NCBI RefSeq assembly: GCF_008386635.1
Contig: NZ_VUOE01000002.1
Location: 1,067,848-1,131,847 of the forward strand
Length of the DNA stretch: 64,000 nucleotides
Origin: Maribacter flavus
Lineage (GTDB): Bacteria > Bacteroidota > Bacteroidia > Flavobacteriales > Flavobacteriaceae
Direction: 5' to 3'
The notes under the pieces were generated by a model. The model saw nothing but the letters and a program-made list of their open reading frames with translations. It searched no databases and was not told the origin of the DNA. The position numbers and the translations under genes were made by a program. Shown one piece after another: positions 1 to 64,000 of this stretch; position 1 is the first letter of the stretch, and the number at the start of each line of letters is the position of its first letter.

Positions 1-225
1 TACAATACCTTGGACGATTTGGAATTGCCCTACATAAAATCCCACACCAATTTTGTTTTCTTTAAAACGGGTAGACCTATCCGAGACATGATGGCCGCCA
101 TGGAAAAGGAAAATGTCTTGATCGGAAGACCCTTCCCACCCTTTTATGAATGGGCACGTATCAGTACCGGCATCATGGAAGATATGAAGGCTTTTGATAA
201 GGGGCTAAAGCGGGTGATGGGGTAA
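1..225 (+). CDS. C-terminal end of a PLP-dependent aminotransferase (histidinol-phosphate aminotransferase-like), partial
   Basis: The reading frame is open from the first base, so the gene begins upstream of the window; 74 residues remain. They read like the end of a fold-type I aminotransferase of the HisC kind: SHTNFVFFKTGRP, then IGRPFPPFYEWARISTG. In this family the Arg of the RIS/RIT-x-G motif binds the substrate carboxylate. HisC moves an amino group between glutamate and imidazole-acetol phosphate in histidine synthesis, but Bacteroidota also carry secreted and catabolic relatives, and too little is left here to choose. The next gene follows after about 105 bases on the same strand. 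Confidence 0.7.
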   Translation, partial: YNTLDDLELPYIKSHTNFVFFKTGRPIRDMMAAMEKENVLIGRPFPPFYEWARISTGIMEDMKAFDKGLKRVMG

Positions 226-330
226 GTTTCAATGTTTCTTGAATTTGAAGTTTCCTTCTTTTTAGAACTGACGCTGGCCACTAAGTGCAAACTGTCGATA
301 ACGGAGGAAGTTTAAATATAAACCATACAG

Positions 331-870
331 ATGATAAAAAATCGACTATTTATAAACCTTGTACTCATGCTCAGTGTTGCTGCCACCTATGCAAATACCA
401 CTGCTAATACTTTAGTGGGTACGATGAAAATTTCCAACGATTCACTAAGAATCGCGGAATTGGATACCTTTTGGGCCGAGGTTTCCAGAACGGTACGGGA
501 GGGTGACTTTGAAGGTTATAAAGCCACGTATCATGAGGATGCCGTTGTTGTATTCACTACCCGTGAAAACAAATCATCCATATCTATTACAAAAGCGCTT
601 TCAAATTGGAAGCAAGATTTCATTGACACCAAAGCGGGAAAAACAAAGAATACGGTGGAATTCCGTTTTTCGCAACGTGTGGGTGACGAAAACACGGCGC
701 ATGAAACAGGAATTTTTGGGTTCCAATCCAATGATGGTAGTGGCAAAACAGCTCCAAAACAATTCGTGCACTTTGAAGCCCTACTCGTTAAAAAGGATAA
801 TGGTTGGCTCATGGTCATGGAATATCAAAAATCCAAGGCCACCGAAGAAGAATGGGCATTATTGGAATAA
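331..870 (+). CDS. Secreted NTF2-like (SnoaL/DUF4440-type) protein
   Basis: A 179-residue protein with an N-terminal signal peptide (basic MIKNR, hydrophobic stretch to about residue 20, plausible cut after TYA). Residues 45-170 resemble the SnoaL/DUF4440 NTF2-like fold: a helix with FWAEVSRTVREGDFEGY, the YHEDAVVVF strand where a polar cavity usually opens, and a closing strand GWLMVMEYQKS. Such proteins are small periplasmic ligand-binding or isomerase-like domains of mostly unknown role. The start is the ATG directly before the lysine-rich signal peptide. No partner gene is obvious. Domain assignment is from motif reading, so the function stays open. Confidence 0.65.
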   Translation: MIKNRLFINLVLMLSVAATYANTTANTLVGTMKISNDSLRIAELDTFWAEVSRTVREGDFEGYKATYHEDAVVVFTTRENKSSISITKALSNWKQDFIDTKAGKTKNTVEFRFSQRVGDENTAHETGIFGFQSNDGSGKTAPKQFVHFEALLVKKDNGWLMVMEYQKSKATEEEWALLE

Positions 871-982
871 TGCCCCAGATGGCACTTATCTCAATTTAAT
901 TCTCGTTTGAAGAACCGACACAAGTTACAAAAACGCACAAGCTTGGTTACTAAATAGGATTATTTTTAAATCAAACTAAAAA

Positions 983-1411
983 ATGAAAGAACAGAATTTT
1001 AAAAATCATGGTAAACTTGTAAAAGGGTTCCATGGACTCTTATTTCTTGCAATGCTAGCCTTATTGATCGGGTCTATAATCAACCTAATTCGCACCAGTA
1101 GTGACAACCTATATTTAGCTTCTTTGGTAGTGCTCATCGCTGTTATATTTTTAATTATGGCATGGTATGTACGCAGTTTTCCCTTAAAAGCACAGGATAG
1201 GGCCATAAAAGCTGAAGAAAATTTGAGGTATTATGTACTAACGGGCAAATTATTCCCTAAAGAACTGACAGTATCCCAAATTATAGCGTTACGTTTTGCG
1301 AGCGATGCCGAGTTCTTACCCTTGGTAGAAAAAACTTTAAAAGAAAACTTGACCAACAAAGAAATTAAAAAACTCATAAAAAATTGGAGGGCAGATAATT
1401 ACAGGGTTTAA
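983..1411 (+). CDS. DUF6526-like two-helix membrane protein
   Basis: A 142-residue protein. A short basic N-terminus (MKEQNFKNHGKLVKGFH) precedes two hydrophobic helices at about residues 18-37 and 45-65. A soluble, charged C-terminal half follows with the segments QDRAIKAEENLRYY and IIALRFASDAEFLPL, which I recognise as typical of the DUF6526 family common in Bacteroidota. The C-terminus, rich in Lys and Glu, probably faces the cytoplasm. No function is known for the family. It stands alone, 112 bases after the SnoaL-like gene, with non-coding DNA after it. Confidence 0.7.
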   Translation: MKEQNFKNHGKLVKGFHGLLFLAMLALLIGSIINLIRTSSDNLYLASLVVLIAVIFLIMAWYVRSFPLKAQDRAIKAEENLRYYVLTGKLFPKELTVSQIIALRFASDAEFLPLVEKTLKENLTNKEIKKLIKNWRADNYRV

Positions 1412-2282
1412 ACGGTGCATATCATCATATAGAAACCAAGCTGTTATTGGAATGGCGTATGCCACTTACTTTTGACGGCACAAGCAGAAAGATGCTCGCG
1501 CTAGCTGGGGGTTAAAAATGGGTGATGGGGTGATTAATTGAGGATTCCTTCTAAGTTGTAAACTTCGAAAAGCTTGAGAAGTACTCTAAATAAGTATTAC
1601 CACATTTTGATATGGTTTATTGGAGTATGTACTCGTTTCAAACCAGCGATTGCTTGTGATATAAAAAACGGTCTTTATATAAAATATTGTTTTGTCGTGG
1701 GCGACAATACAATTGGATATTTTTTAAAAAAAACAGAGACTAACCACCGCCGTAAGAAAACTGTGTGTTTTCTTTCCGAAATGGAAAGCAACAAATCTAA
1801 AACATAAATAACTTCCAATATCCAAGTGTTATTATTATCCATACTCCGAAAATAGCCAATAATCCCTTACACTATCAAACATAGTTATTTCGAGTTATCA
1901 ACCAAAAAGCCCCAATTCCACCATTTTAAAAATTGTGGCTATTAATTAAAAAACTAAAAATTTTCTAGTAAGTAAATAAATGGCAATTTATGCACATAGT
2001 AAGTAAATTCTTTCCGTGCTATTCATTCTCAACTTGGCTTGGCAGTAGATGAAGCTGTGAAGAATATTTTAAGACAAACGACAGATGCTTCGCTGCGCTC
2101 AGCATGACAATAGGACCCGATCGCGCGGAAATGTTTTCCGTGCTTTTAATTCTCAATATGGCTTGGCGGCGGGTGAATCAATGAGGAATCTGTTTGGAAA
2201 TTCGACAGATGCTTCGCTTCGCTCAGCATGACAAAAGGACCTTTTCACTCCTCACTTGAATCCAGAAACTTGAAACTAAGTA
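1412..2282. other. 871-base non-coding stretch
   Basis: No convincing gene is seen. The only sizeable open frame (1574-1807) starts at TTG, is Cys/Lys-rich and resembles nothing known. The first part has a degraded copy of a palindromic motif also seen at 47948 and 49480 (near 1480-1510). The middle is AT-rich with poly-A/T runs. The last third is an imperfect direct repeat, annotated separately. The stretch lies between the ends of converging genes (DUF6526 on plus, yifB on minus), where insertions would be tolerated. Confidence 0.6.
2011..2241. repeat. Two-copy imperfect direct repeat, about 107 bases each
   Basis: Copy 1 (about 2011-2117) and copy 2 (about 2134-2241) share the start TTTCCGTGCT, then ATTCTCAA and TGGCTTGGC. 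They also share the end ACAGATGCTTCGCT, GCGCTC/TTCGCTC, AGCATGACAA and AGGACC, with a more diverged centre. The GATGCTTCGCTTCGCTCAGCATGACA-like end resembles dispersed intergenic repeats I associate with flavobacterial genomes. It has internal symmetry (GATGCTTCGC...GCTCAGCATG) and could fold in RNA. No coding role is seen. Confidence 0.75.
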
Positions 2283-3818
2283 TCACCCCAACCACCCCTC
2301 ACGGTCCAGACTTCTGTATTGAATCGCTTCCGAAATGTGATTGCCGTTGATATCGGTGGCATTATCCAAGTCGGCAATAGTTCGGGCCACTTTTAAGATG
2401 CGGTCATAGGCACGAGCGGAAAGATTGAGTCGCTCCATGGCATTTTTCAACAGTGACTTTGAAGCCTCGTCCAATTTGCAGAATTCGCGAATCTGCTTTG
2501 TGTTCATCTGCGCATTGTAATGCACGTTTTCCATTTCCTTGAATCGTTCAGTCTGCAATTCCCGGGCCTTGGTCACCCTTTTACGAATTTCCACACTACT
2601 CTCTCCTTTGCGGTCCTCGGAAAGTTTTTCAAAGGGAACGGGTGTCACTTCGATATGGATATCGATGCGGTCCAACAAAGGTCCGGAAATCTTGCTCAGA
2701 TAGCGTTGCATTTCTGCAGGGGAAGAAGTTACGGGTGCATCGGGGTCATTAAAATATCCACCCGGACTCGGGTTCATACTGGCCACCAACATAAAACTAC
2801 TAGGATAGGTCACCGTGAATTTTGCGCGAGAAATAGTCACTTCCCTATCCTCCAAAGGCTGACGCATCACCTCCAACACTCCGCGTTTGAATTCCGGCAG
2901 TTCGTCCAAAAACAATACGCCATTATGTGAGAGTGAAATCTCTCCAGGTTGAGGATAGGCCCCACCCCCTACCAAAGCGACATCTGAAATCGTATGATGT
3001 GGACTCCTGAACGGTCGTTGACTCATAAGACCCATATTCTTGATTTTGCCCACTACACTATGAATCTTGGTCGTTTCCAAGGCTTCGTGCAGGGTCATGG
3101 GCGGCAAAATGGAGGGCAAACGTTTGGCGAGCATGGTCTTTCCCGCACCCGGTGGTCCAATTAAGATAATATTATGCCCACCGGCAGCGGCGATTTCCAT
3201 ACAGCGCTTGATACTTTCCTGACCCTTGACATCGGAAAAATCGAATTCCGGAAAATCCAGACTCTTGTAAAACTCCTCCCGAGTATCGATGATGGTCTGC
3301 TCCAAAGGCGTGCCCTGATCAAAAAAGTCGATGACCTGTTTGATGTTCTCAACGCCAAAAACTTTTAGATTTCCCACAATAGCGGCCTCCTTGGCATTTT
3401 CGGCAGGAAGGATAAATCCCTCAAAACCCTCTTCCTGAGCTTTTATGGCTATGGGCAAGGCTCCTTTAATGGGCTGCAAACTGCCATCCAAGGAAAGCTC
3501 TCCCATAATGATATATTTCTCAATGGCTTCGGATTGTATTTGACCCGATGCGGCCAAAATCCCCAAGGCCAACGTAAGGTCATAGGCCGAGCCTTCTTTA
3601 CGCAAGTCGGCCGGTGCCATATTGATTGTAATCTTCTTTCCAGGGATTTTGTATCCGTTGTTCTGTAGGGCGGCAGCAATCCGGTAGTTGCTTTCCTTTA
3701 TGGCATTATCGGGCAAACCTACTAGATGGTAGCCTATCCCTTTATCGATATTTACCTCAACGGTAATCGTAGTGGCCTCCACACCAAAAACGGCACTGCC
3801 ATAAACTTTGGTTAGCAT
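2283..3818 (-). CDS. YifB/ComM family Mg-chelatase-like AAA+ ATPase
   Basis: A 511-residue protein, the normal family length. Residues 1-165 form the Lon-like (S5-fold) domain, with the typical YHLVGLPDNAIKES segment. Residues about 200-400 form the AAA+ core: Walker A GPPGAGKT at 221-228, the Walker B segment VLFLDELPEF near 300, and an arginine-finger region including QRYLSKISGPLLDRIDIH. The C-terminal helical Mg_chelatase_C domain ends SRAYDRILKVARTIADL. ComM is a hexameric helicase that drives branch migration during natural transformation; whether this bacterium is transformable cannot be judged here. Single gene, with the outer-membrane trio ending 48 bases upstream of its start. Confidence 0.93.
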   Translation of the reverse strand: MLTKVYGSAVFGVEATTITVEVNIDKGIGYHLVGLPDNAIKESNYRIAAALQNNGYKIPGKKITINMAPADLRKEGSAYDLTLALGILAASGQIQSEAIEKYIIMGELSLDGSLQPIKGALPIAIKAQEEGFEGFILPAENAKEAAIVGNLKVFGVENIKQVIDFFDQGTPLEQTIIDTREEFYKSLDFPEFDFSDVKGQESIKRCMEIAAAGGHNIILIGPPGAGKTMLAKRLPSILPPMTLHEALETTKIHSVVGKIKNMGLMSQRPFRSPHHTISDVALVGGGAYPQPGEISLSHNGVLFLDELPEFKRGVLEVMRQPLEDREVTISRAKFTVTYPSSFMLVASMNPSPGGYFNDPDAPVTSSPAEMQRYLSKISGPLLDRIDIHIEVTPVPFEKLSEDRKGESSVEIRKRVTKARELQTERFKEMENVHYNAQMNTKQIREFCKLDEASKSLLKNAMERLNLSARAYDRILKVARTIADLDNATDINGNHISEAIQYRSLDREGWLG

Positions 3819-3866
3819 TTAGTTTTCGTTTGGGCTAAAAATAAAAGATTTTGCCGAATATATCCC

Positions 3867-5654
3867 TTATTGGCTGGTTTTCATAACAGTTACCTCTTTG
3901 ACTACCGTTATTGGTTTGCCATAGGTAGTAAATCCATTCAATATTACTTCAAAAATACCCTCGACATCCGACGTAAAAAACTCAAAATTATAGTTGCTAG
4001 CCTCCACTTTTACATGTGGTTCCCATAAAAGCAGTCCTCTATAATCCGGAATTCGCGAGAAATCGGTAGCCTCATTATCATAATCCTGTTTGAAATAATT
4101 TTTCTTGGCAACGGGCAGTTTCAGAGGAATCGCCACGGAATTTTCATAGGTATGTTCTCCAAGATAATCTCCTTCAAAGGTTTCAATGGACATCATTCCT
4201 TGGTATTGCTTCCCTCCCAAAACAAACTGGTCTCGAACAAGGCTTATTTTTTGGATTTTACGAGCATCAAAACCTTTGATCATTTCATGATTCGGTATAA
4301 AAACACCGTCAATAAGTACTATGGCAGGAAAACTATTTAACTCTTCGTTATAGGTTTCAAAATCCTGAGATATCTTGATATAATCGGAATCTTTGCCTCC
4401 CGATCTGTACCCGGCAAACTTGACGATTTCGACCAACGTTTCCCCAAAGGTTGGGAATCTGGTGAACTCATCCAAAAATACCACTTCCGGGAGTCCACCA
4501 TCAAAAGGGTCGATGGGGTCACTCGCTATAATGGAATCCGGTTTTACGGTAAAGAACTGGTTCTCCAATTGATTTAATACACTTCTCTCCTTGATATACG
4601 GCGCATAGGAATCTGACAACGTAAACTTGGAAAAAGTAATATTTGAAAGATCCAAATTGGCTACCTCACCCTTTTTTATGGAATACAGCTTATTTTCCTC
4701 CTCGATCTGGGCCAAGGCAATTGGATTCGTGTATTTTTTGTTCAAATACGTATAAAAATTACCTTGTGCATCGGTCTGGGCGAATTTCAAAATAAACTCC
4801 TTACCAGGAATGGAGATTATTACCGGAATGTCCTTGACCGGCAGTGTTGTTTCACTATCCTGAACGGAACCAAAAAAGAGCTCTCCCCGTTGTTCTGGTA
4901 AAAAAATGGAATCACCCACTTTTTGCTTTATTTGTTTATCAGCATTGAAGAAATCCTTGGCATATTGGGTGGCATTTAAATATGGTTTGACAGGTATCTC
5001 CTCCTTCTTTTTGACTTTTAGGGTATAAATTCCATAACCAGAAGGGCCTTTGTAGTTGTTTACCGATAAACGAACTTTTTCCCTGGTACCATAGATTTCC
5101 TTTTCTAGCCGGACCGACACTGTAGCGGAATCCATTTGTACAGATGGAAAATTTTCAGTTCTTAAATTGGCTGTATTAGTTTCCTCGCTTGAACCAGTCA
5201 ATATAGCGGACTGATCGGTCAAGTAAGGGTTGATAATGATGATATCATCCGTGTACATCTGATCAAAACCACCATTTCGCATCCATTGTGTATAAGCCAG
5301 TAACTTGTACCTGCCGGACGGTATATCGGTCCTCACAAAAAAATCACCTTGAGCAAGTCCTTTATCCAAATTTAGTTTGTGTTCGAATATTTTTTCTTTT
5401 TCCTCATTCACCAACACGACATAACCTACCCGACTGATGTTCGATGGATTGTTGTTTTGGGCATTGAAGCAATAAAAGGAATAAAACAGATACTCCCCTG
5501 AAAATACCAAGGGGCCAGTATGGTCCACATAAGCCTTTTCTTGAGGAAGCTGTTGCAGACTTAAAAGCTCGCTGCCGTCCTTAATAACATACTGCCCCGA
5601 GACGCCAAAGCAGCAGCAAACCAAAATCAATGTTAAAAAGAGTATTTTTCGCAT
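3867..5654 (-). CDS. Secreted macroglobulin/CNA-like beta-sandwich protein of a TonB receptor operon
   Basis: A 595-residue exported protein: signal peptide at 1-20 (MRKILFLTLILVCCCFGVSG, cut before QYVIKD). The first 170 residues resemble an alpha-2-macroglobulin MG2-type domain (YVDHTGPLVFSGEYLFYSFY, then SGRYKLLAYTQWMRNGG), as in many Bacteroidota proteins next to TonB receptors. A carboxypeptidase-regulatory-like stretch follows near 260-330 (PVKDIPVIISIPGKEFILKF). The C-terminal half has a TonB plug-like flavour (EVVFLDEFTRFPTFGETLVEIV, IQKISLVRDQFVLGG) and ends in a beta-sandwich (VEGIFEVILNGFT). It starts 11 bases after the DUF4249 gene and is probably co-transcribed. It likely sits at the cell surface as an accessory to the receptor; substrate unknown. 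Confidence 0.7.
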   Translation of the reverse strand: MRKILFLTLILVCCCFGVSGQYVIKDGSELLSLQQLPQEKAYVDHTGPLVFSGEYLFYSFYCFNAQNNNPSNISRVGYVVLVNEEKEKIFEHKLNLDKGLAQGDFFVRTDIPSGRYKLLAYTQWMRNGGFDQMYTDDIIIINPYLTDQSAILTGSSEETNTANLRTENFPSVQMDSATVSVRLEKEIYGTREKVRLSVNNYKGPSGYGIYTLKVKKKEEIPVKPYLNATQYAKDFFNADKQIKQKVGDSIFLPEQRGELFFGSVQDSETTLPVKDIPVIISIPGKEFILKFAQTDAQGNFYTYLNKKYTNPIALAQIEEENKLYSIKKGEVANLDLSNITFSKFTLSDSYAPYIKERSVLNQLENQFFTVKPDSIIASDPIDPFDGGLPEVVFLDEFTRFPTFGETLVEIVKFAGYRSGGKDSDYIKISQDFETYNEELNSFPAIVLIDGVFIPNHEMIKGFDARKIQKISLVRDQFVLGGKQYQGMMSIETFEGDYLGEHTYENSVAIPLKLPVAKKNYFKQDYDNEATDFSRIPDYRGLLLWEPHVKVEASNYNFEFFTSDVEGIFEVILNGFTTYGKPITVVKEVTVMKTSQ

Positions 5655-5664
5655 CTTTGTTTTT

Positions 5665-6981
5665 TTAGTCGACCCAAAAATCAGGTTTTACATTGCTTCC
5701 CAAAACCGTACAATCACCACAGATCCTAGGAACATAAATGTATTCACTGGGACATGGACCTATATCTTCCGTATTAGGACCTGCATAACTGATAAGCCCC
5801 AAATTAACTTGTTCTATAATCGATTGTGGACATGGGTTGGGGCCCTGCATTCCCGTAAAACAATAGGAAACATGGGATTCATTGGTGGATTGCTCCAAAC
5901 AATTAAAAACATAGGGAGGCAGATCCCTGTCCGGGAAAAAGTCCATATAATCAAAAAAGATTCTTTCCTTGGATACGGAAACCACATCGAAAAAACCGAT
6001 GACCCTATCCCTGTCTCCATTGGCCGAAGTGATGTTCCCCTCGATAAAACCGGGCTGTACCTGGGAAAAAACATTTCCGGACTGACTGAAGTTCCTCAGT
6101 TTCTCATAAAACCCGAAGGACTCGCTACCCGTGACCATCTGGGTCACCTCGATACTGTATCGGTGCGAGATCATAAAATCGTCCTGATCAAGGAACCGGA
6201 TCATGTACCTGTTAAAACCGGTACTATTCACTGTATTGTTTTCAGCAAGTATGATACTATTGGAAACCTGGTTCCCATAGCAGACCTGCTGTTCTGTCTC
6301 ACGCGGCACTATTTCAAGTTCATAGGTGGGTACGGGCAGTGCGCAGGGGTCATAATTGGAAAGTTTAAAATCGCTTTCGTCCCAAAAAGGAGCAACGATT
6401 TTATAGGTCTCATTATAACTGAACCGTAGATTGTTGACAGATCCCGAACCCTGGCCGTTGTCAATAAAAATCCCGATTCCCTCCTCACCATCATCGTTGG
6501 TCATCCGCTCCGCATATAACTGGTCGACGTCCAAGAAACCTTCAATGACCATAGGTTCAGAGGTATACGTTTTCCCATCGGCAGTCAAAATATTCAAGGT
6601 ATAGCTCTGGCCCTCTACTGCTGCAAAAGGTTCTACAGATTCATATATGCCCGGACTTATTTCATCGAAATTGTATGCGGTGCCTATAGCGTTCTCTACC
6701 GATACGCGGGCGTTCCGCTCATATTTCACTAAATCCCTATCAATATCCCTCTCTGGGGTAAAAGGATTAAAAGTAGAATCTATCTGGGTATCCAATATGG
6801 TGTCCATCCTACTTAGGTTAACCCGATGATTCTTAAACTCATTCGTAATCGTCGCTTCGACCACCAAAATGTCCAGTACCCCTGCATTGTTTTCAAGGCC
6901 CAGGTCCACTTCTTCCGTGCAGCATACCGCCAAAAGGCCTATAAAAAAACAATAAAGATAGATTCGTTTGCTCTTAATCAT
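5665..6981 (-). CDS. DUF4249 family lipoprotein
   Basis: A 438-residue lipoprotein: lipoprotein signal peptide with the acylation Cys at 20 or 21 (LLAVCCTEE), followed by the acidic start typical of surface lipoproteins of this phylum. The segment LVVEATITNEFKNHRVNLSR marks the DUF4249 family, found almost only next to TonB-dependent receptors. Many Cys in the C-terminal third (CLEQST, CFTG, NPCPQS, CPSE, CGDC) suggest disulphides, fitting an exported location. The start lies 3 bases after the stop of the TonB receptor, so the two are surely one transcript. The role is probably SusD-like ligand capture, but this is by analogy only. Confidence 0.9.
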   Translation of the reverse strand: MIKSKRIYLYCFFIGLLAVCCTEEVDLGLENNAGVLDILVVEATITNEFKNHRVNLSRMDTILDTQIDSTFNPFTPERDIDRDLVKYERNARVSVENAIGTAYNFDEISPGIYESVEPFAAVEGQSYTLNILTADGKTYTSEPMVIEGFLDVDQLYAERMTNDDGEEGIGIFIDNGQGSGSVNNLRFSYNETYKIVAPFWDESDFKLSNYDPCALPVPTYELEIVPRETEQQVCYGNQVSNSIILAENNTVNSTGFNRYMIRFLDQDDFMISHRYSIEVTQMVTGSESFGFYEKLRNFSQSGNVFSQVQPGFIEGNITSANGDRDRVIGFFDVVSVSKERIFFDYMDFFPDRDLPPYVFNCLEQSTNESHVSYCFTGMQGPNPCPQSIIEQVNLGLISYAGPNTEDIGPCPSEYIYVPRICGDCTVLGSNVKPDFWVD

Positions 6982-6984
6982 TGG

Positions 6985-9786
6985 TTAAAACTTAAAATTA
7001 TAAGTGATAGATGGTATAGGGATAGCAAATATGGAACTTTGTAAGGCCTTTACCTCACCATTTTCCGTCACAAAGAATACCGAATAGGGATTGTTCCTTC
7101 CCAAGACATTATATACCGATATGGTTACAAAACTATGGGCGAGTTTGTTTTTCTTGTGGTTCCCTTCGATATTCAACCCTAAATCCAACCTATAAAAGTC
7201 AGGAATACGGAATTCGTTTCTGTCACTAAAGGCCACAAAATCGGCATTGTTAAAACGAAAGGTGCCAATGGGATAAGTAACCGGCCGTCCTGTTTGGTAT
7301 ACAAAGTTGGCCGATATGCCATACCTTCTGGTGATACGATAATTGGTGATAACACTTACATCATGAGGCCTATCAAAATTGGACGGGAAAAATTCGCCGT
7401 TATTGATACGTTCCTCGCTGAATTCACTATCAAAACGATACAGGGATCTGGAATAGGTATAACTAAGCCACCCATTTAGATTACCCCGATTCTTCTTTGC
7501 CAAAAATTCCACTCCGTAAGCTTTGCCATCCCCTTGCAGTACTTCGGTCTCCACGTTCTCGTTCAGAAACAGGTCGGCCCCCGTCTTAAAGTCCAGCACA
7601 TTGTCCATTCCCTTGTAATATCCCTCCAAGCTCAATTCATATTCATTTTCCTTAAAGTTCTTGTAGAGTCCCAATGAGGCTTGATACCCTGATTGGGGAG
7701 CAATATTCAAATCAGAAAGCTTCCAAGTATCTATGGGGGACACAGTGGTATTGTTAGAAAGCGTATGTAGGAACTGATACGAATTATTAAAGCTGGCCTT
7801 TATGGAAAAATCAGGTGTAAAAAGATACCTTGCCGAAACCCGGGCCTCAGGTCCACCGTATGTCTTTATTATTTCTGCCCCATCATAGGTTAGGGTCTCC
7901 TGTACGGTGGATTCATTTTTAGGGAGTACTTCTTGATAGCGCTGCTGGGTTCCCGGACCCAAAGCGGCAAAAAAGGCATACCTCACCCCTAAATCCAATA
8001 AAAACTTTTCACTTAATTTGAATTCATCCCCCAAAAACAGCGCCCCTTCCAAAGCTTGTTCCTTATCAATTCTTATTGTGCTAATATTTGATTCATTCCC
8101 GTCCGGGCGAATACTTCCAGGGTTGACCGAATAATATTTTGCCGAAATACCATAATCCAGTGTATTCCTTTCATTCAGTAGGGTCCTAAACTTATATTTG
8201 AACTCTGTTTCATTAATACTATAATCCAGGTTAAAATCCGTGTTTGCCTGTCCGTCAAAATCGATTCCAAAACCATAATTACTATTGCCCAGCACCATGG
8301 CCGTTGTGGTCCTCTCGCCCATTTTTCTGTCCCATCTCAACGAAAACAACCTATTATCATAATTGTAAAGTGAGTCCGAAGTAATACTAAAGGCATCCCG
8401 ACTATAATATGCCGTTGCCTTTACCTCGTTATTGTCATTGATATTGTGGTGATATTTTAGAATGCCGTCAAAAAAACTGGCATTGCTATTATTCAAGGAA
8501 GGTTCGTCCAAAGAGCGCAAAATCCAATCTGCATAGGCACCACGCCCTCCAACCACAAGGGAGGATTTTTCCTTGACTATGGGAATTTCAAGGGCCAAAT
8601 TTCCGGTAACGGGACCTATGGAACCTTCTCCTGCCAGCTTCTCGACATTGCCGTTTTTGGTCCGTATGTCAAAAACCGAGGATAAACGACCACCAAATTC
8701 GACGGGCATAGCACCTTTGTAAATGTTGACGCCTTTTGTAGTGAATGGATTTAATGCTTGAAAAATTCCGAAAAAATGTTGTGGATTGTAGATGACCGCA
8801 TCGTCCAAAAGTACCAGGTTTTGGTCCGTTTTACCGCCGCGGACGTTTAACCCCGTTGCTCCCTCTCCCGCGGAAGAAATCCCAGGGAGCGCCTTTGCCA
8901 CCTGTAAAATATCGCGTTCCCCTAATACCAAGGGAATATTTTTGGAAGCCTCGGAATCTATTTGCTCACTTCCGGTATCGGCATCTTCAACGTTCCTTGC
9001 CGCGTCTGCCTGCACTACTACTTCATCCAATTGTTGTAGTCCCTCCTCCAGAAACAAATCCAAATTACCATCATTGTACATAATGACTTCACGTTCCGTA
9101 GAAGCTATACCCATGGCCCTAACGACCAAAACATTATATCCTGAGGACAATTGGATTGAAAAATTACCATCCCCATCCGTTATGACAAAACCATCTCCAT
9201 TCTTAACACGGATGGTCAAATCAGGAACAGCTTCACCACTTACAGCGTTTATAGCTTTTCCAGATAAAGTGTACTCCGGCCGCAGGTTATTGGGGTCCGA
9301 CTTTCCTATCCGCACAAGGGGATATCTTTTGGCGGTTGGCCGTACCTCTTCATTGTAAAAAGTTGGAGGCGGGGCATTTGACCTTTGCCCAATTGAACTG
9401 TCCGCTTCTTCTTTTGTTGGATCCTTAAAAAATCCATCGGGCAATTCATCATAAATAATGGCATTTTTGATGATGAATATCCGTTTTTCATCCTCTTTTA
9501 TGTAATAGTTATAACTAGTAGAAGCCAAGACCTCGTTTAAAACCTCATCCAATTCCCTTGAAGAAACATTGAGGGTTACCGTTTCTTGATCCATTCCTTC
9601 TTCCAAAAAATAAAACTTATAATCCGTCTTGGATTCCAAATCCAAAAAGACATCCTTGAGCGATGTGTTTGTATAATTTCCAGAAACCAAAGATGTTTCC
9701 TGCCCTAAGGCACAAAAACAAAATCCCATTAAAAGAAAGGAAAAATAAAGCGAGGATGGCAATCTATAGTACGGAAGTAAGGTCAT
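6985..9786 (-). CDS. TonB-dependent outer-membrane receptor with STN and carboxypeptidase-like domains
   Basis: A 933-residue receptor. Signal peptide to about residue 28 (MGFCFCALGQ). An STN domain at about 35-110 (SLKDVFLDLESKTDYKFYF) could contact an anti-sigma factor, but no sigma/anti-sigma pair lies in the window. A CarboxypepD_reg-like domain at about 170-255 starts YTLSGKAINAVSGEAVPDL. The plug at about 285-400 has VLGERDILQVAKALPGIS and GLNVRGGKTDQNLVLLDDA. A long beta-barrel runs to the C-terminal ITYNFKF, which ends in Phe as barrels do. It heads the operon receptor - DUF4249 - macroglobulin-like protein. Substrate is unknown; no polysaccharide or protein-degrading enzyme gene is adjacent to hint at it. 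Confidence 0.92.
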   Translation of the reverse strand: MTLLPYYRLPSSLYFSFLLMGFCFCALGQETSLVSGNYTNTSLKDVFLDLESKTDYKFYFLEEGMDQETVTLNVSSRELDEVLNEVLASTSYNYYIKEDEKRIFIIKNAIIYDELPDGFFKDPTKEEADSSIGQRSNAPPPTFYNEEVRPTAKRYPLVRIGKSDPNNLRPEYTLSGKAINAVSGEAVPDLTIRVKNGDGFVITDGDGNFSIQLSSGYNVLVVRAMGIASTEREVIMYNDGNLDLFLEEGLQQLDEVVVQADAARNVEDADTGSEQIDSEASKNIPLVLGERDILQVAKALPGISSAGEGATGLNVRGGKTDQNLVLLDDAVIYNPQHFFGIFQALNPFTTKGVNIYKGAMPVEFGGRLSSVFDIRTKNGNVEKLAGEGSIGPVTGNLALEIPIVKEKSSLVVGGRGAYADWILRSLDEPSLNNSNASFFDGILKYHHNINDNNEVKATAYYSRDAFSITSDSLYNYDNRLFSLRWDRKMGERTTTAMVLGNSNYGFGIDFDGQANTDFNLDYSINETEFKYKFRTLLNERNTLDYGISAKYYSVNPGSIRPDGNESNISTIRIDKEQALEGALFLGDEFKLSEKFLLDLGVRYAFFAALGPGTQQRYQEVLPKNESTVQETLTYDGAEIIKTYGGPEARVSARYLFTPDFSIKASFNNSYQFLHTLSNNTTVSPIDTWKLSDLNIAPQSGYQASLGLYKNFKENEYELSLEGYYKGMDNVLDFKTGADLFLNENVETEVLQGDGKAYGVEFLAKKNRGNLNGWLSYTYSRSLYRFDSEFSEERINNGEFFPSNFDRPHDVSVITNYRITRRYGISANFVYQTGRPVTYPIGTFRFNNADFVAFSDRNEFRIPDFYRLDLGLNIEGNHKKNKLAHSFVTISVYNVLGRNNPYSVFFVTENGEVKALQSSIFAIPIPSITYNFKF

Positions 9787-10018
9787 TTGATGGGATTGGT
9801 TTTCTTAAAAATAAGGGAAATTTATTTGTAATACCGCCAACACCTGAAGTTCCGAACGGAAAATCACATAATAGTAATTTAATACCCTCAAAAATTTACT
9901 TTTAAGAGTTGGACAACACCCAAATCCAAAATTTCGTATTTTTAAAAATGTAAATCGCTATACATCTCTTAAAGCTAGTTAGGCGTCCTAAAAACTTTAT
10001 GCCGAATAACTTCACACA

Positions 10019-12412
10019 TTAATTTGGAGAGAAAATTAGCACCGACTTTTTAGTAGATCGGATCTCCTCCTCATTCATCATCATTTTTCTAAATTCCCCA
10101 TTGACATACATCTCCGCTTGGTCCTTATAGTGTTCACTAAATGGATTGCCGGACTGACCTGTTGGCAGGATACTGATGCTATTTTCAACATCGGAGAAAT
10201 CGACGATCCGTCTTGTGGAAGGGCCGGAACTAACTTTGTACAATCCTGTGCTATCATAAGGAAAGGCCAAATTATTGATAACCTCACGTGTTCCTTCAAT
10301 AGGAAAGGGTCCCACATTGAAAAATGACCGTAATGCATCTACCTGACCAATGGGATGGCCATGTTCCAAGGTATGCACCTTGTTCCATGTCCATTGGGCA
10401 ATATCGGGCCCAAAGTCGGATTCTAAAGAGCCAATGGCCTCCACTAATGATTTTTTGATTATTTCACTTCTTTGTTCCAAGATTTCAGGAGTTGAAACAT
10501 CGTCCCACCAAACGGACGTATCATTCTTGATGATAGGCGCTATGGTTCGCTTTAAAACGTGCGTAGCTAACAATTGTTCAAATTGTTCCGCGCCCAATTC
10601 ATCCTCAAAAATATTTTCCAGAACCTGATATACCCAACGTGTGTATATCGTTCCGCCTTCGTTGTCCAGGGAGTATATTCCATCCCAGGCTTTTAGCGCA
10701 TCCAAAACCTTGGTTTCCTTGTCAGATACCTCCTTAATGTTTATGGCACCCATCAGGTCTTGCGCAATTTCCAAATGTACCGGCGAGTTTACATCCAAAA
10801 TCATACTGGAAACATCGTTCTTGTCCCAATCGCTTTTAGGGTCCAACAATTGAACGATACGCTTGGCCCTATTTTCGGGCAAATAATAGCCTGGATATAA
10901 CATCCCTGAAATGGAATCTGGCTGGTTGTTTGCGGAGTACACATAATTCCTTGGCGGGTTCACCGCTTGCGGATTTTTTTCAAAATCCAGGAATTCCCTT
11001 GTATCGCTGGGTTTATTGTCCGCATCAAAAACCAGTTTTGTATTTACACTATCCGGAACCTGCCAAAGTTTGGCGGTGGCGAACCAGCCAATATTGCCCT
11101 TAGCATCGCCATACATGATATTGAGTCCGGGCGCATGGATTTTTGGCAAGGCCGATGTAAACTCGCCAAGATTCGTGGCATGGCTTATTTCGTAAAAGGC
11201 ATCCACCACGGTATTTTCTTCTTGGGTGTATACCCAATACATGGAAATGGGACGTTCGCCTTGGATTTGATCGGCAATCCCATTTAGGATGGGTCCGTGT
11301 ACCGATTTCTTAAAAGTGAATTTGATATCCGACGAATCCTTCACCTTGATCGTTTTTGTTACCGATTCATACTCCGCCCAAGTACCGTTTAGGCGATACT
11401 GATCGGCATTTTCGGGATTGTTTTCCTCAAAGTAAAAATCCACATCGTCGTTTTCGAACATGGTCATCCCATAGGCGATATCCCGATTGTGCCCCAAGAC
11501 CGGAAACGGAATGCCCGCAATATGGTAGCCGTATTTTGAATAGGTAGGTGTTTCCAGATGGGCTTCGTACCAAACCGATGGTTGTGCAAAGCCAATATGC
11601 GGATCATTCGCAAAAATAACCTTCCCGTTTTTGGTCCTTGCAGGCGCCAAGACCCAACTGTTACTGCCCTCGAACAGCGGTAGGTTTACTTTTCCAAGTG
11701 CTTCGGTTACTAAAGCTGTTACGGAATTTCCAACGGAATCCACTGGGTTGTTTTTATAGTTCTTGATCCATACTGTGCTGGTATCGGAATGTATTGCCAA
11801 ATCCTTTAAATATTCGGGGCCTAGTTTGTCCTTTATATTGCTCAGCAGTGGATCGGTTTTATGCCCCATGGCAAAACTGAAGGCCATATACCCCATGATA
11901 TTGTACACATCGGTAATCGTAAACTCGGTCTGATCGATGCCTGTCAGATAAAACTCTATAGGGGTTGGGCCTTCGGCAATGAACTGATTGAGTCCGTCCA
12001 AATAGGCTTGCATTATGGTAGCTGCATCACCGTTCATATCCAATTTGGAAACGGCCTTTTCCGATGCCTCATCGATTCCCAAAGAAAGAAAGAACTTATC
12101 CGTACCTATCAAATCCTTGCCAAAAACTTGGGAGAGCCCACCGCTTCCAATCCTGCGAAGCAGCTCCATTTGCCATAGTCGGTCCTGCGCATGCACATAG
12201 CCCAAAGCCCTAAAGGCATCCTCTTCGGTCTCCCCATAGATATGAGGCACACCATATTCGTCAAAATAAACCTGTACCTCGTTATGTAGTTTTGGAAGTT
12301 TTTTTTCTCCAGAATAATCAGGTTTGTGCAATTGTACAAATACGTAACCTGAAATAACAATCAGGAGGATGAGGGTCAATAACACGTACCCTACTTTTTT
12401 GAATATCTTCAT
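10019..12412 (-). CDS. Penicillin acylase-family N-terminal nucleophile hydrolase
   Basis: A 797-residue enzyme. One hydrophobic signal/anchor helix (about 7-27) sends it to the periplasm. The alpha-chain region has the family motif DEYGVPHIYGETEEDAFRAL. The self-cleavage site is Gly249-Ser250 in FEGSNSWVLAP; Ser250 becomes the N-terminal nucleophile of the beta chain, and ANDPHIGF follows as in the family. Family members hydrolyse amide bonds in beta-lactams or N-acyl homoserine lactones; the natural substrate here is unknown (acyl-amide or quorum-signal breakdown are possible). It is the last gene of a minus-strand run, 69 bases after dsbD. Confidence 0.92.
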   Translation of the reverse strand: MKIFKKVGYVLLTLILLIVISGYVFVQLHKPDYSGEKKLPKLHNEVQVYFDEYGVPHIYGETEEDAFRALGYVHAQDRLWQMELLRRIGSGGLSQVFGKDLIGTDKFFLSLGIDEASEKAVSKLDMNGDAATIMQAYLDGLNQFIAEGPTPIEFYLTGIDQTEFTITDVYNIMGYMAFSFAMGHKTDPLLSNIKDKLGPEYLKDLAIHSDTSTVWIKNYKNNPVDSVGNSVTALVTEALGKVNLPLFEGSNSWVLAPARTKNGKVIFANDPHIGFAQPSVWYEAHLETPTYSKYGYHIAGIPFPVLGHNRDIAYGMTMFENDDVDFYFEENNPENADQYRLNGTWAEYESVTKTIKVKDSSDIKFTFKKSVHGPILNGIADQIQGERPISMYWVYTQEENTVVDAFYEISHATNLGEFTSALPKIHAPGLNIMYGDAKGNIGWFATAKLWQVPDSVNTKLVFDADNKPSDTREFLDFEKNPQAVNPPRNYVYSANNQPDSISGMLYPGYYLPENRAKRIVQLLDPKSDWDKNDVSSMILDVNSPVHLEIAQDLMGAINIKEVSDKETKVLDALKAWDGIYSLDNEGGTIYTRWVYQVLENIFEDELGAEQFEQLLATHVLKRTIAPIIKNDTSVWWDDVSTPEILEQRSEIIKKSLVEAIGSLESDFGPDIAQWTWNKVHTLEHGHPIGQVDALRSFFNVGPFPIEGTREVINNLAFPYDSTGLYKVSSGPSTRRIVDFSDVENSISILPTGQSGNPFSEHYKDQAEMYVNGEFRKMMMNEEEIRSTKKSVLIFSPN

Positions 12413-12481
12413 GGATGTTCCTAAAATTACACCCGAAATTTAAGGTTAAATTTTTGAAGCCAAAAGACGGTATCCTATTTC

Positions 12482-14467
12482 TTACGGATTGCTGGAAAAT
12501 CCCTTTCCTTCATAATTTCGTAGCCCTTCCTGCAACCAGGTTCTGTAGGTATCCGCATCGGTGTTCTGGATGGCCGTATTCAACACCTCCAAGTCCGGCG
12601 AGAGCAGCACATAGAAAGGTTGCGATACCGCATTGAAGTTCACATCCTGAAAAGTACCCCACTTTTGGGCAATGTTACCGATGCGCTTGGTTCGGCCCGA
12701 GTCATATTGAAACGTAAACTGCTCGGCCTCCGGAAGTTCCTTTCTATCGTCTACATATAGTGAAATAAGAACGTAATCATTTTTCAAAATCTGATAGACA
12801 TCCGGTTCGCTCCAAACATTTTCTTCCATTTTCCGACAATTGACACAGGCCCATCCGGTAAAATCCAACAAAATAGGTTTTTCCTGTTCCTTGGCGTAGG
12901 CCAATCCCGTTTCAAAGTCCTTAAAGCAGTCAATGCCCAGGGGACAATCGGATTCCTGCTCAAAAACACTATAAAATTCCGGTGGAGGGAAACCGCTTAA
13001 CAATTTCAGATTTGAAATCCCCGTCAACCCTAAAATCAAGTACAAACTAAATGCGGCACTCACCACACCAACGGCCTTTCTGCCTATGGAAAGTTTTCCT
13101 TTGGGACCGTCATGCGGAAATCTAAAAACACCAAAGAGGTATAAGGTTGTCAATATTCCTATGAGAATCCAAATTCCAATAAAAACCTCTCTTTTTAGGA
13201 TTCCCCAATGACCTACCAAATCGGCATTGGAAAGGAATTTCAAGGCCAAGGCAATCTCCAAAAATCCCAATACCACTTTTACCGTGGTCATCCATCCGCC
13301 AGATTTTGGCAAGGAGTTCAGCCAGGCCGGGAATAACGCAAAGAGTGCAAACGGAAAGGCCAACGCCACGCCAAATCCGGTCATCCCAGCAGATAGATTA
13401 GTAGCCACATCGCCTTCGGCCAAGGTCGTACCTCCCAATAGTCCGCCCAAAATGGGTCCCGTACAGGAAAACGAAACAATGGCCAAGGTCACGGCCATAA
13501 AAAAGATGCCCAAAGCCCCTCCAATCTTTGAGGATGCCGCATCCATTTTATTCGCCCAGGAACTGGGTAGGGTCAATTCGTAATAGCCGAAAAAAGAAAA
13601 GGCAAAGAAGATGAAAATGGCGAAAAACGCCAAGTTCAGCCAAACGTTGGTGGCTATGGTATTCAGTATTTGAGAATCGACCGAATCAAATAAATGAAAC
13701 GGAAGACTCAACAGGAAATAGATCAATACGATGAAAAAGCCATAGAGCAAGGCATTCGCTATCCCCTTTGATTTTTTCTCCGAATGTTTGGTGAAAAAGG
13801 AAACCGTTAAGGGAATCATGGGAAATACGCACGGGGTCAAAAGGGCGATAAGCCCTCCCAAAAATCCGAGGGCAAAAATCACCCACAGATTGGAACCTGA
13901 ACCAATATTCTCCTGACCCTGACTCAACAAGGCCTTATTCTTTAAATCCAATTTTAGGTTAGCCGTCAACATCTTGCTTTTTTCATCCAGTGCAAGGGTT
14001 TCCGTCACGGCCTTGGAACCATCCAAGGAAAACACAAAATCAATATCGGCAGGGATACAGACTTCCTTACAGACCTGATAAAATAGGTTGACCTTTACTT
14101 GTTTGATCTCCGGATTCAACAGTTTTATCCGCTGGGTAAAGATGGCCTCTTCCTTAAAAAAGGTTTCCTCTACCTCAAAAATATCACTGAATTCCTTCAC
14201 GGTGGCACTCTCCTTTGTATCGCCCACCAAAGCGTAGTCCTTATCTACTTCAAAGAATTTGAATTCACTGGGCAAGGCACCTCCTTCGTCCGTGAACTGG
14301 GAATACACATGCCATCCCTCATGGATGTCGCCTTTGATAATCAGCTCAAACTCCGTATCCGAAATCTTTTTGACCTCATGGCTCCAAATGACCGGATTTT
14401 CATCGCTCTGGGAACGGCCCAAAAATGCAGTTAATAGAAGAAAAATCCCGAAAATTAGTTGCTTCAT
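12482..14467 (-). CDS. dsbD: Thiol:disulfide interchange protein DsbD (cytochrome c-type biogenesis family)
   Basis: A 661-residue protein with the three-part DsbD layout. After a signal peptide, the periplasmic alpha domain (to about 165) contains the Cys pair VCKEVC. The membrane domain (about 195-470, eight or so helices) includes CVFPMIPLTVSFF and SFSCTGPILGGLLGG, the two conserved transmembrane Cys sites. The gamma thioredoxin-like domain has C541-V-N-C544. It carries electrons from cytoplasmic thioredoxin to periplasmic reductases. It overlaps the tilS stop by 4 bases (ATGA type), so the two are translationally coupled. Family length and all three Cys pairs are intact. Confidence 0.94.
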   Translation of the reverse strand: MKQLIFGIFLLLTAFLGRSQSDENPVIWSHEVKKISDTEFELIIKGDIHEGWHVYSQFTDEGGALPSEFKFFEVDKDYALVGDTKESATVKEFSDIFEVEETFFKEEAIFTQRIKLLNPEIKQVKVNLFYQVCKEVCIPADIDFVFSLDGSKAVTETLALDEKSKMLTANLKLDLKNKALLSQGQENIGSGSNLWVIFALGFLGGLIALLTPCVFPMIPLTVSFFTKHSEKKSKGIANALLYGFFIVLIYFLLSLPFHLFDSVDSQILNTIATNVWLNLAFFAIFIFFAFSFFGYYELTLPSSWANKMDAASSKIGGALGIFFMAVTLAIVSFSCTGPILGGLLGGTTLAEGDVATNLSAGMTGFGVALAFPFALFALFPAWLNSLPKSGGWMTTVKVVLGFLEIALALKFLSNADLVGHWGILKREVFIGIWILIGILTTLYLFGVFRFPHDGPKGKLSIGRKAVGVVSAAFSLYLILGLTGISNLKLLSGFPPPEFYSVFEQESDCPLGIDCFKDFETGLAYAKEQEKPILLDFTGWACVNCRKMEENVWSEPDVYQILKNDYVLISLYVDDRKELPEAEQFTFQYDSGRTKRIGNIAQKWGTFQDVNFNAVSQPFYVLLSPDLEVLNTAIQNTDADTYRTWLQEGLRNYEGKGFSSNP

Positions 14468-15768
14468 AATAATGCTATGCTTAGTATCTCTTTTGTTGAT
14501 TCCGTTACTTTAAATCGGTCATCCACCCGCCTACCTATTACCCAAACGATTGCATCACCGGAGCAAAGCAACCATTGTTCCTGTTTGGAAAAAATGTCCA
14601 ATTTTTCATCCTTAAAGTACTTGGACAATTTCTTTTTGCCCTTCATCCCCAAGGGGTAAAAATAGTCGCCCTTCTCCCATTTCCTTACGGTCAACGGATA
14701 TTTTAACGTGTTTTTATCCAAATAAATTATACGGGCAGTAGTATCCTTTTTTTCCGATACCGCCTTACCTTCCAAGCCAATGGGGTAATCGATTTTAAAG
14801 TCGCCCTCGGCAATTTCAAAAACTCCCTTTTCCTGTGCCGTGTTTTTGGCCAAAATCAAGTGATCCCGATTCTTCAGCAATACATATTCGGTAGAATAGA
14901 CCGATTTACCGCTCATGGCGTCCAAAAGTTCCGCTACGTTTTGCCATTCCGTAAAACCAAATTCCTTAAACAGTCCGTATAGGTAGCCATGGAGAGGCCG
15001 GAGTATTTTTAATTCCAATACGGAAATCTTCAAATACTGGTTTTCCCTTTGGAAAAGCTGTTCCCTAACCCTCTCCAGTTCATTTTCCGAAATTTCCTGG
15101 GTTTCCTTGAGAAAGCCCAAGGTACGTTCAAAATTTTCCATAAAGGTAGGATGCAGTTCCTTTAATTTCGGGACAATTTCCAGTCGGATTTTATTGCGCA
15201 GATACTTGGTATCGGCATTGCTTTCGTCCTCCCGCCATTGTAAATCCCTTTCTTTGGCATAGGCCAAAATCGTATCCCGTGTATATTTCAAAAGCGGTCG
15301 CCTAATTTGGCCGGTTGCTTCGGGAATGCCGGTCAAACCATCGATTCCGGTTCCGCGGGACAAATTTATGAGAAAGGTTTCCAGATTGTCATCGGCATGA
15401 TGCGCCATAACCAAATAGGCTATTCCATGTTCTTCCATCAATCCCTTGAACCATTGGTATCGCAGCTCCCTGGCCGCCATTTGCACCGACACCCTATGAC
15501 TATGTACATAACCCATCGTATCAAAATGGGTCACAAGTACCGGTCTTCCCAATCGATTGCCCAATTCCTTTACAAATTTCTCGTCGCCATCGCTAGCCGC
15601 TCCGCGCAACCTAAAATTACAATGTGCCAAAATGAAATCCATCTCGCTTTCCTTACATAGGTAAGACAGCAAAACACTATCCAACCCCCCACTGCATGCC
15701 AATAAAAATTTATTTTTTGTCAGTTCCGGGAAGTTATCCAAGATGTGCGATTGAAAATCCTTGAGCAT
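14464..15768 (-). CDS. tilS: tRNA(Ile)-lysidine synthetase
   Basis: A 434-residue protein. The N-type PP-loop SGGLDS at 26-31, AHCNFRLRG and AHHADDNLETFL are the defining TilS motifs; GTGIDGLTGIP follows. The C-terminal TilS substrate-binding region contains VRKWEKGDYFYPLGMKGKKKLSKYF. The enzyme ligates lysine to C34 of the minor tRNA-Ile (CAU anticodon) using ATP, changing its decoding from Met to Ile, and is essential in most bacteria. Located in the cytoplasm. Downstream dsbD overlaps it by 4 bases; pabB lies 36 bases upstream in the same direction. Confidence 0.95.
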   Translation of the reverse strand: MLKDFQSHILDNFPELTKNKFLLACSGGLDSVLLSYLCKESEMDFILAHCNFRLRGAASDGDEKFVKELGNRLGRPVLVTHFDTMGYVHSHRVSVQMAARELRYQWFKGLMEEHGIAYLVMAHHADDNLETFLINLSRGTGIDGLTGIPEATGQIRRPLLKYTRDTILAYAKERDLQWREDESNADTKYLRNKIRLEIVPKLKELHPTFMENFERTLGFLKETQEISENELERVREQLFQRENQYLKISVLELKILRPLHGYLYGLFKEFGFTEWQNVAELLDAMSGKSVYSTEYVLLKNRDHLILAKNTAQEKGVFEIAEGDFKIDYPIGLEGKAVSEKKDTTARIIYLDKNTLKYPLTVRKWEKGDYFYPLGMKGKKKLSKYFKDEKLDIFSKQEQWLLCSGDAIVWVIGRRVDDRFKVTESTKEILSIALL

Positions 15769-15804
15769 GGCACAAAGTTAACCAATTAAGAAATTCACAT
15801 AATC

Positions 15805-17103
15805 TTAAACCTCTTCCAAAACCTGTCGCATCGCCTTGGCCTTCAACAGACATTCCAAATACTCCTTTTCCGGGTTGGACATTGCCGTAATGGCGCTCCC
15901 AACGGCATAGGAAAGATACTTTTTGGAACTGTTGTATAGGATGCTGCGTATGACCACGTTGAAGTCAAAATCGCCCTTCGGCGTAAAATATCCTACCGCC
16001 CCACTGTATACGCCCCTTTTGAACGATTCCAAGGCCTCGATAATCTGCATGGCCGACACTTTGGGAGCCCCGGTCATACTGCCCATAGGGAAACAGTTTT
16101 TTAAAGTATCCACAGGGTTTTCATCTCTTTTCACTTCACAGCATACCGTTGAAATCATTTGATGTACCTGGGCAAAGGAATACACTTTGCAGAGTTCCTC
16201 CACCTGTACGCTTCCCTTTAGGGCAGTTTTGGACAAGTCGTTACGCACCAAATCCACAATCATCACATTTTCTGAACGCTCCTTTTGGTCCTTTTCCAAA
16301 TGTCGTTTCAGTTCTGCATCCTTTTTTGGGTCTAGTGAACGGGCCGCCGTTCCTTTTATGGGCTGTGAAACTATTTTTGTACCGACTTTCCTTAAAAATC
16401 GTTCCGGACTGGCACATAGCACATAGTTGCCGAAGAACTTCATGAAGGTCGCGAAGGGCGGTCTTGAAATGGCGTTCAAGCGTTCATAGACGGGCAAAGG
16501 AATCATATCAAAGCCTTCACAATAAAATTCCTGACAAAAATTTACCTCATATATATCGCCTTGATGGATGTGGTCCAATATTAGGGAAACCTGGTTGAAA
16601 TATTCATCCTTGAAAATCCGCATTTTTATGGACGGTTGCTCCTTTTTTAAGCCGATGTTTTCCTCGAAATCATTTTGGGAAATCGACTCAAAGTCGGACT
16701 GCATCTCATCGGCGACCATATCCAAATACACAAATTCTACCTGGGAACCCTGGATTTGAATAATTTTCTTTGGCTGAAAGAAATAGAGCTCCGGAAATTC
16801 CAGTCCGTCAAAATTTTCGGATTCGAGGGCTTCCACATCGTTCTTTAAATCGTAGGAGAGATACCCAAAAATCCAGTCGTTTACTTGCGACTGATAGGCC
16901 TTTAAATCCTCAAAGGCGTTGTGGTAATCCGTAGAAATTGCCGTGAGGCCATCTACGGCAAGCAGTGCGTCAAAGGAGGTATAGGAGTTTTGATGACCGT
17001 TGGAGTCTAACCATACAATTTCTTCGAACCGCTGCGCCCAACGAAGCACCGAGCGTTTGAAAGCCCCGATGTCCTCAACGGTATGCAGGAGTCGTTGCCG
17101 CAA
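15805..17103 (-). CDS. pabB: Chorismate-utilising enzyme, aminodeoxychorismate synthase component I-like
   Basis: A 432-residue enzyme of the TrpE/PabB/MenF chorismate-binding family. The C-terminal catalytic domain (about 170-430) holds HIHQGDIYEVNFCQEF, PERFLR, QPIKGTAARS, MIVDLVRNDLSKTA and the family signature GSMTGAPKVSAM. The PIKGT lysine and GDIYEVNF are typical for PabB, which makes 4-amino-4-deoxychorismate for folate; TrpE usually shows more N-terminal tryptophan-binding residues. The glutamine amidotransferase partner is not in the window. It is 4 bases after the flavin reductase gene, so probably co-transcribed. Confidence 0.85.
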   Translation of the reverse strand: MRQRLLHTVEDIGAFKRSVLRWAQRFEEIVWLDSNGHQNSYTSFDALLAVDGLTAISTDYHNAFEDLKAYQSQVNDWIFGYLSYDLKNDVEALESENFDGLEFPELYFFQPKKIIQIQGSQVEFVYLDMVADEMQSDFESISQNDFEENIGLKKEQPSIKMRIFKDEYFNQVSLILDHIHQGDIYEVNFCQEFYCEGFDMIPLPVYERLNAISRPPFATFMKFFGNYVLCASPERFLRKVGTKIVSQPIKGTAARSLDPKKDAELKRHLEKDQKERSENVMIVDLVRNDLSKTALKGSVQVEELCKVYSFAQVHQMISTVCCEVKRDENPVDTLKNCFPMGSMTGAPKVSAMQIIEALESFKRGVYSGAVGYFTPKGDFDFNVVIRSILYNSSKKYLSYAVGSAITAMSNPEKEYLECLLKAKAMRQVLEEV

Positions 17104-17107
17104 AAGC

Positions 17108-17644
17108 CTAGTCTATTGCCTTTAGAAAATCCTTCAACAAATTTTGGTGCGCCTGGGCCAAGTCGGCATCCACAATACCCTTATCGGCATCAAAATTCTC
17201 CTTGAACTGCGGCAGGGAAAAGGTACCCACAATATGGGCCCCAAACCTATTCAAGAGGGCGGAACTTACTTCCAAAGCTCCAATACCTCCGCGCTTTCCG
17301 GGCGAGCTAGCCATTAAAAGCACCTTCTTATCCCGAATAAAATCGCGGTCCAACCGGGATAACCAATCCAACAAATTTTTGAAATAAGCCGATGGATAAC
17401 TATTATGTTCATTCACCGAAATAATGACGCCCCTGGAAAACTGAATATCCCGCTTGAATTCATTGAGCGCATTTGAATATCCATGTTCCTTCTCATAGTC
17501 CATACTATACATGGGAAACGGACAATTACTCATGTTCATGAGTCGGACTTCCTCAGTTCCTATCAAGGAGCACGTATATTTTACGAGTTCAAAATTTATG
17601 GAAGCCGAAGAATTACTTCCGGCAAAGGCGAGGATAAAGGACAT
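17108..17644 (-). CDS. NAD(P)H-dependent FMN reductase (flavodoxin-like fold)
   Basis: A 178-residue cytoplasmic protein. The N-terminal phosphate-binding loop FAGSNSSASINFELVKY matches the G-S-x(n)-S pattern that holds FMN phosphate in NADPH-dependent FMN reductases (SsuE/ArsH/YieF-type). SVNEHNSYPSAYFKNLLDWL is the family's PEYN-like dimer and flavin segment, with EHN in place of EYN. MASSPGKRGGIGALE follows. The likely role is quinone, azo or flavin reduction. First gene of the minus-strand run with pabB, tilS, dsbD and the acylase. Upstream (17645-17772) is a divergent intergenic space facing the DUF1624 gene. Confidence 0.88.
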   Translation of the reverse strand: MSFILAFAGSNSSASINFELVKYTCSLIGTEEVRLMNMSNCPFPMYSMDYEKEHGYSNALNEFKRDIQFSRGVIISVNEHNSYPSAYFKNLLDWLSRLDRDFIRDKKVLLMASSPGKRGGIGALEVSSALLNRFGAHIVGTFSLPQFKENFDADKGIVDADLAQAHQNLLKDFLKAID

Positions 17645-17772
17645 AAGCGGTCAATTTTTAAAAGGACTAAATTAGCCAAAAGCCACTTAGTTAACAGTAT
17701 TTTATCTAATTTCGCGCTAGAAAACATCCAACCACCCTGTAAATTAAGTATATAGGGTAGTTAAAATTTGGA

Positions 17773-18957
17773 ATGGACAAACGTACTACAAGACTATTCT
17801 TTATCGATGCCATACGGGCATGGGCCATCCTAATGATGCTACAAGGGCATTTTATTGATGGACTCCTCGACCCGCTTTATAGGGATTCCTCAAATACCGT
17901 TTTCAACGTTTGGAAATATTTTAGAGGGATTACGGCGCCTGTTTTCTTTACCGTATCCGGTTTTATATTTACCTATCTATTGATCAGGGTTCCGGAACGT
18001 GGTTGGCAGAACCCCAGGGTTAAAAAAGGCATTAAGAGAGGCTTACAATTACTATTTATAGGGTATCTGTTGCGACTAAATCTTTGGGGACTCTTTAAAG
18101 GGGAAATTTACAGCTCCTTCTATCTGGTGGATGTATTGCACTGCATTGGGTTTTCAATCTTAGGAATCATTGCGTATTATTTGTTGACTGCCAAATCCAA
18201 AAATTGGCTGTTTTCCTTCCTTCTTTTGTCCACTACACTGCTGTTGTTCATTTTTGAACCGATATACAAAACACTGGAGTATAATGGTTTACCTACTTGG
18301 ATAGCGAATTACCTTACCAAAACTAACGGTTCCGTTTTTACCATAATCCCTTGGTTTGGCTACACTACCATGGGGGCGTTCCTTTCGCTTGTCTTTACAA
18401 GATTTAAGGAACACCAAAATTTATATACGGTTGCCATACCGACATTTGCACTGGTAGGGTTTACACTGATGTGGTATTCTTCGGACTTCTTTGCCCTTTT
18501 AAATGAAATTACCGGATTACAAATTTTTGCCGATGTCGTATCCAATAACTATCTGTTCATTAGGCTGGGAGACGTATTCGTTGTATTCTCCATTTTTATG
18601 CTGTTTAGAAAGTTCCTGACCAACAAAACCGGACTGCGGTTGGGTCAGAGTACCCTTTCCATTTATGTAATCCACTTCATTATCCTTTACGGAAGTTTTA
18701 CGGGACTTGGTCTCTACCGATTTTTCCATCATTCTTTGAATCCTTGGATGGCCATCATTGGTGCCATCACCTTTATGGTCGTCTGTTCGTATCTGGCACT
18801 TGGCTATGAGAATAAAAAGGTCTGGATCAAGGAGCAGTTACATCAGATTGTCCTACTTATTAAAGTGCAGGCGGAGCGATTACTAATTATAGGGTTTAAT
18901 CTACTTAGAACCCTGCTGTTTAGATTGGTTCAGTTTTTAGGGCTACAGAGGAGTTAG
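17773..18957 (+). CDS. DUF1624 / heparan-alpha-glucosaminide N-acetyltransferase-like membrane protein
   Basis: A 394-residue integral membrane protein with about ten hydrophobic helices. The start FIDAIRAWAILMMLQGHFID, with the His after the first helix, matches the DUF1624/YeiB-type acyltransferase fold. APVFFTVSGFIFTYLLIR and KRGLQLLFIGYLLRLN are further family features. Relatives are proposed to move acetyl or acyl groups across the membrane to sugars or other acceptors. The transferred group and acceptor are unknown here. Single gene facing lpd, with a shared terminator between the two stops. Confidence 0.8.
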   Translation: MDKRTTRLFFIDAIRAWAILMMLQGHFIDGLLDPLYRDSSNTVFNVWKYFRGITAPVFFTVSGFIFTYLLIRVPERGWQNPRVKKGIKRGLQLLFIGYLLRLNLWGLFKGEIYSSFYLVDVLHCIGFSILGIIAYYLLTAKSKNWLFSFLLLSTTLLLFIFEPIYKTLEYNGLPTWIANYLTKTNGSVFTIIPWFGYTTMGAFLSLVFTRFKEHQNLYTVAIPTFALVGFTLMWYSSDFFALLNEITGLQIFADVVSNNYLFIRLGDVFVVFSIFMLFRKFLTNKTGLRLGQSTLSIYVIHFIILYGSFTGLGLYRFFHHSLNPWMAIIGAITFMVVCSYLALGYENKKVWIKEQLHQIVLLIKVQAERLLIIGFNLLRTLLFRLVQFLGLQRS

Positions 18958-18965
18958 GAGTTAGG

Positions 18966-19003
18966 AAAAATGCCGTTTCAAGTAGTTTGAAACGGCATTT
19001 TTT
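18966..19003. terminator. Bidirectional intrinsic terminator
   Basis: A 16-base perfect stem (18966-18981 with 18987-19002) around a 5-base loop (GTAGT). A-runs on the left and T-runs on the right make it work on both strands. It sits between the converging stops of the DUF1624 gene (18957) and lpd (19020), so it should end both transcripts. Confidence 0.92.
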
Positions 19004-19019
19004 TAAACCATACTTCGGA

Positions 19020-20426
19020 TTAAATATGCAACGCACGGTCCTCCGTGGCGGCAAGCGCGGCCTCTTTTACCGCTTCCGCATAGGTTGGATGCGCATGGCT
19101 CATTCTGGAAATGTCCTCGGCGGACGCCCTAAATTCCATGGCAGTAACGGCCTCCGTAATCAAATCGGCACAACGGGCCCCAATCATGTGGACACCCAAC
19201 ACTTCATCGGTTTTCTTATCGGCCAATATCTTTACGAATCCGTCAATGTCCATACTTGCTCGCGCACGGCCTAAAGCCCTCATAGGAAATTGACCCACTT
19301 TATAGTCCACTCCAGCCTCCTTTAGTTCCTCTTCCGTTTTACCAACGGCGGCGACTTCTGGCCAAGTGTACACTACGCCCGGAATCAGGTTATAATCAAT
19401 ATGCGGCTTCTGACCTGCCAACTGTTCGGCTACCAAAGTACCCTCTTCTTCTGCTTTGTGGGCAAGCATCGCTCCTTTGACCACGTCGCCGATGGCATAA
19501 ATATTGTCCACATTGGTTTTAAGATGTCCATCGACCTCTACTCGGCCCCTATCATCCATTTTCACACCGGCCGCTTCAAGATTGAGTCCTTCGGTGTAGG
19601 GTTTCCTTCCTACGGATACCAAACAATAATCCCCTTCAAAAACGACTTCAGTGCCTTTTTTGTCATCGGCTTTTACCGTTACCTTCTTACCCTTTCGCTC
19701 GACCGATTTTACCTTGTGCGACAACGCGAACTTGATTTTTTGCTTTTTCAGTACTTTCATCAATTCCTTTGAAAGCGCCCCATCCATGCCGGGTATGATT
19801 CGGTCCATATATTCCACCACGGTAACCTCTGCACCCAAACGGCTATACACCTGGCCCAATTCCAGACCTATCACCCCGCCTCCAATAACAATCATATGTT
19901 TTGGAATTTCGGTAAGTTTTAAGGCTTCGGTAGAGGTAATGATGCGTTCCTTATCGATGTTTATGAAGGGTAACGAAGCAGGTTTGGAACCTGTGGCGAT
20001 GATGATGTTCTTGGCCTCGATGGTCTCCGTTTTTCCATCATTCTTCTTGATATTGACATGGGTGGTATCCTTGAAACTTCCCACCCCCTCGTAGACATCG
20101 ATTTTATTTTTGTCCATCAAAAACTGGATGCCTTTAGTAGTTTGATCTACGACCCCCTGCTTTCTGGCGATCATCTGCTTCAGGTTTACCTTTACCTCCC
20201 CTGGAATCTCGATACCATGCTCCTCAAAATGGTTGATGGCATCCGCATAATGGTGCGATGAATCCAAAAGGGCTTTGGATGGAATGCATCCCACATTCAA
20301 GCAGGTTCCCCCCAAAGTGGGATATTTTTCAATAATTGCGGTTTTCATTCCTAATTGGGCACATCTAATGGCACTCACATATCCTCCAGGACCCGAGCCG
20401 ATAATGGCTACATCGTATTGATTCAT
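19020..20426 (-). CDS. lpdA: Dihydrolipoyl dehydrogenase (E3)
   Basis: A 468-residue flavoprotein. The N-terminal FAD site is IIGSGPGGYVSAIRCAQLG. The redox disulphide is C42/C47 in GGTCLNVGCIPSK. The NAD site is VIGGGVIGLELGQVYSRLGAEVTVVE. The second FAD motif is NIYAIGDV. The C-terminal dimer domain has the catalytic His-Glu pair in SHAHPTYAEA. It reoxidises lipoamide in pyruvate, 2-oxoglutarate and branched-chain dehydrogenase complexes and in glycine cleavage. It is alone, away from E1/E2 genes, as is usual in this group, and converges on the DUF1624 gene. Confidence 0.96.
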   Translation of the reverse strand: MNQYDVAIIGSGPGGYVSAIRCAQLGMKTAIIEKYPTLGGTCLNVGCIPSKALLDSSHHYADAINHFEEHGIEIPGEVKVNLKQMIARKQGVVDQTTKGIQFLMDKNKIDVYEGVGSFKDTTHVNIKKNDGKTETIEAKNIIIATGSKPASLPFINIDKERIITSTEALKLTEIPKHMIVIGGGVIGLELGQVYSRLGAEVTVVEYMDRIIPGMDGALSKELMKVLKKQKIKFALSHKVKSVERKGKKVTVKADDKKGTEVVFEGDYCLVSVGRKPYTEGLNLEAAGVKMDDRGRVEVDGHLKTNVDNIYAIGDVVKGAMLAHKAEEEGTLVAEQLAGQKPHIDYNLIPGVVYTWPEVAAVGKTEEELKEAGVDYKVGQFPMRALGRARASMDIDGFVKILADKKTDEVLGVHMIGARCADLITEAVTAMEFRASAEDISRMSHAHPTYAEAVKEAALAATEDRALHI

Positions 20427-20558
20427 AAATTTTAATTTTTACACGCTATTCGAGATTTAGTGCATTCCGACACTAATGTCGATATTCAGTTAAAGTTCAA
20501 AAAACCCATAGTATTCAACTATGCATTTAGTGTGGTAAAATTACTGCTTTTTTGAATT

Positions 20559-21017
20559 TTACAGCGGTATAACGGTAGAATGCTTCACTTCTTTTATGGT
20601 AAAGGAACTTTGGGTGCTGCCAATATGCGGTATGGCCGTTAACTTGGAAACCATAAAATTCCGGTAATCCTCCATATCCCTTACATGGATTTTTAGGATA
20701 TAATCAAAATCACCGCTTAGGTGATGACATTCCACTACTTCATGGAGCTTGCCTATTTCACGTTCAAAATGACGGATATTGTCCCGCGTATGCTGTACCA
20801 ACTTCACATGGCAAAAGGCCGTAAAACCTTTATCCACGGTAAACCTGTCGATCAGCGCCACATAGGATGTAATGACCTTGGCGCGTTCTAACCTCTTGAT
20901 TCTTTCGTACACCGCAGTGGTAGAAAGTCCAAGGGTATCCGCATACTCCTTTGTCGTCTTTTTACAATCGGTCTGCAATAGGCCCAATAATTTTTCATCG
21001 ATTTCATCAAACTTCAT
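20559..21017 (-). CDS. Lrp/AsnC family transcriptional regulator
   Basis: A 152-residue regulator. The N-terminal winged helix (about 1-60) contains DEIDEKLLGLLQTDCKKTTKEYADTLGLS as the AsnC-type HTH (in segments); the C-terminal RAM domain (about 70-145) contains HHLSGDFDYILKIHVRDMEDY. Such proteins form octamers and sense amino acids. It is divergent from the gamma-lyase gene, with 153 bases between the two ATGs. In Pseudomonas putida an Lrp-type protein (MdeR) controls methionine gamma-lyase (mdeA) in the same arrangement, so a role as local regulator of the lyase and antiporter genes is likely. The target amino acid is not shown by the sequence. Confidence 0.92.
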   Translation of the reverse strand: MKFDEIDEKLLGLLQTDCKKTTKEYADTLGLSTTAVYERIKRLERAKVITSYVALIDRFTVDKGFTAFCHVKLVQHTRDNIRHFEREIGKLHEVVECHHLSGDFDYILKIHVRDMEDYRNFMVSKLTAIPHIGSTQSSFTIKEVKHSTVIPL

Positions 21018-21115
21018 AACCGAATTTTATTCTAAAAATTAACATTCCAAAGCTTCCTCTTAAACTAATTTTCCAAGAATCGGAATATTATAGATTATTT
21101 TTCTACAAATATACA

Positions 21116-21159
21116 TTTTGATTGACAATTCATCTAAATAAATATATTTTTGATGACAA
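21116..21159 (+). promoter_or_regulatory. Direct repeats and -7-like element in the lrp / gamma-lyase divergent region
   Basis: TTTTGATTGACAA at 21116-21128 recurs as TTTTTGATGACAA at 21147-21159, offset by 31 bases (about three helical turns): candidate Lrp-type operator half-sites. Inside the second copy, TATTTTTG (21145-21152) matches the Bacteroidota -7 consensus TAnnTTTG. A TTTG lies at 21117-21120, but the spacing of 24 is longer than the usual 19-21. If this is the promoter, transcription starts near 21158, so the lyase would start at ATG 21171. Confidence 0.5.
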
Positions 21160-21170
21160 ATGTTACAATT

Positions 21171-22394
21171 ATGGGCCATAAAGAAGCAAACGATTTACAG
21201 GATCTACAGTATTTTGGTGAGTTTGGTGGGGTGAATCCTTCCATTTCAGATTCATCGACCTACACGTTTCTATCCGCCAAAACAATGTTCGATACCTTTG
21301 AAGGGAACACGGAAGGATGTTATCTCTACAGTAGGCACTCCTCCCCTTCCAACCTCTATTTAGGGGAAGCCTTGGCGGCTTTGGAGGGAACGGAAACGGC
21401 CAACGTTACCGCGAGCGGAATGGGAGCGATTACCGCCGTCATCCTGCAATTATGCGATGCCGGAGACCATATCATTAGCAGCAGAACTATTTATGGAGGT
21501 ACATATGCCTTTATGAAGAACTTCTTAAAAAAGTTCAATATTGAAATAACATTCTTGGATATTACCAATTTGGATGCGGTTTCGAGCTCCATAAAGTCAA
21601 GGACCAAAATGATTTATTGCGAGAGTGTGAGCAACCCCTTGTTGGAGGTTGCGGATATTTCCGCATTGGCAAAAATTGCGAAGGAAAACGGAATTCCGTT
21701 GGTAGTGGACAATACGTTCTCCCCCCTATCCATCACTCCGGCCAAATTGGGTGCCGACATCGTAATCCATAGCCTTACCAAGTTCATCAATGGCACCAGC
21801 GATTGTGTGGCTGGAGCGGTCTGCGGCACCAAGGAATTTTGTTTAAGCCTCAAGGACGTAAACAATGGTGCGGGAATGCTTTTGGGAAGTACGTTGGATA
21901 GCCTACGGGGCGCTTCCATACTCAAAAACATGCGAACCTTGCATATCAGAATAAAAAAGCACAGCGAAAATGCGCAGTTCTTGGCCGAAAAATTTGAACG
22001 AGATGGTCTACGGGTCGTCTATCCCGGACTGTCCTCACACCCCGGCCATTTGATCATGGAAGATCAAATGAATCCACAGTATGGATATGGCGGACTCCTA
22101 ACGATTGACGTGGGTTCCCTGGAAAATGCAAATTCCCTGATGGAGATGATGCAAGAACGGAAATTAGGCTACTTGGCGGTCAGCCTGGGCTTTTACAAAA
22201 CGCTTTTTAGTGCCCCAGGCACTTCCACTTCCTCCGAAATTCCCTTGGATGAACAAAAAGCCATGGGTTTGGGTGATGGACTTATCCGCTTTTCCATTGG
22301 TTTGGACAGTGATATCCACCGAACCTACGATTTGATGAAGCAATGCATGGTAGACCTAAACATACTTGAAGCCGATACGATGAAGCTAGAGTAA
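21171..22394 (+). CDS. Cys/Met-metabolism PLP enzyme (methionine or cystathionine gamma-lyase-like)
   Basis: A 407-residue enzyme when started at ATG 21171; ATG 21153 would add six residues, but it overlaps the likely promoter. Family motifs: YSRHSSPSN (PLP phosphate and active-site Tyr/Arg of the neighbouring subunit), ASGMGAITAVILQL, VVDNTFSPL, and the PLP lysine K204 in SLTKFINGTSD. Members cleave or form C-S bonds of methionine, cystathionine or homocysteine. The Cys that marks methionine gamma-lyase (C116 in P. putida, in YGCTFAF) is Gly here (YGGTYAF), so a methioninase role is unproven. Divergent from an Lrp gene and followed by an NhaC-type antiporter, suggesting sulphur amino-acid uptake and degradation. 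Confidence 0.88.
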   Translation: MGHKEANDLQDLQYFGEFGGVNPSISDSSTYTFLSAKTMFDTFEGNTEGCYLYSRHSSPSNLYLGEALAALEGTETANVTASGMGAITAVILQLCDAGDHIISSRTIYGGTYAFMKNFLKKFNIEITFLDITNLDAVSSSIKSRTKMIYCESVSNPLLEVADISALAKIAKENGIPLVVDNTFSPLSITPAKLGADIVIHSLTKFINGTSDCVAGAVCGTKEFCLSLKDVNNGAGMLLGSTLDSLRGASILKNMRTLHIRIKKHSENAQFLAEKFERDGLRVVYPGLSSHPGHLIMEDQMNPQYGYGGLLTIDVGSLENANSLMEMMQERKLGYLAVSLGFYKTLFSAPGTSTSSEIPLDEQKAMGLGDGLIRFSIGLDSDIHRTYDLMKQCMVDLNILEADTMKLE

Positions 22395-22463
22395 AAGAAT
22401 ATCGGGTTGCACATCTTTCCTTTAAATCGTAATATTACGGGATAACCAAACGGAAAATTGTTG

Positions 22464-23954
22464 ATGGCGGATCAGAAAACCAACAAACATAGAGAGAACG
22501 AGCATATTGTTGAAAATAAGGAACTGAGCATTTTAGAAGCAACAATACCCGTAGTTGCGCTGGTTATTATGCTGGCATACAATGTATATGTGTTTGGGGA
22601 TGACGCGTTAAGTGGTTCAAATCAATTTATCCTTCTCTTAGGCGGGGCTGTAGCAGCTATCGTAGGTATCTATAAGAAAGTTCCCTACAAACAGATGTTG
22701 GCCGAGGTCGCCGAAAATATCAAATCCACTTCCGGTGCCTTGCTAATATTATTGATGGTGGGAGCATTGGCCGGAACATGGCTCGTTAGCGGTATTATTC
22801 CGGCCATGATTTATTATGGACTCCAAATTTTAAATCCCACTATTTTTTTAGCAGCCTGTGTCATCATTTGTGCCGTTATTTCGATAGCTACGGGTAGTAG
22901 TTGGACCACGGCCGCGACTGTGGGCATCGCATTGATTGGAATTGGCGAGACCCTGGGAATTTCATTGGGTATGACGGCAGGAGCTATCCTTTCAGGTGCT
23001 TATTTTGGCGATAAGTTGTCCCCACTAAGTGACACTACGAATCTTGCGCCAGCTATGGCCGGTGGTGAGTTGTTCACCCACATAAAGTATATGTTATGGA
23101 CCACCGTGCCTACCATAACAGTTACGCTTATCGTGTTCATAATTATTGGTTTCAACCTTGAAACCAGTGGTGAGGCGGATGTTGATGCCATTCTTTCTTC
23201 CATAGATGCTTCATTCAATATAAACGGATGGCTTTTTATAGTACCGATAGTCGTTGTGGCATTGATCGTGAAGAAAACCCCGCCTTTGGCCGCTCTCCTC
23301 ATAGGAACTTTATTAGGGGCGCTTTTCGCCCTTATATTTCAGCCCGAAGTTGTGGCAGGTATTACAGGTGCCAAGGAATTGAATTTTCAATCTGGATACG
23401 AGGGTATTTTAAAAGCAATTACGGTAAGTACCGATGTTCCAACGGACAATGCGTCTTTGAGTGACCTATTCTCTGCCAAGGGAATGGCAGGCATGTTGGG
23501 AACCATTTGGCTTATTGTTTGTGCCATGGTTTTTGGGGGAATTATGGATGGAATTGGGGCACTCTCAAGAATTACAAAAGCTTTGTTAGGTTTGGCCAAG
23601 TCAACCTTTGGGCTGTTTTTTAGCACAGGAATCAGCTGTATCGTTTTAAATGGTACGGCCTCCGATCAATATCTGGCCATAGTTGTTCCGGGCAAAATGT
23701 TCTCCCAAGCTTTCAAGGATAGAGGTTTGGCCCCCGAAAACCTAAGTAGAACCTTAGAGGATACTGGTACGGTAACTTCCGTGTTAATTCCGTACAATAC
23801 ATGTGGAGCGTACCATAGCGGCGTCTTGGGCGTAGGCGTGGCCGAGTATTTTGTATATGCCATTTTTAATTGGCTCAGCCCTATTATGACCTTCATCTTT
23901 GCGGCCTTTAATATTAAAATCAAAAAGTTGGCCCAAACAGTAAGCAACACCTAA
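22464..23954 (+). CDS. NhaC-family Na+/H+ antiporter-like transporter
   Basis: A 496-residue membrane protein with about eleven hydrophobic segments. SIATGSSWTTAATVGIALIG, AYFGDKLSPLSDTTNLAP and LNGTASDQYLAIVVPGKMF are signatures of the NhaC branch of the ion transporter superfamily. A 50-residue soluble start precedes the first helices. Start chosen at ATG 22464; two TTG codons lie directly upstream. Some NhaC-type proteins carry amino acids (MetT, for example) or exchange malate/lactate. Following the gamma-lyase gene by 69 bases, it may import the lyase substrate, which is inference from position. A weak hairpin follows the stop. Confidence 0.88.
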   Translation: MADQKTNKHRENEHIVENKELSILEATIPVVALVIMLAYNVYVFGDDALSGSNQFILLLGGAVAAIVGIYKKVPYKQMLAEVAENIKSTSGALLILLMVGALAGTWLVSGIIPAMIYYGLQILNPTIFLAACVIICAVISIATGSSWTTAATVGIALIGIGETLGISLGMTAGAILSGAYFGDKLSPLSDTTNLAPAMAGGELFTHIKYMLWTTVPTITVTLIVFIIIGFNLETSGEADVDAILSSIDASFNINGWLFIVPIVVVALIVKKTPPLAALLIGTLLGALFALIFQPEVVAGITGAKELNFQSGYEGILKAITVSTDVPTDNASLSDLFSAKGMAGMLGTIWLIVCAMVFGGIMDGIGALSRITKALLGLAKSTFGLFFSTGISCIVLNGTASDQYLAIVVPGKMFSQAFKDRGLAPENLSRTLEDTGTVTSVLIPYNTCGAYHSGVLGVGVAEYFVYAIFNWLSPIMTFIFAAFNIKIKKLAQTVSNT

Positions 23955-23974
23955 AATCTTAAAAGTGAAAATTT

Positions 23975-23996
23975 ATCCTTTTTTTAAAGGATTTGG
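23975..23996 (+). terminator. Weak hairpin, possible terminator after the NhaC gene
   Basis: A 7-base stem (ATCCTTT/AAAGGAT, 23975-23981 with 23986-23992) with a T4 loop, followed by TTGGCTTTT. It is AT-rich and weak, but lies 20 bases after the antiporter stop, where the transcript should end before tpx. Confidence 0.35.
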
Positions 23997-24020
23997 CTTT
24001 TAGGTATGGGCTTATATTTA
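23992..24020 (+). promoter_or_regulatory. Possible promoter of tpx
   Basis: TTTG at 23992-23995 and TATATTTA at 24013-24020, 17 bases apart, approximate the Bacteroidota pattern TTTG-N19-21-TAnnTTTG (last base and spacing off). tpx starts 32 bases downstream. Confidence 0.4.
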
Positions 24021-24051
24021 TAATTTCACAATCCAAATAAAATGAAACACT

Positions 24052-24558
24052 ATGGCAACCGTAACACTCAAAGGAGGTGAAATCCATACCTTGGGAACCC
24101 TTCCTTCAACTGGCAGCAAAGCCCCTGATTTTCAACTCACAAAGAACGACCTTTCTTCCGTTAAGCTTTCGGATTACCAAGGTTCTAAATTGGTTCTGAA
24201 CATTTTTCCAAGTGTGGATACGGGAACCTGTGCCCAGTCCGTTAGACAGTTCAATGAGGAGGCTGCGGAACTTGATAACACCATAGTTTTATGCATTTCC
24301 AAAGATTTACCATTTGCTCAGGCACGTTTTTGCGGAGCGGAAGGTATTGAGAACGTTGAAATGCTTTCCGATTTTAGGGACGGTAATTTTGGCAAAGCCT
24401 ATAATCTGGAATTCACGGACGGTCCCTTGACCTCACTTCATTCCAGGGCAGTGGTCGTATTGGACGAAAATGGAACGGTTTTGTATACGGAGCAAGTTCC
24501 GGAAATTGTGGACGAACCCAACTATAAAGCTGCACTTGAAGCTTTGATGGATTCCTAA
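24052..24558 (+). CDS. tpx: Thiol peroxidase (Tpx-type peroxiredoxin)
   Basis: A 168-residue peroxiredoxin, the exact family length. The peroxidatic Cys is C60 in SVDTGTCAQSVRQFN and the resolving Cys is C94 in ARFCGAEGIENV, the spacing of atypical 2-Cys Tpx. The N-terminal KGGEIHTLGTLP and the fold motif KAPDFQLT are typical. It reduces H2O2 and alkyl hydroperoxides with electrons from thioredoxin. No signal peptide, so cytoplasmic. The diacylglycerol kinase-like gene starts 10 bases after its stop. Confidence 0.96.
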   Translation: MATVTLKGGEIHTLGTLPSTGSKAPDFQLTKNDLSSVKLSDYQGSKLVLNIFPSVDTGTCAQSVRQFNEEAAELDNTIVLCISKDLPFAQARFCGAEGIENVEMLSDFRDGNFGKAYNLEFTDGPLTSLHSRAVVVLDENGTVLYTEQVPEIVDEPNYKAALEALMDS

Positions 24559-24568
24559 ATACGGCAAA

Positions 24569-24934
24569 ATGCCCAAAGAATCCTTTCTGGTAAATAGAAT
24601 AAAAAGCGTTGGCTTCGCCCTTCGCGGTGCCCTTTTGTTGATACGAACGGAGGCCAGTATAAAGATTCAGATTTTTATAACGCTGGTCATGACCGCGGCC
24701 GGATTCTATTTTGAAATATCCAATACGGAATGGATCTTGCAAATTTTTGCCATCGCCCTGGTCTTGGGAATTGAGGGAATGAACACGGCCGTTGAAAAGA
24801 TTTCGGATTACGTACAACCGGAGTTCGATACCAAAATAGGTCTTATTAAGGATATATCGGCAGGAGCGGTCATGTTGGTGTCCATAGCTGCAAGCATTGT
24901 TGGCTGCATCATTTATTTTCCCAAAATTTTTTAA
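24569..24934 (+). CDS. Diacylglycerol kinase-family membrane protein
   Basis: A 121-residue protein of the prokaryotic DgkA/UndPK family with three hydrophobic helices. The first 25 residues include SVGFALRGALLLIRTEASIKIQ, the amphipathic start with the conserved Arg and Glu. The active-site signature GIEGMNTAVEKISDYV (E-x-x-N-T-x-x-E) is complete, as is DISAGAVMLVSI. Members phosphorylate diacylglycerol or undecaprenol with ATP in the inner membrane. The substrate cannot be told apart by eye. It follows tpx by 10 bases and precedes ftsK by 61. Confidence 0.92.
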   Translation: MPKESFLVNRIKSVGFALRGALLLIRTEASIKIQIFITLVMTAAGFYFEISNTEWILQIFAIALVLGIEGMNTAVEKISDYVQPEFDTKIGLIKDISAGAVMLVSIAASIVGCIIYFPKIF

Positions 24935-24960
24935 AAATAATAGCTAAAAGGCTTCGGGGG

Positions 24961-24968
24961 TAAATTTG
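24961..24968 (+). promoter_or_regulatory. Possible -7 promoter element for ftsK
   Basis: TAAATTTG matches the Bacteroidota -7 consensus TAnnTTTG and lies 27 bases before the ftsK ATG. No TTTG is seen at the -33 spot. It could feed ftsK, lolA, the LptF/G gene and ribBA. Confidence 0.45.
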
Positions 24969-24995
24969 TACTTTTGCCCCCAGAATACGTTTTAC

Positions 24996-27368
24996 ATGGC
25001 AAAAAAGGCATCCAAATCCAAGCCAAAGGCAACAGCTACCAAAAAGAGGAATCCTTTTAAGATATCCAAACAGAACAAGATTATTTTGGGTAGCCTTCTG
25101 ATTCTTTTTAGTATAGCGCTTTTCTTTTCATTTGTATCGTTCTACTTTTCTTGGGAGCATGACCAAAGTTTATTGTCGGAATTCAAGAACAGAAACGAGG
25201 AAGCCAAGAACCTGCTCAATAAATTTGGGGCAAGCATCAGTCATTTCTTTGTCTACAAGGGTTTTGGCATAGCCTCTTTGATACTCCCAGTCCTTTTATG
25301 CCTAACTGGGATTTATATGTTCCTGGGACTGGATAAAAAAGGTTTGGCAAAAAAGTGGATTTGGGGACTTTTGTTCCTCATTTGGTTTTCCATAGCATTC
25401 GGTTTCTTTGCCGTTGAAAGTCCGTTGTTGGGAGGTCTCGTAGGATATGAAATGAACGACTTCCTTCAGGATTACACGGGCAAAATTGGCGTATTGCTAT
25501 TGCTGATATTTGGTCTGATATTCATTTTGGTCCGACTTTTCAACGTTACACCGGAAGGTGTTGCGGAATATTTTAAATCAAAAAGAAAGGAACTCTCTGC
25601 CGACTTTAAGTCTGCCAGACCTGTCGAGGATAATGATATTGAGGATGATATACCTTTAGGCATTGATGACGAGGGGCAAGTTTTGGTAGATACCTATACC
25701 CATAAGGAAGAAATACCGCACCTGAGCAAGGAAGACGACGACTTTAAGGTTACAGTTCCTAAAGAGGATGAGGAAGAACTGGCCATGGAAGTGGAGCAAA
25801 TTGTGGAAGAACCGGAGGAAATTGACGTACTGGCCAGTAAATTGGTGGATGATTTTGGTGAGTTCGACCCCACCTTGGAACTGGGCAATTACAAATTCCC
25901 TACCATCGATTTATTGGATGCCCATGGGGTTTCCGGCGGAATTACCATCAATCAGGAAGAGCTCGAGGAGAACAAGGACAAAATTGTTGAAACCCTCAAA
26001 AATTATAAAATCGGTATCGCGCAGATAAAGGCGACCATTGGACCTACGGTAACCCTTTATGAAATTGTACCGGACGCCGGTATCCGTATTTCAAAGATAA
26101 AAAACCTGGAGGACGATATTGCCTTGTCCTTGGCCGCCTTGGGCATTAGGATCATCGCGCCAATTCCAGGCAAGGGAACCATCGGTATAGAAGTACCCAA
26201 TAAAAACGCGACGGTCGTTTCAATGCGCTCCGTAATTGCTTCGAGCAAATTCCAAAAAGCGGAAATGGAACTTCCGATCGCCTTCGGAAAAACCATCAGC
26301 AACGAAACTTTTGTAGTGGACCTGGCAAAAATGCCCCACTTGTTGATGGCAGGTGCCACGGGACAGGGTAAATCCGTTGGACTCAACGCCGTTTTGACCT
26401 CGCTTCTGTACAAAAAACATCCGGCCGAAGTCAAGTTCATTTTGGTAGACCCCAAGAAAGTGGAGCTTACCTTATACAATAAAATCGAACGGCACTTCTT
26501 GGCGAAACTGCCGGACTCCGAAGAAGCCATCATCACGGACAATACCAAGGTAATCAACACCTTGAACTCCCTGTGTATTGAAATGGACAACCGTTACGAA
26601 CTTTTGAAATTGGCCATGGTACGGAACCTTAAGGAATACAATACCAAGTTCAAGGCCCGAAAGTTGAACCCGAACGACGGTCATAAATATTTGCCCTATA
26701 TCGTTTTGGTCATCGACGAGTTTGCGGACCTGATCATGACGGCCGGAAAGGAAGTGGAAACGCCCATAGCAAGGTTGGCGCAATTGGCTAGGGCGATAGG
26801 CATCCATCTCATCGTTGCCACCCAAAGACCGTCGGTGAACGTAATCACGGGTATCATCAAAGCGAACTTCCCCGCCAGGATAGCTTTTAGGGTTACTTCC
26901 AAAATAGATTCAAGAACGATTTTGGACGCCCAGGGCGCGGACCAATTGATCGGCCGTGGGGACATGCTGTATACACAAGGTAACGATGTTACCCGTATTC
27001 AATGTGCCTTTGTGGACACCCCTGAAGTGGCCAAAATCACCGAATATATAGGTTCCCAAAGAGCCTATCCGGAAGCCCATGAGTTGCCGGAATATGTGGG
27101 TGAAGATTCTGGCACGAGTGTTGATTATGATATTGAGGATAGGGATAAAATGTTCAGGGAAGCGGCAGAGGTTATTGTCATTGCCCAGCAAGGTTCCGCA
27201 TCGCTCATACAACGAAAGTTGAAGCTTGGCTATAACCGTGCGGGTAGGATCATCGATCAATTGGAAGCTGCAGGCATTGTCGGGCCTTTCGAAGGGAGCA
27301 AGGCTAGGCAAGTACTCATTCCCGATATGGCATCCCTACAACAATTATTGGATAACGAAGGCCTATAA
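24996..27368 (+). CDS. ftsK: DNA translocase FtsK/SpoIIIE
   Basis: A 790-residue protein started at ATG 24996 (MAKKASKSK); an upstream TTG would add an unlikely Cys-containing leader. Four N-terminal transmembrane helices (about 25-190), an acidic linker (about 200-300), then the alpha/beta motor: Walker A GATGQGKS at 453-460, FILVDPKKVELTLY, the Walker B segment IVLVIDEFADLIM, and ATQRPSVNVITG. The C-terminal gamma winged helix (SASLIQRKLKLGYNRAGRI) reads KOPS sites. It pumps chromosome ends through the septum during division. The linker is short compared with E. coli. It abuts lolA without a gap. Confidence 0.96.
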   Translation: MAKKASKSKPKATATKKRNPFKISKQNKIILGSLLILFSIALFFSFVSFYFSWEHDQSLLSEFKNRNEEAKNLLNKFGASISHFFVYKGFGIASLILPVLLCLTGIYMFLGLDKKGLAKKWIWGLLFLIWFSIAFGFFAVESPLLGGLVGYEMNDFLQDYTGKIGVLLLLIFGLIFILVRLFNVTPEGVAEYFKSKRKELSADFKSARPVEDNDIEDDIPLGIDDEGQVLVDTYTHKEEIPHLSKEDDDFKVTVPKEDEEELAMEVEQIVEEPEEIDVLASKLVDDFGEFDPTLELGNYKFPTIDLLDAHGVSGGITINQEELEENKDKIVETLKNYKIGIAQIKATIGPTVTLYEIVPDAGIRISKIKNLEDDIALSLAALGIRIIAPIPGKGTIGIEVPNKNATVVSMRSVIASSKFQKAEMELPIAFGKTISNETFVVDLAKMPHLLMAGATGQGKSVGLNAVLTSLLYKKHPAEVKFILVDPKKVELTLYNKIERHFLAKLPDSEEAIITDNTKVINTLNSLCIEMDNRYELLKLAMVRNLKEYNTKFKARKLNPNDGHKYLPYIVLVIDEFADLIMTAGKEVETPIARLAQLARAIGIHLIVATQRPSVNVITGIIKANFPARIAFRVTSKIDSRTILDAQGADQLIGRGDMLYTQGNDVTRIQCAFVDTPEVAKITEYIGSQRAYPEAHELPEYVGEDSGTSVDYDIEDRDKMFREAAEVIVIAQQGSASLIQRKLKLGYNRAGRIIDQLEAAGIVGPFEGSKARQVLIPDMASLQQLLDNEGL

Positions 27369-27395
27369 ATGGCACAAAAATTAAAACTACATAAC

Positions 27396-28040
27396 ATGCA
27401 AAAAATAATATTGGTATTCGCGTTTGTTCTTTCCGCTTCTATGTTGAGCGCACAAACCCCTGAAAAGGCCAAGGCACTGCTGGACGAAGTCTACAACAAG
27501 GTAAAAAGCTACGATAATATTTTTGTGGACTTTAAGTTCGACTTAAAGAATGCCGAGGCAGGTATAAACCAGGAAACACGGGGCGATGTCACCTTGGCAG
27601 GCGACAAATATGTATTCAACTATCTGGGCTCAAAACAGCTCTATGATGGAAAAAAGGTCTATACCATTGTTCCTGAAAACGAGGAGGTGACCATTGAAGA
27701 CCAATCCAATGAAGAGGATGCCATGACACCGTCAAAAATGTTGACTTTCTATAAGCAAGGCCATAACTATGAGTGGGACATCCTGCAAAATGTTCAGGGA
27801 AGAAAGATACAGTACGTAAAATTGACTCCAATAGACTCCAATACGGAAATAAAATCCCGCTTGTTGGGAATCGATATGGGCACAAAACATATCTATAGGC
27901 TAATAGAAACGGGAAAGAACGGTACCAAGACCACGATTACTGTTAATTCTTTTAAAACAAATCAGCCATTATCGGCGACCTTGTTTAATTTTGACGAAGC
28001 CAAATACAAGGATGACGGCTATTACATCTTAAGAAATTAA
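27396..28040 (+). CDS. lolA: LolA-like outer-membrane lipoprotein carrier protein
   Basis: A 214-residue periplasmic protein started at ATG 27396, so that the signal peptide is MQKIILVFAFVLSASMLSAQ; an ATG at 27369 would add nine residues in front. The mature part has the LolA fold pattern: KVKSYDNIFVDFKFDLKN, QETRGDVTLAGDKYVFNY, KQLYDGKKVYTIVPENEEV and a C-terminal TTITVNSFKTNQPL. LolA takes lipoproteins from the inner-membrane LolCDE and carries them to the outer membrane. It sits between ftsK and an LptF/G gene, an envelope-assembly context seen in many flavobacteria. Confidence 0.88.
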   Translation: MQKIILVFAFVLSASMLSAQTPEKAKALLDEVYNKVKSYDNIFVDFKFDLKNAEAGINQETRGDVTLAGDKYVFNYLGSKQLYDGKKVYTIVPENEEVTIEDQSNEEDAMTPSKMLTFYKQGHNYEWDILQNVQGRKIQYVKLTPIDSNTEIKSRLLGIDMGTKHIYRLIETGKNGTKTTITVNSFKTNQPLSATLFNFDEAKYKDDGYYILRN

Positions 28041-28045
28041 CACCA

Positions 28046-29554
28046 TTGAGAATACTAGACCGTTATATATTATCCAGGTTTACCTTTAATTTTGTCAGTT
28101 CGTTTGTAATATTGATGTTCATCTTCATATTCCAGACGATTTGGCTTTTTATAGATGATTTGGCCGGTAAGGGCTTGGATATCATTATTATAGGTAAATT
28201 TCTTTTCTATTTGATGCCGGATCTCACGGAGAAAGTACTACCCCTCACGGTGCTGCTCTCCTCCATTCTGACCTTTGGTGCCTTTGCTGAAAATTATGAG
28301 TTCGCGGCCATGAAAGCATCGGGCATCTCGCTACAAAGGGCCATGTTAAGCTTGATTGTATTTGTAACGATACTAGGAGGCGTCACTTTCTTTTTCGCTA
28401 ATTCCGTCATTCCATTATCACAGCGTAAAATCTACAATCTTAGAAAAAACATTGCCAAGGTTAAACCTGCGGCTGTAGTTGCCGAAGGTGTTTTTAGTGA
28501 CTTCGAGGGCATGAACATCAAGGTGGACGAGAAATATGGCGACAATGATCGATATCTTAGAAATGTCATCATCCACCAGAAAAATGACAGAAGCCAAAAC
28601 AATGTGGTCATAAAATCGAAACAAGGGGAACTGGTCAGTAGCGAGGATTCAGATATAGTGCAGTTAATACTTACGGACGGACATTATTACGACGATATAG
28701 ATTCCAAAAAAAACAAACTTAAGTATCCGCATGCCAAAGCCGATTTCGACACCTACATCATGAACATAGAAATTCCTGAGCTAAATAATGCAGATCTAGA
28801 GGAAGAGCGGGATATCAGTACGGACAAGATGAAGAATATTTCAAGGTTGCGAAAAGATATTGATTCCTTGAAGGATGATAACTATAGGATCGTAAGGGCA
28901 TTCTCCAAAAGCATCGGGAACAGGATGGGGATGTTCCAACCCTTAGACCCAAGTGATACGGCAAAAATAAAGTCGTCCCTACAGAAAACCCAGGACTCCA
29001 TCAGGCAAATAAAACTGGCTAAACTTAAGAACAATCCGGCACGACAGGATTCCATAAAAGAGGACATCTTCCACATTTTTCCATTTTACCTTCAAATGCA
29101 GGTAGTGAATTCGGCAAAAAACGCCACCACCAATGTCCTTAATTCTGTCAAAGGAAAAAAGGAGGAAATGCAAAAACGGTATAAAATATACAACATGCAT
29201 ATACTTTCCATGCATAACAAATATGCATTGGCATTCTCCTGTATTATCCTGTTTTTTGTGGGCGCTCCCTTGGGTGCCATCATTCGGAAAGGCGGACTGG
29301 GCCTGCCCATGGTAATTGCAATTGTGCTATTTTTGGTCTATTATTTTATTGGTGTGTTTGCCGGTAATTATGCAAAGGAAGGAAACATCCACCCCATGTT
29401 GGGCGCCTGGCTTTCCACCCTCATCATGTTGCCATTGAGTATTATCCTTACCAAAAGGGCCACCGAGGATAAAGGTTTAATGAGCTTTGGTGTAATAACG
29501 GATTTTTTCAAGAACCTATTTAAGAAGCAAAAAAATGGAGGTCATGACGTCTAA
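28046..29554 (+). CDS. LptF/LptG-family permease (lipopolysaccharide export)
   Basis: A 502-residue protein beginning at a TTG codon (RILDRYILSRFTFNF follows, the usual LptF/G start without another upstream Met). The N-terminal helices are at about 15-110 and the C-terminal ones at about 395-470. Between them is a long periplasmic domain with a jellyroll beginning near VVAEGVFSDFEGMNIKVDEKYG and a Bacteroidota-style charged insertion (about 250-350). LptF and LptG with LptB form the ABC machine that lifts LPS from the inner membrane. F or G cannot be decided. The stop overlaps the start region of ribBA by 11 bases. Confidence 0.9.
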   Translation: MRILDRYILSRFTFNFVSSFVILMFIFIFQTIWLFIDDLAGKGLDIIIIGKFLFYLMPDLTEKVLPLTVLLSSILTFGAFAENYEFAAMKASGISLQRAMLSLIVFVTILGGVTFFFANSVIPLSQRKIYNLRKNIAKVKPAAVVAEGVFSDFEGMNIKVDEKYGDNDRYLRNVIIHQKNDRSQNNVVIKSKQGELVSSEDSDIVQLILTDGHYYDDIDSKKNKLKYPHAKADFDTYIMNIEIPELNNADLEEERDISTDKMKNISRLRKDIDSLKDDNYRIVRAFSKSIGNRMGMFQPLDPSDTAKIKSSLQKTQDSIRQIKLAKLKNNPARQDSIKEDIFHIFPFYLQMQVVNSAKNATTNVLNSVKGKKEEMQKRYKIYNMHILSMHNKYALAFSCIILFFVGAPLGAIIRKGGLGLPMVIAIVLFLVYYFIGVFAGNYAKEGNIHPMLGAWLSTLIMLPLSIILTKRATEDKGLMSFGVITDFFKNLFKKQKNGGHDV

Positions 29555-30686
29555 TCTTGCGGATAAAATTCAATTGAATACCATTGAGGAAGCCATAGAG
29601 GATATCCGCAATGGCAAGGTAATCATTGTTGTGGACGATGAAAACCGTGAGAACGAAGGAGATTTTCTGGCGGCTGCGGAATTGGCAACCCCAGAAACCA
29701 TCAATTTTATGGCCACCCATGGAAGAGGGCTCATTTGTGCCCCTTTAACCGAAGGAAGATGTGAATATCTGGGCCTGCACCGTATGGTCAATAACAATAC
29801 AGATCCCTTGGAGACCGCATTTACCGTTTCCATTGACCTACGAGGACAAGGTGTGACCACTGGTATCTCCGCGTCCGATAGGGCCAAGACCGTTTGCGCC
29901 CTAACGGATGATACCATAAAGCCACACGATTTTGCAAGACCTGGACATATTTTTCCCCTAGTGGCTAAGGAAGGCGGCGTGCTTAGGAGAACAGGACACA
30001 CGGAGGCCGCGATAGATTTTGCCCGACTCGCCGGATTGAAACCCGCCGGTGTCATCGTTGAAATCATGAACGAGGACGGCAGTATGGCCAGACTCCCCCA
30101 ATTGATGGAAGTAGCCAAAAGGTTCGATTTAAAAATCGTATCCATAGAGGATTTGGTGGCGTACCGAATGGAACATGATAGCCTGATCCATAGAGAACTC
30201 GATTTTCCAATTACCACAAGGTTTGGGGAATATAGATTGCGGGCCTACAAACAAACCACCAATAACCACATTCACCTAGCTTTGACCAAAGGCTCCTGGG
30301 GCCTCGGGGACAAGGTGCTCACACGTATCAACTCCACGTTGGTGAACAACGATATTTTGGGAACGCTTACCAATAATGCGGATTCCCAATTGGAGAACAT
30401 GTTCAAGGCCATCAATCAGGAAGGCAAGGGAGCTATTGTTTTTATCAATCAGGATATGGAATCCATGAACCTTCTAGGGAGGCTTTCCGAGTTAAAAGAG
30501 CTTCAAAAACAAGGTATTCACAAGGCTCCCAAAATAGAAATGGATGCCAAGGATTTTGGTATCGGGGCACAGATTCTGCATGATCTGGATATATCCAAAT
30601 TGCGGTTGCTCACCAACAGCCAACAGACCAAGAGAGTGGGTATTGTGGGCTACGGTCTGGAAATCATGGAATATGTTTCATACTGA
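29544..30686 (+). CDS. ribB: RibBA: DHBP synthase with a degenerate GTP cyclohydrolase II domain
   Basis: A 380-residue two-domain protein started at ATG 29544; GGAGG lies just upstream, and an ATG at 29535 is also possible. The N-terminal half (about 1-205) is a complete 3,4-dihydroxy-2-butanone-4-phosphate synthase: VDDENRENEGDFLAAAE, THGRGLICAPL, ASDRAKT and GHTEAAID. It makes the four-carbon unit of riboflavin from ribulose 5-phosphate. The C-terminal half aligns with RibA, but the three zinc Cys are gone (E. coli HSECLTGD is NSTLVNND, RCDC is TNNA) and the RQEGR catalytic segment reads NQDMES. Only the first activity is expected. It overlaps the LptF/G stop by 11 bases. Confidence 0.93.
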   Translation: MTSNLADKIQLNTIEEAIEDIRNGKVIIVVDDENRENEGDFLAAAELATPETINFMATHGRGLICAPLTEGRCEYLGLHRMVNNNTDPLETAFTVSIDLRGQGVTTGISASDRAKTVCALTDDTIKPHDFARPGHIFPLVAKEGGVLRRTGHTEAAIDFARLAGLKPAGVIVEIMNEDGSMARLPQLMEVAKRFDLKIVSIEDLVAYRMEHDSLIHRELDFPITTRFGEYRLRAYKQTTNNHIHLALTKGSWGLGDKVLTRINSTLVNNDILGTLTNNADSQLENMFKAINQEGKGAIVFINQDMESMNLLGRLSELKELQKQGIHKAPKIEMDAKDFGIGAQILHDLDISKLRLLTNSQQTKRVGIVGYGLEIMEYVSY

Positions 30687-31458
30687 TTTAAACGAGTATT
30701 GTCCTGTTCAGATTAAAGATCGCTTCGCTTTTAGATACGAGAGATAAGACGTATTTTCCGATACTATAATAATTTACTTGTTGTTCTATGCGATAGGATT
30801 AAAAATCATATATCGCTGTTAAAATAGCTTAGAGCATTTTTTTTAATCCAATAACTTTCTAATTAGCAATAGATTTAACTATATTTCATAGTTTACTTCG
30901 GACAGTAAAAAATCTTATTCATTTTGACACGTTGTGCGTTTTAACAATTTTACACAAGAATGTCAGTTCTAGCACTTGGAAAAAAATTTCGTTGAAATCT
31001 GAATGACATTTTTTTGAACGGAGTGTGTAGATTTCAATGGTGGTTCTATGTTTATAAATTAGAGTTTGTATTGTCCTTTGAAAATCGGCAATAATGAACG
31101 AAGGGTTGGAAGTGCGGTGCGTTGGCACAACGCATGTAAACCCGATAGTGAATGGTGCGCAGCAATTGCCTATTTTCAACTTGATTTTTTTGCTTCGTTT
31201 TTTTATCAAGAAAAAAATGAAGGGAAAGCCTCGAGTATCGATGCAATCTAAATATCCGGCAATTATTATGTTAAGAATTATGTCATTGGTAGTGGTGGCC
31301 TGAAAGAGACGCTATATCGAGAACCCATTGCCTTCGCTCAAGGAAGGCTCCTTTGGCCCATAAAAAGGTTTTCGATACAATTTTTCTTCATTGCATTGCG
31401 AAAAATCACTCGAACTGACCCATTGGTCAAGGTGACAGATTCAAAATGAAGAACGGGT
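30687..31458. other. 772-base non-coding stretch holding a dispersed repeat
   Basis: No gene is supported. Bases 30690-30976 are AT-rich with no clear signal. Bases 30977-31291 are copy A of a dispersed repeat (separate entry). Bases 31292-31440 are unremarkable, with GC-richer patches. The stretch separates the convergent ribBA and DegT genes; no clear terminator hairpin is seen for either. Confidence 0.6.
30977..31291 (-). repeat. Dispersed repeat, copy A (315 bases)
   Basis: The reverse complement matches 48069-48383 base for base over 315 bases with no gaps that I can see and only scattered substitutions (over 90 percent by eye). Near each end is an 8-base inverted pair: AATGACAT at 31002 and ATGTCATT at 31280. 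An inner perfect palindrome GCGTTG-GCA-CAACGC lies at 31119-31133. Open frames through it are Lys/Cys-rich and not protein-like. No transposase is present, so it may be a MITE-like or other small non-autonomous repeat. Confidence 0.88.
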
Positions 31459-32655
31459 TCACTTTAGTATACTTTTTAAGATTTGGGCCATATCGTTCGC
31501 GCGCCTTTTTACTTCGGCCTCCGTCCAACTTAATTTTATTAGATAGGAGATTGTTCTGCCAATCCAATGGTCGGATTCGGAGAAATCTGATTTGGAATAA
31601 TTCGGAAGGTTGTTTTTGACTTCATCCGGCAATTTGCCCAAGGAAGTCAGGTTCGTTAGATGTTCCCATTTTCGATAATAATGCCAGTTATTGTCATACC
31701 AATAAAAACAGGCATCCACGCCCCCATCACCCAATGCGGTATGTGCTTTTTTGGCCAGTGCTTCCGTTGGAAGGAAAAAATTTAAAAAGGAATAATTCTG
31801 AATCCCACCGGCTGGAATCCTTCTAAAACCAATACCTTCAATCCCCTTTAATGCGTCGTACAAGACCCTGTAATGTTTCTCCTGAATTTCCAAGAAATCA
31901 TCCAGGCGCTGGATCTGAGCGCACCCCACGGCCGCGTTTAGTTCCGAAATTCTATAATTATACCCCAAAAAGGGATGGGATTCCGTTCCTCGGTTATTCC
32001 CTACATGATCATGGCCATGATCGGAATAATAATCCGCATTTCTATGATAATCGGCATTATTGGTAATCAAGGCCCCTCCTTCCCCACAGGTGATTGTTTT
32101 TACATAATCAAAGGAAAAACAGCCCAAATCCCCATAACTACCCAAAGGTTTGCCCTGATAACTGCCCCCAATGGCCTGACAGGCATCTTCTAAAAGAATA
32201 AGATTATGCTTTTCACAAAGGGCCTTTAATGGCTTTAAATCGGCCATGGAACCGCACATATGCACCGGCATGATTACCTTCGTTTTGGGTGTGATGGCTT
32301 TTTCTACTGCGGATGGTTTCAGGGTTAGCGTATCGTCCACATCTACCAAAACAGGGACGGCGCCTAAAGCTAAAACCGACTCAAAACTGGCCACAAAGGT
32401 AAAGGTGGGCAGGATCACCTCGTCCCCCGCTCCCACGCCCGCACTGGCCAAGGCCACCGTCAAGGCCGCCGTGCCACTGCTCACTACCTGCGCATGCGCA
32501 ACCTGCATTCTCGCACATAAGGCCGCTTCCAGTTCCTTGGCCTTCCAATGTCCCTTGCGGGGGCCATCAAATCCGTAGCGCATCAAGACGCCCGTATCCA
32601 GGACCTCGTTGACGCTTTGCTTTTCCTTTTCCCCAAATAATTCGAAACCTGGCAT
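31459..32655 (-). CDS. DegT/DnrJ/EryC1/StrS-family sugar aminotransferase
   Basis: A 398-residue PLP enzyme. VVSSGTAALTVALASAG, GDEVILPTFTFVAS, PVHMCGSMADL and LLEDACQAIGGSYQGKPLGSYGD are the family's cofactor and active-site segments. The PLP lysine is K186 in SFDYVKTITCGEGGA, and YNYRISELNAAVGCAQ follows. Members aminate keto-sugars for LPS, capsule or antibiotics, though some free-standing ones act on other cyclitols. No sugar biosynthesis genes adjoin it, so the substrate is open. A small hypothetical gene lies 26 bases upstream on the same strand. Confidence 0.93.
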   Translation of the reverse strand: MPGFELFGEKEKQSVNEVLDTGVLMRYGFDGPRKGHWKAKELEAALCARMQVAHAQVVSSGTAALTVALASAGVGAGDEVILPTFTFVASFESVLALGAVPVLVDVDDTLTLKPSAVEKAITPKTKVIMPVHMCGSMADLKPLKALCEKHNLILLEDACQAIGGSYQGKPLGSYGDLGCFSFDYVKTITCGEGGALITNNADYHRNADYYSDHGHDHVGNNRGTESHPFLGYNYRISELNAAVGCAQIQRLDDFLEIQEKHYRVLYDALKGIEGIGFRRIPAGGIQNYSFLNFFLPTEALAKKAHTALGDGGVDACFYWYDNNWHYYRKWEHLTNLTSLGKLPDEVKNNLPNYSKSDFSESDHWIGRTISYLIKLSWTEAEVKRRANDMAQILKSILK

Positions 32656-32681
32656 ATGCTTATTTTAAAATGAGAAGATAC

Positions 32682-33032
32682 TTATTTTTGCTTGGATGTA
32701 AAATGCCGATAGATTTCCAGCTTTTCCTCTTGGGTAAACTCCTTTGCAGAAAACCAATCATGGGCGGCAATTTTTTCGTTCTCAATTTGCGCCTTTCGGA
32801 TAGCCTCCAAAGAAACCAGGTGCCAATGTGCACCCTTTTTTCTGGAAACGGAATAGCCAATATCCTCCGTAATGTAGGAAGTCTTGGGATGGTTCACTAA
32901 TCGAACGCCATTCTTCAACACTGCCAAGGTCTTGGTCAGGGAAACTACCTCAGAGAAGGAATACCTAACAAAGTCCGTAAAACCATTTTGCCGTGTATTA
33001 TAAACCTTATCGCCTACTTTTAACTTTTCCAT
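32682..33032 (-). CDS. Small conserved-looking hypothetical protein
   Basis: A 116-residue cytoplasmic protein started at MEKLKVGDKVYNTRQ; a longer frame to 33050 adds six residues. The start resembles a small beta-barrel like those in KOW/Tudor-type nucleic acid-binding proteins (VGDKVYN, then FSEVVSLTKTLAVLKNGVRLVNHP), and the C-terminal half is helical and charged (HWHLVSLEAIRKAQIENEKIAAHDWF). I do not recognise the family. It lies 26 bases upstream of the DegT gene and is probably co-transcribed with it. Codon use and composition look like its neighbours. Confidence 0.6.
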   Translation of the reverse strand: MEKLKVGDKVYNTRQNGFTDFVRYSFSEVVSLTKTLAVLKNGVRLVNHPKTSYITEDIGYSVSRKKGAHWHLVSLEAIRKAQIENEKIAAHDWFSAKEFTQEEKLEIYRHFTSKQK

Positions 33033-33204
33033 TCGTTTAAAAGTTTGCAAAAATAAAAGTTGATCGCTTTTCCACCGAACGGTTATGAACGGAACTTATC
33101 AACAGAAAGCCCCATTTACATCGCTCAGGCTTTTGAATTTAGACTGATTCCATTTAAGGGGTTGATGTTCATATTCTTACAGCCTTTCATTAACTTTACA
33201 ATCT

Positions 33205-33603
33205 GTGAACAAATTAGCTTCCATAGTACTTTCGGCCATAATCCTATTACAAACGATTGGCCTTCATACAGACGATTTGGTGCAAATCGATGAATTCATC
33301 GAACATGCCAAATTTCACAGCGAACAGTATGGCGATAACGTACTGGTCTTTATATCCAAACACTACGGGGAATTGAAAGCTGAACACGAACAAGAGCACC
33401 AAGAGGAAAAGGAGGACCATGAACAGCTCCCCTTTCAGCATCATTCCCATTTGAGTTCCATCATTGTCTATACCCAAAATCCCGTGAATGCGGAATTGGA
33501 AACCCCAATCATCACGGAGTATAAGGACTCCAATTTTTATTATCAGGCACCCTCTTCATCATCGCATACAAAAGGACTGCTACAGCCACCACGGCATTCA
33601 TAA
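33205..33603 (+). CDS. Small secreted His/Glu-rich protein heading the metal-efflux operon
   Basis: A 132-residue protein with a GTG start and a signal peptide (MNKLASIVLSAIILLQTIGLH). Mid-protein there is a strongly charged stretch, EHEQEHQEEKEDHEQLPFQ, then HHSHLSS: about ten His within 40 residues, a plausible low-affinity site for Cu, Zn or Ni in the periplasm. The C-terminus is Ser-rich (PSSSSHTKG). I know of no named family. It is 71 bases before the heavy-metal RND gene on the same strand, so a role as metal buffer or sensor for the pump is likely but inferred. Confidence 0.72.
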   Translation: MNKLASIVLSAIILLQTIGLHTDDLVQIDEFIEHAKFHSEQYGDNVLVFISKHYGELKAEHEQEHQEEKEDHEQLPFQHHSHLSSIIVYTQNPVNAELETPIITEYKDSNFYYQAPSSSSHTKGLLQPPRHS

Positions 33604-33674
33604 AGTAATCAGTTTACACTTTAATTCCGAATGGTACTATTCGGACAATTTTAATGTTGATTATTTTATGACAC

Positions 33675-36600
33675 ATGCTTTCACAAATTATTAATTTCAG
33701 TATCAAGAACAAGTTCATTGTTCTGCTATTTACCTGTTTTATTATAGGTTTTGGGATGTACTCCCTCACTAAAATACCCATTGGTGCGGTTCCCGATGTA
33801 ACGAATAACCAAGTACAGGTAATCACTACATCAAGAAACCTTTCCACACAGGATATAGAACAGTTCATCACCTATCCGGTAGAGTTGGAAATGGCAAATT
33901 TACCGGGTGTGAAGGAAATCCGGTCGGTTTCCAAATTTGGACTTTCCGTGGTCACCATCGTTTTTGAGGACGAAATGGGTACCTATTTACCCCGACAGTT
34001 GATCGCCGAAAAAATAAAATCGGCCTCCGAAAAAATCCCATCCAACTTTGGCACACCCGAAATGGGACCCATCACCACGGGCTTAGGAGAAATCTACCAA
34101 TATATCCTGGACGTAAAACCGGAATATAAAGATCAATATACGGCCGAGGACCTAAGGACCATCCAGGATTGGATCGTAAAAAGACAGCTCTCCGGAATTC
34201 CCGGTGTGGTAGAGGTCAACACCTGGGGTGGCTTTTTAAAGCAGTATGAAGTTGCCATAAACACCGAAAAACTCAATGCGATGGACATCACCGCCCAAGA
34301 GGTATTCCAAGCGGTGGAGACCAACAATAGTGTTGCAGGTGGCGGGTATATAGAAAAAGTAAACCAAGCCTTTTTCATCAGAGGGGAAGGTTTAGTGAAC
34401 TCCCTTGAGGATATCGAAAATATCGTTGTAAAAAATGAGGGTGGCGTTCCTGTATATATAAAGGACGTGGCCAAAGTGGGTTTTGGAAACGCAACCCGAT
34501 TTGGCGCCATTACGGGCAACGGTGAAGGTGAAAAGGTACTGGGCCAAGTGATGATGCTAAAAGACGCGAATTCCAAAAAGGTAATCGAGGCCGTGAAGGA
34601 ACGGGTGGCCAATATCGCAAAATCCTTACCGGAGGGTGTGTATATCAATGCCTTTTTGGACCGCAGCGAGCTTATTGCCAAAACGACTTTTACCGTGACT
34701 GAAAATCTCATCCTGGGCTGTATGATCGTTATTTTTGTGGTGGTTCTGTTGCTAGGAAATTTTAGGTCGGGATTGGTAGTGGCATCGGTTATCCCGCTCT
34801 GTTTGTTGTTCGCGCTTTCGCTGATGTACATTTTTGGCGTGGACGCCAATTTGATGAGTTTGGGTGCCATCGATTTTGGAATTATCATAGATGGTGCCGT
34901 CATCATTGTGGAATTCATCGCGTTCAATGTCACCAAAAAAAGAGCGGAGCTTTCCAGTATGACAAGGTCAGAGCAACAAGCGCTCAGGGACAGCATCACC
35001 TACACAGGGGCCAACAAAATGATGAATTCCGCCATTTTTGGCCAGTTGATCATCCTGATCGTTTTTATCCCCATACTTTCATTGAGCGGTGTGGAAGGCA
35101 AAATGTTCAAGCCCATGGCCCTCACCTTCAGTTTCGCGTTGATAGGCGCCATGATCTTCTGTTTCACCTACGTCCCCGTAGTATCCTCCTTGTTCTTAAA
35201 ACCCTCCAAAGCAACCGATAAAAATATCTCCGTTCGGTTGATGCATTGGTTAACCAAAAAATACGACCCCATTATCGATTGGGCCTTACGCAGTAAAAAA
35301 ATAGTTTTAGGCTTTGCCGCGGTGCTTTTGGCGATTGCCATTTCCTTGTATATGTCCATGGGAGGGGAATTCGTCCCCACCTTGGATGAAGGGGATTTTG
35401 TTATCCAACCCGTGTTAAAGACCGGTACCTCACTCAGTAATACGGTAGAAATCACCACGGAAATTGAAAGCATCCTTTTGGAACAATTCCCGGAAGTGAA
35501 GCAGGTGGTCACCAGAATTGGTGCTGCGGAAGTACCTACCGATCCCATGTCCATGGAGGAGAGCGACGTCATTATCGTGTTGAATCCGAAGGAGGAATGG
35601 ACATCGGCGGAATCCAAGGATGAGCTCGCCGATAAGTTCAAGGAAGCCCTGTCCGTCATTCCGGGTATGGAGGTGGAATTTACCCAACCTATTGAAATGC
35701 GTTTTAATGAACTGATAACGGGGGTTCGTGCCGATATTGCCATTAAAATATTCGGTGAAAACCTGGACATCCTTGCCAAAAAAGGAAAGGAAATTGGCGA
35801 CCTGATACAAAACGTACCCGGTGCCGCCGATATTTCCGTGGAAAAAATTGCGGGCCTACCCGAAATGAACGTGAACTACAATCGGTCCAAGATTGCCCGA
35901 TACGGTCTCAACATCCAAGAGCTGAACGACATGATTTCCATGGGCTTTGCCGGAAAAACGGCCGGGAGCGTTTTTGAAGGGGAAAAGAAGTTCGATTTGG
36001 TCATTCGATTGGACAGTGAAAAGCGCCGTGACATCGACAACCTCAAAAATCTCTATGTGGACCTTCCCGCTGGAGGTAAGATTCCGTTGAGCGAACTGGC
36101 GGAAATCAGCTACCAAAAAGGTGCGGCCAAGATTTCCAGGGACGATACGCGCCGGCGCATCGTTGTGGGTATCAACGTACGTAATAGGGACTTGCAGTCC
36201 GTAGTGGACGATGTTAGAAAGCTTATCGATGATAACATCAACCTTCCAGTGGGTTATTCGATAACCTACGGAGGTCAATTCGAAAACCTGCAAAGTGCGA
36301 AATCAAGATTGATGATCGCCGTACCCATTGCCTTGATACTTATTTTCATACTGCTGTACTTCGCCTTTAAATCGGTCAAGGAAGCTTTAATGATCTATTC
36401 CGCCATCCCATTGGCGGCCGTGGGCGGTGTGTTTTTGTTATGGATACGGGGATTGCCCTTTAGTATTTCGGCCGGGGTAGGTTTTATCGCCCTTTTTGGT
36501 ATTGCGGTGCTCAACGGTATCGTACTGATAGAACATTTCAAGGAATTGAAAGCTTTGGGGAAATTTGATAGCCTGAACGATTTGATCAAGGAAGGGGCCA

Positions 36601-38012
36601 AGGACAGGCTCAGGGCGGTGCTCTTGACAGCATCGGCAGCCGCATTGGGCTTTTTACCCATGGCCATTTCTACCAATGCAGGGGCCGAAGTACAGCGCCC
36701 CTTGGCAACCGTAGTTATTGGCGGTCTGATTACGGCCACTATATTGACCCTAGTAGTATTGCCTGTTTTGTATTCCTATCTAAGCAGTCATATAGAGAAA
36801 AAAAGTATGGGCCTTTCAAAACAGACCAATCTTGTTATAGGTCTTTTGGTCCTTTTTGGGTCATTCCAAGCGAAAGCCCAACAACCGACCAAGAATTTGG
36901 AGGCACTGATACCCATGGCGATTGAAAACAATGCGGGTCTAAAGGCATATCAATTGGGTATGGAAGCATCGGATGCTTTTGTGAACAGCGCCTTCGATTT
37001 TGATAAAACGGATGTGTATTACGCCTATGACGAAAACAATTTGGCCCTGAACAATTTGCCCATAAGGGTTTTTGGGGTGGCACAGACGTTCGACTTTCCA
37101 ACGGTCTATTTTTCACGAAGAAGGGTGAACAAGGAGCTGTACAATCTGGCCAAAAGCAATTTTGACATCCAATCCAAAAATTTGGAAAGAGCGGTCGTAG
37201 CCGGATATTATGAATATCAGGTAGCCCGTGAAATGGCCGATGTATTTAAAATTTTGGACAGTCTCTACGGTAATTTTTCCAAAATGGCCTCTAGGCGTTT
37301 TGAACTGGGCGAAACTAATTATTTGGAGAAGATAACGGCCTCCTCGAAACAGCGTCAGATACAATTGAAATTCACCGAAGCGCAGCAAAACGTGGAAATT
37401 GCCCATAAGAATTTGATGATGGTCATTCAGGCCAAGGACAGTCTTTCCATTGCCAATGAGACCCTACTGAAAGTTCCTTTAAAGGACGTTGTGTTGAACG
37501 CAAGTCCGGAAATCGCCTATTATCAGCATCAAATTGGGTTAAGAAAGGCCGAGAAGAACCTGGAAAGCCAACAGTTATTACCCAATATTGGCGTGGAGTA
37601 CTTTCAAGGTACCAATGATGGGATTTCCGGGAATTTGCACGGCTACCAACTGGGCCTAAAGATTCCCTTGTTTTTTGGGGGCAAGGCCTCTAAGATAAAA
37701 TCAGCAAAAATAGCGGAGCAGAGTGCAGAGGCGGCATATAGAAATTATGAAATAGAACTTGGCACCAAATTGGCTACCTTAAAAAATCAGCTTCAAGTAC
37801 TTTCAAATTCCTTGGAATATTATGAAACCGAGGGCGGCCAACTGTCCGATGAAATTTTAAAAATGGCAAATAGCAGTTTCCAAAATGGCGAAATCGATTT
37901 TTATCAGTACATACAGAGTTTGGAAAGCGCCTACGACGTTAAACTGGAATACCTAACCAAGTTAAAAGAATACAATGCGACCGTTGTTGCCATCAATTAC
38001 CTAACCTTATAA
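33675..38012 (+). CDS. CusA/CzcA-type heavy-metal RND pump fused to a TolC-type outer-membrane channel
   Basis: A 1445-residue fusion. Residues 1-1040 are a full HME-RND pump: twelve helices in two sets, the proton-relay segment D400-FGIII-D406 in TM4, QPIEMRFNELITGVR and RDIDNLKNLYVDLPAGGKIPL (in parts). At 1045 a Met (ATG at 36807) begins a perfect signal peptide-like stretch (NLVIGLLVLFGSFQAKA, cut after about 1068). Residues 1070-1445 are a TolC/OEP-type protein of coiled-coil helices. The pump exports Cu/Ag or Co/Zn/Cd with the adaptor encoded next. No frameshift marks join the halves. Such fusions occur in flavobacteria; cleavage between the domains would free a separate channel. Confidence 0.93.
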   Translation: MLSQIINFSIKNKFIVLLFTCFIIGFGMYSLTKIPIGAVPDVTNNQVQVITTSRNLSTQDIEQFITYPVELEMANLPGVKEIRSVSKFGLSVVTIVFEDEMGTYLPRQLIAEKIKSASEKIPSNFGTPEMGPITTGLGEIYQYILDVKPEYKDQYTAEDLRTIQDWIVKRQLSGIPGVVEVNTWGGFLKQYEVAINTEKLNAMDITAQEVFQAVETNNSVAGGGYIEKVNQAFFIRGEGLVNSLEDIENIVVKNEGGVPVYIKDVAKVGFGNATRFGAITGNGEGEKVLGQVMMLKDANSKKVIEAVKERVANIAKSLPEGVYINAFLDRSELIAKTTFTVTENLILGCMIVIFVVVLLLGNFRSGLVVASVIPLCLLFALSLMYIFGVDANLMSLGAIDFGIIIDGAVIIVEFIAFNVTKKRAELSSMTRSEQQALRDSITYTGANKMMNSAIFGQLIILIVFIPILSLSGVEGKMFKPMALTFSFALIGAMIFCFTYVPVVSSLFLKPSKATDKNISVRLMHWLTKKYDPIIDWALRSKKIVLGFAAVLLAIAISLYMSMGGEFVPTLDEGDFVIQPVLKTGTSLSNTVEITTEIESILLEQFPEVKQVVTRIGAAEVPTDPMSMEESDVIIVLNPKEEWTSAESKDELADKFKEALSVIPGMEVEFTQPIEMRFNELITGVRADIAIKIFGENLDILAKKGKEIGDLIQNVPGAADISVEKIAGLPEMNVNYNRSKIARYGLNIQELNDMISMGFAGKTAGSVFEGEKKFDLVIRLDSEKRRDIDNLKNLYVDLPAGGKIPLSELAEISYQKGAAKISRDDTRRRIVVGINVRNRDLQSVVDDVRKLIDDNINLPVGYSITYGGQFENLQSAKSRLMIAVPIALILIFILLYFAFKSVKEALMIYSAIPLAAVGGVFLLWIRGLPFSISAGVGFIALFGIAVLNGIVLIEHFKELKALGKFDSLNDLIKEGAKDRLRAVLLTASAAALGFLPMAISTNAGAEVQRPLATVVIGGLITATILTLVVLPVLYSYLSSHIEKKSMGLSKQTNLVIGLLVLFGSFQAKAQQPTKNLEALIPMAIENNAGLKAYQLGMEASDAFVNSAFDFDKTDVYYAYDENNLALNNLPIRVFGVAQTFDFPTVYFSRRRVNKELYNLAKSNFDIQSKNLERAVVAGYYEYQVAREMADVFKILDSLYGNFSKMASRRFELGETNYLEKITASSKQRQIQLKFTEAQQNVEIAHKNLMMVIQAKDSLSIANETLLKVPLKDVVLNASPEIAYYQHQIGLRKAEKNLESQQLLPNIGVEYFQGTNDGISGNLHGYQLGLKIPLFFGGKASKIKSAKIAEQSAEAAYRNYEIELGTKLATLKNQLQVLSNSLEYYETEGGQLSDEILKMANSSFQNGEIDFYQYIQSLESAYDVKLEYLTKLKEYNATVVAINYLTL

Positions 38013-38022
38013 TTAATACACC

Positions 38023-39159
38023 ATGAAATCATATATATATTACTTTCTAACACTGGTACTTTTAGCGGGCGTTACAGGATGTGGCGAAAAAAGCAGTACC
38101 AACGAAACTTCGGTAGAAACTGAAATATCCTCTTTTATAGAGGTAACCCAGGCACAATATGACCAACTGGGCATGGAAATGGGAAGCATAACAGAAAAAT
38201 CATTTCCGGTTAGGGTAAGCGTAAACGGAATGATAGACGTACCGCCAGAAAATAGGGCGATGGTAAACGCCACCATGGGCGGCTATATTAAAACCACGCC
38301 ATTTTTAATCGGGGACAAGGTAAGCAAAGGGCAAACCTTGGTGACCTTGGAGAATCCTGAATTTGTGAGCCTTCAACAGCAATATCTGGAAGTGAACGAA
38401 CAACTTTCGTTTTTGAAGGCCGAGTATGAACGGCATACCATCATGTCCGAAGAAAACATCACCTCACAAAAGAATTTTTTGAAATCGGAGAGCGATTATA
38501 AATCGGCTTTGGCACGGCATAGTGGCTTACAAAAGCAATTGCAGATGCTGAACATTTCACCGGAACAGGTCAAAAACGGTACAATCGTTTCCACGGTGTC
38601 GATTAAAGCGCCCATTTCCGGCAGTATTACCAAAGTCAACGTAACTAAGGGAAGCTATGTTTCGCCAGCCACGGCCATTATGGAAATCATCAATAATGAC
38701 CATGTTCATTTGGAACTATCGGTATTTGAGAAGGACATCATGAAGGTAAAGAAAGGACAAAAAATTACCTTTAGGATTCCAGAAGCATCTGGAGACACCT
38801 TCCATGCCAAAGTCTATCTGGTGGGCACCTCCATTGATGCGAATAGGACCATAAAGGTACATGGGCATTTGGAGGACGAAGGCAAGGAAAAGTTCCTAAC
38901 GGGCATGTTCGTGGAAGCGAACATCATAACGGACGATATCCAGGAAAAAGCCTTGCCCAGTAATGCCATCGTAACCATAGATAACATTCCCAACGTTTTG
39001 ATTTTTGAAAAAAAGGAAGGGGACGTATATTATTTTTCGCAAAAAGAAGTTTCTGTAGATGAAGAACTGGATGGTTTCTCCGTGATTAAAGAAGCCAACA
39101 GTTTTGCACCCAACACCCAATTTTTGACAAAAGGCACGTATAACCTGATTGGGGAATAA
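38023..39159 (+). CDS. CusB/CzcB-like periplasmic adaptor lipoprotein
   Basis: A 378-residue membrane-fusion protein. Lipoprotein signal: VLLAGVTGCGEKS, Cys at about 20. A barrel/lipoyl half near 70-105 (VNATMGGYIKTTPFLIGDKVSKGQTLV), a coiled-coil hairpin at about 110-180 (LQQQYLEVNEQLSFLKAEYERH), the second lipoyl half (IKAPISGSITKVNVTKGSYVSPATA) and a beta-barrel (HLELSVFEKDIMKVKKGQKI). It links the RND pump to the channel and may load metal. It starts 10 bases after the pump-TolC gene and no separate TolC gene follows, in keeping with the fusion. Confidence 0.93.
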   Translation: MKSYIYYFLTLVLLAGVTGCGEKSSTNETSVETEISSFIEVTQAQYDQLGMEMGSITEKSFPVRVSVNGMIDVPPENRAMVNATMGGYIKTTPFLIGDKVSKGQTLVTLENPEFVSLQQQYLEVNEQLSFLKAEYERHTIMSEENITSQKNFLKSESDYKSALARHSGLQKQLQMLNISPEQVKNGTIVSTVSIKAPISGSITKVNVTKGSYVSPATAIMEIINNDHVHLELSVFEKDIMKVKKGQKITFRIPEASGDTFHAKVYLVGTSIDANRTIKVHGHLEDEGKEKFLTGMFVEANIITDDIQEKALPSNAIVTIDNIPNVLIFEKKEGDVYYFSQKEVSVDEELDGFSVIKEANSFAPNTQFLTKGTYNLIGE

Positions 39160-39222
39160 GGTAACCTATTCTAACCGAAAGCTTTTGGTACAGGAATTGA
39201 CAAAGGGTAACATAAAAAAGAT

Positions 39223-39666
39223 ATGAACTTAAAAATAAAACTGCTTACCATTTTATTCGTTGCAGGACTGACAAGTCTTTTTGGCCAGGAATGGCAAACC
39301 GATTTCAACACGGCGCAACAAATCGCCCAAGAGAAATACAGACCGATTATCTTGGTGTTCCAGGGTTCGGATTGGTGCGCGCCCTGCATTAAACTGGACC
39401 GCGAGGTCTGGAGTACGGATGAATTCCAAAAATACGCCAAGGACCATTACGTAATGCTCCAAGCGGACTTTCCCCGAAAAAAACAGAACGCCTTACCCGA
39501 AGATCGGGCCAGGGCCAATGCCCAGCTTGCAGAACAGTATAATAAGAACGGCATCTTTCCTTTTGTGGTCGTCATGGACGCACAAGGAAAGGTAAAAGGT
39601 GAGACCAGTTATAAAAAAATGAACCCAAAGGATTATATACAACTTTTGGATTCCTTTACGGAATAA
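39223..39666 (+). CDS. Periplasmic thioredoxin-like protein
   Basis: A 147-residue exported protein: signal peptide MNLKIKLLTILFVAGLTSLFG. Thioredoxin fold with active site C52-A-P-C55 in QGSDWCAPCIKLDREVW; the GSDWCxxCxxLxxEVW pattern matches the thioredoxin_7/DUF255-like periplasmic group rather than classical TrxA. The cis-Pro region IFPFVVVMDAQGKV follows. Probably a reductase keeping partner Cys reduced, a good candidate being the Cys-tailed DUF4266 protein of the same operon. It starts 63 bases after the adaptor gene, and the next gene starts 1 base after its stop. Confidence 0.9.
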   Translation: MNLKIKLLTILFVAGLTSLFGQEWQTDFNTAQQIAQEKYRPIILVFQGSDWCAPCIKLDREVWSTDEFQKYAKDHYVMLQADFPRKKQNALPEDRARANAQLAEQYNKNGIFPFVVVMDAQGKVKGETSYKKMNPKDYIQLLDSFTE

Positions 39667-39667
39667 T

Positions 39668-40648
39668 TTGAAAAAGATACTCTTTATTTGCGTCCTACTG
39701 ACCTCGTGGTTGGCCCTATCGCAGCAAAACTTTCAGCGGACCCTGAAAATGATGGGCAGCCGATTCGACATTACCGTAGTTGCCACCGACTCCGTTACTG
39801 CCAGTGGATATATTGATTTGGCCGTCGCTGAAATCAGCCGGATCGAAAAATTGATTTCCTCTTGGGACCCCAATTCCCAAACCTCGGAAATTAATAGGAA
39901 TGCGGGCATCAGGCCCGTTACCGTAGATGCTGAACTTTTTGAACTCATTCAAAGGGCTATTGGGTTATCCAAATTGACGGACGGTGCTTTTGACATCAGC
40001 TATGCCTCCATGGACCGAATCTGGAAATTCGATGGCAGCATGAAAGTCATGCCCAGCGAAGCAGATATAGCGGCGTCCGTATCGAAAGTCGGGTTTCAAA
40101 ACATTGTATTGGATCCAGACGAAAGTACCGTTTTCCTAAAATTGGAGGGGATGAAAATTGGGTTCGGGGCCATAGGCAAAGGCTATGCGGCGGACAAGGC
40201 CAAGCAATTGTTAATGGATCAGGGAGTGGAAGCTGGCATCATAAACGCATCCGGCGATATGAACACGTGGGGAAAACAGGCCAACGACGAAAATTGGAAG
40301 GTGGCGATTACCAACCCTATGGACAAAAACAAGGTTTTTGCCCTGCTACCGATAATCGATGGTGCCGTGGTCACCTCTGGGGACTATGAACGCTACGTAA
40401 ACTTTAACGGAAAACGCTATGCCCACATCATTGACCCGCGAACGGGCTATCCGGCCACGGGAATCATCAGTGTGACCGTTTTTGCCCCTAAAGCGGAACT
40501 GGCGGATGCGCTTGCGACATCGGTCTTTGTCATGGGAACGGAAATTGGATTGGACAGAATCAATCAGTTGCCCAAGGTGGAATGCATCATCATAGATGAC
40601 AAGGGAAACATTTCAAAATCGGACCATATCAAAATAGACAAATTATGA
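39668..40648 (+). CDS. apbE: FAD:protein FMN transferase
   Basis: A 326-residue exported ApbE-family protein beginning at TTG, with signal peptide MKKILFICVLLTSWLALSQQ. Family motifs: MMGSRFDITVV, SSWDPNSQTSEINR, KIGFGAIGKGYAADKA (FAD and Mg binding), INASGDMNTWG, HIIDPRTGYPA and ADALATSVFVMG. ApbE moves FMN from FAD to a Thr/Ser of partner proteins outside the cytoplasm. No Rnf, Nqr or FMN_bind protein is in the window, so its target is probably encoded here. The DUF3570 protein has an S-G-A-S segment that loosely fits. It overlaps the next gene by 4 bases. Confidence 0.94.
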   Translation: MKKILFICVLLTSWLALSQQNFQRTLKMMGSRFDITVVATDSVTASGYIDLAVAEISRIEKLISSWDPNSQTSEINRNAGIRPVTVDAELFELIQRAIGLSKLTDGAFDISYASMDRIWKFDGSMKVMPSEADIAASVSKVGFQNIVLDPDESTVFLKLEGMKIGFGAIGKGYAADKAKQLLMDQGVEAGIINASGDMNTWGKQANDENWKVAITNPMDKNKVFALLPIIDGAVVTSGDYERYVNFNGKRYAHIIDPRTGYPATGIISVTVFAPKAELADALATSVFVMGTEIGLDRINQLPKVECIIIDDKGNISKSDHIKIDKL

Positions 40649-40857
40649 TAAAAAAATTGCTGATGCTAGGACTCATGGGCGTTTGCCTAGGTAGCTGCGT
40701 CGTAGTCAAGGAATACGAAAAAGTAAATATCAACGATCCGGATATGATTCTGGCCGATCAACCTTGTGACCGAAATGTGACCACCATGCACTCTTACAGG
40801 GAAGCGGCGGCAGGAGCCAACGGTGGAAAAACAGGTGGCGGTTGCGGCTGTAACTAA
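40645..40857 (+). CDS. DUF4266 lipoprotein with C-terminal GGGCGCN tail
   Basis: A 70-residue lipoprotein. Lipobox LGSC with Cys at 18 (a second Cys at 14). Then the family segment KVNINDPDMILADQPCDRN, HSYREAAAGANGGKTG and the ending GGGCGCN, with Cys67 and Cys69. The conserved Cys tail after a Gly-rich linker looks built to hold a metal or a modified thiol, or to be a substrate of the neighbouring thioredoxin or ApbE. It overlaps apbE by 4 bases (ATGA) and is followed by DUF3570 after 21 bases. The function is unknown. Confidence 0.9.
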   Translation: MIKKLLMLGLMGVCLGSCVVVKEYEKVNINDPDMILADQPCDRNVTTMHSYREAAAGANGGKTGGGCGCN

Positions 40858-40878
40858 GGAATCCTAGAACTGTTCACT

Positions 40879-42189
40879 ATGACCCATTTAAAAAATTTAG
40901 TACTTGTCTTTTTGTTGGGCATTGGGTGCTGGGCATCCGCCCAGGATACGGGCAATGTCCAAACCTATAAAAAAAGGGTATTGGAAACCACGGAGGTCGA
41001 TTTCCTTTCCAGCTACTATGCCCAAACGGGTGACAATGCCGCCGTTAGTGGTGGGATAGGCACCGAAGAACTTACAGACGCCACGGGTACTTTTGTGGTA
41101 TCCATTCCCTTGAACGACGACGATGTGCTCACCATAGATGCGGGGGTATCCGCCTATACGTCGGCATCCTCCAGTAACATCGACCCCTTTGATGGCGTAC
41201 GCCGGGCGGATCCTTTCGTGGCCAGTTCCGGGGCTTCCAGCGGGGACGTTTGGGTGAATTTGACGGGATCTTACTCCCACAGTTCGGATGACCGCAACAA
41301 CATCGTTTCCGGGAAACTTTCGGTTTCATCGGAGTATGATTATTTCTCGATCGGTTTCGGCGGAAGTTATTCCAGGCTCTTCAACGAAAAAAATACGGAA
41401 CTGAGCCTCAATGCCACCGTTTATCTGGATTCTTGGAACACCATTTACCCTTTTGAATTAAGGCCCTTTGGGAACAATGGCATTGGGTTTTTTAGACCGA
41501 CGGAAATTACCGGCAATGTAAACTATAGCCCAAATTTTACCGAATTCGAGAAAACGAACCGGAATTCCTATACCTTTGGATTGGGCTTTTCACAGATATT
41601 GCATAAAAACCTTCAGGGCTCGCTCGCCCTGGATCTTGTACAACAACAAGGACTGCTTTCCACCCCTTTTCAGCGCGTCTATTTTAGCGATGTGGCGGAT
41701 TCCTTTATCGAGGGTTTTCAATTGGCGGATGACGTGGAGCGCCTACCCGATAGCCGGTTCAAGATTGCCATGGGCGGAAGGCTGAATTGGTTCCTGAACC
41801 AATCGATAACCGTACGTACCTTCTACCGCTATTATTTGGACGATTGGGGCATCCATTCCCATACGGCCAGTGTGGAGGTACCCGTAAAAATTTCGGATAC
41901 ATTCACGCTGTACCCCTCCTATCGCTATTACCAACAAACCGCGGCGGACTACTTTGGGGGCTACGAAACACATCTATCCACGCAGGAGTTCTATACATCC
42001 GATTTTGATTTGTCTCAATACGTAGCCAACCAATTTGGTTTTGGGGTTTCCTATACGGATATTTTTACCCAACTGCATATTTGGGAATTCGGCTTTAAGG
42101 GCTTCGACCTGAAATTTTACAAATACGACCGCGATACCACCTTTGGCTCCTACATCGTTACCGGAGGTTTTACCTTTGTGATGGACTGA
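40879..42189 (+). CDS. DUF3570 outer-membrane beta-barrel-like protein
   Basis: A 436-residue exported protein: signal peptide to AQD at about 22. The DUF3570 pattern is clear: YKKRVLETTEVDFLSSYYAQ at the start, then DDDVLTIDAGVSAYTSASS, FVASSGASSGDVWV, repeated amphipathic strands with aromatic girdles (YDYFSIGFGGSYSRLF), and YPSYRYYQQTAADYF near 360. It ends in a strand (TGGFTFVMD), consistent with an outer-membrane barrel. The SSGASSGD segment recalls the S/T-G-A-T/S core of ApbE flavinylation sites, though the upstream Asp is not in the standard place. Last gene of the metal-efflux operon, 18 bases from the converging tolC stop. Confidence 0.88.
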   Translation: MTHLKNLVLVFLLGIGCWASAQDTGNVQTYKKRVLETTEVDFLSSYYAQTGDNAAVSGGIGTEELTDATGTFVVSIPLNDDDVLTIDAGVSAYTSASSSNIDPFDGVRRADPFVASSGASSGDVWVNLTGSYSHSSDDRNNIVSGKLSVSSEYDYFSIGFGGSYSRLFNEKNTELSLNATVYLDSWNTIYPFELRPFGNNGIGFFRPTEITGNVNYSPNFTEFEKTNRNSYTFGLGFSQILHKNLQGSLALDLVQQQGLLSTPFQRVYFSDVADSFIEGFQLADDVERLPDSRFKIAMGGRLNWFLNQSITVRTFYRYYLDDWGIHSHTASVEVPVKISDTFTLYPSYRYYQQTAADYFGGYETHLSTQEFYTSDFDLSQYVANQFGFGVSYTDIFTQLHIWEFGFKGFDLKFYKYDRDTTFGSYIVTGGFTFVMD

Positions 42190-42207
42190 TGTGCGGTACG
42201 TAGTTTT

Positions 42208-43518
42208 CTAGATCGTTAAATTTCCCGCCAGTTGCTTGAGGATGATTTCGGAGAGTTTTGCCTGGAATTTGGCATTGCTGAACCGTACCTTGGCATTGAT
42301 ATAATTTAGTTGGGCCGTCCTGAACTCAATGGGAGGGATAATCCCGATGCGGTACTTTTCTACCGTAATATCCAAATTCTCCTTGGCAATGGCCTCATTG
42401 TTCCCCTCAAGATCGATCAAGCTCATGTTGGTCAGGTAGGTCTGATAGGTAGTTCCCAGGGTAGTCAATAAGTCCTGCTTTTGCTGGGCGATGGCCACTT
42501 CCGAGTTTTCTATCTGCAATTTCCCTATTTTCTCGTCCCTGTTTTGGGTAAAGCCGTCAAATAGATTTAAGGTGGCTCCAAAGCCATAGCTGAAACCCTT
42601 GGAATTGGAAGATACGATAAAGCCCAAACTTGATTCCGACTCGCTAATGATATAACCTGTGGTTGCGGTGATGGTAGGCAACCTAGCGGCCTTGATCTGC
42701 TTCAATTCCAATTCAGAAATCCGCTTGCTTATCTGCGAGGCCATCAATTGCGGGTTTTCGCTCAAGACCTTGGTCTGTAGTTCAGGCAACAGCAGGGATT
42801 CGTCCACAAAAATTTCCGGGGCCACGGTAAAATCGGTTTCCAGGTCCCGCGCCAATTGTCGGTTTAGTTGGATTTTGGTATTCACGTACAGTTCCTTTTG
42901 GCGCTGCATCAGGGTTTCGTCCGTATTCAAATCCACCTGGGCGTTCAATACTTCCAATTTAGAGGCCTTCCCAATGGTAAACCTGTTTTGGGCCAATTCC
43001 ACCCGTTGTTTTGAAATCAAAATGGTACTGTCCAACGCGGAAAGTTGCTGTTGTTGCTGCACCAAATCGTAATAGGTAATCATTACCTCACCTACGGTCG
43101 TCAATATGACCTGTTTCAGTTCCGCATCCCCCAAGTTCCTATTTTCCTTCAATTGCTCATAATTGGCGAACATTCGAAGGCCATCAAACAGCGTCCAGTC
43201 CAAGGCCACACCATAATTTAGGTTGTTGTTCACGGCATTGTCCAGTTCCTGTACGGTACCGTCCAAACGTACTTGCGATAGGTTGATGGTCCTATTATTG
43301 TCCGTTATACTGGCTTGCACGGCCGGAAGCATTCCGGCATACCCCGGACTCACCGCGTATTCATCAATCTTTAGGTCGTTTTTGGCCGTTCGTATCTGAA
43401 AGTTGTTTTCCAGGGCCAACTTCACGGTCTCATCGATGGTTAGCACTTCATCCTGTGCGGCGATACTAAAAATGTTCAGTAAAATAAAAATTGAACGTAA
43501 AGGGATTCGGTATGGCAT
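42208..43518 (-). CDS. TolC-family outer-membrane efflux protein
   Basis: A 436-residue outer-membrane factor: signal peptide to about residue 20 (LNIFSIAAQD), then two OEP repeats of long coiled-coil helices (DEVLTIDETVKLALENNFQIRTAK and SENPQLMASQISKRISELELKQIKAAR, in parts). The start ATG lies only 1 base after the stop of the RND pump gene, so it is the third gene of a minus-strand adaptor-pump-channel operon. It forms the exit duct of that pump. It converges with the DUF3570 gene with 18 bases between stops, and no hairpin is visible there. Confidence 0.92.
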   Translation of the reverse strand: MPYRIPLRSIFILLNIFSIAAQDEVLTIDETVKLALENNFQIRTAKNDLKIDEYAVSPGYAGMLPAVQASITDNNRTINLSQVRLDGTVQELDNAVNNNLNYGVALDWTLFDGLRMFANYEQLKENRNLGDAELKQVILTTVGEVMITYYDLVQQQQQLSALDSTILISKQRVELAQNRFTIGKASKLEVLNAQVDLNTDETLMQRQKELYVNTKIQLNRQLARDLETDFTVAPEIFVDESLLLPELQTKVLSENPQLMASQISKRISELELKQIKAARLPTITATTGYIISESESSLGFIVSSNSKGFSYGFGATLNLFDGFTQNRDEKIGKLQIENSEVAIAQQKQDLLTTLGTTYQTYLTNMSLIDLEGNNEAIAKENLDITVEKYRIGIIPPIEFRTAQLNYINAKVRFSNAKFQAKLSEIILKQLAGNLTI

Positions 43519-43519
43519 T

Positions 43520-46500
43520 TTAATAGGTTTCTAATACTTTGAACTCGGGCCGTTCCACGCGATCCTTGGACCATAAATAATACAAGGCCGGAATTACGAA
43601 TAAAGTGAGTACCAGTGAAAATAGGGTTCCTCCAATGATGACCACTCCCATGCCTATCCTACTGGTGGAGGCCGCACCCAGCGACAAGGCAATGGGCAAG
43701 GCGCCCAAGGCGATGGTCAAACTTGTCATCAGGATAGGACGCAAGCGGGATTCAGAGGCCTTGAAGATGGCCTCCCCTTTGGACATACCCTGTTCCCGGA
43801 GCTGGTTGGCAAATTCTACGATCAGGATACCGTTTTTGGTCACCAGACCTATCAACATGATGGTCCCAATCTGGCTGAATATGTTCCACGACTGACCGAA
43901 CAACCATAAGGAGAACATGGCCCCTGCAACGGCCATAGGCACCGTCAATATGATGATAAAAGGGTCGATGAAGCTTTCAAACTGGGCCGCCAGAATAAGG
44001 AATATCAATAACAGGGCGAGCCCAAAGGCAAAAAGGGTATTGGAACTACTTTCCACAAAATCCCTGGATTCCCCTCCCAGATCGGTAGTGAAGGTTTCGT
44101 CCAATACTTTATCCTTGATCGCTTCCATGGCCTCGATACCATCGTTGATGGTCTTGCCCGGAGCCAAATTTGCGGAAACGGTGGCGGACATGTATCGGTT
44201 GTTGTGAAATAATTGAGGCGGACTGCTATGCTCCACCGTTTGTACCAAATTGTCCAGCTGAATCAACAATCCGGCATCGTTCCGTACGAAAATGGAGGTC
44301 AGGTCCACGGGTGCGTCCCTGTCCTTTTTATCGAACTGACCTATGACCTGATACTGCTTGCCGTTCATCAAAAAGTACCCAAAACGCTGTCCGCTTAGGG
44401 AAAGCTGTAAGGTCTGGGCCACATCACGTACGGAAACCCCTAAACTTTCCGCCTTTTCACGATCGATATTTACATAGATTTCCGGCTTGTCAAACTTTAG
44501 GTTTACGTCCACAAAGGAGAAGGTTTCATCCTGTTCCGCAAGGGCCATAAATTCCGGTATTTTTTCCTCCAATTTTTCAAAGTTCTGCGCCTGGATGATG
44601 AATTGGATAGGCGGCCCTCCCCTTCTGTTCACGGAAATGGTAGGCTTTTGGGATACATTGGATTTACCGCCTACATAGGTCTTGGCCCATCTACCCAAAT
44701 CATTCGCAATGTCATTTTGGGAACGTTCCCGTTCACTGGGGTCCACAATGGCCATAAAGACCCTTCCACTGTTCACGGACGACGAACCGAACCCCGGCGA
44801 AGTCAGTACCAAACTCACCTTCTTTTCAGGGATGGAATCATTGATCATTTCCGTTATATCCGTCATTAATCGGTCCATATAGTCATAGGAAGAACCTTCT
44901 GGTGCGGTTACGCTTAGGCTTACAAAGCTTCGGTCCTCATACGGGGCGGTCTCTTTTGGAAGCAAGGTGTAAAAAAGTGCGATAAGCCCCAAACAAGCTA
45001 TCAAAATGGGAAAGCTAAGCCATTTGCGCTTCATGAATCCCCGCAGGCTTTCGGCATAGGATTGGTTCATTTTTACAAAATACTTCTCCGTAAAATGATA
45101 GAATTTGGACTGTTTCTGCTTTCCGGGTTTGATCAAATAGGCATTCAACATCGGCGTCAAAGAAAGGGAAACAAAGGCGGACACCAATACGGCCGCCCCC
45201 AGAACCACCCCAAATTCCCGGAACAACCGGCCTACAAAGCCTTCCAAAAAAATCACGGGAAGGAAAACCGCTGCCAAGGTGATTGAAATGGAAATAACGG
45301 CGAAGAATATCTCGTTGGAGCCCTTAATGGCCGCTTCAATGGGATGCATGCCCTCTTCCACTTTTTTATAGATGTTTTCCGTGACCACAATACCATCGTC
45401 CACTACCAGACCGGTTGCCAGTACGATGGCCAATAGCGTCAATACATTTATGGAAAACCCGAACATCCACATGATGAAAAACGTGGCAATGAGGGAAACG
45501 GGAATGTCGATCAGGGGACGCAGGGCCATAGACCAGTTTCTAAAGAACAGATAGATGACCAGGATGACCAGAATGATGGATATCAACAAGGTTTCCCCTA
45601 CTTCGGTTACGGCCTTTTTTACAAAAACCGTGTCGTCAATAACAACGTTTAACTTAAATCCCTCTGGTAAATCCTTTTTGAGCTTTTCGTACTCTTCGTA
45701 GAAGGCTTCGGCAATTTCCAGATAGTTGGTACCGGGTTGTGGAATAACGGCAGTCGCCACCATGGGCTGACCGGAATCGCTCATCTTGGTCTCCATGTTC
45801 TCCGCTTCCAACGTGGCCTTACCGATGTCGCTCAACCGTACCAATTTTTCACCTTCGGCCCGGATAATGATATCGTTGAACTGCTCCTCCGTCTGCAGGT
45901 TTCCAATGGTCTTTACGGCGAGTTCCGTATTTTCACCCGTTAGTTTGCCTGATGGCAGTTCCACATTCTGGGCCAAGAGGGCACTGCGCACATCGGCCAC
46001 CGTTAATCCGTAAGAAGCCAATTTTATCGGGTCGATCCAAAGGCGCATGGCATACCTGCGCTGGCCCCAAATCTGTACACTACTCACTCCGGGAATGGTC
46101 TCTATCCTGGGCGTTATGACGTTTTCGGCATAATCTGACAATTCCAAAATGTTCCTATCGTCGCTCTGTACGGTCATGGAAAGGATCCGTTGCGCATCGG
46201 CATCCGACTTAGAGACCACCGGCGGAGCATCCAAGTCCTCAGGTAAACTCCGTAAGGCCTGGGAAACCTTATCCCGAACATCGTTGGCGGCATCCTCCAG
46301 ATTCTTATCCAGATTGAACTCGATGCTGATGGAACTGGAACCCTGTACACTGGAAGAGGTAATGTTCCGTATGCCATCTATGGAGTTTATCGCCTTTTCC
46401 AACGGCTCCGTAATCTGTGACTCGATGATATCCGCATTGGCCCCGGCATAATTTGTCCGTACGGAAACCTGCGCAGGGTCTATGGATGGAAATTCCCGGA

Positions 46501-46600
46501 TACCCAAATAGGTGTACCCGATGACCCCGAACAAGACCAAGGTAATGTTCATTACAATGGTAAGTACCGGCCGTTTTATACTAAGTGTGGACAGGTTCAT
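43520..46600 (-). CDS. HAE1-family RND multidrug efflux pump (AcrB/MdtBC-like)
   Basis: A 1026-residue inner-membrane pump. MNLSTLSIKRPVLTIVMNIT starts TM1. The first periplasmic domain contains IREFPSIDPAQVSVRTNYAGA. TM4 carries the proton-relay Asp pair in GLVVDDGIVVTENIYKK, and SLTPMLNAYLI and GLVTKNGILIVEFANQLRE mark the other helices. GLVVDD sets it apart from the metal-type DFGxxxDG of the other pump here. Expected substrates are drugs, bile-salt-like detergents or dyes. It overlaps the adaptor stop by 1 base, so expression is coupled. Confidence 0.94.
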   Translation of the reverse strand: MNLSTLSIKRPVLTIVMNITLVLFGVIGYTYLGIREFPSIDPAQVSVRTNYAGANADIIESQITEPLEKAINSIDGIRNITSSSVQGSSSISIEFNLDKNLEDAANDVRDKVSQALRSLPEDLDAPPVVSKSDADAQRILSMTVQSDDRNILELSDYAENVITPRIETIPGVSSVQIWGQRRYAMRLWIDPIKLASYGLTVADVRSALLAQNVELPSGKLTGENTELAVKTIGNLQTEEQFNDIIIRAEGEKLVRLSDIGKATLEAENMETKMSDSGQPMVATAVIPQPGTNYLEIAEAFYEEYEKLKKDLPEGFKLNVVIDDTVFVKKAVTEVGETLLISIILVILVIYLFFRNWSMALRPLIDIPVSLIATFFIMWMFGFSINVLTLLAIVLATGLVVDDGIVVTENIYKKVEEGMHPIEAAIKGSNEIFFAVISISITLAAVFLPVIFLEGFVGRLFREFGVVLGAAVLVSAFVSLSLTPMLNAYLIKPGKQKQSKFYHFTEKYFVKMNQSYAESLRGFMKRKWLSFPILIACLGLIALFYTLLPKETAPYEDRSFVSLSVTAPEGSSYDYMDRLMTDITEMINDSIPEKKVSLVLTSPGFGSSSVNSGRVFMAIVDPSERERSQNDIANDLGRWAKTYVGGKSNVSQKPTISVNRRGGPPIQFIIQAQNFEKLEEKIPEFMALAEQDETFSFVDVNLKFDKPEIYVNIDREKAESLGVSVRDVAQTLQLSLSGQRFGYFLMNGKQYQVIGQFDKKDRDAPVDLTSIFVRNDAGLLIQLDNLVQTVEHSSPPQLFHNNRYMSATVSANLAPGKTINDGIEAMEAIKDKVLDETFTTDLGGESRDFVESSSNTLFAFGLALLLIFLILAAQFESFIDPFIIILTVPMAVAGAMFSLWLFGQSWNIFSQIGTIMLIGLVTKNGILIVEFANQLREQGMSKGEAIFKASESRLRPILMTSLTIALGALPIALSLGAASTSRIGMGVVIIGGTLFSLVLTLFVIPALYYLWSKDRVERPEFKVLETY

Positions 46601-47679
46601 TACTCGGCCGGGTTTTGATTGGATTCCTCTATCTCTACGTTCACCTCGGCACCGTTCTTTAAGGCCATGACCCCATAGGTCAATACGGTATCGCCTACGT
46701 TCAGCCCGGCAAGCACACGTACCTCAGAGCCTGTGCGGGCACCGATTTCCACATCGATTTCCTTGGCCTTTCCATTCTCCGCTACAAAAATTTTCTTCCC
46801 GTTCTGTACGGGTATCAGGGCCTCCGACGGAACCAAAAGCGCGTCATCGACGGTCTGTAGGGGCAACACCACATTGGCGTAGGCACCCGGGTACAACGTG
46901 CCGTCCAAATTATCCGCAACGGCCCGCATGCGCAAGGTTCTGGTGGCAATCTCTACCTCCGGTTCTATGGCGTAGATGGTGGCCGAGTAGTCCCTGGAGG
47001 CATCCGACGTTTTAAAGGTAAGGTTGGAGCCCTTTCGTATCTGGGAGGCATATTTTTCCGGAATGGAAAAGGTAATCTTCAACTGGTTCGTATTTACGAG
47101 CTTGGCGACCGGGGTGGTGGGAGTGACATAGGTCCCGACCGATATGGAGCGCAAGCCAATGGTGCCCGAAAAAGGTGCCCGAACGACCGTTTTGGACAAT
47201 TGGGCCGAAATGAGGGAAGCCTCCGCGCTGGCCGACTGGAAATCGGCACTGGCGATGTCGTATTCTTCCTGACTGATCGCTTGCTTGTCCAACAACAATT
47301 GGGCCCTACGTTCATTTTCAGCGGCCAGTTTTTGGGCCGTTTTGGCTTTGGAAAGTTGGGCCTGAAGTTCCACATCGTCCACTTTAAAAAGTACCTGCCC
47401 CTCTGAAACCTTACTTCCTTCCTGAAAGTTGATGCTCTTTACGATGCCCGAAACCTCGCTCCGGATCTCAATTTGTTCATTGGCCTCCAAGGTACCGGAA
47501 AGCGAAATGGCATCATCGAATTTTCTGGGCTTTAGCACCATACCCTTCACGGTCGTCTTGGCGGTCTCATTGGCCGGTTTGGCCGATTGCCCGATAGCCG
47601 CATTGGCATTGATACGGTATACGATCATGCCTCCCAAACCCACGGCGAGCAGCACGTAAATGATATATTTGAACTTCAT
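46600..47679 (-). CDS. RND periplasmic adaptor (membrane-fusion protein)
   Basis: A 359-residue protein with an N-terminal membrane anchor (YIIYVLLAVGLGGMIVYRI). Lipoyl half motifs EIRSEVSGIVKSINFQEGSKV and FSGTIGLRSISVGTYVTP (in part), a short coiled-coil hairpin at about 105-170 (LSKAKTAQKLAAENERRAQL), a beta-barrel (LKITFSIPEKYASQIRKG) and a proximal domain. It is first in the operon and overlaps the pump gene by 1 base. No TetR or MarR regulator adjoins; the upstream 200 bases are AT-rich and contain no promoter element I can defend. Confidence 0.92.
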   Translation of the reverse strand: MKFKYIIYVLLAVGLGGMIVYRINANAAIGQSAKPANETAKTTVKGMVLKPRKFDDAISLSGTLEANEQIEIRSEVSGIVKSINFQEGSKVSEGQVLFKVDDVELQAQLSKAKTAQKLAAENERRAQLLLDKQAISQEEYDIASADFQSASAEASLISAQLSKTVVRAPFSGTIGLRSISVGTYVTPTTPVAKLVNTNQLKITFSIPEKYASQIRKGSNLTFKTSDASRDYSATIYAIEPEVEIATRTLRMRAVADNLDGTLYPGAYANVVLPLQTVDDALLVPSEALIPVQNGKKIFVAENGKAKEIDVEIGARTGSEVRVLAGLNVGDTVLTYGVMALKNGAEVNVEIEESNQNPAE

Positions 47680-48068
47680 GTTAAAAAGGTGGTCGTTTGA
47701 TTTTGTTGGTAACTCAAATCTAATTGTAATACGCTTTTGGTGGAAAAACTTATGTTTTATTTAACACCTGTTATCAAGTGCAATCGAGGAATAGTTAACT
47801 AAATATGCTCGAATTTGGGGATTTACTAAAAATAAAAGAGTGCTAGCGAATTGGTACAGGTTGTGTTAGCGGGAAAAAGGACGGATAGCAAATCTTAGCA
47901 GTCTGAATTACTTTTCAACGCGAAAGCTTTAATGCGGTAATAGAGCACGAGCATGATGCTTGCCCCGGCAAAGGTCATTTCGCAGCGTCTTTCGACTGTC
48001 GCTCAAGACAGGCTAAGCGACGAGAAATCTATTTTGAAATTGGATTTCCCGCACGCATGTTATACGGT

Positions 48069-48383
48069 TACCAATGACATAATTCTTAAAATAATAATTG
48101 CCGGATATTTAGATTGCATCTATACTCGTGGCTTTCCCTTCATTTTTTTCTTGATAAAAAAACGAAGCAATAAAATCAAGTTGAAAATAGGCAATTGCTG
48201 CGCACCATTCACTATCGGGTTTACATGCGTTGTGCTAGCGTACCGCACTTCCAACCCTTCTTTCATTATTGCTGATTTTCAACGGACAATACCAACTCTT
48301 ATTTATAAGCATAGTACCACCATTGAAATCTACACACTCCGTTCAAAAAAATGTCATTCACATTTCAAAGAAAATTTTTTCCA
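48069..48383 (+). repeat. Dispersed repeat, copy B (315 bases)
   Basis: The inverted counterpart of 30977-31291, the same length by eye. The end pair AATGACAT (48073) and ATGTCATT (48351) is kept. The inner palindrome of copy A is broken here (GCGTTGTGCTAGCG), so copies have drifted. Copy B ends about 18 bases before the truncated ridA fragment begins, so an insertion of the repeat next to, or into, a duplicated ridA is possible. Confidence 0.88.
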
Positions 48384-48401
48384 ATGGTTCAAAATGACTT
48401 T

Positions 48402-48533
48402 TTATTTCTTTTGCACGACCGCTATCGCATCGATCTCCACCTTCCATTCCGGCATACCCAAGGCCTCTACCCCCACCAAGGTGCTGGCGGGCATATCCTT
48501 ATCGCCTAAAAGCTGTTTGCGAAGGGTTCTAAA
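48402..48533 (-). pseudogene. Truncated copy of the RidA-like gene (last ~44 codons)
   Basis: On the minus strand the frame reads RTLRKQLLGDKDMPASTL, VGVEALGMPEW, KVEIDAIAVVQKK and stops at 48402. This is nearly identical, at a constant offset of 480 bases, to the end of the intact RidA-like gene at 48879-49373. Similarity stops abruptly at 48533 on the 5' side. The fragment lacks a start, a signal peptide and two thirds of the fold, so it cannot work. The last residues differ from the intact gene (QKK for EGRE), so it is probably a remnant of a tandem duplication. Confidence 0.88.
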
Positions 48534-48878
48534 CGTTTTGATTATTGTCCTTTTTTGCATCGCCCAAAAAAGAACGAAAAAACGCTAGGCTGATTTTCCG
48601 CTTCTTGAAATTTACGGATTTTCCACGGCCGCAGCATCCAGACCGCTTGTACGTTGTCCAGTGCTCTTTGGATGCCTTCCTAGCACTATAGTGAAAACTC
48701 CTTAATTTCTATCGAAACGCAAAATAGGCCAGTTGCTATGCGCTAAAGTTAATTGTGCTGTTTCCTTCTCCGAAGAATAGAGGGGCAAAAGGGCTCCTCC
48801 CCTTAACCAAGGGGAGGTGGATTGTGCACCGCACAAGACGGAGGGGATTTTAACCCCACCCTAGTCAAAGAGGGTAGA

Positions 48879-49373
48879 TTACTCTCTTCCTTCCACTACC
48901 GCTATCGCATCGATCTCCACCTTCCATTCCGGCTTACCCAAGGCCTCTACGCCCACCAAGGTGCTGGCGGGCATATCCTTGTCCCCTAAAAGCTGTTTGC
49001 GAACGGTTCTAAAGCTATCAAGATAGGAGGGTTGGTAATCCACAACATAGGTATTGTACTTGACCACGTCCTCAAAGCTGGCCCCTGAATGTTCCAAGGT
49101 TTTTAAGAGCCCCTCCAAAGCCTCATTTAACTGGCTTTCAAAATTGGGGCCCGTGCCCACTTGCCCGGAGATATGGATGGTCTTTATACCGTTCGCTTCC
49201 ACCACCACCGCTTGGGAATACCCCGGACCGGGGTCTATGTAGGTTTTGGTAAGTGGGGTTTTGGCCCCGATAATTACCGGGGTATGCGGTTGGGATTTGT
49301 CCGTTTTATCTGTTTTGGGTTGGCAGGAGAACAAAAGTACCGCGAGGGCAATAAAAGGGAAGACATATTTCAT
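48879..49373 (-). CDS. RidA/YjgF-fold lipoprotein
   Basis: A 164-residue protein started at ATG 49373; a longer frame from 49430 would bury the signal. The signal peptide MKYVFPFIALAVLLFSC puts the acyl Cys at 17, so it is an envelope lipoprotein, whereas classical RidA is cytoplasmic. The mature domain has GYSQAVVVEANGIKTIHISGQ, LEHSGASFEDVVKYNTYV and KVEIDAIAVV, all Rid family. The imine-hydrolysing Arg of RidA (E. coli R105, in PARSC) is Ser here (PASTL), so deaminase activity is doubtful. A truncated copy lies 480 bases away. The role is unknown. Confidence 0.88.
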   Translation of the reverse strand: MKYVFPFIALAVLLFSCQPKTDKTDKSQPHTPVIIGAKTPLTKTYIDPGPGYSQAVVVEANGIKTIHISGQVGTGPNFESQLNEALEGLLKTLEHSGASFEDVVKYNTYVVDYQPSYLDSFRTVRKQLLGDKDMPASTLVGVEALGKPEWKVEIDAIAVVEGRE

Positions 49374-49479
49374 TTGGATTTGTTTTTTGTTCGTTCTTGT
49401 GCGATTGGCTCTGCTATATTGTCCTTTCATTGGTCGGTTTATTAGTGGAACTGCCTAAATGATTTGGGGTAACGCGGCA

Positions 49480-49494
49480 CGAGCATGATGCTCG
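49480..49494. repeat. Perfect palindrome CGAGCATGATGCTCG
   Basis: A 7-base inverted repeat around a single G. A near copy (CGAGCATGATGCTTG) lies at 47948-47962, both with a GCAC/GGCAC lead-in, and a degraded relative is near 1480-1510. It sits between the ridA-like gene and the end of the restriction island and may mark the island's left edge. It is probably a dispersed intergenic repeat rather than an operator. Confidence 0.6.
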
Positions 49495-49536
49495 CGCCAG
49501 CGATGGGGAAAGTAATTTTTTATTCAAATTATTTGT

Positions 49537-52386
49537 TTATGGTCTTGAAATACCGTTAATAAATGTTTCTACAAAGCGTAATATCTTATCAGTTACTCTT
49601 TCGGCGATAGGCGCTCTTTCCTTTAAGGCTGGTCTCTTATTTAAAAGTCCGATTACGTCATCTCGCAGCGGTTTCTTTTCCGTAAAGAGATAGTTGCCAA
49701 TTACTTCTTGAAGCTTTTCACTGTCCAAATTCTCTTCTTCACTTAATTTCTTGAGTGCTTCTTTCCGCTCCTCACTCCAATAATTTTCAAACTCTTCTGG
49801 AATATCGTCTGAATCTGAAATGTGCGGTAAGTTCTCTTGAATGAACTTCTCAATCAATTCTCGCTTACTTCTCAGTTGAGCGTCACCTGCAACAATTTCA
49901 ATCAGTGCTTTCTTCTGTTTCTCGTGTTCTTCTGGTGATGCGTCTTTCAGTTTTGCAAGTAGTTTTAAAATGTACGCAACATTGATTTCGTCACGATGAA
50001 TCAATTCCAATTCAAAATCAATATCACCTAAAATACTGACCTTCTCTTTCTGGTTCTGACTTTTTGCCTTGTCATATAAGTCGAGATACTTGCTTTTATA
50101 ATCTTCAAAAGATTGTTCAGTCATGGACAAGTCGGCAAACTGAAACTCGGTGAAGGTTGCTAATACGTTTTTCAATCGCATTAATTCACGGAAAGCTTGT
50201 ATGAATGATAATTCTTCCTCTTCGCTCGGCAAGTCATTGACACTGTTTACAGTTGGTGCAATCTCTAATAAAGAGATAAATGCTTGGTTGAATTTTGCCA
50301 CGTAATCTTCATACGGCTGCATGATGATTTCATCCTTGGCATTCTTATTTGAAAAAAGAGTTATGGCCTCATCTGTTGCATCTTTCAGGTTTCTAAAACA
50401 AACAATATTTCCTTGTGATTTTACTTCATTGAGAATTCGATTTGTTCTGGAATAGGCTTGAATCAATCCGTGATATTTAAGATTCTTGTCTACATAAAGC
50501 GTATTCAGGTGTTTGCTGTCAAAACCTGTCAGAAACATATTTACAACAACCAAAACATCAATTTGGCGGTGTTTTACACGTTTGGCTATGTCGTTGTAAT
50601 AGTTGTAGTATGATTGATTGTCTTTACTCGTGTAGTTTGTTCCAAACTGTTTGTTGTAGTGTTTGATGAAATCTTCTAATTCATCTCTTGTATGTTGAGT
50701 ATTGTATTCTGCATGGGGTTCAGCAGCCATTAAAAACTCATCATCATCTACAAAACCAACCGCATCTTTGTCTTCCTCATTTGCTGAATATGAAAAAATG
50801 GTTGCCAATCGAAGATTGTGCTTGCCTTCTTCTTTTTTCTTTAAAAGCAATTTGTAATACTCAATAAGAATGGGGACACTTGAAACGCAGAAAATAGCTG
50901 TAAACTCTCTGCTATGTGTCTTTCGATTATGATTAGCAATAATGTATTCGGTAATGTTGTCTAAACGCATGGGCGCATCCATTACTTCTTTTTCATCAAT
51001 GGCTTCTACATTGATGTCAAAAATTTCATCTTTCTTTTTGAAGGTTCTTATATATTCAACAGAGAACTTTAATACATTTTCATCCCTAATTGCGTCTGTG
51101 ATTACGTATTTATGCAAACAATCACCAAAAAGCATTTTTGTTGTTCGTTTACCATATTGGTTTGTACCTGCATTGGGTTCAAAGATGGGTGTACCTGTAA
51201 ACCCAAACATCTGGCATTCTGAAAAGAACTTCTTGATGTCTTCATGGGTTTTACCAAACTGACTTCTGTGGCACTCATCAAAAATGAATACAATTCGTTC
51301 GTTTCTCAGAGCTTCCATTTTACCCAAATAGCGGGTTTTGCTAATGGCAGTATTCAACTTTTGAATGGTCGTAACAATCAGTTTGTTATCGCCTGCAAGT
51401 TGTTTGACTAGGGTGTTGGTGTTATTAGTTCCATCAATACTTCCTTTACTGAAAGCATTAAATTCTTTTGTAGTTTGATAATCCAAGTCCTTGCGGTCTA
51501 CCACAAAAACTACTTTGTGCACCTCTTTTAAGTTGGTTAGGATTTGAGCCGCCTTGAAGGAAGTTAAGGTTTTACCCGATCCTGTGGTGTGCCAAATGTA
51601 ACCGTACTTGGTAGTTGTTTTTACCCGCTCTACAATATTCTCAACTGCATAGAATTGATAGGGGCGAAGCACCATCAATATTTTTTGCGATTCGTTGAGC
51701 ACCACATATTTGGTAATCATTTTAGAAATGTGGCAAGGCTCTAAAAACAAATCTGAAAATGCCGCCAATTGGGTAATCAAACGGTTTTTTTCGTCAGCCC
51801 AATAAAAAGTCTGTTTGAACGAGCGTGCTTTTAGTGGTGAGTTTGCATAGTACTTGGTGTTTACGCCATTGCTAATGACGAATATTTGTACAAATTGAAA
51901 CAAGCCATGACCTGCCCAATACGAATGTCTTTCGTAGCGATTGGTTTGGTTGAATGCTTCTTTAAGTTCTAAACCTCTTCGCTTCAATTCTATTTGAACC
52001 AATGGCAAACCATTAATGAGAATTGTTACATCATAGCGGTTTTTGTGCGTGCCTTTCATGGCGATTTGCTGCGTCACTTGAAACTCATTTTGGCACCAAT
52101 GAATTTGATTGATGAGTTCTACCGTTTTGGTATCGCCTTTGTCATTGGTATAAGGCACACGGTCTCGCAATATTTTAGCCCGTTCAAATACATTTCCCTT
52201 GTTGATGAAATTCAGGATTTGCTTAAAATCGTTATAGCTTAACTGTACTTTGTTGTGTTTTTCTAGTTGCTTTTTGAGATTAGCCAATAAGTCATTTTCA
52301 TCACGTATTACCACTTTTTTATAGCCTAACTTTTCAAGCTGAGTAACTAAGTTGTTTTCTAATATTTGTTCGGGCTGTGTGGTCAT
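49537..52386 (-). CDS. hsdR: Type I restriction enzyme R subunit
   Basis: A 949-residue subunit. N-terminal nuclease domain of the PD-(D/E)xK type (NRYDVTILINGLPLVQIELK, around 115-135). Helicase core: Walker A T268-GSGKT, DECHRSQFGK (DEAD-box II), MFGFTGTPIF (III) and QAYSRTNRI (VI). It cuts DNA after ATP-driven translocation from unmethylated sites. The C-terminal helical domain (869-949; YWSEERKEAL, YLFTEKKPLRDDV) is the part that in EcoR124-type enzymes contacts the methyltransferase. The start overlaps the stop of the Abi-like gene by 4 bases. The same 81-residue tail is present in that neighbour. Confidence 0.95.
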   Translation of the reverse strand: MTTQPEQILENNLVTQLEKLGYKKVVIRDENDLLANLKKQLEKHNKVQLSYNDFKQILNFINKGNVFERAKILRDRVPYTNDKGDTKTVELINQIHWCQNEFQVTQQIAMKGTHKNRYDVTILINGLPLVQIELKRRGLELKEAFNQTNRYERHSYWAGHGLFQFVQIFVISNGVNTKYYANSPLKARSFKQTFYWADEKNRLITQLAAFSDLFLEPCHISKMITKYVVLNESQKILMVLRPYQFYAVENIVERVKTTTKYGYIWHTTGSGKTLTSFKAAQILTNLKEVHKVVFVVDRKDLDYQTTKEFNAFSKGSIDGTNNTNTLVKQLAGDNKLIVTTIQKLNTAISKTRYLGKMEALRNERIVFIFDECHRSQFGKTHEDIKKFFSECQMFGFTGTPIFEPNAGTNQYGKRTTKMLFGDCLHKYVITDAIRDENVLKFSVEYIRTFKKKDEIFDINVEAIDEKEVMDAPMRLDNITEYIIANHNRKTHSREFTAIFCVSSVPILIEYYKLLLKKKEEGKHNLRLATIFSYSANEEDKDAVGFVDDDEFLMAAEPHAEYNTQHTRDELEDFIKHYNKQFGTNYTSKDNQSYYNYYNDIAKRVKHRQIDVLVVVNMFLTGFDSKHLNTLYVDKNLKYHGLIQAYSRTNRILNEVKSQGNIVCFRNLKDATDEAITLFSNKNAKDEIIMQPYEDYVAKFNQAFISLLEIAPTVNSVNDLPSEEEELSFIQAFRELMRLKNVLATFTEFQFADLSMTEQSFEDYKSKYLDLYDKAKSQNQKEKVSILGDIDFELELIHRDEINVAYILKLLAKLKDASPEEHEKQKKALIEIVAGDAQLRSKRELIEKFIQENLPHISDSDDIPEEFENYWSEERKEALKKLSEEENLDSEKLQEVIGNYLFTEKKPLRDDVIGLLNKRPALKERAPIAERVTDKILRFVETFINGISRP

Positions 52387-53465
52387 GCTTCTGCTTCTGG
52401 ATTTTTTAGGTCATTGGCAAAAGCCACTATTTTTTCTGTCAAATTTGGAACTACTGTTTTGAACTCTGATAGTTTTGGTCGTTCGTTCATGGTTTTAGCC
52501 ACATCGTCTCTTAATGGTGGTTTTTCGCTGAATAGATATTCATTAACCACCTCTATTAATTCTTCACTTTTTAAATTTTCTGCCTCTGCAAATTCTTGAA
52601 GAGCTCGATTCTTAGCCTCCGACCAAAAAGTATCTTCATCAAAGTCAGAAACTAGTTTTTCAATTATCTTTTCTTCTTGCTCTGCAGTCTTTTCTTTTTC
52701 AGCTGTAATGACGGCCGCTTCTTTTTTAGTTTCAACTGGTATTTTCTTCTTGATTTTAGATTCTCTTTTTGTCGCAGATATAAAAAGGCTATCAACAATG
52801 CTTGATACAGCCTCTTTTAATTCTTCTTCGATATCCTGACTGAATTCATTTCGAAACCTATTTTCATATTCATCATAATCATTTTCAAAAAGTAATTTGC
52901 TAAAACGTGCTTTTTTAATAGGAAATTCGACACTTTCATCGAGCCAATCATTATAAGCTTTCATTTTTTTTGAAGCATAGTCTAATGCACTGTCCGAAGT
53001 ATGGTTTAAACTGAAATAGTGTTCCAAGATATACTCTAACATACTGTCGGTCATATTCACAACTGTAGAAGCTAATTTGGAAGAACTGAATATGAATTTA
53101 GGTGCCATTCTGCCATGTGAAATATCGCTTCGTTTGTTTCTTATTTCACCAATCACCTGAATTATTGCAGAAAACCTAGCTGCAAAATCTCCATCTAAAT
53201 CTTCACATTCATCGGATAATATTCGCATTGCATCTTTGAACAATTTAGGTAAGTCATCTTTATCTATATTTTCGGTTGTTTTTGTGTTATCAAGGTTTAT
53301 AAGAATCGTTTTTGAGATACCTTCTACTAAAGCCTTACAACTTTCAATACAGACATCAGGATTAATGAGTGTATGCTCTTCTATTATTTCAATAATTTTG
53401 AAGTACTCCTCAAAATGAGAATGTTTTTCTGCGTTTGCTGATATCATGGCTCGGGTTTTCTCCAT
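52383..53465 (-). CDS. Abi_C/HEPN-like protein with an HsdR-type C-terminal docking domain
   Basis: A 360-residue protein started at ATG 53465, 1 base after the hsdS stop. Residues about 15-180 resemble the abortive-infection C-terminal (Abi_C) family: INPDVCIESCKALVEGISKT, AARFSAIIQVIGEIRNKRSD and then ISHGRM. R109/R112 and H117 give R-x7-H and R-x4-H, near the HEPN RNase motif R-x4-6-H. A helical middle (about 185-235) and a Lys/Glu-rich linker follow. Residues 280-360 match the last 81 residues of HsdR without gaps (35 of the first 76 positions identical by hand). The gene overlaps hsdR by 4 bases. By position it equals PrrC in the prr locus. Probable guarded effector; activity unproven. 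Confidence 0.8.
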   Translation of the reverse strand: MEKTRAMISANAEKHSHFEEYFKIIEIIEEHTLINPDVCIESCKALVEGISKTILINLDNTKTTENIDKDDLPKLFKDAMRILSDECEDLDGDFAARFSAIIQVIGEIRNKRSDISHGRMAPKFIFSSSKLASTVVNMTDSMLEYILEHYFSLNHTSDSALDYASKKMKAYNDWLDESVEFPIKKARFSKLLFENDYDEYENRFRNEFSQDIEEELKEAVSSIVDSLFISATKRESKIKKKIPVETKKEAAVITAEKEKTAEQEEKIIEKLVSDFDEDTFWSEAKNRALQEFAEAENLKSEELIEVVNEYLFSEKPPLRDDVAKTMNERPKLSEFKTVVPNLTEKIVAFANDLKNPEAEA

Positions 53466-53466
53466 A

Positions 53467-54711
53467 TCACACAAACATTTTTTGAAGTAAACCCTTTTTG
53501 TATTCCATTGAAGCGTCAATTTCATTCTCAATTGATTCAATTGAATCATCCAAAGAAGTTAAAAATTCAGCTATTTTGATTTGTTCTTTCTCTCTTGGCA
53601 GAAATACTTTCAGTTTCATTAATTCTACCTTAGACATATTGAACCGTGTACTTCCTTGTGCTAGTTTTATTATTTCTCTTCTAAAAAGTGCACTTCTGAA
53701 CAAGTAGCGAGAAAAGTATGGAACAAGTTCAGAAAGTGAATTCGGGCGAAATCCAAAGCAAAAGCTATTTAAGAATACATCTCCAATTTCATCAAGCATA
53801 ACAGAAGCAGTACCTATTTCATTTGGCGTTTCTGAGGAAGTCGTAAAGAACACATCCCCATATTGAACCTTGCTTTGATTTTCTCCTTCATCAATTTTAA
53901 CTAGACCAAAGTCCTCAATGATAATTTTAGAATTACTGAAAATTTGCATGTATTGTACATAAGGTTTTCCTTCTCCAAAATCATCTTTGGTTTTACCTGT
54001 TAAGCCATTAAATGTTGCTCCAATTTCTCCCAACCTCTTCTCCTCCCAATCAGGAAAGTCATTACCGTTTTCATTTTTAAAGCGGATTTCTTGCGAAAAG
54101 AGTTTTTGCATCACGCCTTTCTTGTACTCTTCAAGCTTGGCTTTTTTCTTTTGCAAGAGTTGGATGCGTGCGTCAACTGCTGTTAGGAATGAGGCTATTT
54201 TTTGTTGTTCGGGGGTATCAGTAGGAAGATGAAGCTTGGTTTCTCGTATTGTTCGAAGCGATAGATTTTTTATTGTTGAACCTGTCAGCTCAGAATGGAA
54301 AAACGCTTGAATCTTTCTTGTTGATAGGTAATTGAATACATAACTAATCTCAAAGTCAGGTAACAGATTTATATAAGCTGCACTTTTGCCCAACATTACT
54401 GGTTCATTGTTGTAATATGCAAGATTTCCAATTGTTCCATTGATAGACATTAGAATAGTTCTGTCATTCAATTCGCGGTAGTGCTTTTGTTGTTCTTCCT
54501 CTGAAACTTTCTTGGTGGTTTCGGTTATTTCAATTCTACCATTAGACAAGTTATTTCCATTTACAAAGAAGTATGCACCTTCTTCGTCATATTGAGGTGT
54601 GCCATGAATTCCATCTCCAATTCTTGATGACATTTTCTCTAATGTTAGAGTTTCCCAATTATTCTCAAATTCAGGAAATCTCAACAAAGGTGTTAATTGT
54701 ACTTCTGCCAT
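53467..54711 (-). CDS. hsdS: Type I restriction-modification specificity subunit
   Basis: A 414-residue S subunit with two target-recognition domains (about 10-150 and 215-365), each followed by a long helix. The first spacer reads LPTDTPEQQKIASFLTAVDARIQLLQKKK (in parts) and ends KGVMQKLFSQ; the second reads EQIKIAEFLTSLDDSIESI and ends KGLLQKMFV. This internal repeat is the mark of EcoR124-like (type IC) HsdS. It sets the bipartite recognition sequence; the target cannot be read off. It lies 3 bases after hsdM and 1 base before the Abi-like gene. Confidence 0.94.
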   Translation of the reverse strand: MAEVQLTPLLRFPEFENNWETLTLEKMSSRIGDGIHGTPQYDEEGAYFFVNGNNLSNGRIEITETTKKVSEEEQQKHYRELNDRTILMSINGTIGNLAYYNNEPVMLGKSAAYINLLPDFEISYVFNYLSTRKIQAFFHSELTGSTIKNLSLRTIRETKLHLPTDTPEQQKIASFLTAVDARIQLLQKKKAKLEEYKKGVMQKLFSQEIRFKNENGNDFPDWEEKRLGEIGATFNGLTGKTKDDFGEGKPYVQYMQIFSNSKIIIEDFGLVKIDEGENQSKVQYGDVFFTTSSETPNEIGTASVMLDEIGDVFLNSFCFGFRPNSLSELVPYFSRYLFRSALFRREIIKLAQGSTRFNMSKVELMKLKVFLPREKEQIKIAEFLTSLDDSIESIENEIDASMEYKKGLLQKMFV

Positions 54712-54714
54712 AAT

Positions 54715-56283
54715 TTAAAATGGTGTTGAGATATTCAGTTCAGCACAGAATTCTGCAATGGTTTCATTGGTGCTTTGCAAATCGCTTTCAATGGTTTTCA
54801 ATTCCGCAGAAACTGCATCCAAGTCCACAGGCTCCTCTTCTTCAAACGTATCCACATAGCGTGGAATATTCAGGTTGTAATCGTTTTCGGCTATTTCAGC
54901 CAAAGGGGCTACATAGCTGTATTTGTCTACTGTTTCCCGGTTGCGATAGGTATTTACAATACGTTCTACATCTTCATCTCGCAATACGTTTTGGTTGCCT
55001 TCTTTTACAAAATGGTCGTCTCCGCTGGCATCAATAAACACAATGTTGTCATCTACCTCACGGCATTTTTTAAGTACTAGAATACAGGTAGGAATAGAGG
55101 TGCCGTAAAAGATATTGGCAGGTAACCCAATCACAGCATCCAAGGCGTTCATTTCTTTAATGATGTACTCACGGATATGCCCTTCGGCTGCTCCTCTAAA
55201 CAAAACGCCATGCGGAAATACACTTGCCATTATGCCATTGTCTGCCAACTGATAGAGCATGTGGGTTAAAAAGGCGTAATCTGCTTTGGTTTTAGGTGCT
55301 AAACGTCCATATTGGCTAAAGCGTTCGTCCGTATTAAACAATGGATTGGCATCACTTTTCCAATGAGCAGAAAAAGGCGGGTTGGCTACCACTGCTTCAA
55401 AGCGTTTGTCTAAATGTTGCGGATTTTCCAAGGTGTCTTCCTGCATAATGTTGAACTCACGGAAATGCACATCATGCAAAATCATGTTCATGCGGGCAAG
55501 GTTGTAGGTGGTGCGTCCTAATTCTTGTCCGTAAAACTCACTTACATCAGCTTCTTTAGCTACTCGTAAAAGCAAAGAACCCGAACCACAAGTTGGGTCA
55601 TAAACGGATTTTATTTTTGATTTCCCTGTGGTAACAATTTTGGCTAGTATTTTAGAAACCTGTTGAGGCGTGTAGAATTCTCCTGCTGTTTTTCCTGCTC
55701 CTGCTGCAAATTTGGCTATCAAGTATTCGTAAGCATCACCCAACACATCCGATTCAATTTCTTCTAATTTGAAATCAATCTTGTCCAAATACATCAAGAT
55801 TTTTACAATGATTTCATTTCGAGCACCAACTGTTCTTCCAATTTTGGTTGAGTTCAAATCCAAGTCTTCAAACAATGCGTTAAAGTCCTCTTCGGATTCT
55901 GTACCCATAGTACTTTGCTCAATATGATTAAGCACAGATTTTAGGTCTTCTAAAATGTAGTTGCTTTCGCTTTCTGTGTCTGCATTTCCTTTAGCAGCTA
56001 ATACTGAAAAAAGTTGAGAAGGCTCTAAGAAATAACCCAATTTCAGTAAAGACTCCTCCTTGATGGCTTCTAAGGTGTCTTGGTCAGTTACTTTTGTGTA
56101 ATCAGTTACCGCTTCACCAACAAGCAATTCATTGGCATAGAGCAATTGCTTTTCTGATAGGTATTTGTAAAAGATAAAACCAAGTATGTAATCGCGGTAA
56201 TCGTCCGCACTTATTTTTCCTCTGAGTAAGTTGGCAATGCCCCACAATTGGCTTTCCAATAGTTTCTTTTGGTCTTCAGACAT
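54715..56283 (-). CDS. hsdM: Type I restriction-modification methyltransferase subunit
   Basis: A 522-residue N6-adenine methyltransferase. The N-terminal helical domain (SQLWGIANLLRGKISADDYR, FIFYKYLSEKQ) contacts HsdS. The SAM site reads GEFYTPQQVSKILAKIV and then DPTCGSGSLLLRVAKEA. The catalytic N301-PPF304 follows in VVANPPFSAHW. The family length matches EcoR124 HsdM. M2S methylates the target on both strands and is the platform for HsdR. It starts 4 bases after the XRE regulator gene, so the operon is regulator - M - S - Abi-like - R. Confidence 0.95.
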   Translation of the reverse strand: MSEDQKKLLESQLWGIANLLRGKISADDYRDYILGFIFYKYLSEKQLLYANELLVGEAVTDYTKVTDQDTLEAIKEESLLKLGYFLEPSQLFSVLAAKGNADTESESNYILEDLKSVLNHIEQSTMGTESEEDFNALFEDLDLNSTKIGRTVGARNEIIVKILMYLDKIDFKLEEIESDVLGDAYEYLIAKFAAGAGKTAGEFYTPQQVSKILAKIVTTGKSKIKSVYDPTCGSGSLLLRVAKEADVSEFYGQELGRTTYNLARMNMILHDVHFREFNIMQEDTLENPQHLDKRFEAVVANPPFSAHWKSDANPLFNTDERFSQYGRLAPKTKADYAFLTHMLYQLADNGIMASVFPHGVLFRGAAEGHIREYIIKEMNALDAVIGLPANIFYGTSIPTCILVLKKCREVDDNIVFIDASGDDHFVKEGNQNVLRDEDVERIVNTYRNRETVDKYSYVAPLAEIAENDYNLNIPRYVDTFEEEEPVDLDAVSAELKTIESDLQSTNETIAEFCAELNISTPF

Positions 56284-56287
56284 ATAG

Positions 56288-56482
56288 TTAGTTTTTTTCT
56301 TCTTTAATTAAGTCTTTCACTTCTACTTCAAGGATTTTGGCAATCTCAAAGAGAATTTCAAGTCTAGGCTGTTGTCGGTTCTGGACGTATCCGTTCACCA
56401 TATTGCAACTCTTTCCGAGTTGTTCAGCCAACCAAGTTTGCTTTATTCCTTTCCTGTCCAAAACCTCTTTAATTCGGTTCAT
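56288..56482 (-). CDS. Small XRE-type HTH regulator leading the restriction operon
   Basis: A 64-residue protein, nearly all one helix-turn-helix: MNRIKEVLDRKGIKQTWLAE, then LGKSCNMVNGYVQNRQQPRL and a last helix LFEIAKILEVEVKDLI. Start at ATG 56482; a GTG directly upstream would add one residue. The size and place resemble controller (C) proteins that time restriction after methylation, which fits a gene 4 bases ahead of hsdM. It may repress or delay its own operon. No clear operator repeat is visible in the 175 bases up to the tRNA gene. Confidence 0.88.
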   Translation of the reverse strand: MNRIKEVLDRKGIKQTWLAEQLGKSCNMVNGYVQNRQQPRLEILFEIAKILEVEVKDLIKEEKN

Positions 56483-56614
56483 CACTTGGTAAAACTTAAA
56501 AATCTAAAATACAATCATATCTCAACATAAAAGAAATAAAACCAAAATGATTCATGATTTTCCCCATCCCTAAAACAATGGATTGATACCCTTTGTGGAA
56601 TTAAGTCTCGAAAG

Positions 56615-56647
56615 TTTGTAAAAGATAAAAAAAGGGTTTTATATTTG
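56615..56647 (+). promoter_or_regulatory. Promoter of tRNA-Ser
   Basis: TTTG at 56615-56618 and TATATTTG at 56640-56647, 21 bases apart: a full match to the Bacteroidota housekeeping promoter (TTTG-N19-21-TAnnTTTG). The mature tRNA starts 11 bases downstream. Confidence 0.85.
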
Positions 56648-56657
56648 CACCCGCTAA

Positions 56658-56742
56658 GGAGGAATGGCAGAGTGGTCGAATGCGGCAGTCTTGAAAACTG
56701 TTGAGGGTCACACCTCCGGGGGTTCGAATCCCTCTTCCTCCG
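56658..56742 (+). tRNA. tRNA-Ser (anticodon TGA)
   Basis: An 85-base class II tRNA. The acceptor stem GGAGGAA pairs with TTCCTCC, followed by discriminator G. D-arm starts TGGCAGAGTGG. The anticodon stem GCAGT/ACTGT closes the loop CTTGAAA, giving TGA. A long variable arm of the serine type and the T-loop GGTTCGAATCC follow. CCA is not encoded. It has its own promoter and terminator and lies at the outer edge of the restriction island, a common attachment spot for islands, although no integrase or repeated tRNA end is visible. Confidence 0.97.
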
Positions 56743-56748
56743 CAAAAG

Positions 56749-56775
56749 AAACCCGCAACGAGAGTTGCGGGTTTT
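56749..56775 (+). terminator. Intrinsic terminator of tRNA-Ser
   Basis: A perfect 11-base stem (AAACCCGCAAC at 56749-56759 with GTTGCGGGTTT at 56764-56774), loop GAGA, then a short T-run. It begins 6 bases after the tRNA. Confidence 0.9.
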
Positions 56776-56817
56776 GTACTTTAAGAAGCGTCAAAAGCCT
56801 GCTTTTGTAAGCGGATT

Positions 56818-57209
56818 AAAATACAAAACCAACAAACGTAGTTTGTGGAGGGTTTTATGCTTGCCCGGGATTACCCATTTGGGATGCACGAAGTGAATCC
56901 CTTATTACCAAAAGTCCAATTTCATTAACGATTGAAAATACAAAACCGACAAACGCAGTTTGTGAAGGATTTTATGCTTGCCCGGGATTACCATTGGGGA
57001 TGCACGAAGTGAATCCCTTATAACCAAAAGTCCAATTTCATTAACGATTGAAAATACAAAACCAACAAACGCAGTTTGTGAAGGGTTTTATGCTTGCCCG
57101 GGATACCCATTTGGGATGCACGAAGTAAATTCCTTATTACCAAAAGTCCAATCTCATAAACGATTGAACATACAAAACCAACAAACGCTATTTGTGGAGG
57201 GTTTTTGTG
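56818..57209. repeat. Tandem repeat, three full 116-117-base units plus a partial fourth
   Basis: Units start at 56818, 56935, 57051 and 57167 (the last keeps about 43 bases). Each opens ATACAAAACC-ACAAACG-A-TTTGT (ACAAAC/GTTTGT inverted pair), continues with GGTTTTATGCTTGCCCGGGA, and has a second inverted pair GGGATT...AATCCC about 25 bases apart. It ends CCAAAAGTCCAAT-TCAT-AACGATTG. Unit length is not a multiple of three and open frames shift, so it is not coding. It directly follows the tRNA-Ser terminator. The function is unknown; it may be a structured RNA or recombination-prone DNA. Confidence 0.92.
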
Positions 57210-57434
57210 TGTACGTAGTCGTGCCTATTCCGGGAAATACCATAAACTGGAAGCCTTACCACCTGCTTCAATTCAAATAAATAATCCAATAGTAGAAATA
57301 TTCAAAAAATCCGATGGCATCCATTTCTTCTACAACTTTTGCCACCCAGTCCACAATGCGTAATGTATTAAATTCCTTAGGTCATAGGTGCCATTTGGAA
57401 AGTATAAGGATAGGATAAAAACAACAAAGGCTCG

Positions 57435-58421
57435 TCAATTGCGCTTTACCCTATACGTAATTCTTCTATTGGTCACGATATTGGCGACAACGTTTAAATA
57501 TACCGTTGCGGTATCGCACAGGTAGCTATTGTCCACAAATTCCATACTGCACAATGAGGGCCTTGAAGATCCACTACCATCCATGAACCTACCCAAAATA
57601 ATGTTTGTAGCCAACCCCGTATTTAGGGGAGAAAAGGCGGGTGCCAATGCAAAAACGCTGGTTGCACCATTTGCCGTATAGGTAACGTTTCCGGAGAGTT
57701 CGTCATAATGTATGGTATATGGCACATTACCGGAAACAAAACTTCCTAAATTCACAGTAAAGGAATCCGGCAAACCGGTTGATCCATTGATAACGTCTAC
57801 CCGTAGCCCCATATTATTGCCCGAAATGTGGTATACCCTAAAATTTCCGGCAGTAATTATATCTGCAGTACTTTCTTGATCTTCGTATTCAAAGGAAACC
57901 GTAAAACTGGTAAAATCAAAAATACCTCCCGTATTAGGTATATTGATGTCAAAACCTGCAGAACCACCGGCACCTGATGGAAAATAGATTCCGCAACCTG
58001 TCTGACCTGCGGCAGGATTTACAGAAGTTGCATTTGGTCCAATGGTAGCCAGGGCCAAATTGGGATCGTCAAAATCAAATCTGGATACTACCTCCGTTGG
58101 AGTACCCTCATCACATACCCTATAGGTAAAACTATCAGTACCAACGAACCCTGTATTGGGAGTGTACAAAAAACTACCATCAGTATCTAAGGTAAGGCTT
58201 CCTGAACTTGGTCCGCTAACAGGAGCTGTCCTAGATCGAAGGTTGGTGCCAAAATTGGCATCCGTGTCATTCGCCAAAACACCCTGCAGGTCATCTATCG
58301 CCAATGGGATTTGGTAACCCACATTGTAAAAATCGTCATTGCCAACTGGCGGTAGATTCTGTGCAACCGCCAATATGGAGGACAATAACAGTAAAACAAC
58401 CAAAAAACTGCGAACACTCAT
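57435..58421 (-). CDS. Secreted cadherin/Ig-like domain protein
   Basis: A 328-residue exported protein: signal peptide to about 21 (LLLLSSILAVAQ). Residues 22-110 are a bacterial cadherin/VCBS-like repeat: PVGNDDFYNVGYQIPLAI, GVLANDTDANFGTN, then the GSFLYTPNTGFVGTDSFTYR-like core. Residues about 120-300 resemble a concanavalin/LamG sandwich with paired Cys (TGCGIYF, SLCSMEF, YLCDTA). Such domains occur in surface adhesins. The protein has only one repeat and ends NRRITYRVKRN without a type IX secretion domain that I recognise. It is a single gene, opposite to the glycosyltransferase. Confidence 0.8.
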   Translation of the reverse strand: MSVRSFLVVLLLLSSILAVAQNLPPVGNDDFYNVGYQIPLAIDDLQGVLANDTDANFGTNLRSRTAPVSGPSSGSLTLDTDGSFLYTPNTGFVGTDSFTYRVCDEGTPTEVVSRFDFDDPNLALATIGPNATSVNPAAGQTGCGIYFPSGAGGSAGFDINIPNTGGIFDFTSFTVSFEYEDQESTADIITAGNFRVYHISGNNMGLRVDVINGSTGLPDSFTVNLGSFVSGNVPYTIHYDELSGNVTYTANGATSVFALAPAFSPLNTGLATNIILGRFMDGSGSSRPSLCSMEFVDNSYLCDTATVYLNVVANIVTNRRITYRVKRN

Positions 58422-58846
58422 TTTTTCTAATAATAAACCAATTTTAAGAATAATGAAGACAATGGCAATTTTATGTTGTGAATGTCCAAAATGATGAGGT
58501 AAACCCCTCTAGAGGCGAAAGCCTATGGAAAGATCTTTGACCAAAAGTAGGTATTACGTTAATAGTTAAAATCAATAATCGTTCTTTGACCTTCAAGAAT
58601 GAGAGCCAACGATTATATTATTTGGTCATTGAAAGGGACCTCAAACTTCTATTTTTTATGCTATTTTCCAGGATATGTTTTAGTTGGATTTTTCAAAATC
58701 AGGTCCTTTATTCATGCCCCAAAATAGGGAAAAGGAGGACCGTAAGGCATTGTAGATGGCAACAATGGCTCCGGTCTACAAAGCCATAGAAGTTACCGTC
58801 CCATTAAATGCTGCTTATAAAGTGCTTATTTTAGTACTTTTCCGGA
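58422..58846 (+). other. 425-base divergent intergenic stretch
   Basis: Lies between the start of the cadherin-like gene (minus) and the glycosyltransferase (plus), so it must carry both promoters. I see a palindrome CCTCTAGAGG at 58506-58515 and AT-rich tracts at 58440-58660. No full TTTG/TAnnTTTG pair is found. The small open frame at 58586-58789 does not look coding. Confidence 0.55.
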
Positions 58847-59854
58847 ATGAAGGCAAACTTGGTAAGCATCCTTATTCCCTTTAAAAACACGGCGCCCTAT
58901 CTCCGGGAATGCCTGGATTCTATTTTGGCACAGTCCTACCCATCTTGGGAAGTCATCGCCGTGAACGACCACTCCACGGATGAAAGTCTGCAAATCGTAC
59001 AGGAATATGTCTGTCGGGATACGCGTATCAAGGTCTTTGCAAATTCCGGTGCCGGTGTGATCCATGCCTTGCAGACGGCTTATGCCAAAAGCAGCGGAAC
59101 CTTCATCACCCGGATGGATTCCGACGATATCATGACCCCAGACCGACTACAGATTATGACAAATTCGTTGCTGGAACATGGCCCGGGACATGTTGCCGTG
59201 GGGCAGGTAACATATTTCTCGCACCGAGGCATCAGCGATGGCTACGACCGCTATGAAAAATGGCTCAACCGACTCACGGCAAAGGGCAGCAATTTTAGCG
59301 AAATCTATAAGGAATGTGTCATTCCCTCCCCCTGCTGGATGGTGCATAGAACCGATTTTGATGCCTGTGACGGTTTTAACCCATTTCGATATCCAGAGGA
59401 TTACGACCTTACCTTTCGGTTCTATGAAGCCGGACTCAACATCATTCCCTGCGATAAAACCTTGCTGTATTGGAGGGACTATGACCACCGCACTTCCCGA
59501 ACCAGCGAACACTACGCCCAGAACTATTTTTTGGACATCAAGCTCCATTATTTTTTAAAGCTGGATTATGATCCAAAACGCCTGCTCGTGGTCTGGGGCG
59601 CGGGTTTTAAGGGGAAAAAGATTGCCAAATCCCTGATCGAACAGCATATCGAATTCACATGGATCTGTGACAACCCAAAGAAAATCGGGAAGAAAATTTA
59701 TGGCAAGACCCTACTTCCGTTTCAAGAACTGGATAAAATCGGTGCTTCACAAAGCATCGTGACCGTAGCCAATGAAATGGCCCAAGAGGAAATAAGAGGC
59801 TACTTTAAGAAACTGGGTTTGAAGCACATGACGGACTATTTCTTTTTCTGCTGA
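58847..59854 (+). CDS. Family 2 glycosyltransferase with a C-terminal Rossmann-like domain
   Basis: A 335-residue cytoplasmic enzyme. The GT-A domain (1-~230) shows VSILIPFKNTAPYLRECLDSI, the UDP-sugar strand WEVIAVNDHSTDES, the DxD motif in FITRMDSDDIMTPDRLQIM and the acceptor-side NPFRYPEDYDLTFRFYEAG. An unusual tail (about 240-335) begins with a glycine-rich loop VWGAGFKGKKIAKSLI and continues ICDNPKKIGKKIYG, like a nucleotide- or sugar-binding Rossmann unit. It likely builds a surface glycan; donor and acceptor are unknown, and no other glycan genes adjoin. Confidence 0.9.
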   Translation: MKANLVSILIPFKNTAPYLRECLDSILAQSYPSWEVIAVNDHSTDESLQIVQEYVCRDTRIKVFANSGAGVIHALQTAYAKSSGTFITRMDSDDIMTPDRLQIMTNSLLEHGPGHVAVGQVTYFSHRGISDGYDRYEKWLNRLTAKGSNFSEIYKECVIPSPCWMVHRTDFDACDGFNPFRYPEDYDLTFRFYEAGLNIIPCDKTLLYWRDYDHRTSRTSEHYAQNYFLDIKLHYFLKLDYDPKRLLVVWGAGFKGKKIAKSLIEQHIEFTWICDNPKKIGKKIYGKTLLPFQELDKIGASQSIVTVANEMAQEEIRGYFKKLGLKHMTDYFFFC

Positions 59855-59918
59855 TTTTTCGGTTACGATAATCACCAGAAGAATAAAAAACCGCGTCTAC
59901 TCCTACGAACAAAATCCC

Positions 59919-59926
59919 TATCTTTG
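59919..59926 (+). promoter_or_regulatory. Possible -7 element upstream of the BatA-domain gene
   Basis: TATCTTTG fits TAnnTTTG and lies 17 bases before the ATG at 59944. No TTTG is found at -33. Confidence 0.4.
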
Positions 59927-59943
59927 ACCAATCACGTTAAGGA

Positions 59944-61863
59944 ATGCAGTTTAAATATCCAGAACTTCTTTGGGCCCTTTTGCTTCTAGCCATTCCAATT
60001 ATTATCCATCTTTTTCAGCTCCGCAGATTCAAAAAAACGCCGTTTACCAATGTAAAACTGCTCAAAAAGGTCGTTTCTGAATCCAGAAGGAGCAGTGTAC
60101 TCAAAAAGTGGCTCATCCTCTTGGCCCGACTGGGGATCTTTGCCAGTTTGATCCTTGCGTTCGCCCAGCCCTTCAGTGCCAATGAAAATGCACTAAAACC
60201 CCAGCAAACGGTCATCTACCTGGACAATTCCTTTAGCATGGGGGCGAAATTGGACAACGGTACCCTCCTGCAGAACATGGTGCAGGAAATCATACAGAAC
60301 GTTCCAAAAAACAGCTCGTTTTCCCTGTTGACCAATGATCGGGTGTTCGAGGACGTGGAAATTGCGGACATACAAAATGAGCTCATCGACCTGGCACCCA
60401 GCACCAATCAACTGTCCTTGGACCAGGTGCTGTTGCGCAGCGTTACCCTCTTCCAAAACGACCCGGACATTATTAAAAGGACCGTTTTTATTTCCGATTT
60501 TCAAGAACGCTTGGGACCCCTACCCGATACGGAGGAAAACCCCGACATCTATTTTATAAAACAGGTGCCCCAGGATTTGGTGAACGTGTCCATTGATTCG
60601 GTCTATATTTCGGAATCGGACAATGCGGTGGTTGAATTGACCGCATTGTTATCCTCCAATGAAACCCTGGAAAGCCACCCAGTCTCCCTTTATAATGGGG
60701 ACAATCTAATTGCGAAAACAGCTGCGCCCTTTGCGAACGGCAGGAGCGCATCGGTCACTTTTTCCGTACCCGAAAATGCGCCCATCGCCGGTAGGATCGT
60801 TATTTCGGACACCGGACTTTCCTACGACAACGAATTTTATTTCAATTTGGACAGTCCGAAGAAAATCAGGGTGCTGGCCATCTCGGAAAACGACCCCGAA
60901 TTCCTCAGAAGAATTTACGGCCCGGATGAATTTGATTTCACAACTACGCCCTTGGGCCAAGTGAATTACAGTGCCATTGAAGACTATAATTTATTGGTAT
61001 TGAATGAATTGGAACAGATTCCCGCCGGATTGCAAAGTACGTTACGTACCTTTGTTGCGAACGGGGGCAGCTTTGTGGTGATTCCCGCACAGAGCATTGA
61101 TATAGCCTCCTATAACGGTCTTTCCGCATCCTATCTCAATACGAGCTACGGCCCGCTGCTACCCCAGAAGGCCTCCATTTCCGGTATTGCGTTCGAGCAT
61201 CCCATCTATAAAAACGTGTTCAACAAGCAGGTGACCAATTTCCAATATCCAAAGGTGGAAAGTTTCTATAGTATACGTTCCGAAGGTCCTAAACTCCTTA
61301 CGTTCCAGAACGGGAACGCATTTTTGACAGGGAACGAAAACACCTTTTTCTTTGCATCGGCCTTAAACCAGCAAAACTCCAATTTTAAGAATTCGCCCCT
61401 CATCGTTCCCACATTTTACAACATGGCCCGCAACAGCCTAAAATTGCCCCAACTGTACCAGACCCTAGGGACCCAAGCGACTTTGGAAATACCCATTTCC
61501 CTTTCCAAGGACCGAATTTTGAAGGTTGCAAAGGAAGATTATGAGTTTATTCCCCAACAAATATCCCTGCCCAAAAAAGTGCAACTGACCTTTGATGAAA
61601 ACCCCAAAACGGACGGAATCTTTCAAATTAGCAACGGTAATGAGGCCCTTGGCCAAATAAGTTTCAACTACGACCGCAAGGAAAGTGAGCTCAGATATTT
61701 GGATATCGATACCATTGAAAATGACCGGGTCTTTGACTCCATTTCCCGTTTTTTTGAGGATGTCCAAAAATCAAACAGCGTCAACGAATTTTGGAAATGG
61801 TTTGCTATTTTAGCACTGGTTTTTGTACTAATGGAATCCGCACTTCAGAGGTTCTTAAAATAA
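59944..61863 (+). CDS. BatA-domain (aerotolerance-type) membrane protein with a VWA-like core
   Basis: A 639-residue protein. The first 80 residues are the BatA N-terminal domain: FKYPELLWALLLLAIPIIIH, FQLRRFKKTPFTNVKLLKK and a second helix near 60-76. Residues about 88-250 form a von Willebrand A-like fold (QTVIYLDNSFSMGAKLDNG has a DxSxS-type start, with DNSFS). A long beta-rich periplasmic region follows, and one C-terminal helix (WFAILALVFVLMESALQRFL). Such proteins are common in Bacteroidota near MoxR/Bat genes; here none adjoin. The dihydroorotase homologue follows by 7 bases, so they are probably co-transcribed. Role unknown. Confidence 0.87.
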   Translation: MQFKYPELLWALLLLAIPIIIHLFQLRRFKKTPFTNVKLLKKVVSESRRSSVLKKWLILLARLGIFASLILAFAQPFSANENALKPQQTVIYLDNSFSMGAKLDNGTLLQNMVQEIIQNVPKNSSFSLLTNDRVFEDVEIADIQNELIDLAPSTNQLSLDQVLLRSVTLFQNDPDIIKRTVFISDFQERLGPLPDTEENPDIYFIKQVPQDLVNVSIDSVYISESDNAVVELTALLSSNETLESHPVSLYNGDNLIAKTAAPFANGRSASVTFSVPENAPIAGRIVISDTGLSYDNEFYFNLDSPKKIRVLAISENDPEFLRRIYGPDEFDFTTTPLGQVNYSAIEDYNLLVLNELEQIPAGLQSTLRTFVANGGSFVVIPAQSIDIASYNGLSASYLNTSYGPLLPQKASISGIAFEHPIYKNVFNKQVTNFQYPKVESFYSIRSEGPKLLTFQNGNAFLTGNENTFFFASALNQQNSNFKNSPLIVPTFYNMARNSLKLPQLYQTLGTQATLEIPISLSKDRILKVAKEDYEFIPQQISLPKKVQLTFDENPKTDGIFQISNGNEALGQISFNYDRKESELRYLDIDTIENDRVFDSISRFFEDVQKSNSVNEFWKWFAILALVFVLMESALQRFLK

Positions 61864-61870
61864 GGCTTAG

Positions 61871-63130
61871 ATGAACATACTTCTTAAATCGGTAAAGATT
61901 GTAAATGGGGCAACCAAGGAAAACCACCTTAAGAAGAGGGATATTTTAATCAAGAACGGCCTCATAGAAAAGATTGCCACCTCTATCGATGCGCCGGCGA
62001 AGACCAAAATTGTAGACATTCCTGATCTACATGTTTCCCTAGGATGGATGGATACCGGGATTAGCTTTGGCGAACCGGGCTATGAGGAAAGGGAAACCAT
62101 TAAAAATGGGCTACATACGGCCGCCAAGAGCGGATTTACGGACATCGTGCTAAATCCCAACAGTTTTCCGCTGCCGGATAGTAGTTCTGATATCGTCTTT
62201 CTAAAAAACGCGGGCAAGGGGCATTTGAGCAAGCTGCACCCCTTGGGAAACCTCACCGTTGGCGGCAAAGGGGAAGCCTTGGCAGAACTGTACGATATGA
62301 AGAACGCAGGGGCCGTAGGCTTCTACGATTTCAAGCATGCCGTTTCCAACCCAAACCTGTTGAAAATCGCCCTGCAGTACGCACAAAATTTTGACGGTAT
62401 GGTGATAAGCTTTCCGCTGGACACCCATATAGCCGGAAAGGGCATCGTAAACGAAGGAGTCGTAAGTACCAAACTGGGATTAAAGGGCATACCCGCCATG
62501 GCCGAAGAACTTCAGGTTTCCAGGGACCTGTTCATCCTGGAATATACCGGTGGTAAACTGCACATCCCCACCATAAGTACCGCAGATTCCGTAAAACTGG
62601 TGGCAGCGGCCAAGAAAAAAGGGCTGCAGGTAACCTGTAGCGTGGCCGTTCACAACCTGTTCCATACGGACGACACGTTGGAAGAATTTGATGCGAATTA
62701 CAAGGTCCTTCCGCCGTTACGAACTTCCAAGGACTCCAAGGAACTCCTAAAAGCGGTTAAAAATGGCACCATCGATTTTGTGACCTGTGACCATACCCCC
62801 TTGAACATAGAACTAAAAAAGGTAGAATTTGACAATGCCGATTACGGTACGATAGGACTTGAAAGTAGTTTTGGGGCCTTGAACCAACTCTTTTCAATCG
62901 AGGAAACCATTGACATCCTAACCCGGGGCAGGGAAACCTTCGGAATCGAAAACCCGCAACTAAAGGAAGGCGCCAAGGCCAACCTGACGCTTTTTGACCC
63001 AACGAAGGAATATACCTTTACGGAATCACATATAAATAGTAGTTCAAAGAACAGTCTTTTTCTGGGCCATACCTTGAAGGGTAAAGTGCTGGGGACCATT
63101 GCCAACAATCAAGTCCAATTAAACGAATAG
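61871..63130 (+). CDS. Dihydroorotase-family protein lacking the metal site (probably inactive)
   Basis: A 419-residue amidohydrolase-fold protein of the PyrC type I family. The frame is clear (EPGYEERETIKNGLHTAAKSG, GLKGIPAMAEELQVSRDLF, KVLPPLRTSKDSKELL). However, the metal motif D-x-H-x-H-L-R before EPG reads D61-T-G-I-S-F-G67, so both His and the Arg are gone. IVHCED is VISFPL, HVST is TIST, and DHAPH is DHTPL. Like the PyrC' partners of pseudomonad carbamoyltransferase, it may be structural. It sits 7 bases after the BatA-type gene and abuts a small membrane protein gene (1 base). Confidence 0.9.
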   Translation: MNILLKSVKIVNGATKENHLKKRDILIKNGLIEKIATSIDAPAKTKIVDIPDLHVSLGWMDTGISFGEPGYEERETIKNGLHTAAKSGFTDIVLNPNSFPLPDSSSDIVFLKNAGKGHLSKLHPLGNLTVGGKGEALAELYDMKNAGAVGFYDFKHAVSNPNLLKIALQYAQNFDGMVISFPLDTHIAGKGIVNEGVVSTKLGLKGIPAMAEELQVSRDLFILEYTGGKLHIPTISTADSVKLVAAAKKKGLQVTCSVAVHNLFHTDDTLEEFDANYKVLPPLRTSKDSKELLKAVKNGTIDFVTCDHTPLNIELKKVEFDNADYGTIGLESSFGALNQLFSIEETIDILTRGRETFGIENPQLKEGAKANLTLFDPTKEYTFTESHINSSSKNSLFLGHTLKGKVLGTIANNQVQLNE

Positions 63131-63131
63131 T

Positions 63132-63458
63132 ATGGCAGCAAATGCAGTAGCCGGAAAAAACACGGCCATCATATCCTATTTGACCCTCATTGGGGCCCTT
63201 ATCGCCATTACCATGAACGTGGAGCCCAAACATGAATTTGCCAGGTTCCATATACGGCAGGCTTTTGGGATACACTTATTGTTCCATGCCTTTGCGCTTT
63301 TTTCCAGTGTTTGGTACAATCAGTACGGACTTTACGGACTTTATATTTGTTATCTGGCCCTTTGGTTTTATGGGTTTTTGGGTGCCTTGAACAACAAAAA
63401 GCAACTTGTCCCCATCATTGGGACCTATTTTCAAAAATGGTTCACCTTTATTCAATAG
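63132..63458 (+). CDS. Small DUF4870-like membrane protein
   Basis: A 108-residue protein with three hydrophobic helices (about 12-28, 45-65, 68-88). The NTAIISYLTLIGALIAITMN start, then EFARFHIRQAFGIHLL, matches the pattern of DUF4870/Tic20-like small membrane proteins (F-x-R-F-H-x-R-Q-A). It starts 1 base after the dihydroorotase homologue and 3 bases before the hydrolase gene, so four genes (59944-64000) form an operon. The function is unknown. Confidence 0.75.
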   Translation: MAANAVAGKNTAIISYLTLIGALIAITMNVEPKHEFARFHIRQAFGIHLLFHAFALFSSVWYNQYGLYGLYICYLALWFYGFLGALNNKKQLVPIIGTYFQKWFTFIQ

Positions 63459-63461
63459 CAC

Positions 63462-64000
63462 ATGACGACGGCCCCCTTATCCTTGGAACACATCATAAAA
63501 CCTTCCTCCATAAAGCAGGGAAAATCCCCCGTACTGTTTATGTTGCACGGTTACGGCAGCAATGAAGAAGACCTTTATTCCTTTGCGGACGAATTGCCCA
63601 ACGAGTATTGCATCATTTCAGTGAGGGCGCCCTATACCCTGCAACCTTTTGGCTATGCTTGGTACGCCATTCATTTTGACAACGAACAGGGAAAATGGAG
63701 CGACGATGCGCAGGCGATTGAATCCCGGGACAAAATCCGCACGTTTATCGATGAGGCCTGTACTGCCTATCATTTGGATGAAGGGGATGTAACCCTTTTG
63801 GGATTTAGTCAAGGTACCATCCTAAGCTATGCCGTTGCCCTCTCCTACCCCGAAAAAATCAAAAGAGTGGTCGCCCTAAGCGGCTATATCAACGAGCGGA
63901 TTCTAAAAGAAGGATACATCAAAAATAATTTCGATTCCTTAAAAATCTATGCCTCGCACGGACAGGTGGACCAAGTGATCCCGATTGAATGGGCGCAAAA
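63462..64000 (+). CDS. Phospholipase/carboxylesterase-type alpha/beta hydrolase, partial
   Basis: The frame runs off the window after about 179 residues. Start at ATG 63462 (MTTAPLSLEHIIKP). The serine hydrolase pattern is visible: oxyanion segment LFMLHGYGSNEEDLYSF, nucleophile in LLGFSQGTILSYAVAL (G-F-S-Q-G) and the acid region YASHGQVDQVIPIEWAQ. The catalytic His should lie beyond the end. The length and motifs fit the cytosolic YpfH/lysophospholipase-like carboxylesterases. It is the last visible gene of the BatA-type operon. Confidence 0.88.
   Translation, partial: MTTAPLSLEHIIKPSSIKQGKSPVLFMLHGYGSNEEDLYSFADELPNEYCIISVRAPYTLQPFGYAWYAIHFDNEQGKWSDDAQAIESRDKIRTFIDEACTAYHLDEGDVTLLGFSQGTILSYAVALSYPEKIKRVVALSGYINERILKEGYIKNNFDSLKIYASHGQVDQVIPIEWAQ

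What the first reader, a model, noticed from the sequence alone, without database searches (positions are those of the whole stretch)
52383..53465. An Abi-like protein carries a copy of the HsdR C-terminal docking domain
Residues 280-360 of the Abi_C-like protein align gap-free with residues 869-949 of the HsdR encoded next door, both ending exactly at the protein terminus. Shared blocks include WSE, YLFxEKxPLRDDV and N-x-RP; I count 35 identities in the first 76 positions. In EcoR124-type enzymes the C-terminal helical region of HsdR is what joins the methyltransferase. The Abi-like protein could therefore dock on the M2S core, compete with HsdR and be held inactive or released when the complex is disturbed, for example by a phage anti-restriction protein. 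I know of no described system with this shared tail.
Basis: partly seen in the sequence, partly recalled or inferred. Interest (0 to 1): 0.93.

Follow-up and report, generated by a model that had tools for sequence, protein, structure and literature searches.

The report
Toxin-like proteins borrowing restriction enzyme's tail
Inside a bacterial DNA-cutting defence operon sits a probable RNA-cutting suicide protein that ends in a diverged copy of the cutting subunit's own tail, and relatives show the same tail on an unrelated effector in the same gene slot, which suggests a reusable docking tag.

Summary
The gene at 52383-53465 (minus strand, 360 aa) lies between hsdS and hsdR of an EcoR124-type operon. 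Residues 280-360 align gap-free with HsdR 869-949: 35 identities in 76; BLASTP E=2e-18; Pfam finds Abi_C and EcoR124_C in the one protein. The N-domain looks HEPN-like and keeps the R..H motif. It is not a one-off: two more Abi+tail genes (L115, L116) and two FRG-domain+tail genes (L045, L058) occupy the same hsdS-hsdR slot in related genomes, whereas Abi relatives elsewhere sit there without a tail. The five accessory tails group together (100/99), share a motif absent from 75 HsdR tails, nest in one HsdR subclade holding all their cognate HsdRs, and occur only beside it (5/15 vs 0/49 operons; biased sampling). One FRG pair shows purifying selection on the tail. Most likely the tail is a portable docking module tethering latent effectors to the R-M core, PrrC-like; docking, masking and RNase activity are inferred. 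Against exclusivity, one tail lies in a mobile-element polyvalent protein away from hsd genes. Embedded genes in this slot and HEPN/R-M coupling are known; I found no print on the shared tail.

The parts
52383..53465 (-). Abi_C/HEPN-like protein with HsdR-like C-terminal tail (360 aa, P0001)
52821..53465 (-). HEPN-like (Abi_C) effector domain, about residues 1-215; R109, S116, H117, G118 invariant in the 10 aligned sequences; tailless relatives end about here
52659..52820 (-). charged linker, about residues 216-269, mostly low model confidence
52386..52658 (-). HsdR-like tail, about residues 270-360 (four helices predicted within 283-353); contains the accessory-tail motif F.E..FW
49537..52386 (-). 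HsdR (949 aa), EcoR124_C family
49540..49782 (-). HsdR C-terminal segment homologous to the Abi tail (residues 869-949)
53467..54711 (-). HsdS (414 aa), two Methylase_S stretches
54715..56283 (-). HsdM (522 aa), HsdM_N and N6_Mtase
52383..52386 (-). ATGA overlap of Abi stop and HsdR start (suggests translational coupling)

Best explanation
The operon encodes an EcoR124-like (type IC) restriction-modification complex plus a built-in second-line effector. The effector is a HEPN-like (Abi_C) protein, probably an RNase, tethered to the complex by a diverged HsdR C-terminal tail. The tail is a portable docking module: it probably descends from the HsdR tail of one HsdR subclade and is found on at least two unrelated effectors, HEPN and FRG, in the same gene slot. 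Inferred working: the tail uses all or part of the HsdR docking surface on HsdM2-HsdS, for instance at the weakly held second HsdR site, where it keeps the effector local and latent. When the complex is disturbed by a phage anti-restriction protein, or engages unmodified DNA, the HEPN domain is freed or activated and stops translation, as PrrC does when EcoprrI is inhibited. Shown: homology, architecture, recurrence, slot, subclade association, selection on one FRG tail pair. Inferred: docking, latency, trigger, RNase activity.
For: Homology. Two more Abi+tail genes and two FRG+tail genes in the hsdS-hsdR slot. Abi relatives without a tail in the same slot (L032, L033, L034, L047, L048, L050, L105; also L139-L141, and L049 beside a HsdR without a detected tail). 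Tail presence follows the HsdR subclade: 5 of 15 operons inside, 0 of 49 outside; Abi alone 3 of 3 inside tailed, 0 of 7 outside. Accessory tails form one group (100/99); motif F.E..FW in 5 of 5 and 0 of 75 HsdR tails. FRG tail dN/dS 0.085, FRG body 0.067, HsdR tail 0.053 (one pair). Retention of HsdR consensus is concentrated in the YLFxEKxPLxD...RPxLKER segment (47 of 70 cells vs 36 of 115; hand sums, test). R..H motif and HEPN-like fold. HsdR C-terminal region implicated in assembly; PrrC precedent.
Against: No complex was modelled or measured. Seven of the ten Abi genes in the survey use the slot without a tail, so a tail is not needed for the gene to live there. Accessory tails differ from HsdR in the first and last helices, with changes such as D299 to K/N and K302 to E/A, so the partner could differ. 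A tail also occurs in a polyvalent protein away from hsd genes. Single origin is not firm: AU does not reject Abi tail + own HsdR for the window (p 0.139), L116 (0.347) or L115 (0.096), the FRG test did not finish, and long branches meet. dN/dS could be judged on one pair only; the window/L116 Abi pair is near saturation (tail 0.47, body 0.25). L115 and L116 match no Pfam family at E 0.01, neither Abi_C nor EcoR124_C; they are linked by BLAST (3.7e-21 and 1.0e-48) and by the tail profile (1e-18 and 2e-13), which did not contain them. The subclade was named after the tree was seen, and loci were found by similarity to the window.
Confidence: 0.5

Rival explanations
1. The tail is a recombination relic: a read-through fusion to a piece of hsdR left when a neighbouring hsdR was lost, without function.
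For: It lies immediately upstream of hsdR; HsdR C-terminal fragments without a complete HsdR were met several times (L051, L052, L070, L118, L142).
Against: Found on two unrelated effectors, five genes with a shared motif; dN/dS 0.085 in the one FRG tail pair; the Abi tail still has the predicted helix pattern at 49% DNA identity.
Confidence: 0.1
2. The tail binds DNA rather than the methyltransferase and carries the effector to DNA handled by the R-M complex.
For: I recall that the EcoR124I HsdR C-terminal domain paper (Grinkevich 2018) reports roles in both complex assembly and DNA binding; that paper is not held.
Against: A DNA-binding tag would not need to follow one HsdR subclade. No DNA-binding test was possible.
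Confidence: 0.15
3. The tail pairs with HsdR itself, or acts in cis as an inhibitor of the effector domain, so that HsdR level or assembly controls the toxin.
For: Accessory tails carry consistent residue changes against HsdR tails, including at 299 and 302; abi and hsdR overlap as ATGA.
Against: FRG, an unrelated domain, carries the same tail, which argues against a HEPN-specific cis inhibitor.
Confidence: 0.15
4. An ordinary embedded defence gene: the Abi protein works independently of the R-M complex, and the tail only helps folding or stability.
For: Many unrelated genes sit in this slot without a tail (52 of 64 operons have an ORF of 150 aa or more there); TgvAB inside a V. cholerae type I operon protects without HsdR nuclease activity (PMC11411939, passages).
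Against: Does not explain why the tails are HsdR-like and go with one HsdR subclade.
Confidence: 0.1

Closest known systems
PrrC / EcoprrI (latent tRNA-Lys anticodon nuclease in a type IC operon)
   Same: HEPN-class nuclease gene embedded in a type IC hsd operon; physically associated and silenced, activated by T4 Stp (PMC2610378, PMC3710099, PMC3874165, PMC12707154, passages). That prrC lies between hsdS and hsdR is recalled.
   Different: PrrC has an N-terminal ABC ATPase, of which Pfam finds no sign here. No HsdR-like tail is described for PrrC in the passages I read; I did not test PrrC sequences.
HEPN proteins linked to R-M operons (at least 16 clades; AbiJ solos in R-M operons)
   Same: HEPN toxin gene in an R-M operon, proposed PrrC-like coupling (PMC3710099, passages).
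   Different: The passages describe fusions of HEPN to nucleases and helicases, not to an HsdR C-terminal tail; the word HsdR has no occurrence in the main text.
Defence genes embedded between hsdS and hsdR (TgvAB, DarTG2/RptR island, RloF; Payne 2024 embedding study)
   Same: Same slot or kind of slot; embedded effectors of several kinds (PMC11411939, PMC12255303, passages). The G409 FRG protein falls in PADLOC PDC-S15.
   Different: No shared HsdR tail in the passages read. The Payne preprint is not held; known through citations.
EcoR124I HsdR C-terminal domain (PDB 5j3n, 6h2j, 7bst)
   Same: Family of the tail by sequence (EcoR124_C) and fold of the cognate HsdR by model.
   Different: Only about the last 85-100 residues are present in the accessory proteins, without nuclease or motor.

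Membership tests
Abi_C / HEPN RNase superfamily | Match to the Abi_C profile above its cut-off | tested here: met
   P0001 26.5 bits vs 24; the tailed relatives L115 and L116 do not match it at E 0.01
Abi_C / HEPN RNase superfamily | Conserved R and H catalytic motif | tested here: met
   R109, S116, H117, G118 invariant in 10 aligned sequences
Abi_C / HEPN RNase superfamily | HEPN helical fold | tested here: inconclusive
Abi_C / HEPN RNase superfamily | RNase activity | not testable with these tools
   no assay
EcoR124_C (HsdR C-terminal) domain | Match to PF12008 above cut-off in a non-HsdR protein | tested here: met
   Met by 2 of 5 tailed proteins: P0001 28.0 bits and L058 FRG 30.7 bits vs 23.1. 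Not listed for G409 FRG at E 0.1 nor for L115 and L116 at E 0.01; these match the Abi tail by BLAST (2.4e-19) or the tail profile
EcoR124_C (HsdR C-terminal) domain | Binds HsdM/HsdS | not testable with these tools
   no complex prediction available
PrrC/EcoprrI | HEPN-type gene inside a type IC hsd operon | tested here: met
   M-S-Abi-R with EcoR124-type HsdR
PrrC/EcoprrI | N-terminal ABC ATPase domain | tested here: not met
   no ATPase family among the four Pfam matches up to E 1
PrrC/EcoprrI | Masked by the R-M complex and released by an anti-restriction factor | not testable with these tools
   needs experiment
Type IC (EcoR124-like) R-M system | HsdM, HsdS with two target domains, HsdR with nuclease, motor and EcoR124_C | tested here: met

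The most novel reading that the evidence does not exclude
The HsdR C-terminal tail is a transferable docking tag, so that the M2S core is a common scaffold on which restriction motor (HsdR), HEPN RNase and FRG effectors are interchangeable, tail-matched clients; mobile elements exploit the same socket with a tail-bearing polyvalent protein (L060) as a decoy.
Probability: 0.3. Interest if true: 0.87.

Novelty: new variant of a known kind. Interest (0 to 1): 0.74.

Why it matters
PrrC is the worked-out example of an effector embedded in, and controlled by, a type I R-M complex. A physical tag shared between the restriction subunit and unrelated effectors would give a direct, testable handle: it predicts which embedded genes are coupled to the complex, where they bind, and that second-line effectors can be exchanged with a short tail. 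It would also suggest how an R-M system could report its own inhibition by phage proteins.

Tried and rejected
Recent duplication of the hsdR 3' end: rejected, DNA identity of the two tails is 49%. Chance: rejected. Tail copies elsewhere in the genome: none besides abi and hsdR at E<=0.01. Tails in the phage collection: no match with the Abi tail or the giant's tail. Viral contigs: the Abi protein and tail profile A1 gave no relative; the Abi profile gave three loci, all tailless; the polyvalent N-terminus and the FRG body gave none. Plasmid hits not annotated as HsdR and opened by me (Thioclava L070, Thiothrix L142, Thauera L143) proved to be HsdR fragments or a broken hsdR; two Persicobacter hits were not opened. 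Weak tail-like matches in other slot ORFs (best domain E 0.0067, L096, internal, full-protein E 0.33) were not accepted. Tailed Abi domains as one clade: not recovered in the best tree, not rejected (AU 0.456). The model of the Abi protein is poor; Foldseek found nothing at E<=0.001 and no HsdR is among the 50 rows shown; its tail was barely tested by VIA-align. Alignment A8 was misaligned and not used; A6, used for the model, has two rows misaligned in the tail region. Papers not held: Gao 2020 and Grinkevich 2018; what I say of them is recalled. For print on a shared tail I looked at the listings (titles and abstract starts) and saw none; one search found no paper with EcoR124_C, PF12008 or 'HsdR-like C-terminal'. 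Nine papers were opened for passages only.

Sampling limits: tailed loci were found through tail- or Abi-based searches, so 5 of 64 operons is not a prevalence. In the broadest tail-profile scan of the family, 32 of 249 genomes had a match and 3 of those 32 had an Abi+tail gene (own, G1114, G1152); of the other short ORFs, G1130 proved to be a broken HsdR, G1099 an HsdR-like fragment, and G1299 and G1304 were not examined. Scans score a limited number of candidates per genome (4). The genome-contig scan used two narrow peptide patterns. The 96 slot ORFs were pulled by length and include at least three from outside the slot. Operons were parsed only where exactly one HsdR over 900 aa with a tail was found: 72, of which 8 incomplete were dropped. 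Other phyla were not scanned genome-wide (searches failed). The conservation count used 15 subclade HsdRs; its alignment left out the giant, two fragments and L108/L109. The 83-row tree has only 92 columns.
Full report
What is there. The window carries, on the minus strand, hsdM (54715-56283), hsdS (53467-54711), the Abi-like gene (52383-53465) and hsdR (49537-52386). Abi stop and HsdR start overlap as ATGA and hsdS ends one base before the Abi ATG. HsdR is EcoR124-like: PDB matches to EcoR124 HsdR at about 1e-177, EcoR124_C 250 bits. The Abi protein matches Abi_C at 98-148 and EcoR124_C at 252-351, both above the curated cut-offs.

The observation. BLASTP gives 44/123, E=2e-18; 1000 shuffles reach at most 66 against 188 observed. 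DNA identity is 49%, so the tails parted long ago. No third copy was found in the genome at E<=0.01.

Relatives without a tail. In a class-wide scan of 395 genomes (32 with any match) the Abi domain was found in three others at E below 1e-12 (G312, G262, G359; one more weak partial match, G252), with proteins of 206-215 aa, while the tail region hit HsdRs or HsdR fragments. G565 is a fourth. In the plasmid search (28 records with a match) I opened four Abi records: in two Acinetobacter and one Sinorhizobium plasmid the gene lies between hsdS and hsdR without a tail; in the Paracoccus record no hsd operon lies around it. L047, L048, L050 and L105 show M-S-Abi-R without a tail, as do viral-contig loci L139-L141 (L139 with another ORF before a cut hsdR; L141 with a partial Abi ORF). 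L049 has a tailless Abi beside a HsdR in which no tail was found. So the Abi gene is a habitual resident of this slot, and the tail is an addition that starts where the relatives end.

Other tailed proteins. G409 (L045) has M-S-X-R where X is an FRG-domain protein (Pfam FRG 5.9e-19; PADLOC PDC-S15) whose last 85 residues match the Abi tail (42%, 2.4e-19). The one scan of the genome-contig collection with the two accessory tails, by two narrow peptide patterns, returned that locus again and Flavivirga amylovorans (L058), with FRG 93% and tail 88% identical to G409's. A family scan with a wider tail profile (249 genomes, 32 with a match) gave two further Abi+tail genes: L115 (352 aa; a pentapeptide-repeat gene lies between it and hsdR) and L116 (378 aa). 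Neither reaches a Pfam family at E 0.01. A scan of 397 family genomes with the L116 protein returned only these three Abi+tail genes at E<=1e-6; two congeners of the window had no match.

Slot survey. Of 72 operons parsed, 64 had M, S and R complete; 52 of 64 have a same-strand ORF of at least 150 aa between S and R, 9 have none of 90 aa or more. Abi is there in 10 (3 tailed), FRG in 2 (both tailed), and no other slot ORF has an accepted tail. Other residents examined include Abi_2/AbiD, Fic, PD-(D/E)XK, DUF4268, DUF2971, pentapeptide-repeat and integrase genes. Sampling was by similarity to the window, so these are not prevalences.

Where the tails come from. In a tree of 83 tails (92 columns) the five accessory tails form one group (100/99) inside a group of 20 (98/81) that holds the HsdR tails of all five cognate systems. 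All five share F.E..FW, found in none of 75 HsdR tails. Each of the five scores higher against some accessory tail of another system than against any of the 75 HsdR tails; the cognate HsdR ranks 1 (window), 8 (L116), 17 (L115), 5 (L045) and 7 (L058). AU tests do not reject origin from the cognate HsdR for window, L116 or L115, the FRG test did not finish, and long branches meet. I read this as a probable, not proven, single origin followed by a swap between effectors. Tailed genes occur in 5 of 15 operons of the HsdR subclade and 0 of 49 others (Fisher 0.0004; 0.0017 with the two FRG loci counted once); for Abi alone 3 of 3 against 0 of 7 (0.008). The subclade was named after the tree was seen.

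Constraint. Between G409 and Flavivirga, dN/dS is 0.085 in the FRG tail (dS 0.68), 0.067 in the FRG body and 0.053 in the HsdR tail. The Abi pair window/L116 is too diverged to judge (tail 0.47, body 0.25, same call). Accessory residues keep the HsdR consensus at 83 of 185 cells in the 37 columns conserved at 80% or more in the subclade, and 73 of 280 elsewhere; by my hand sum of that table, 47 of 70 in the segment 310-335 (YLFxEKxPLxD...RPxLKER) and 36 of 115 outside it (Fisher 2e-6; the five sequences are not independent). The first and last helices have changed in a consistent way.

Mechanism. [quoted passage not shown] PMC2878639 says the C-terminal domain is believed important for binding HsdR to HsdS-HsdM; PMC12707154 notes a C-terminal HsdR mutation that alters conversion of R1 to R2 complexes. 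PrrC is embedded in a type IC operon, silenced by EcoprrI and activated by Stp, and HEPN genes in R-M operons were proposed to work alike. I infer that the tail tethers the HEPN (or FRG) effector to the core, perhaps at a vacant HsdR site, and that disturbance or engagement of the complex frees it. None of these last steps is shown.

Against. A tail also occurs at 271-346 of a 2534-aa methylase/SNF2 protein (L060) next to polyvalent-protein genes, in a genome in which it was the only tail at E<=1e-4. It could be an anti-restriction decoy, but it shows that the tail is not confined to hsd operons. It was not found in the three congeners held.

Novelty. Embedding of defence genes between hsdS and hsdR and HEPN/R-M coupling are in print. 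I saw no paper on an HsdR tail shared by embedded effectors in the listings, and one search found no paper naming the domain, in a library without most subscription journals and without bioRxiv.

Noticed in passing
L060:2716-10320 (G959), tail at residues 271-346: Giant polyvalent methylase/SNF2 protein carries an HsdR-like tail near its N-terminus; neighbouring genes have LPD1, LPD3 and ART-PolyVal domains. Possible anti-restriction decoy of the HsdR docking site.
   Followed up: partly
L051:4169-4552 and L118:9853-10197: Stretches matching only HsdR from residue 821-823 onward, with no other HsdR piece in the fetched stretch: free-standing C-terminal domains or relics.
   Followed up: partly
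L112:7144-9949 and L143:5422-8255: Two hsdR genes are interrupted at about residues 776-815, just upstream of the C-terminal domain.
   Followed up: no
L072, L076, L093, L097, L098, L099, L100, L133: A family of about 307-321 aa (Phage_integrase in L093; clustering) sits in the hsdS-hsdR slot beside an opposite-strand second hsdS: likely specificity-switching systems.
   Followed up: no
L045:316-1877 and L058:4207-5768: Two conserved genes just upstream of hsdM look like an AbiEi/AbiEii-type pair (recalled resemblance, not tested).
   Followed up: no
L111:4571-5938 and L115:8993-10204: Pentapeptide-repeat proteins (Pfam) of one family occupy the hsdS-hsdR slot; six members by clustering, Pfam run on two.
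   Followed up: no
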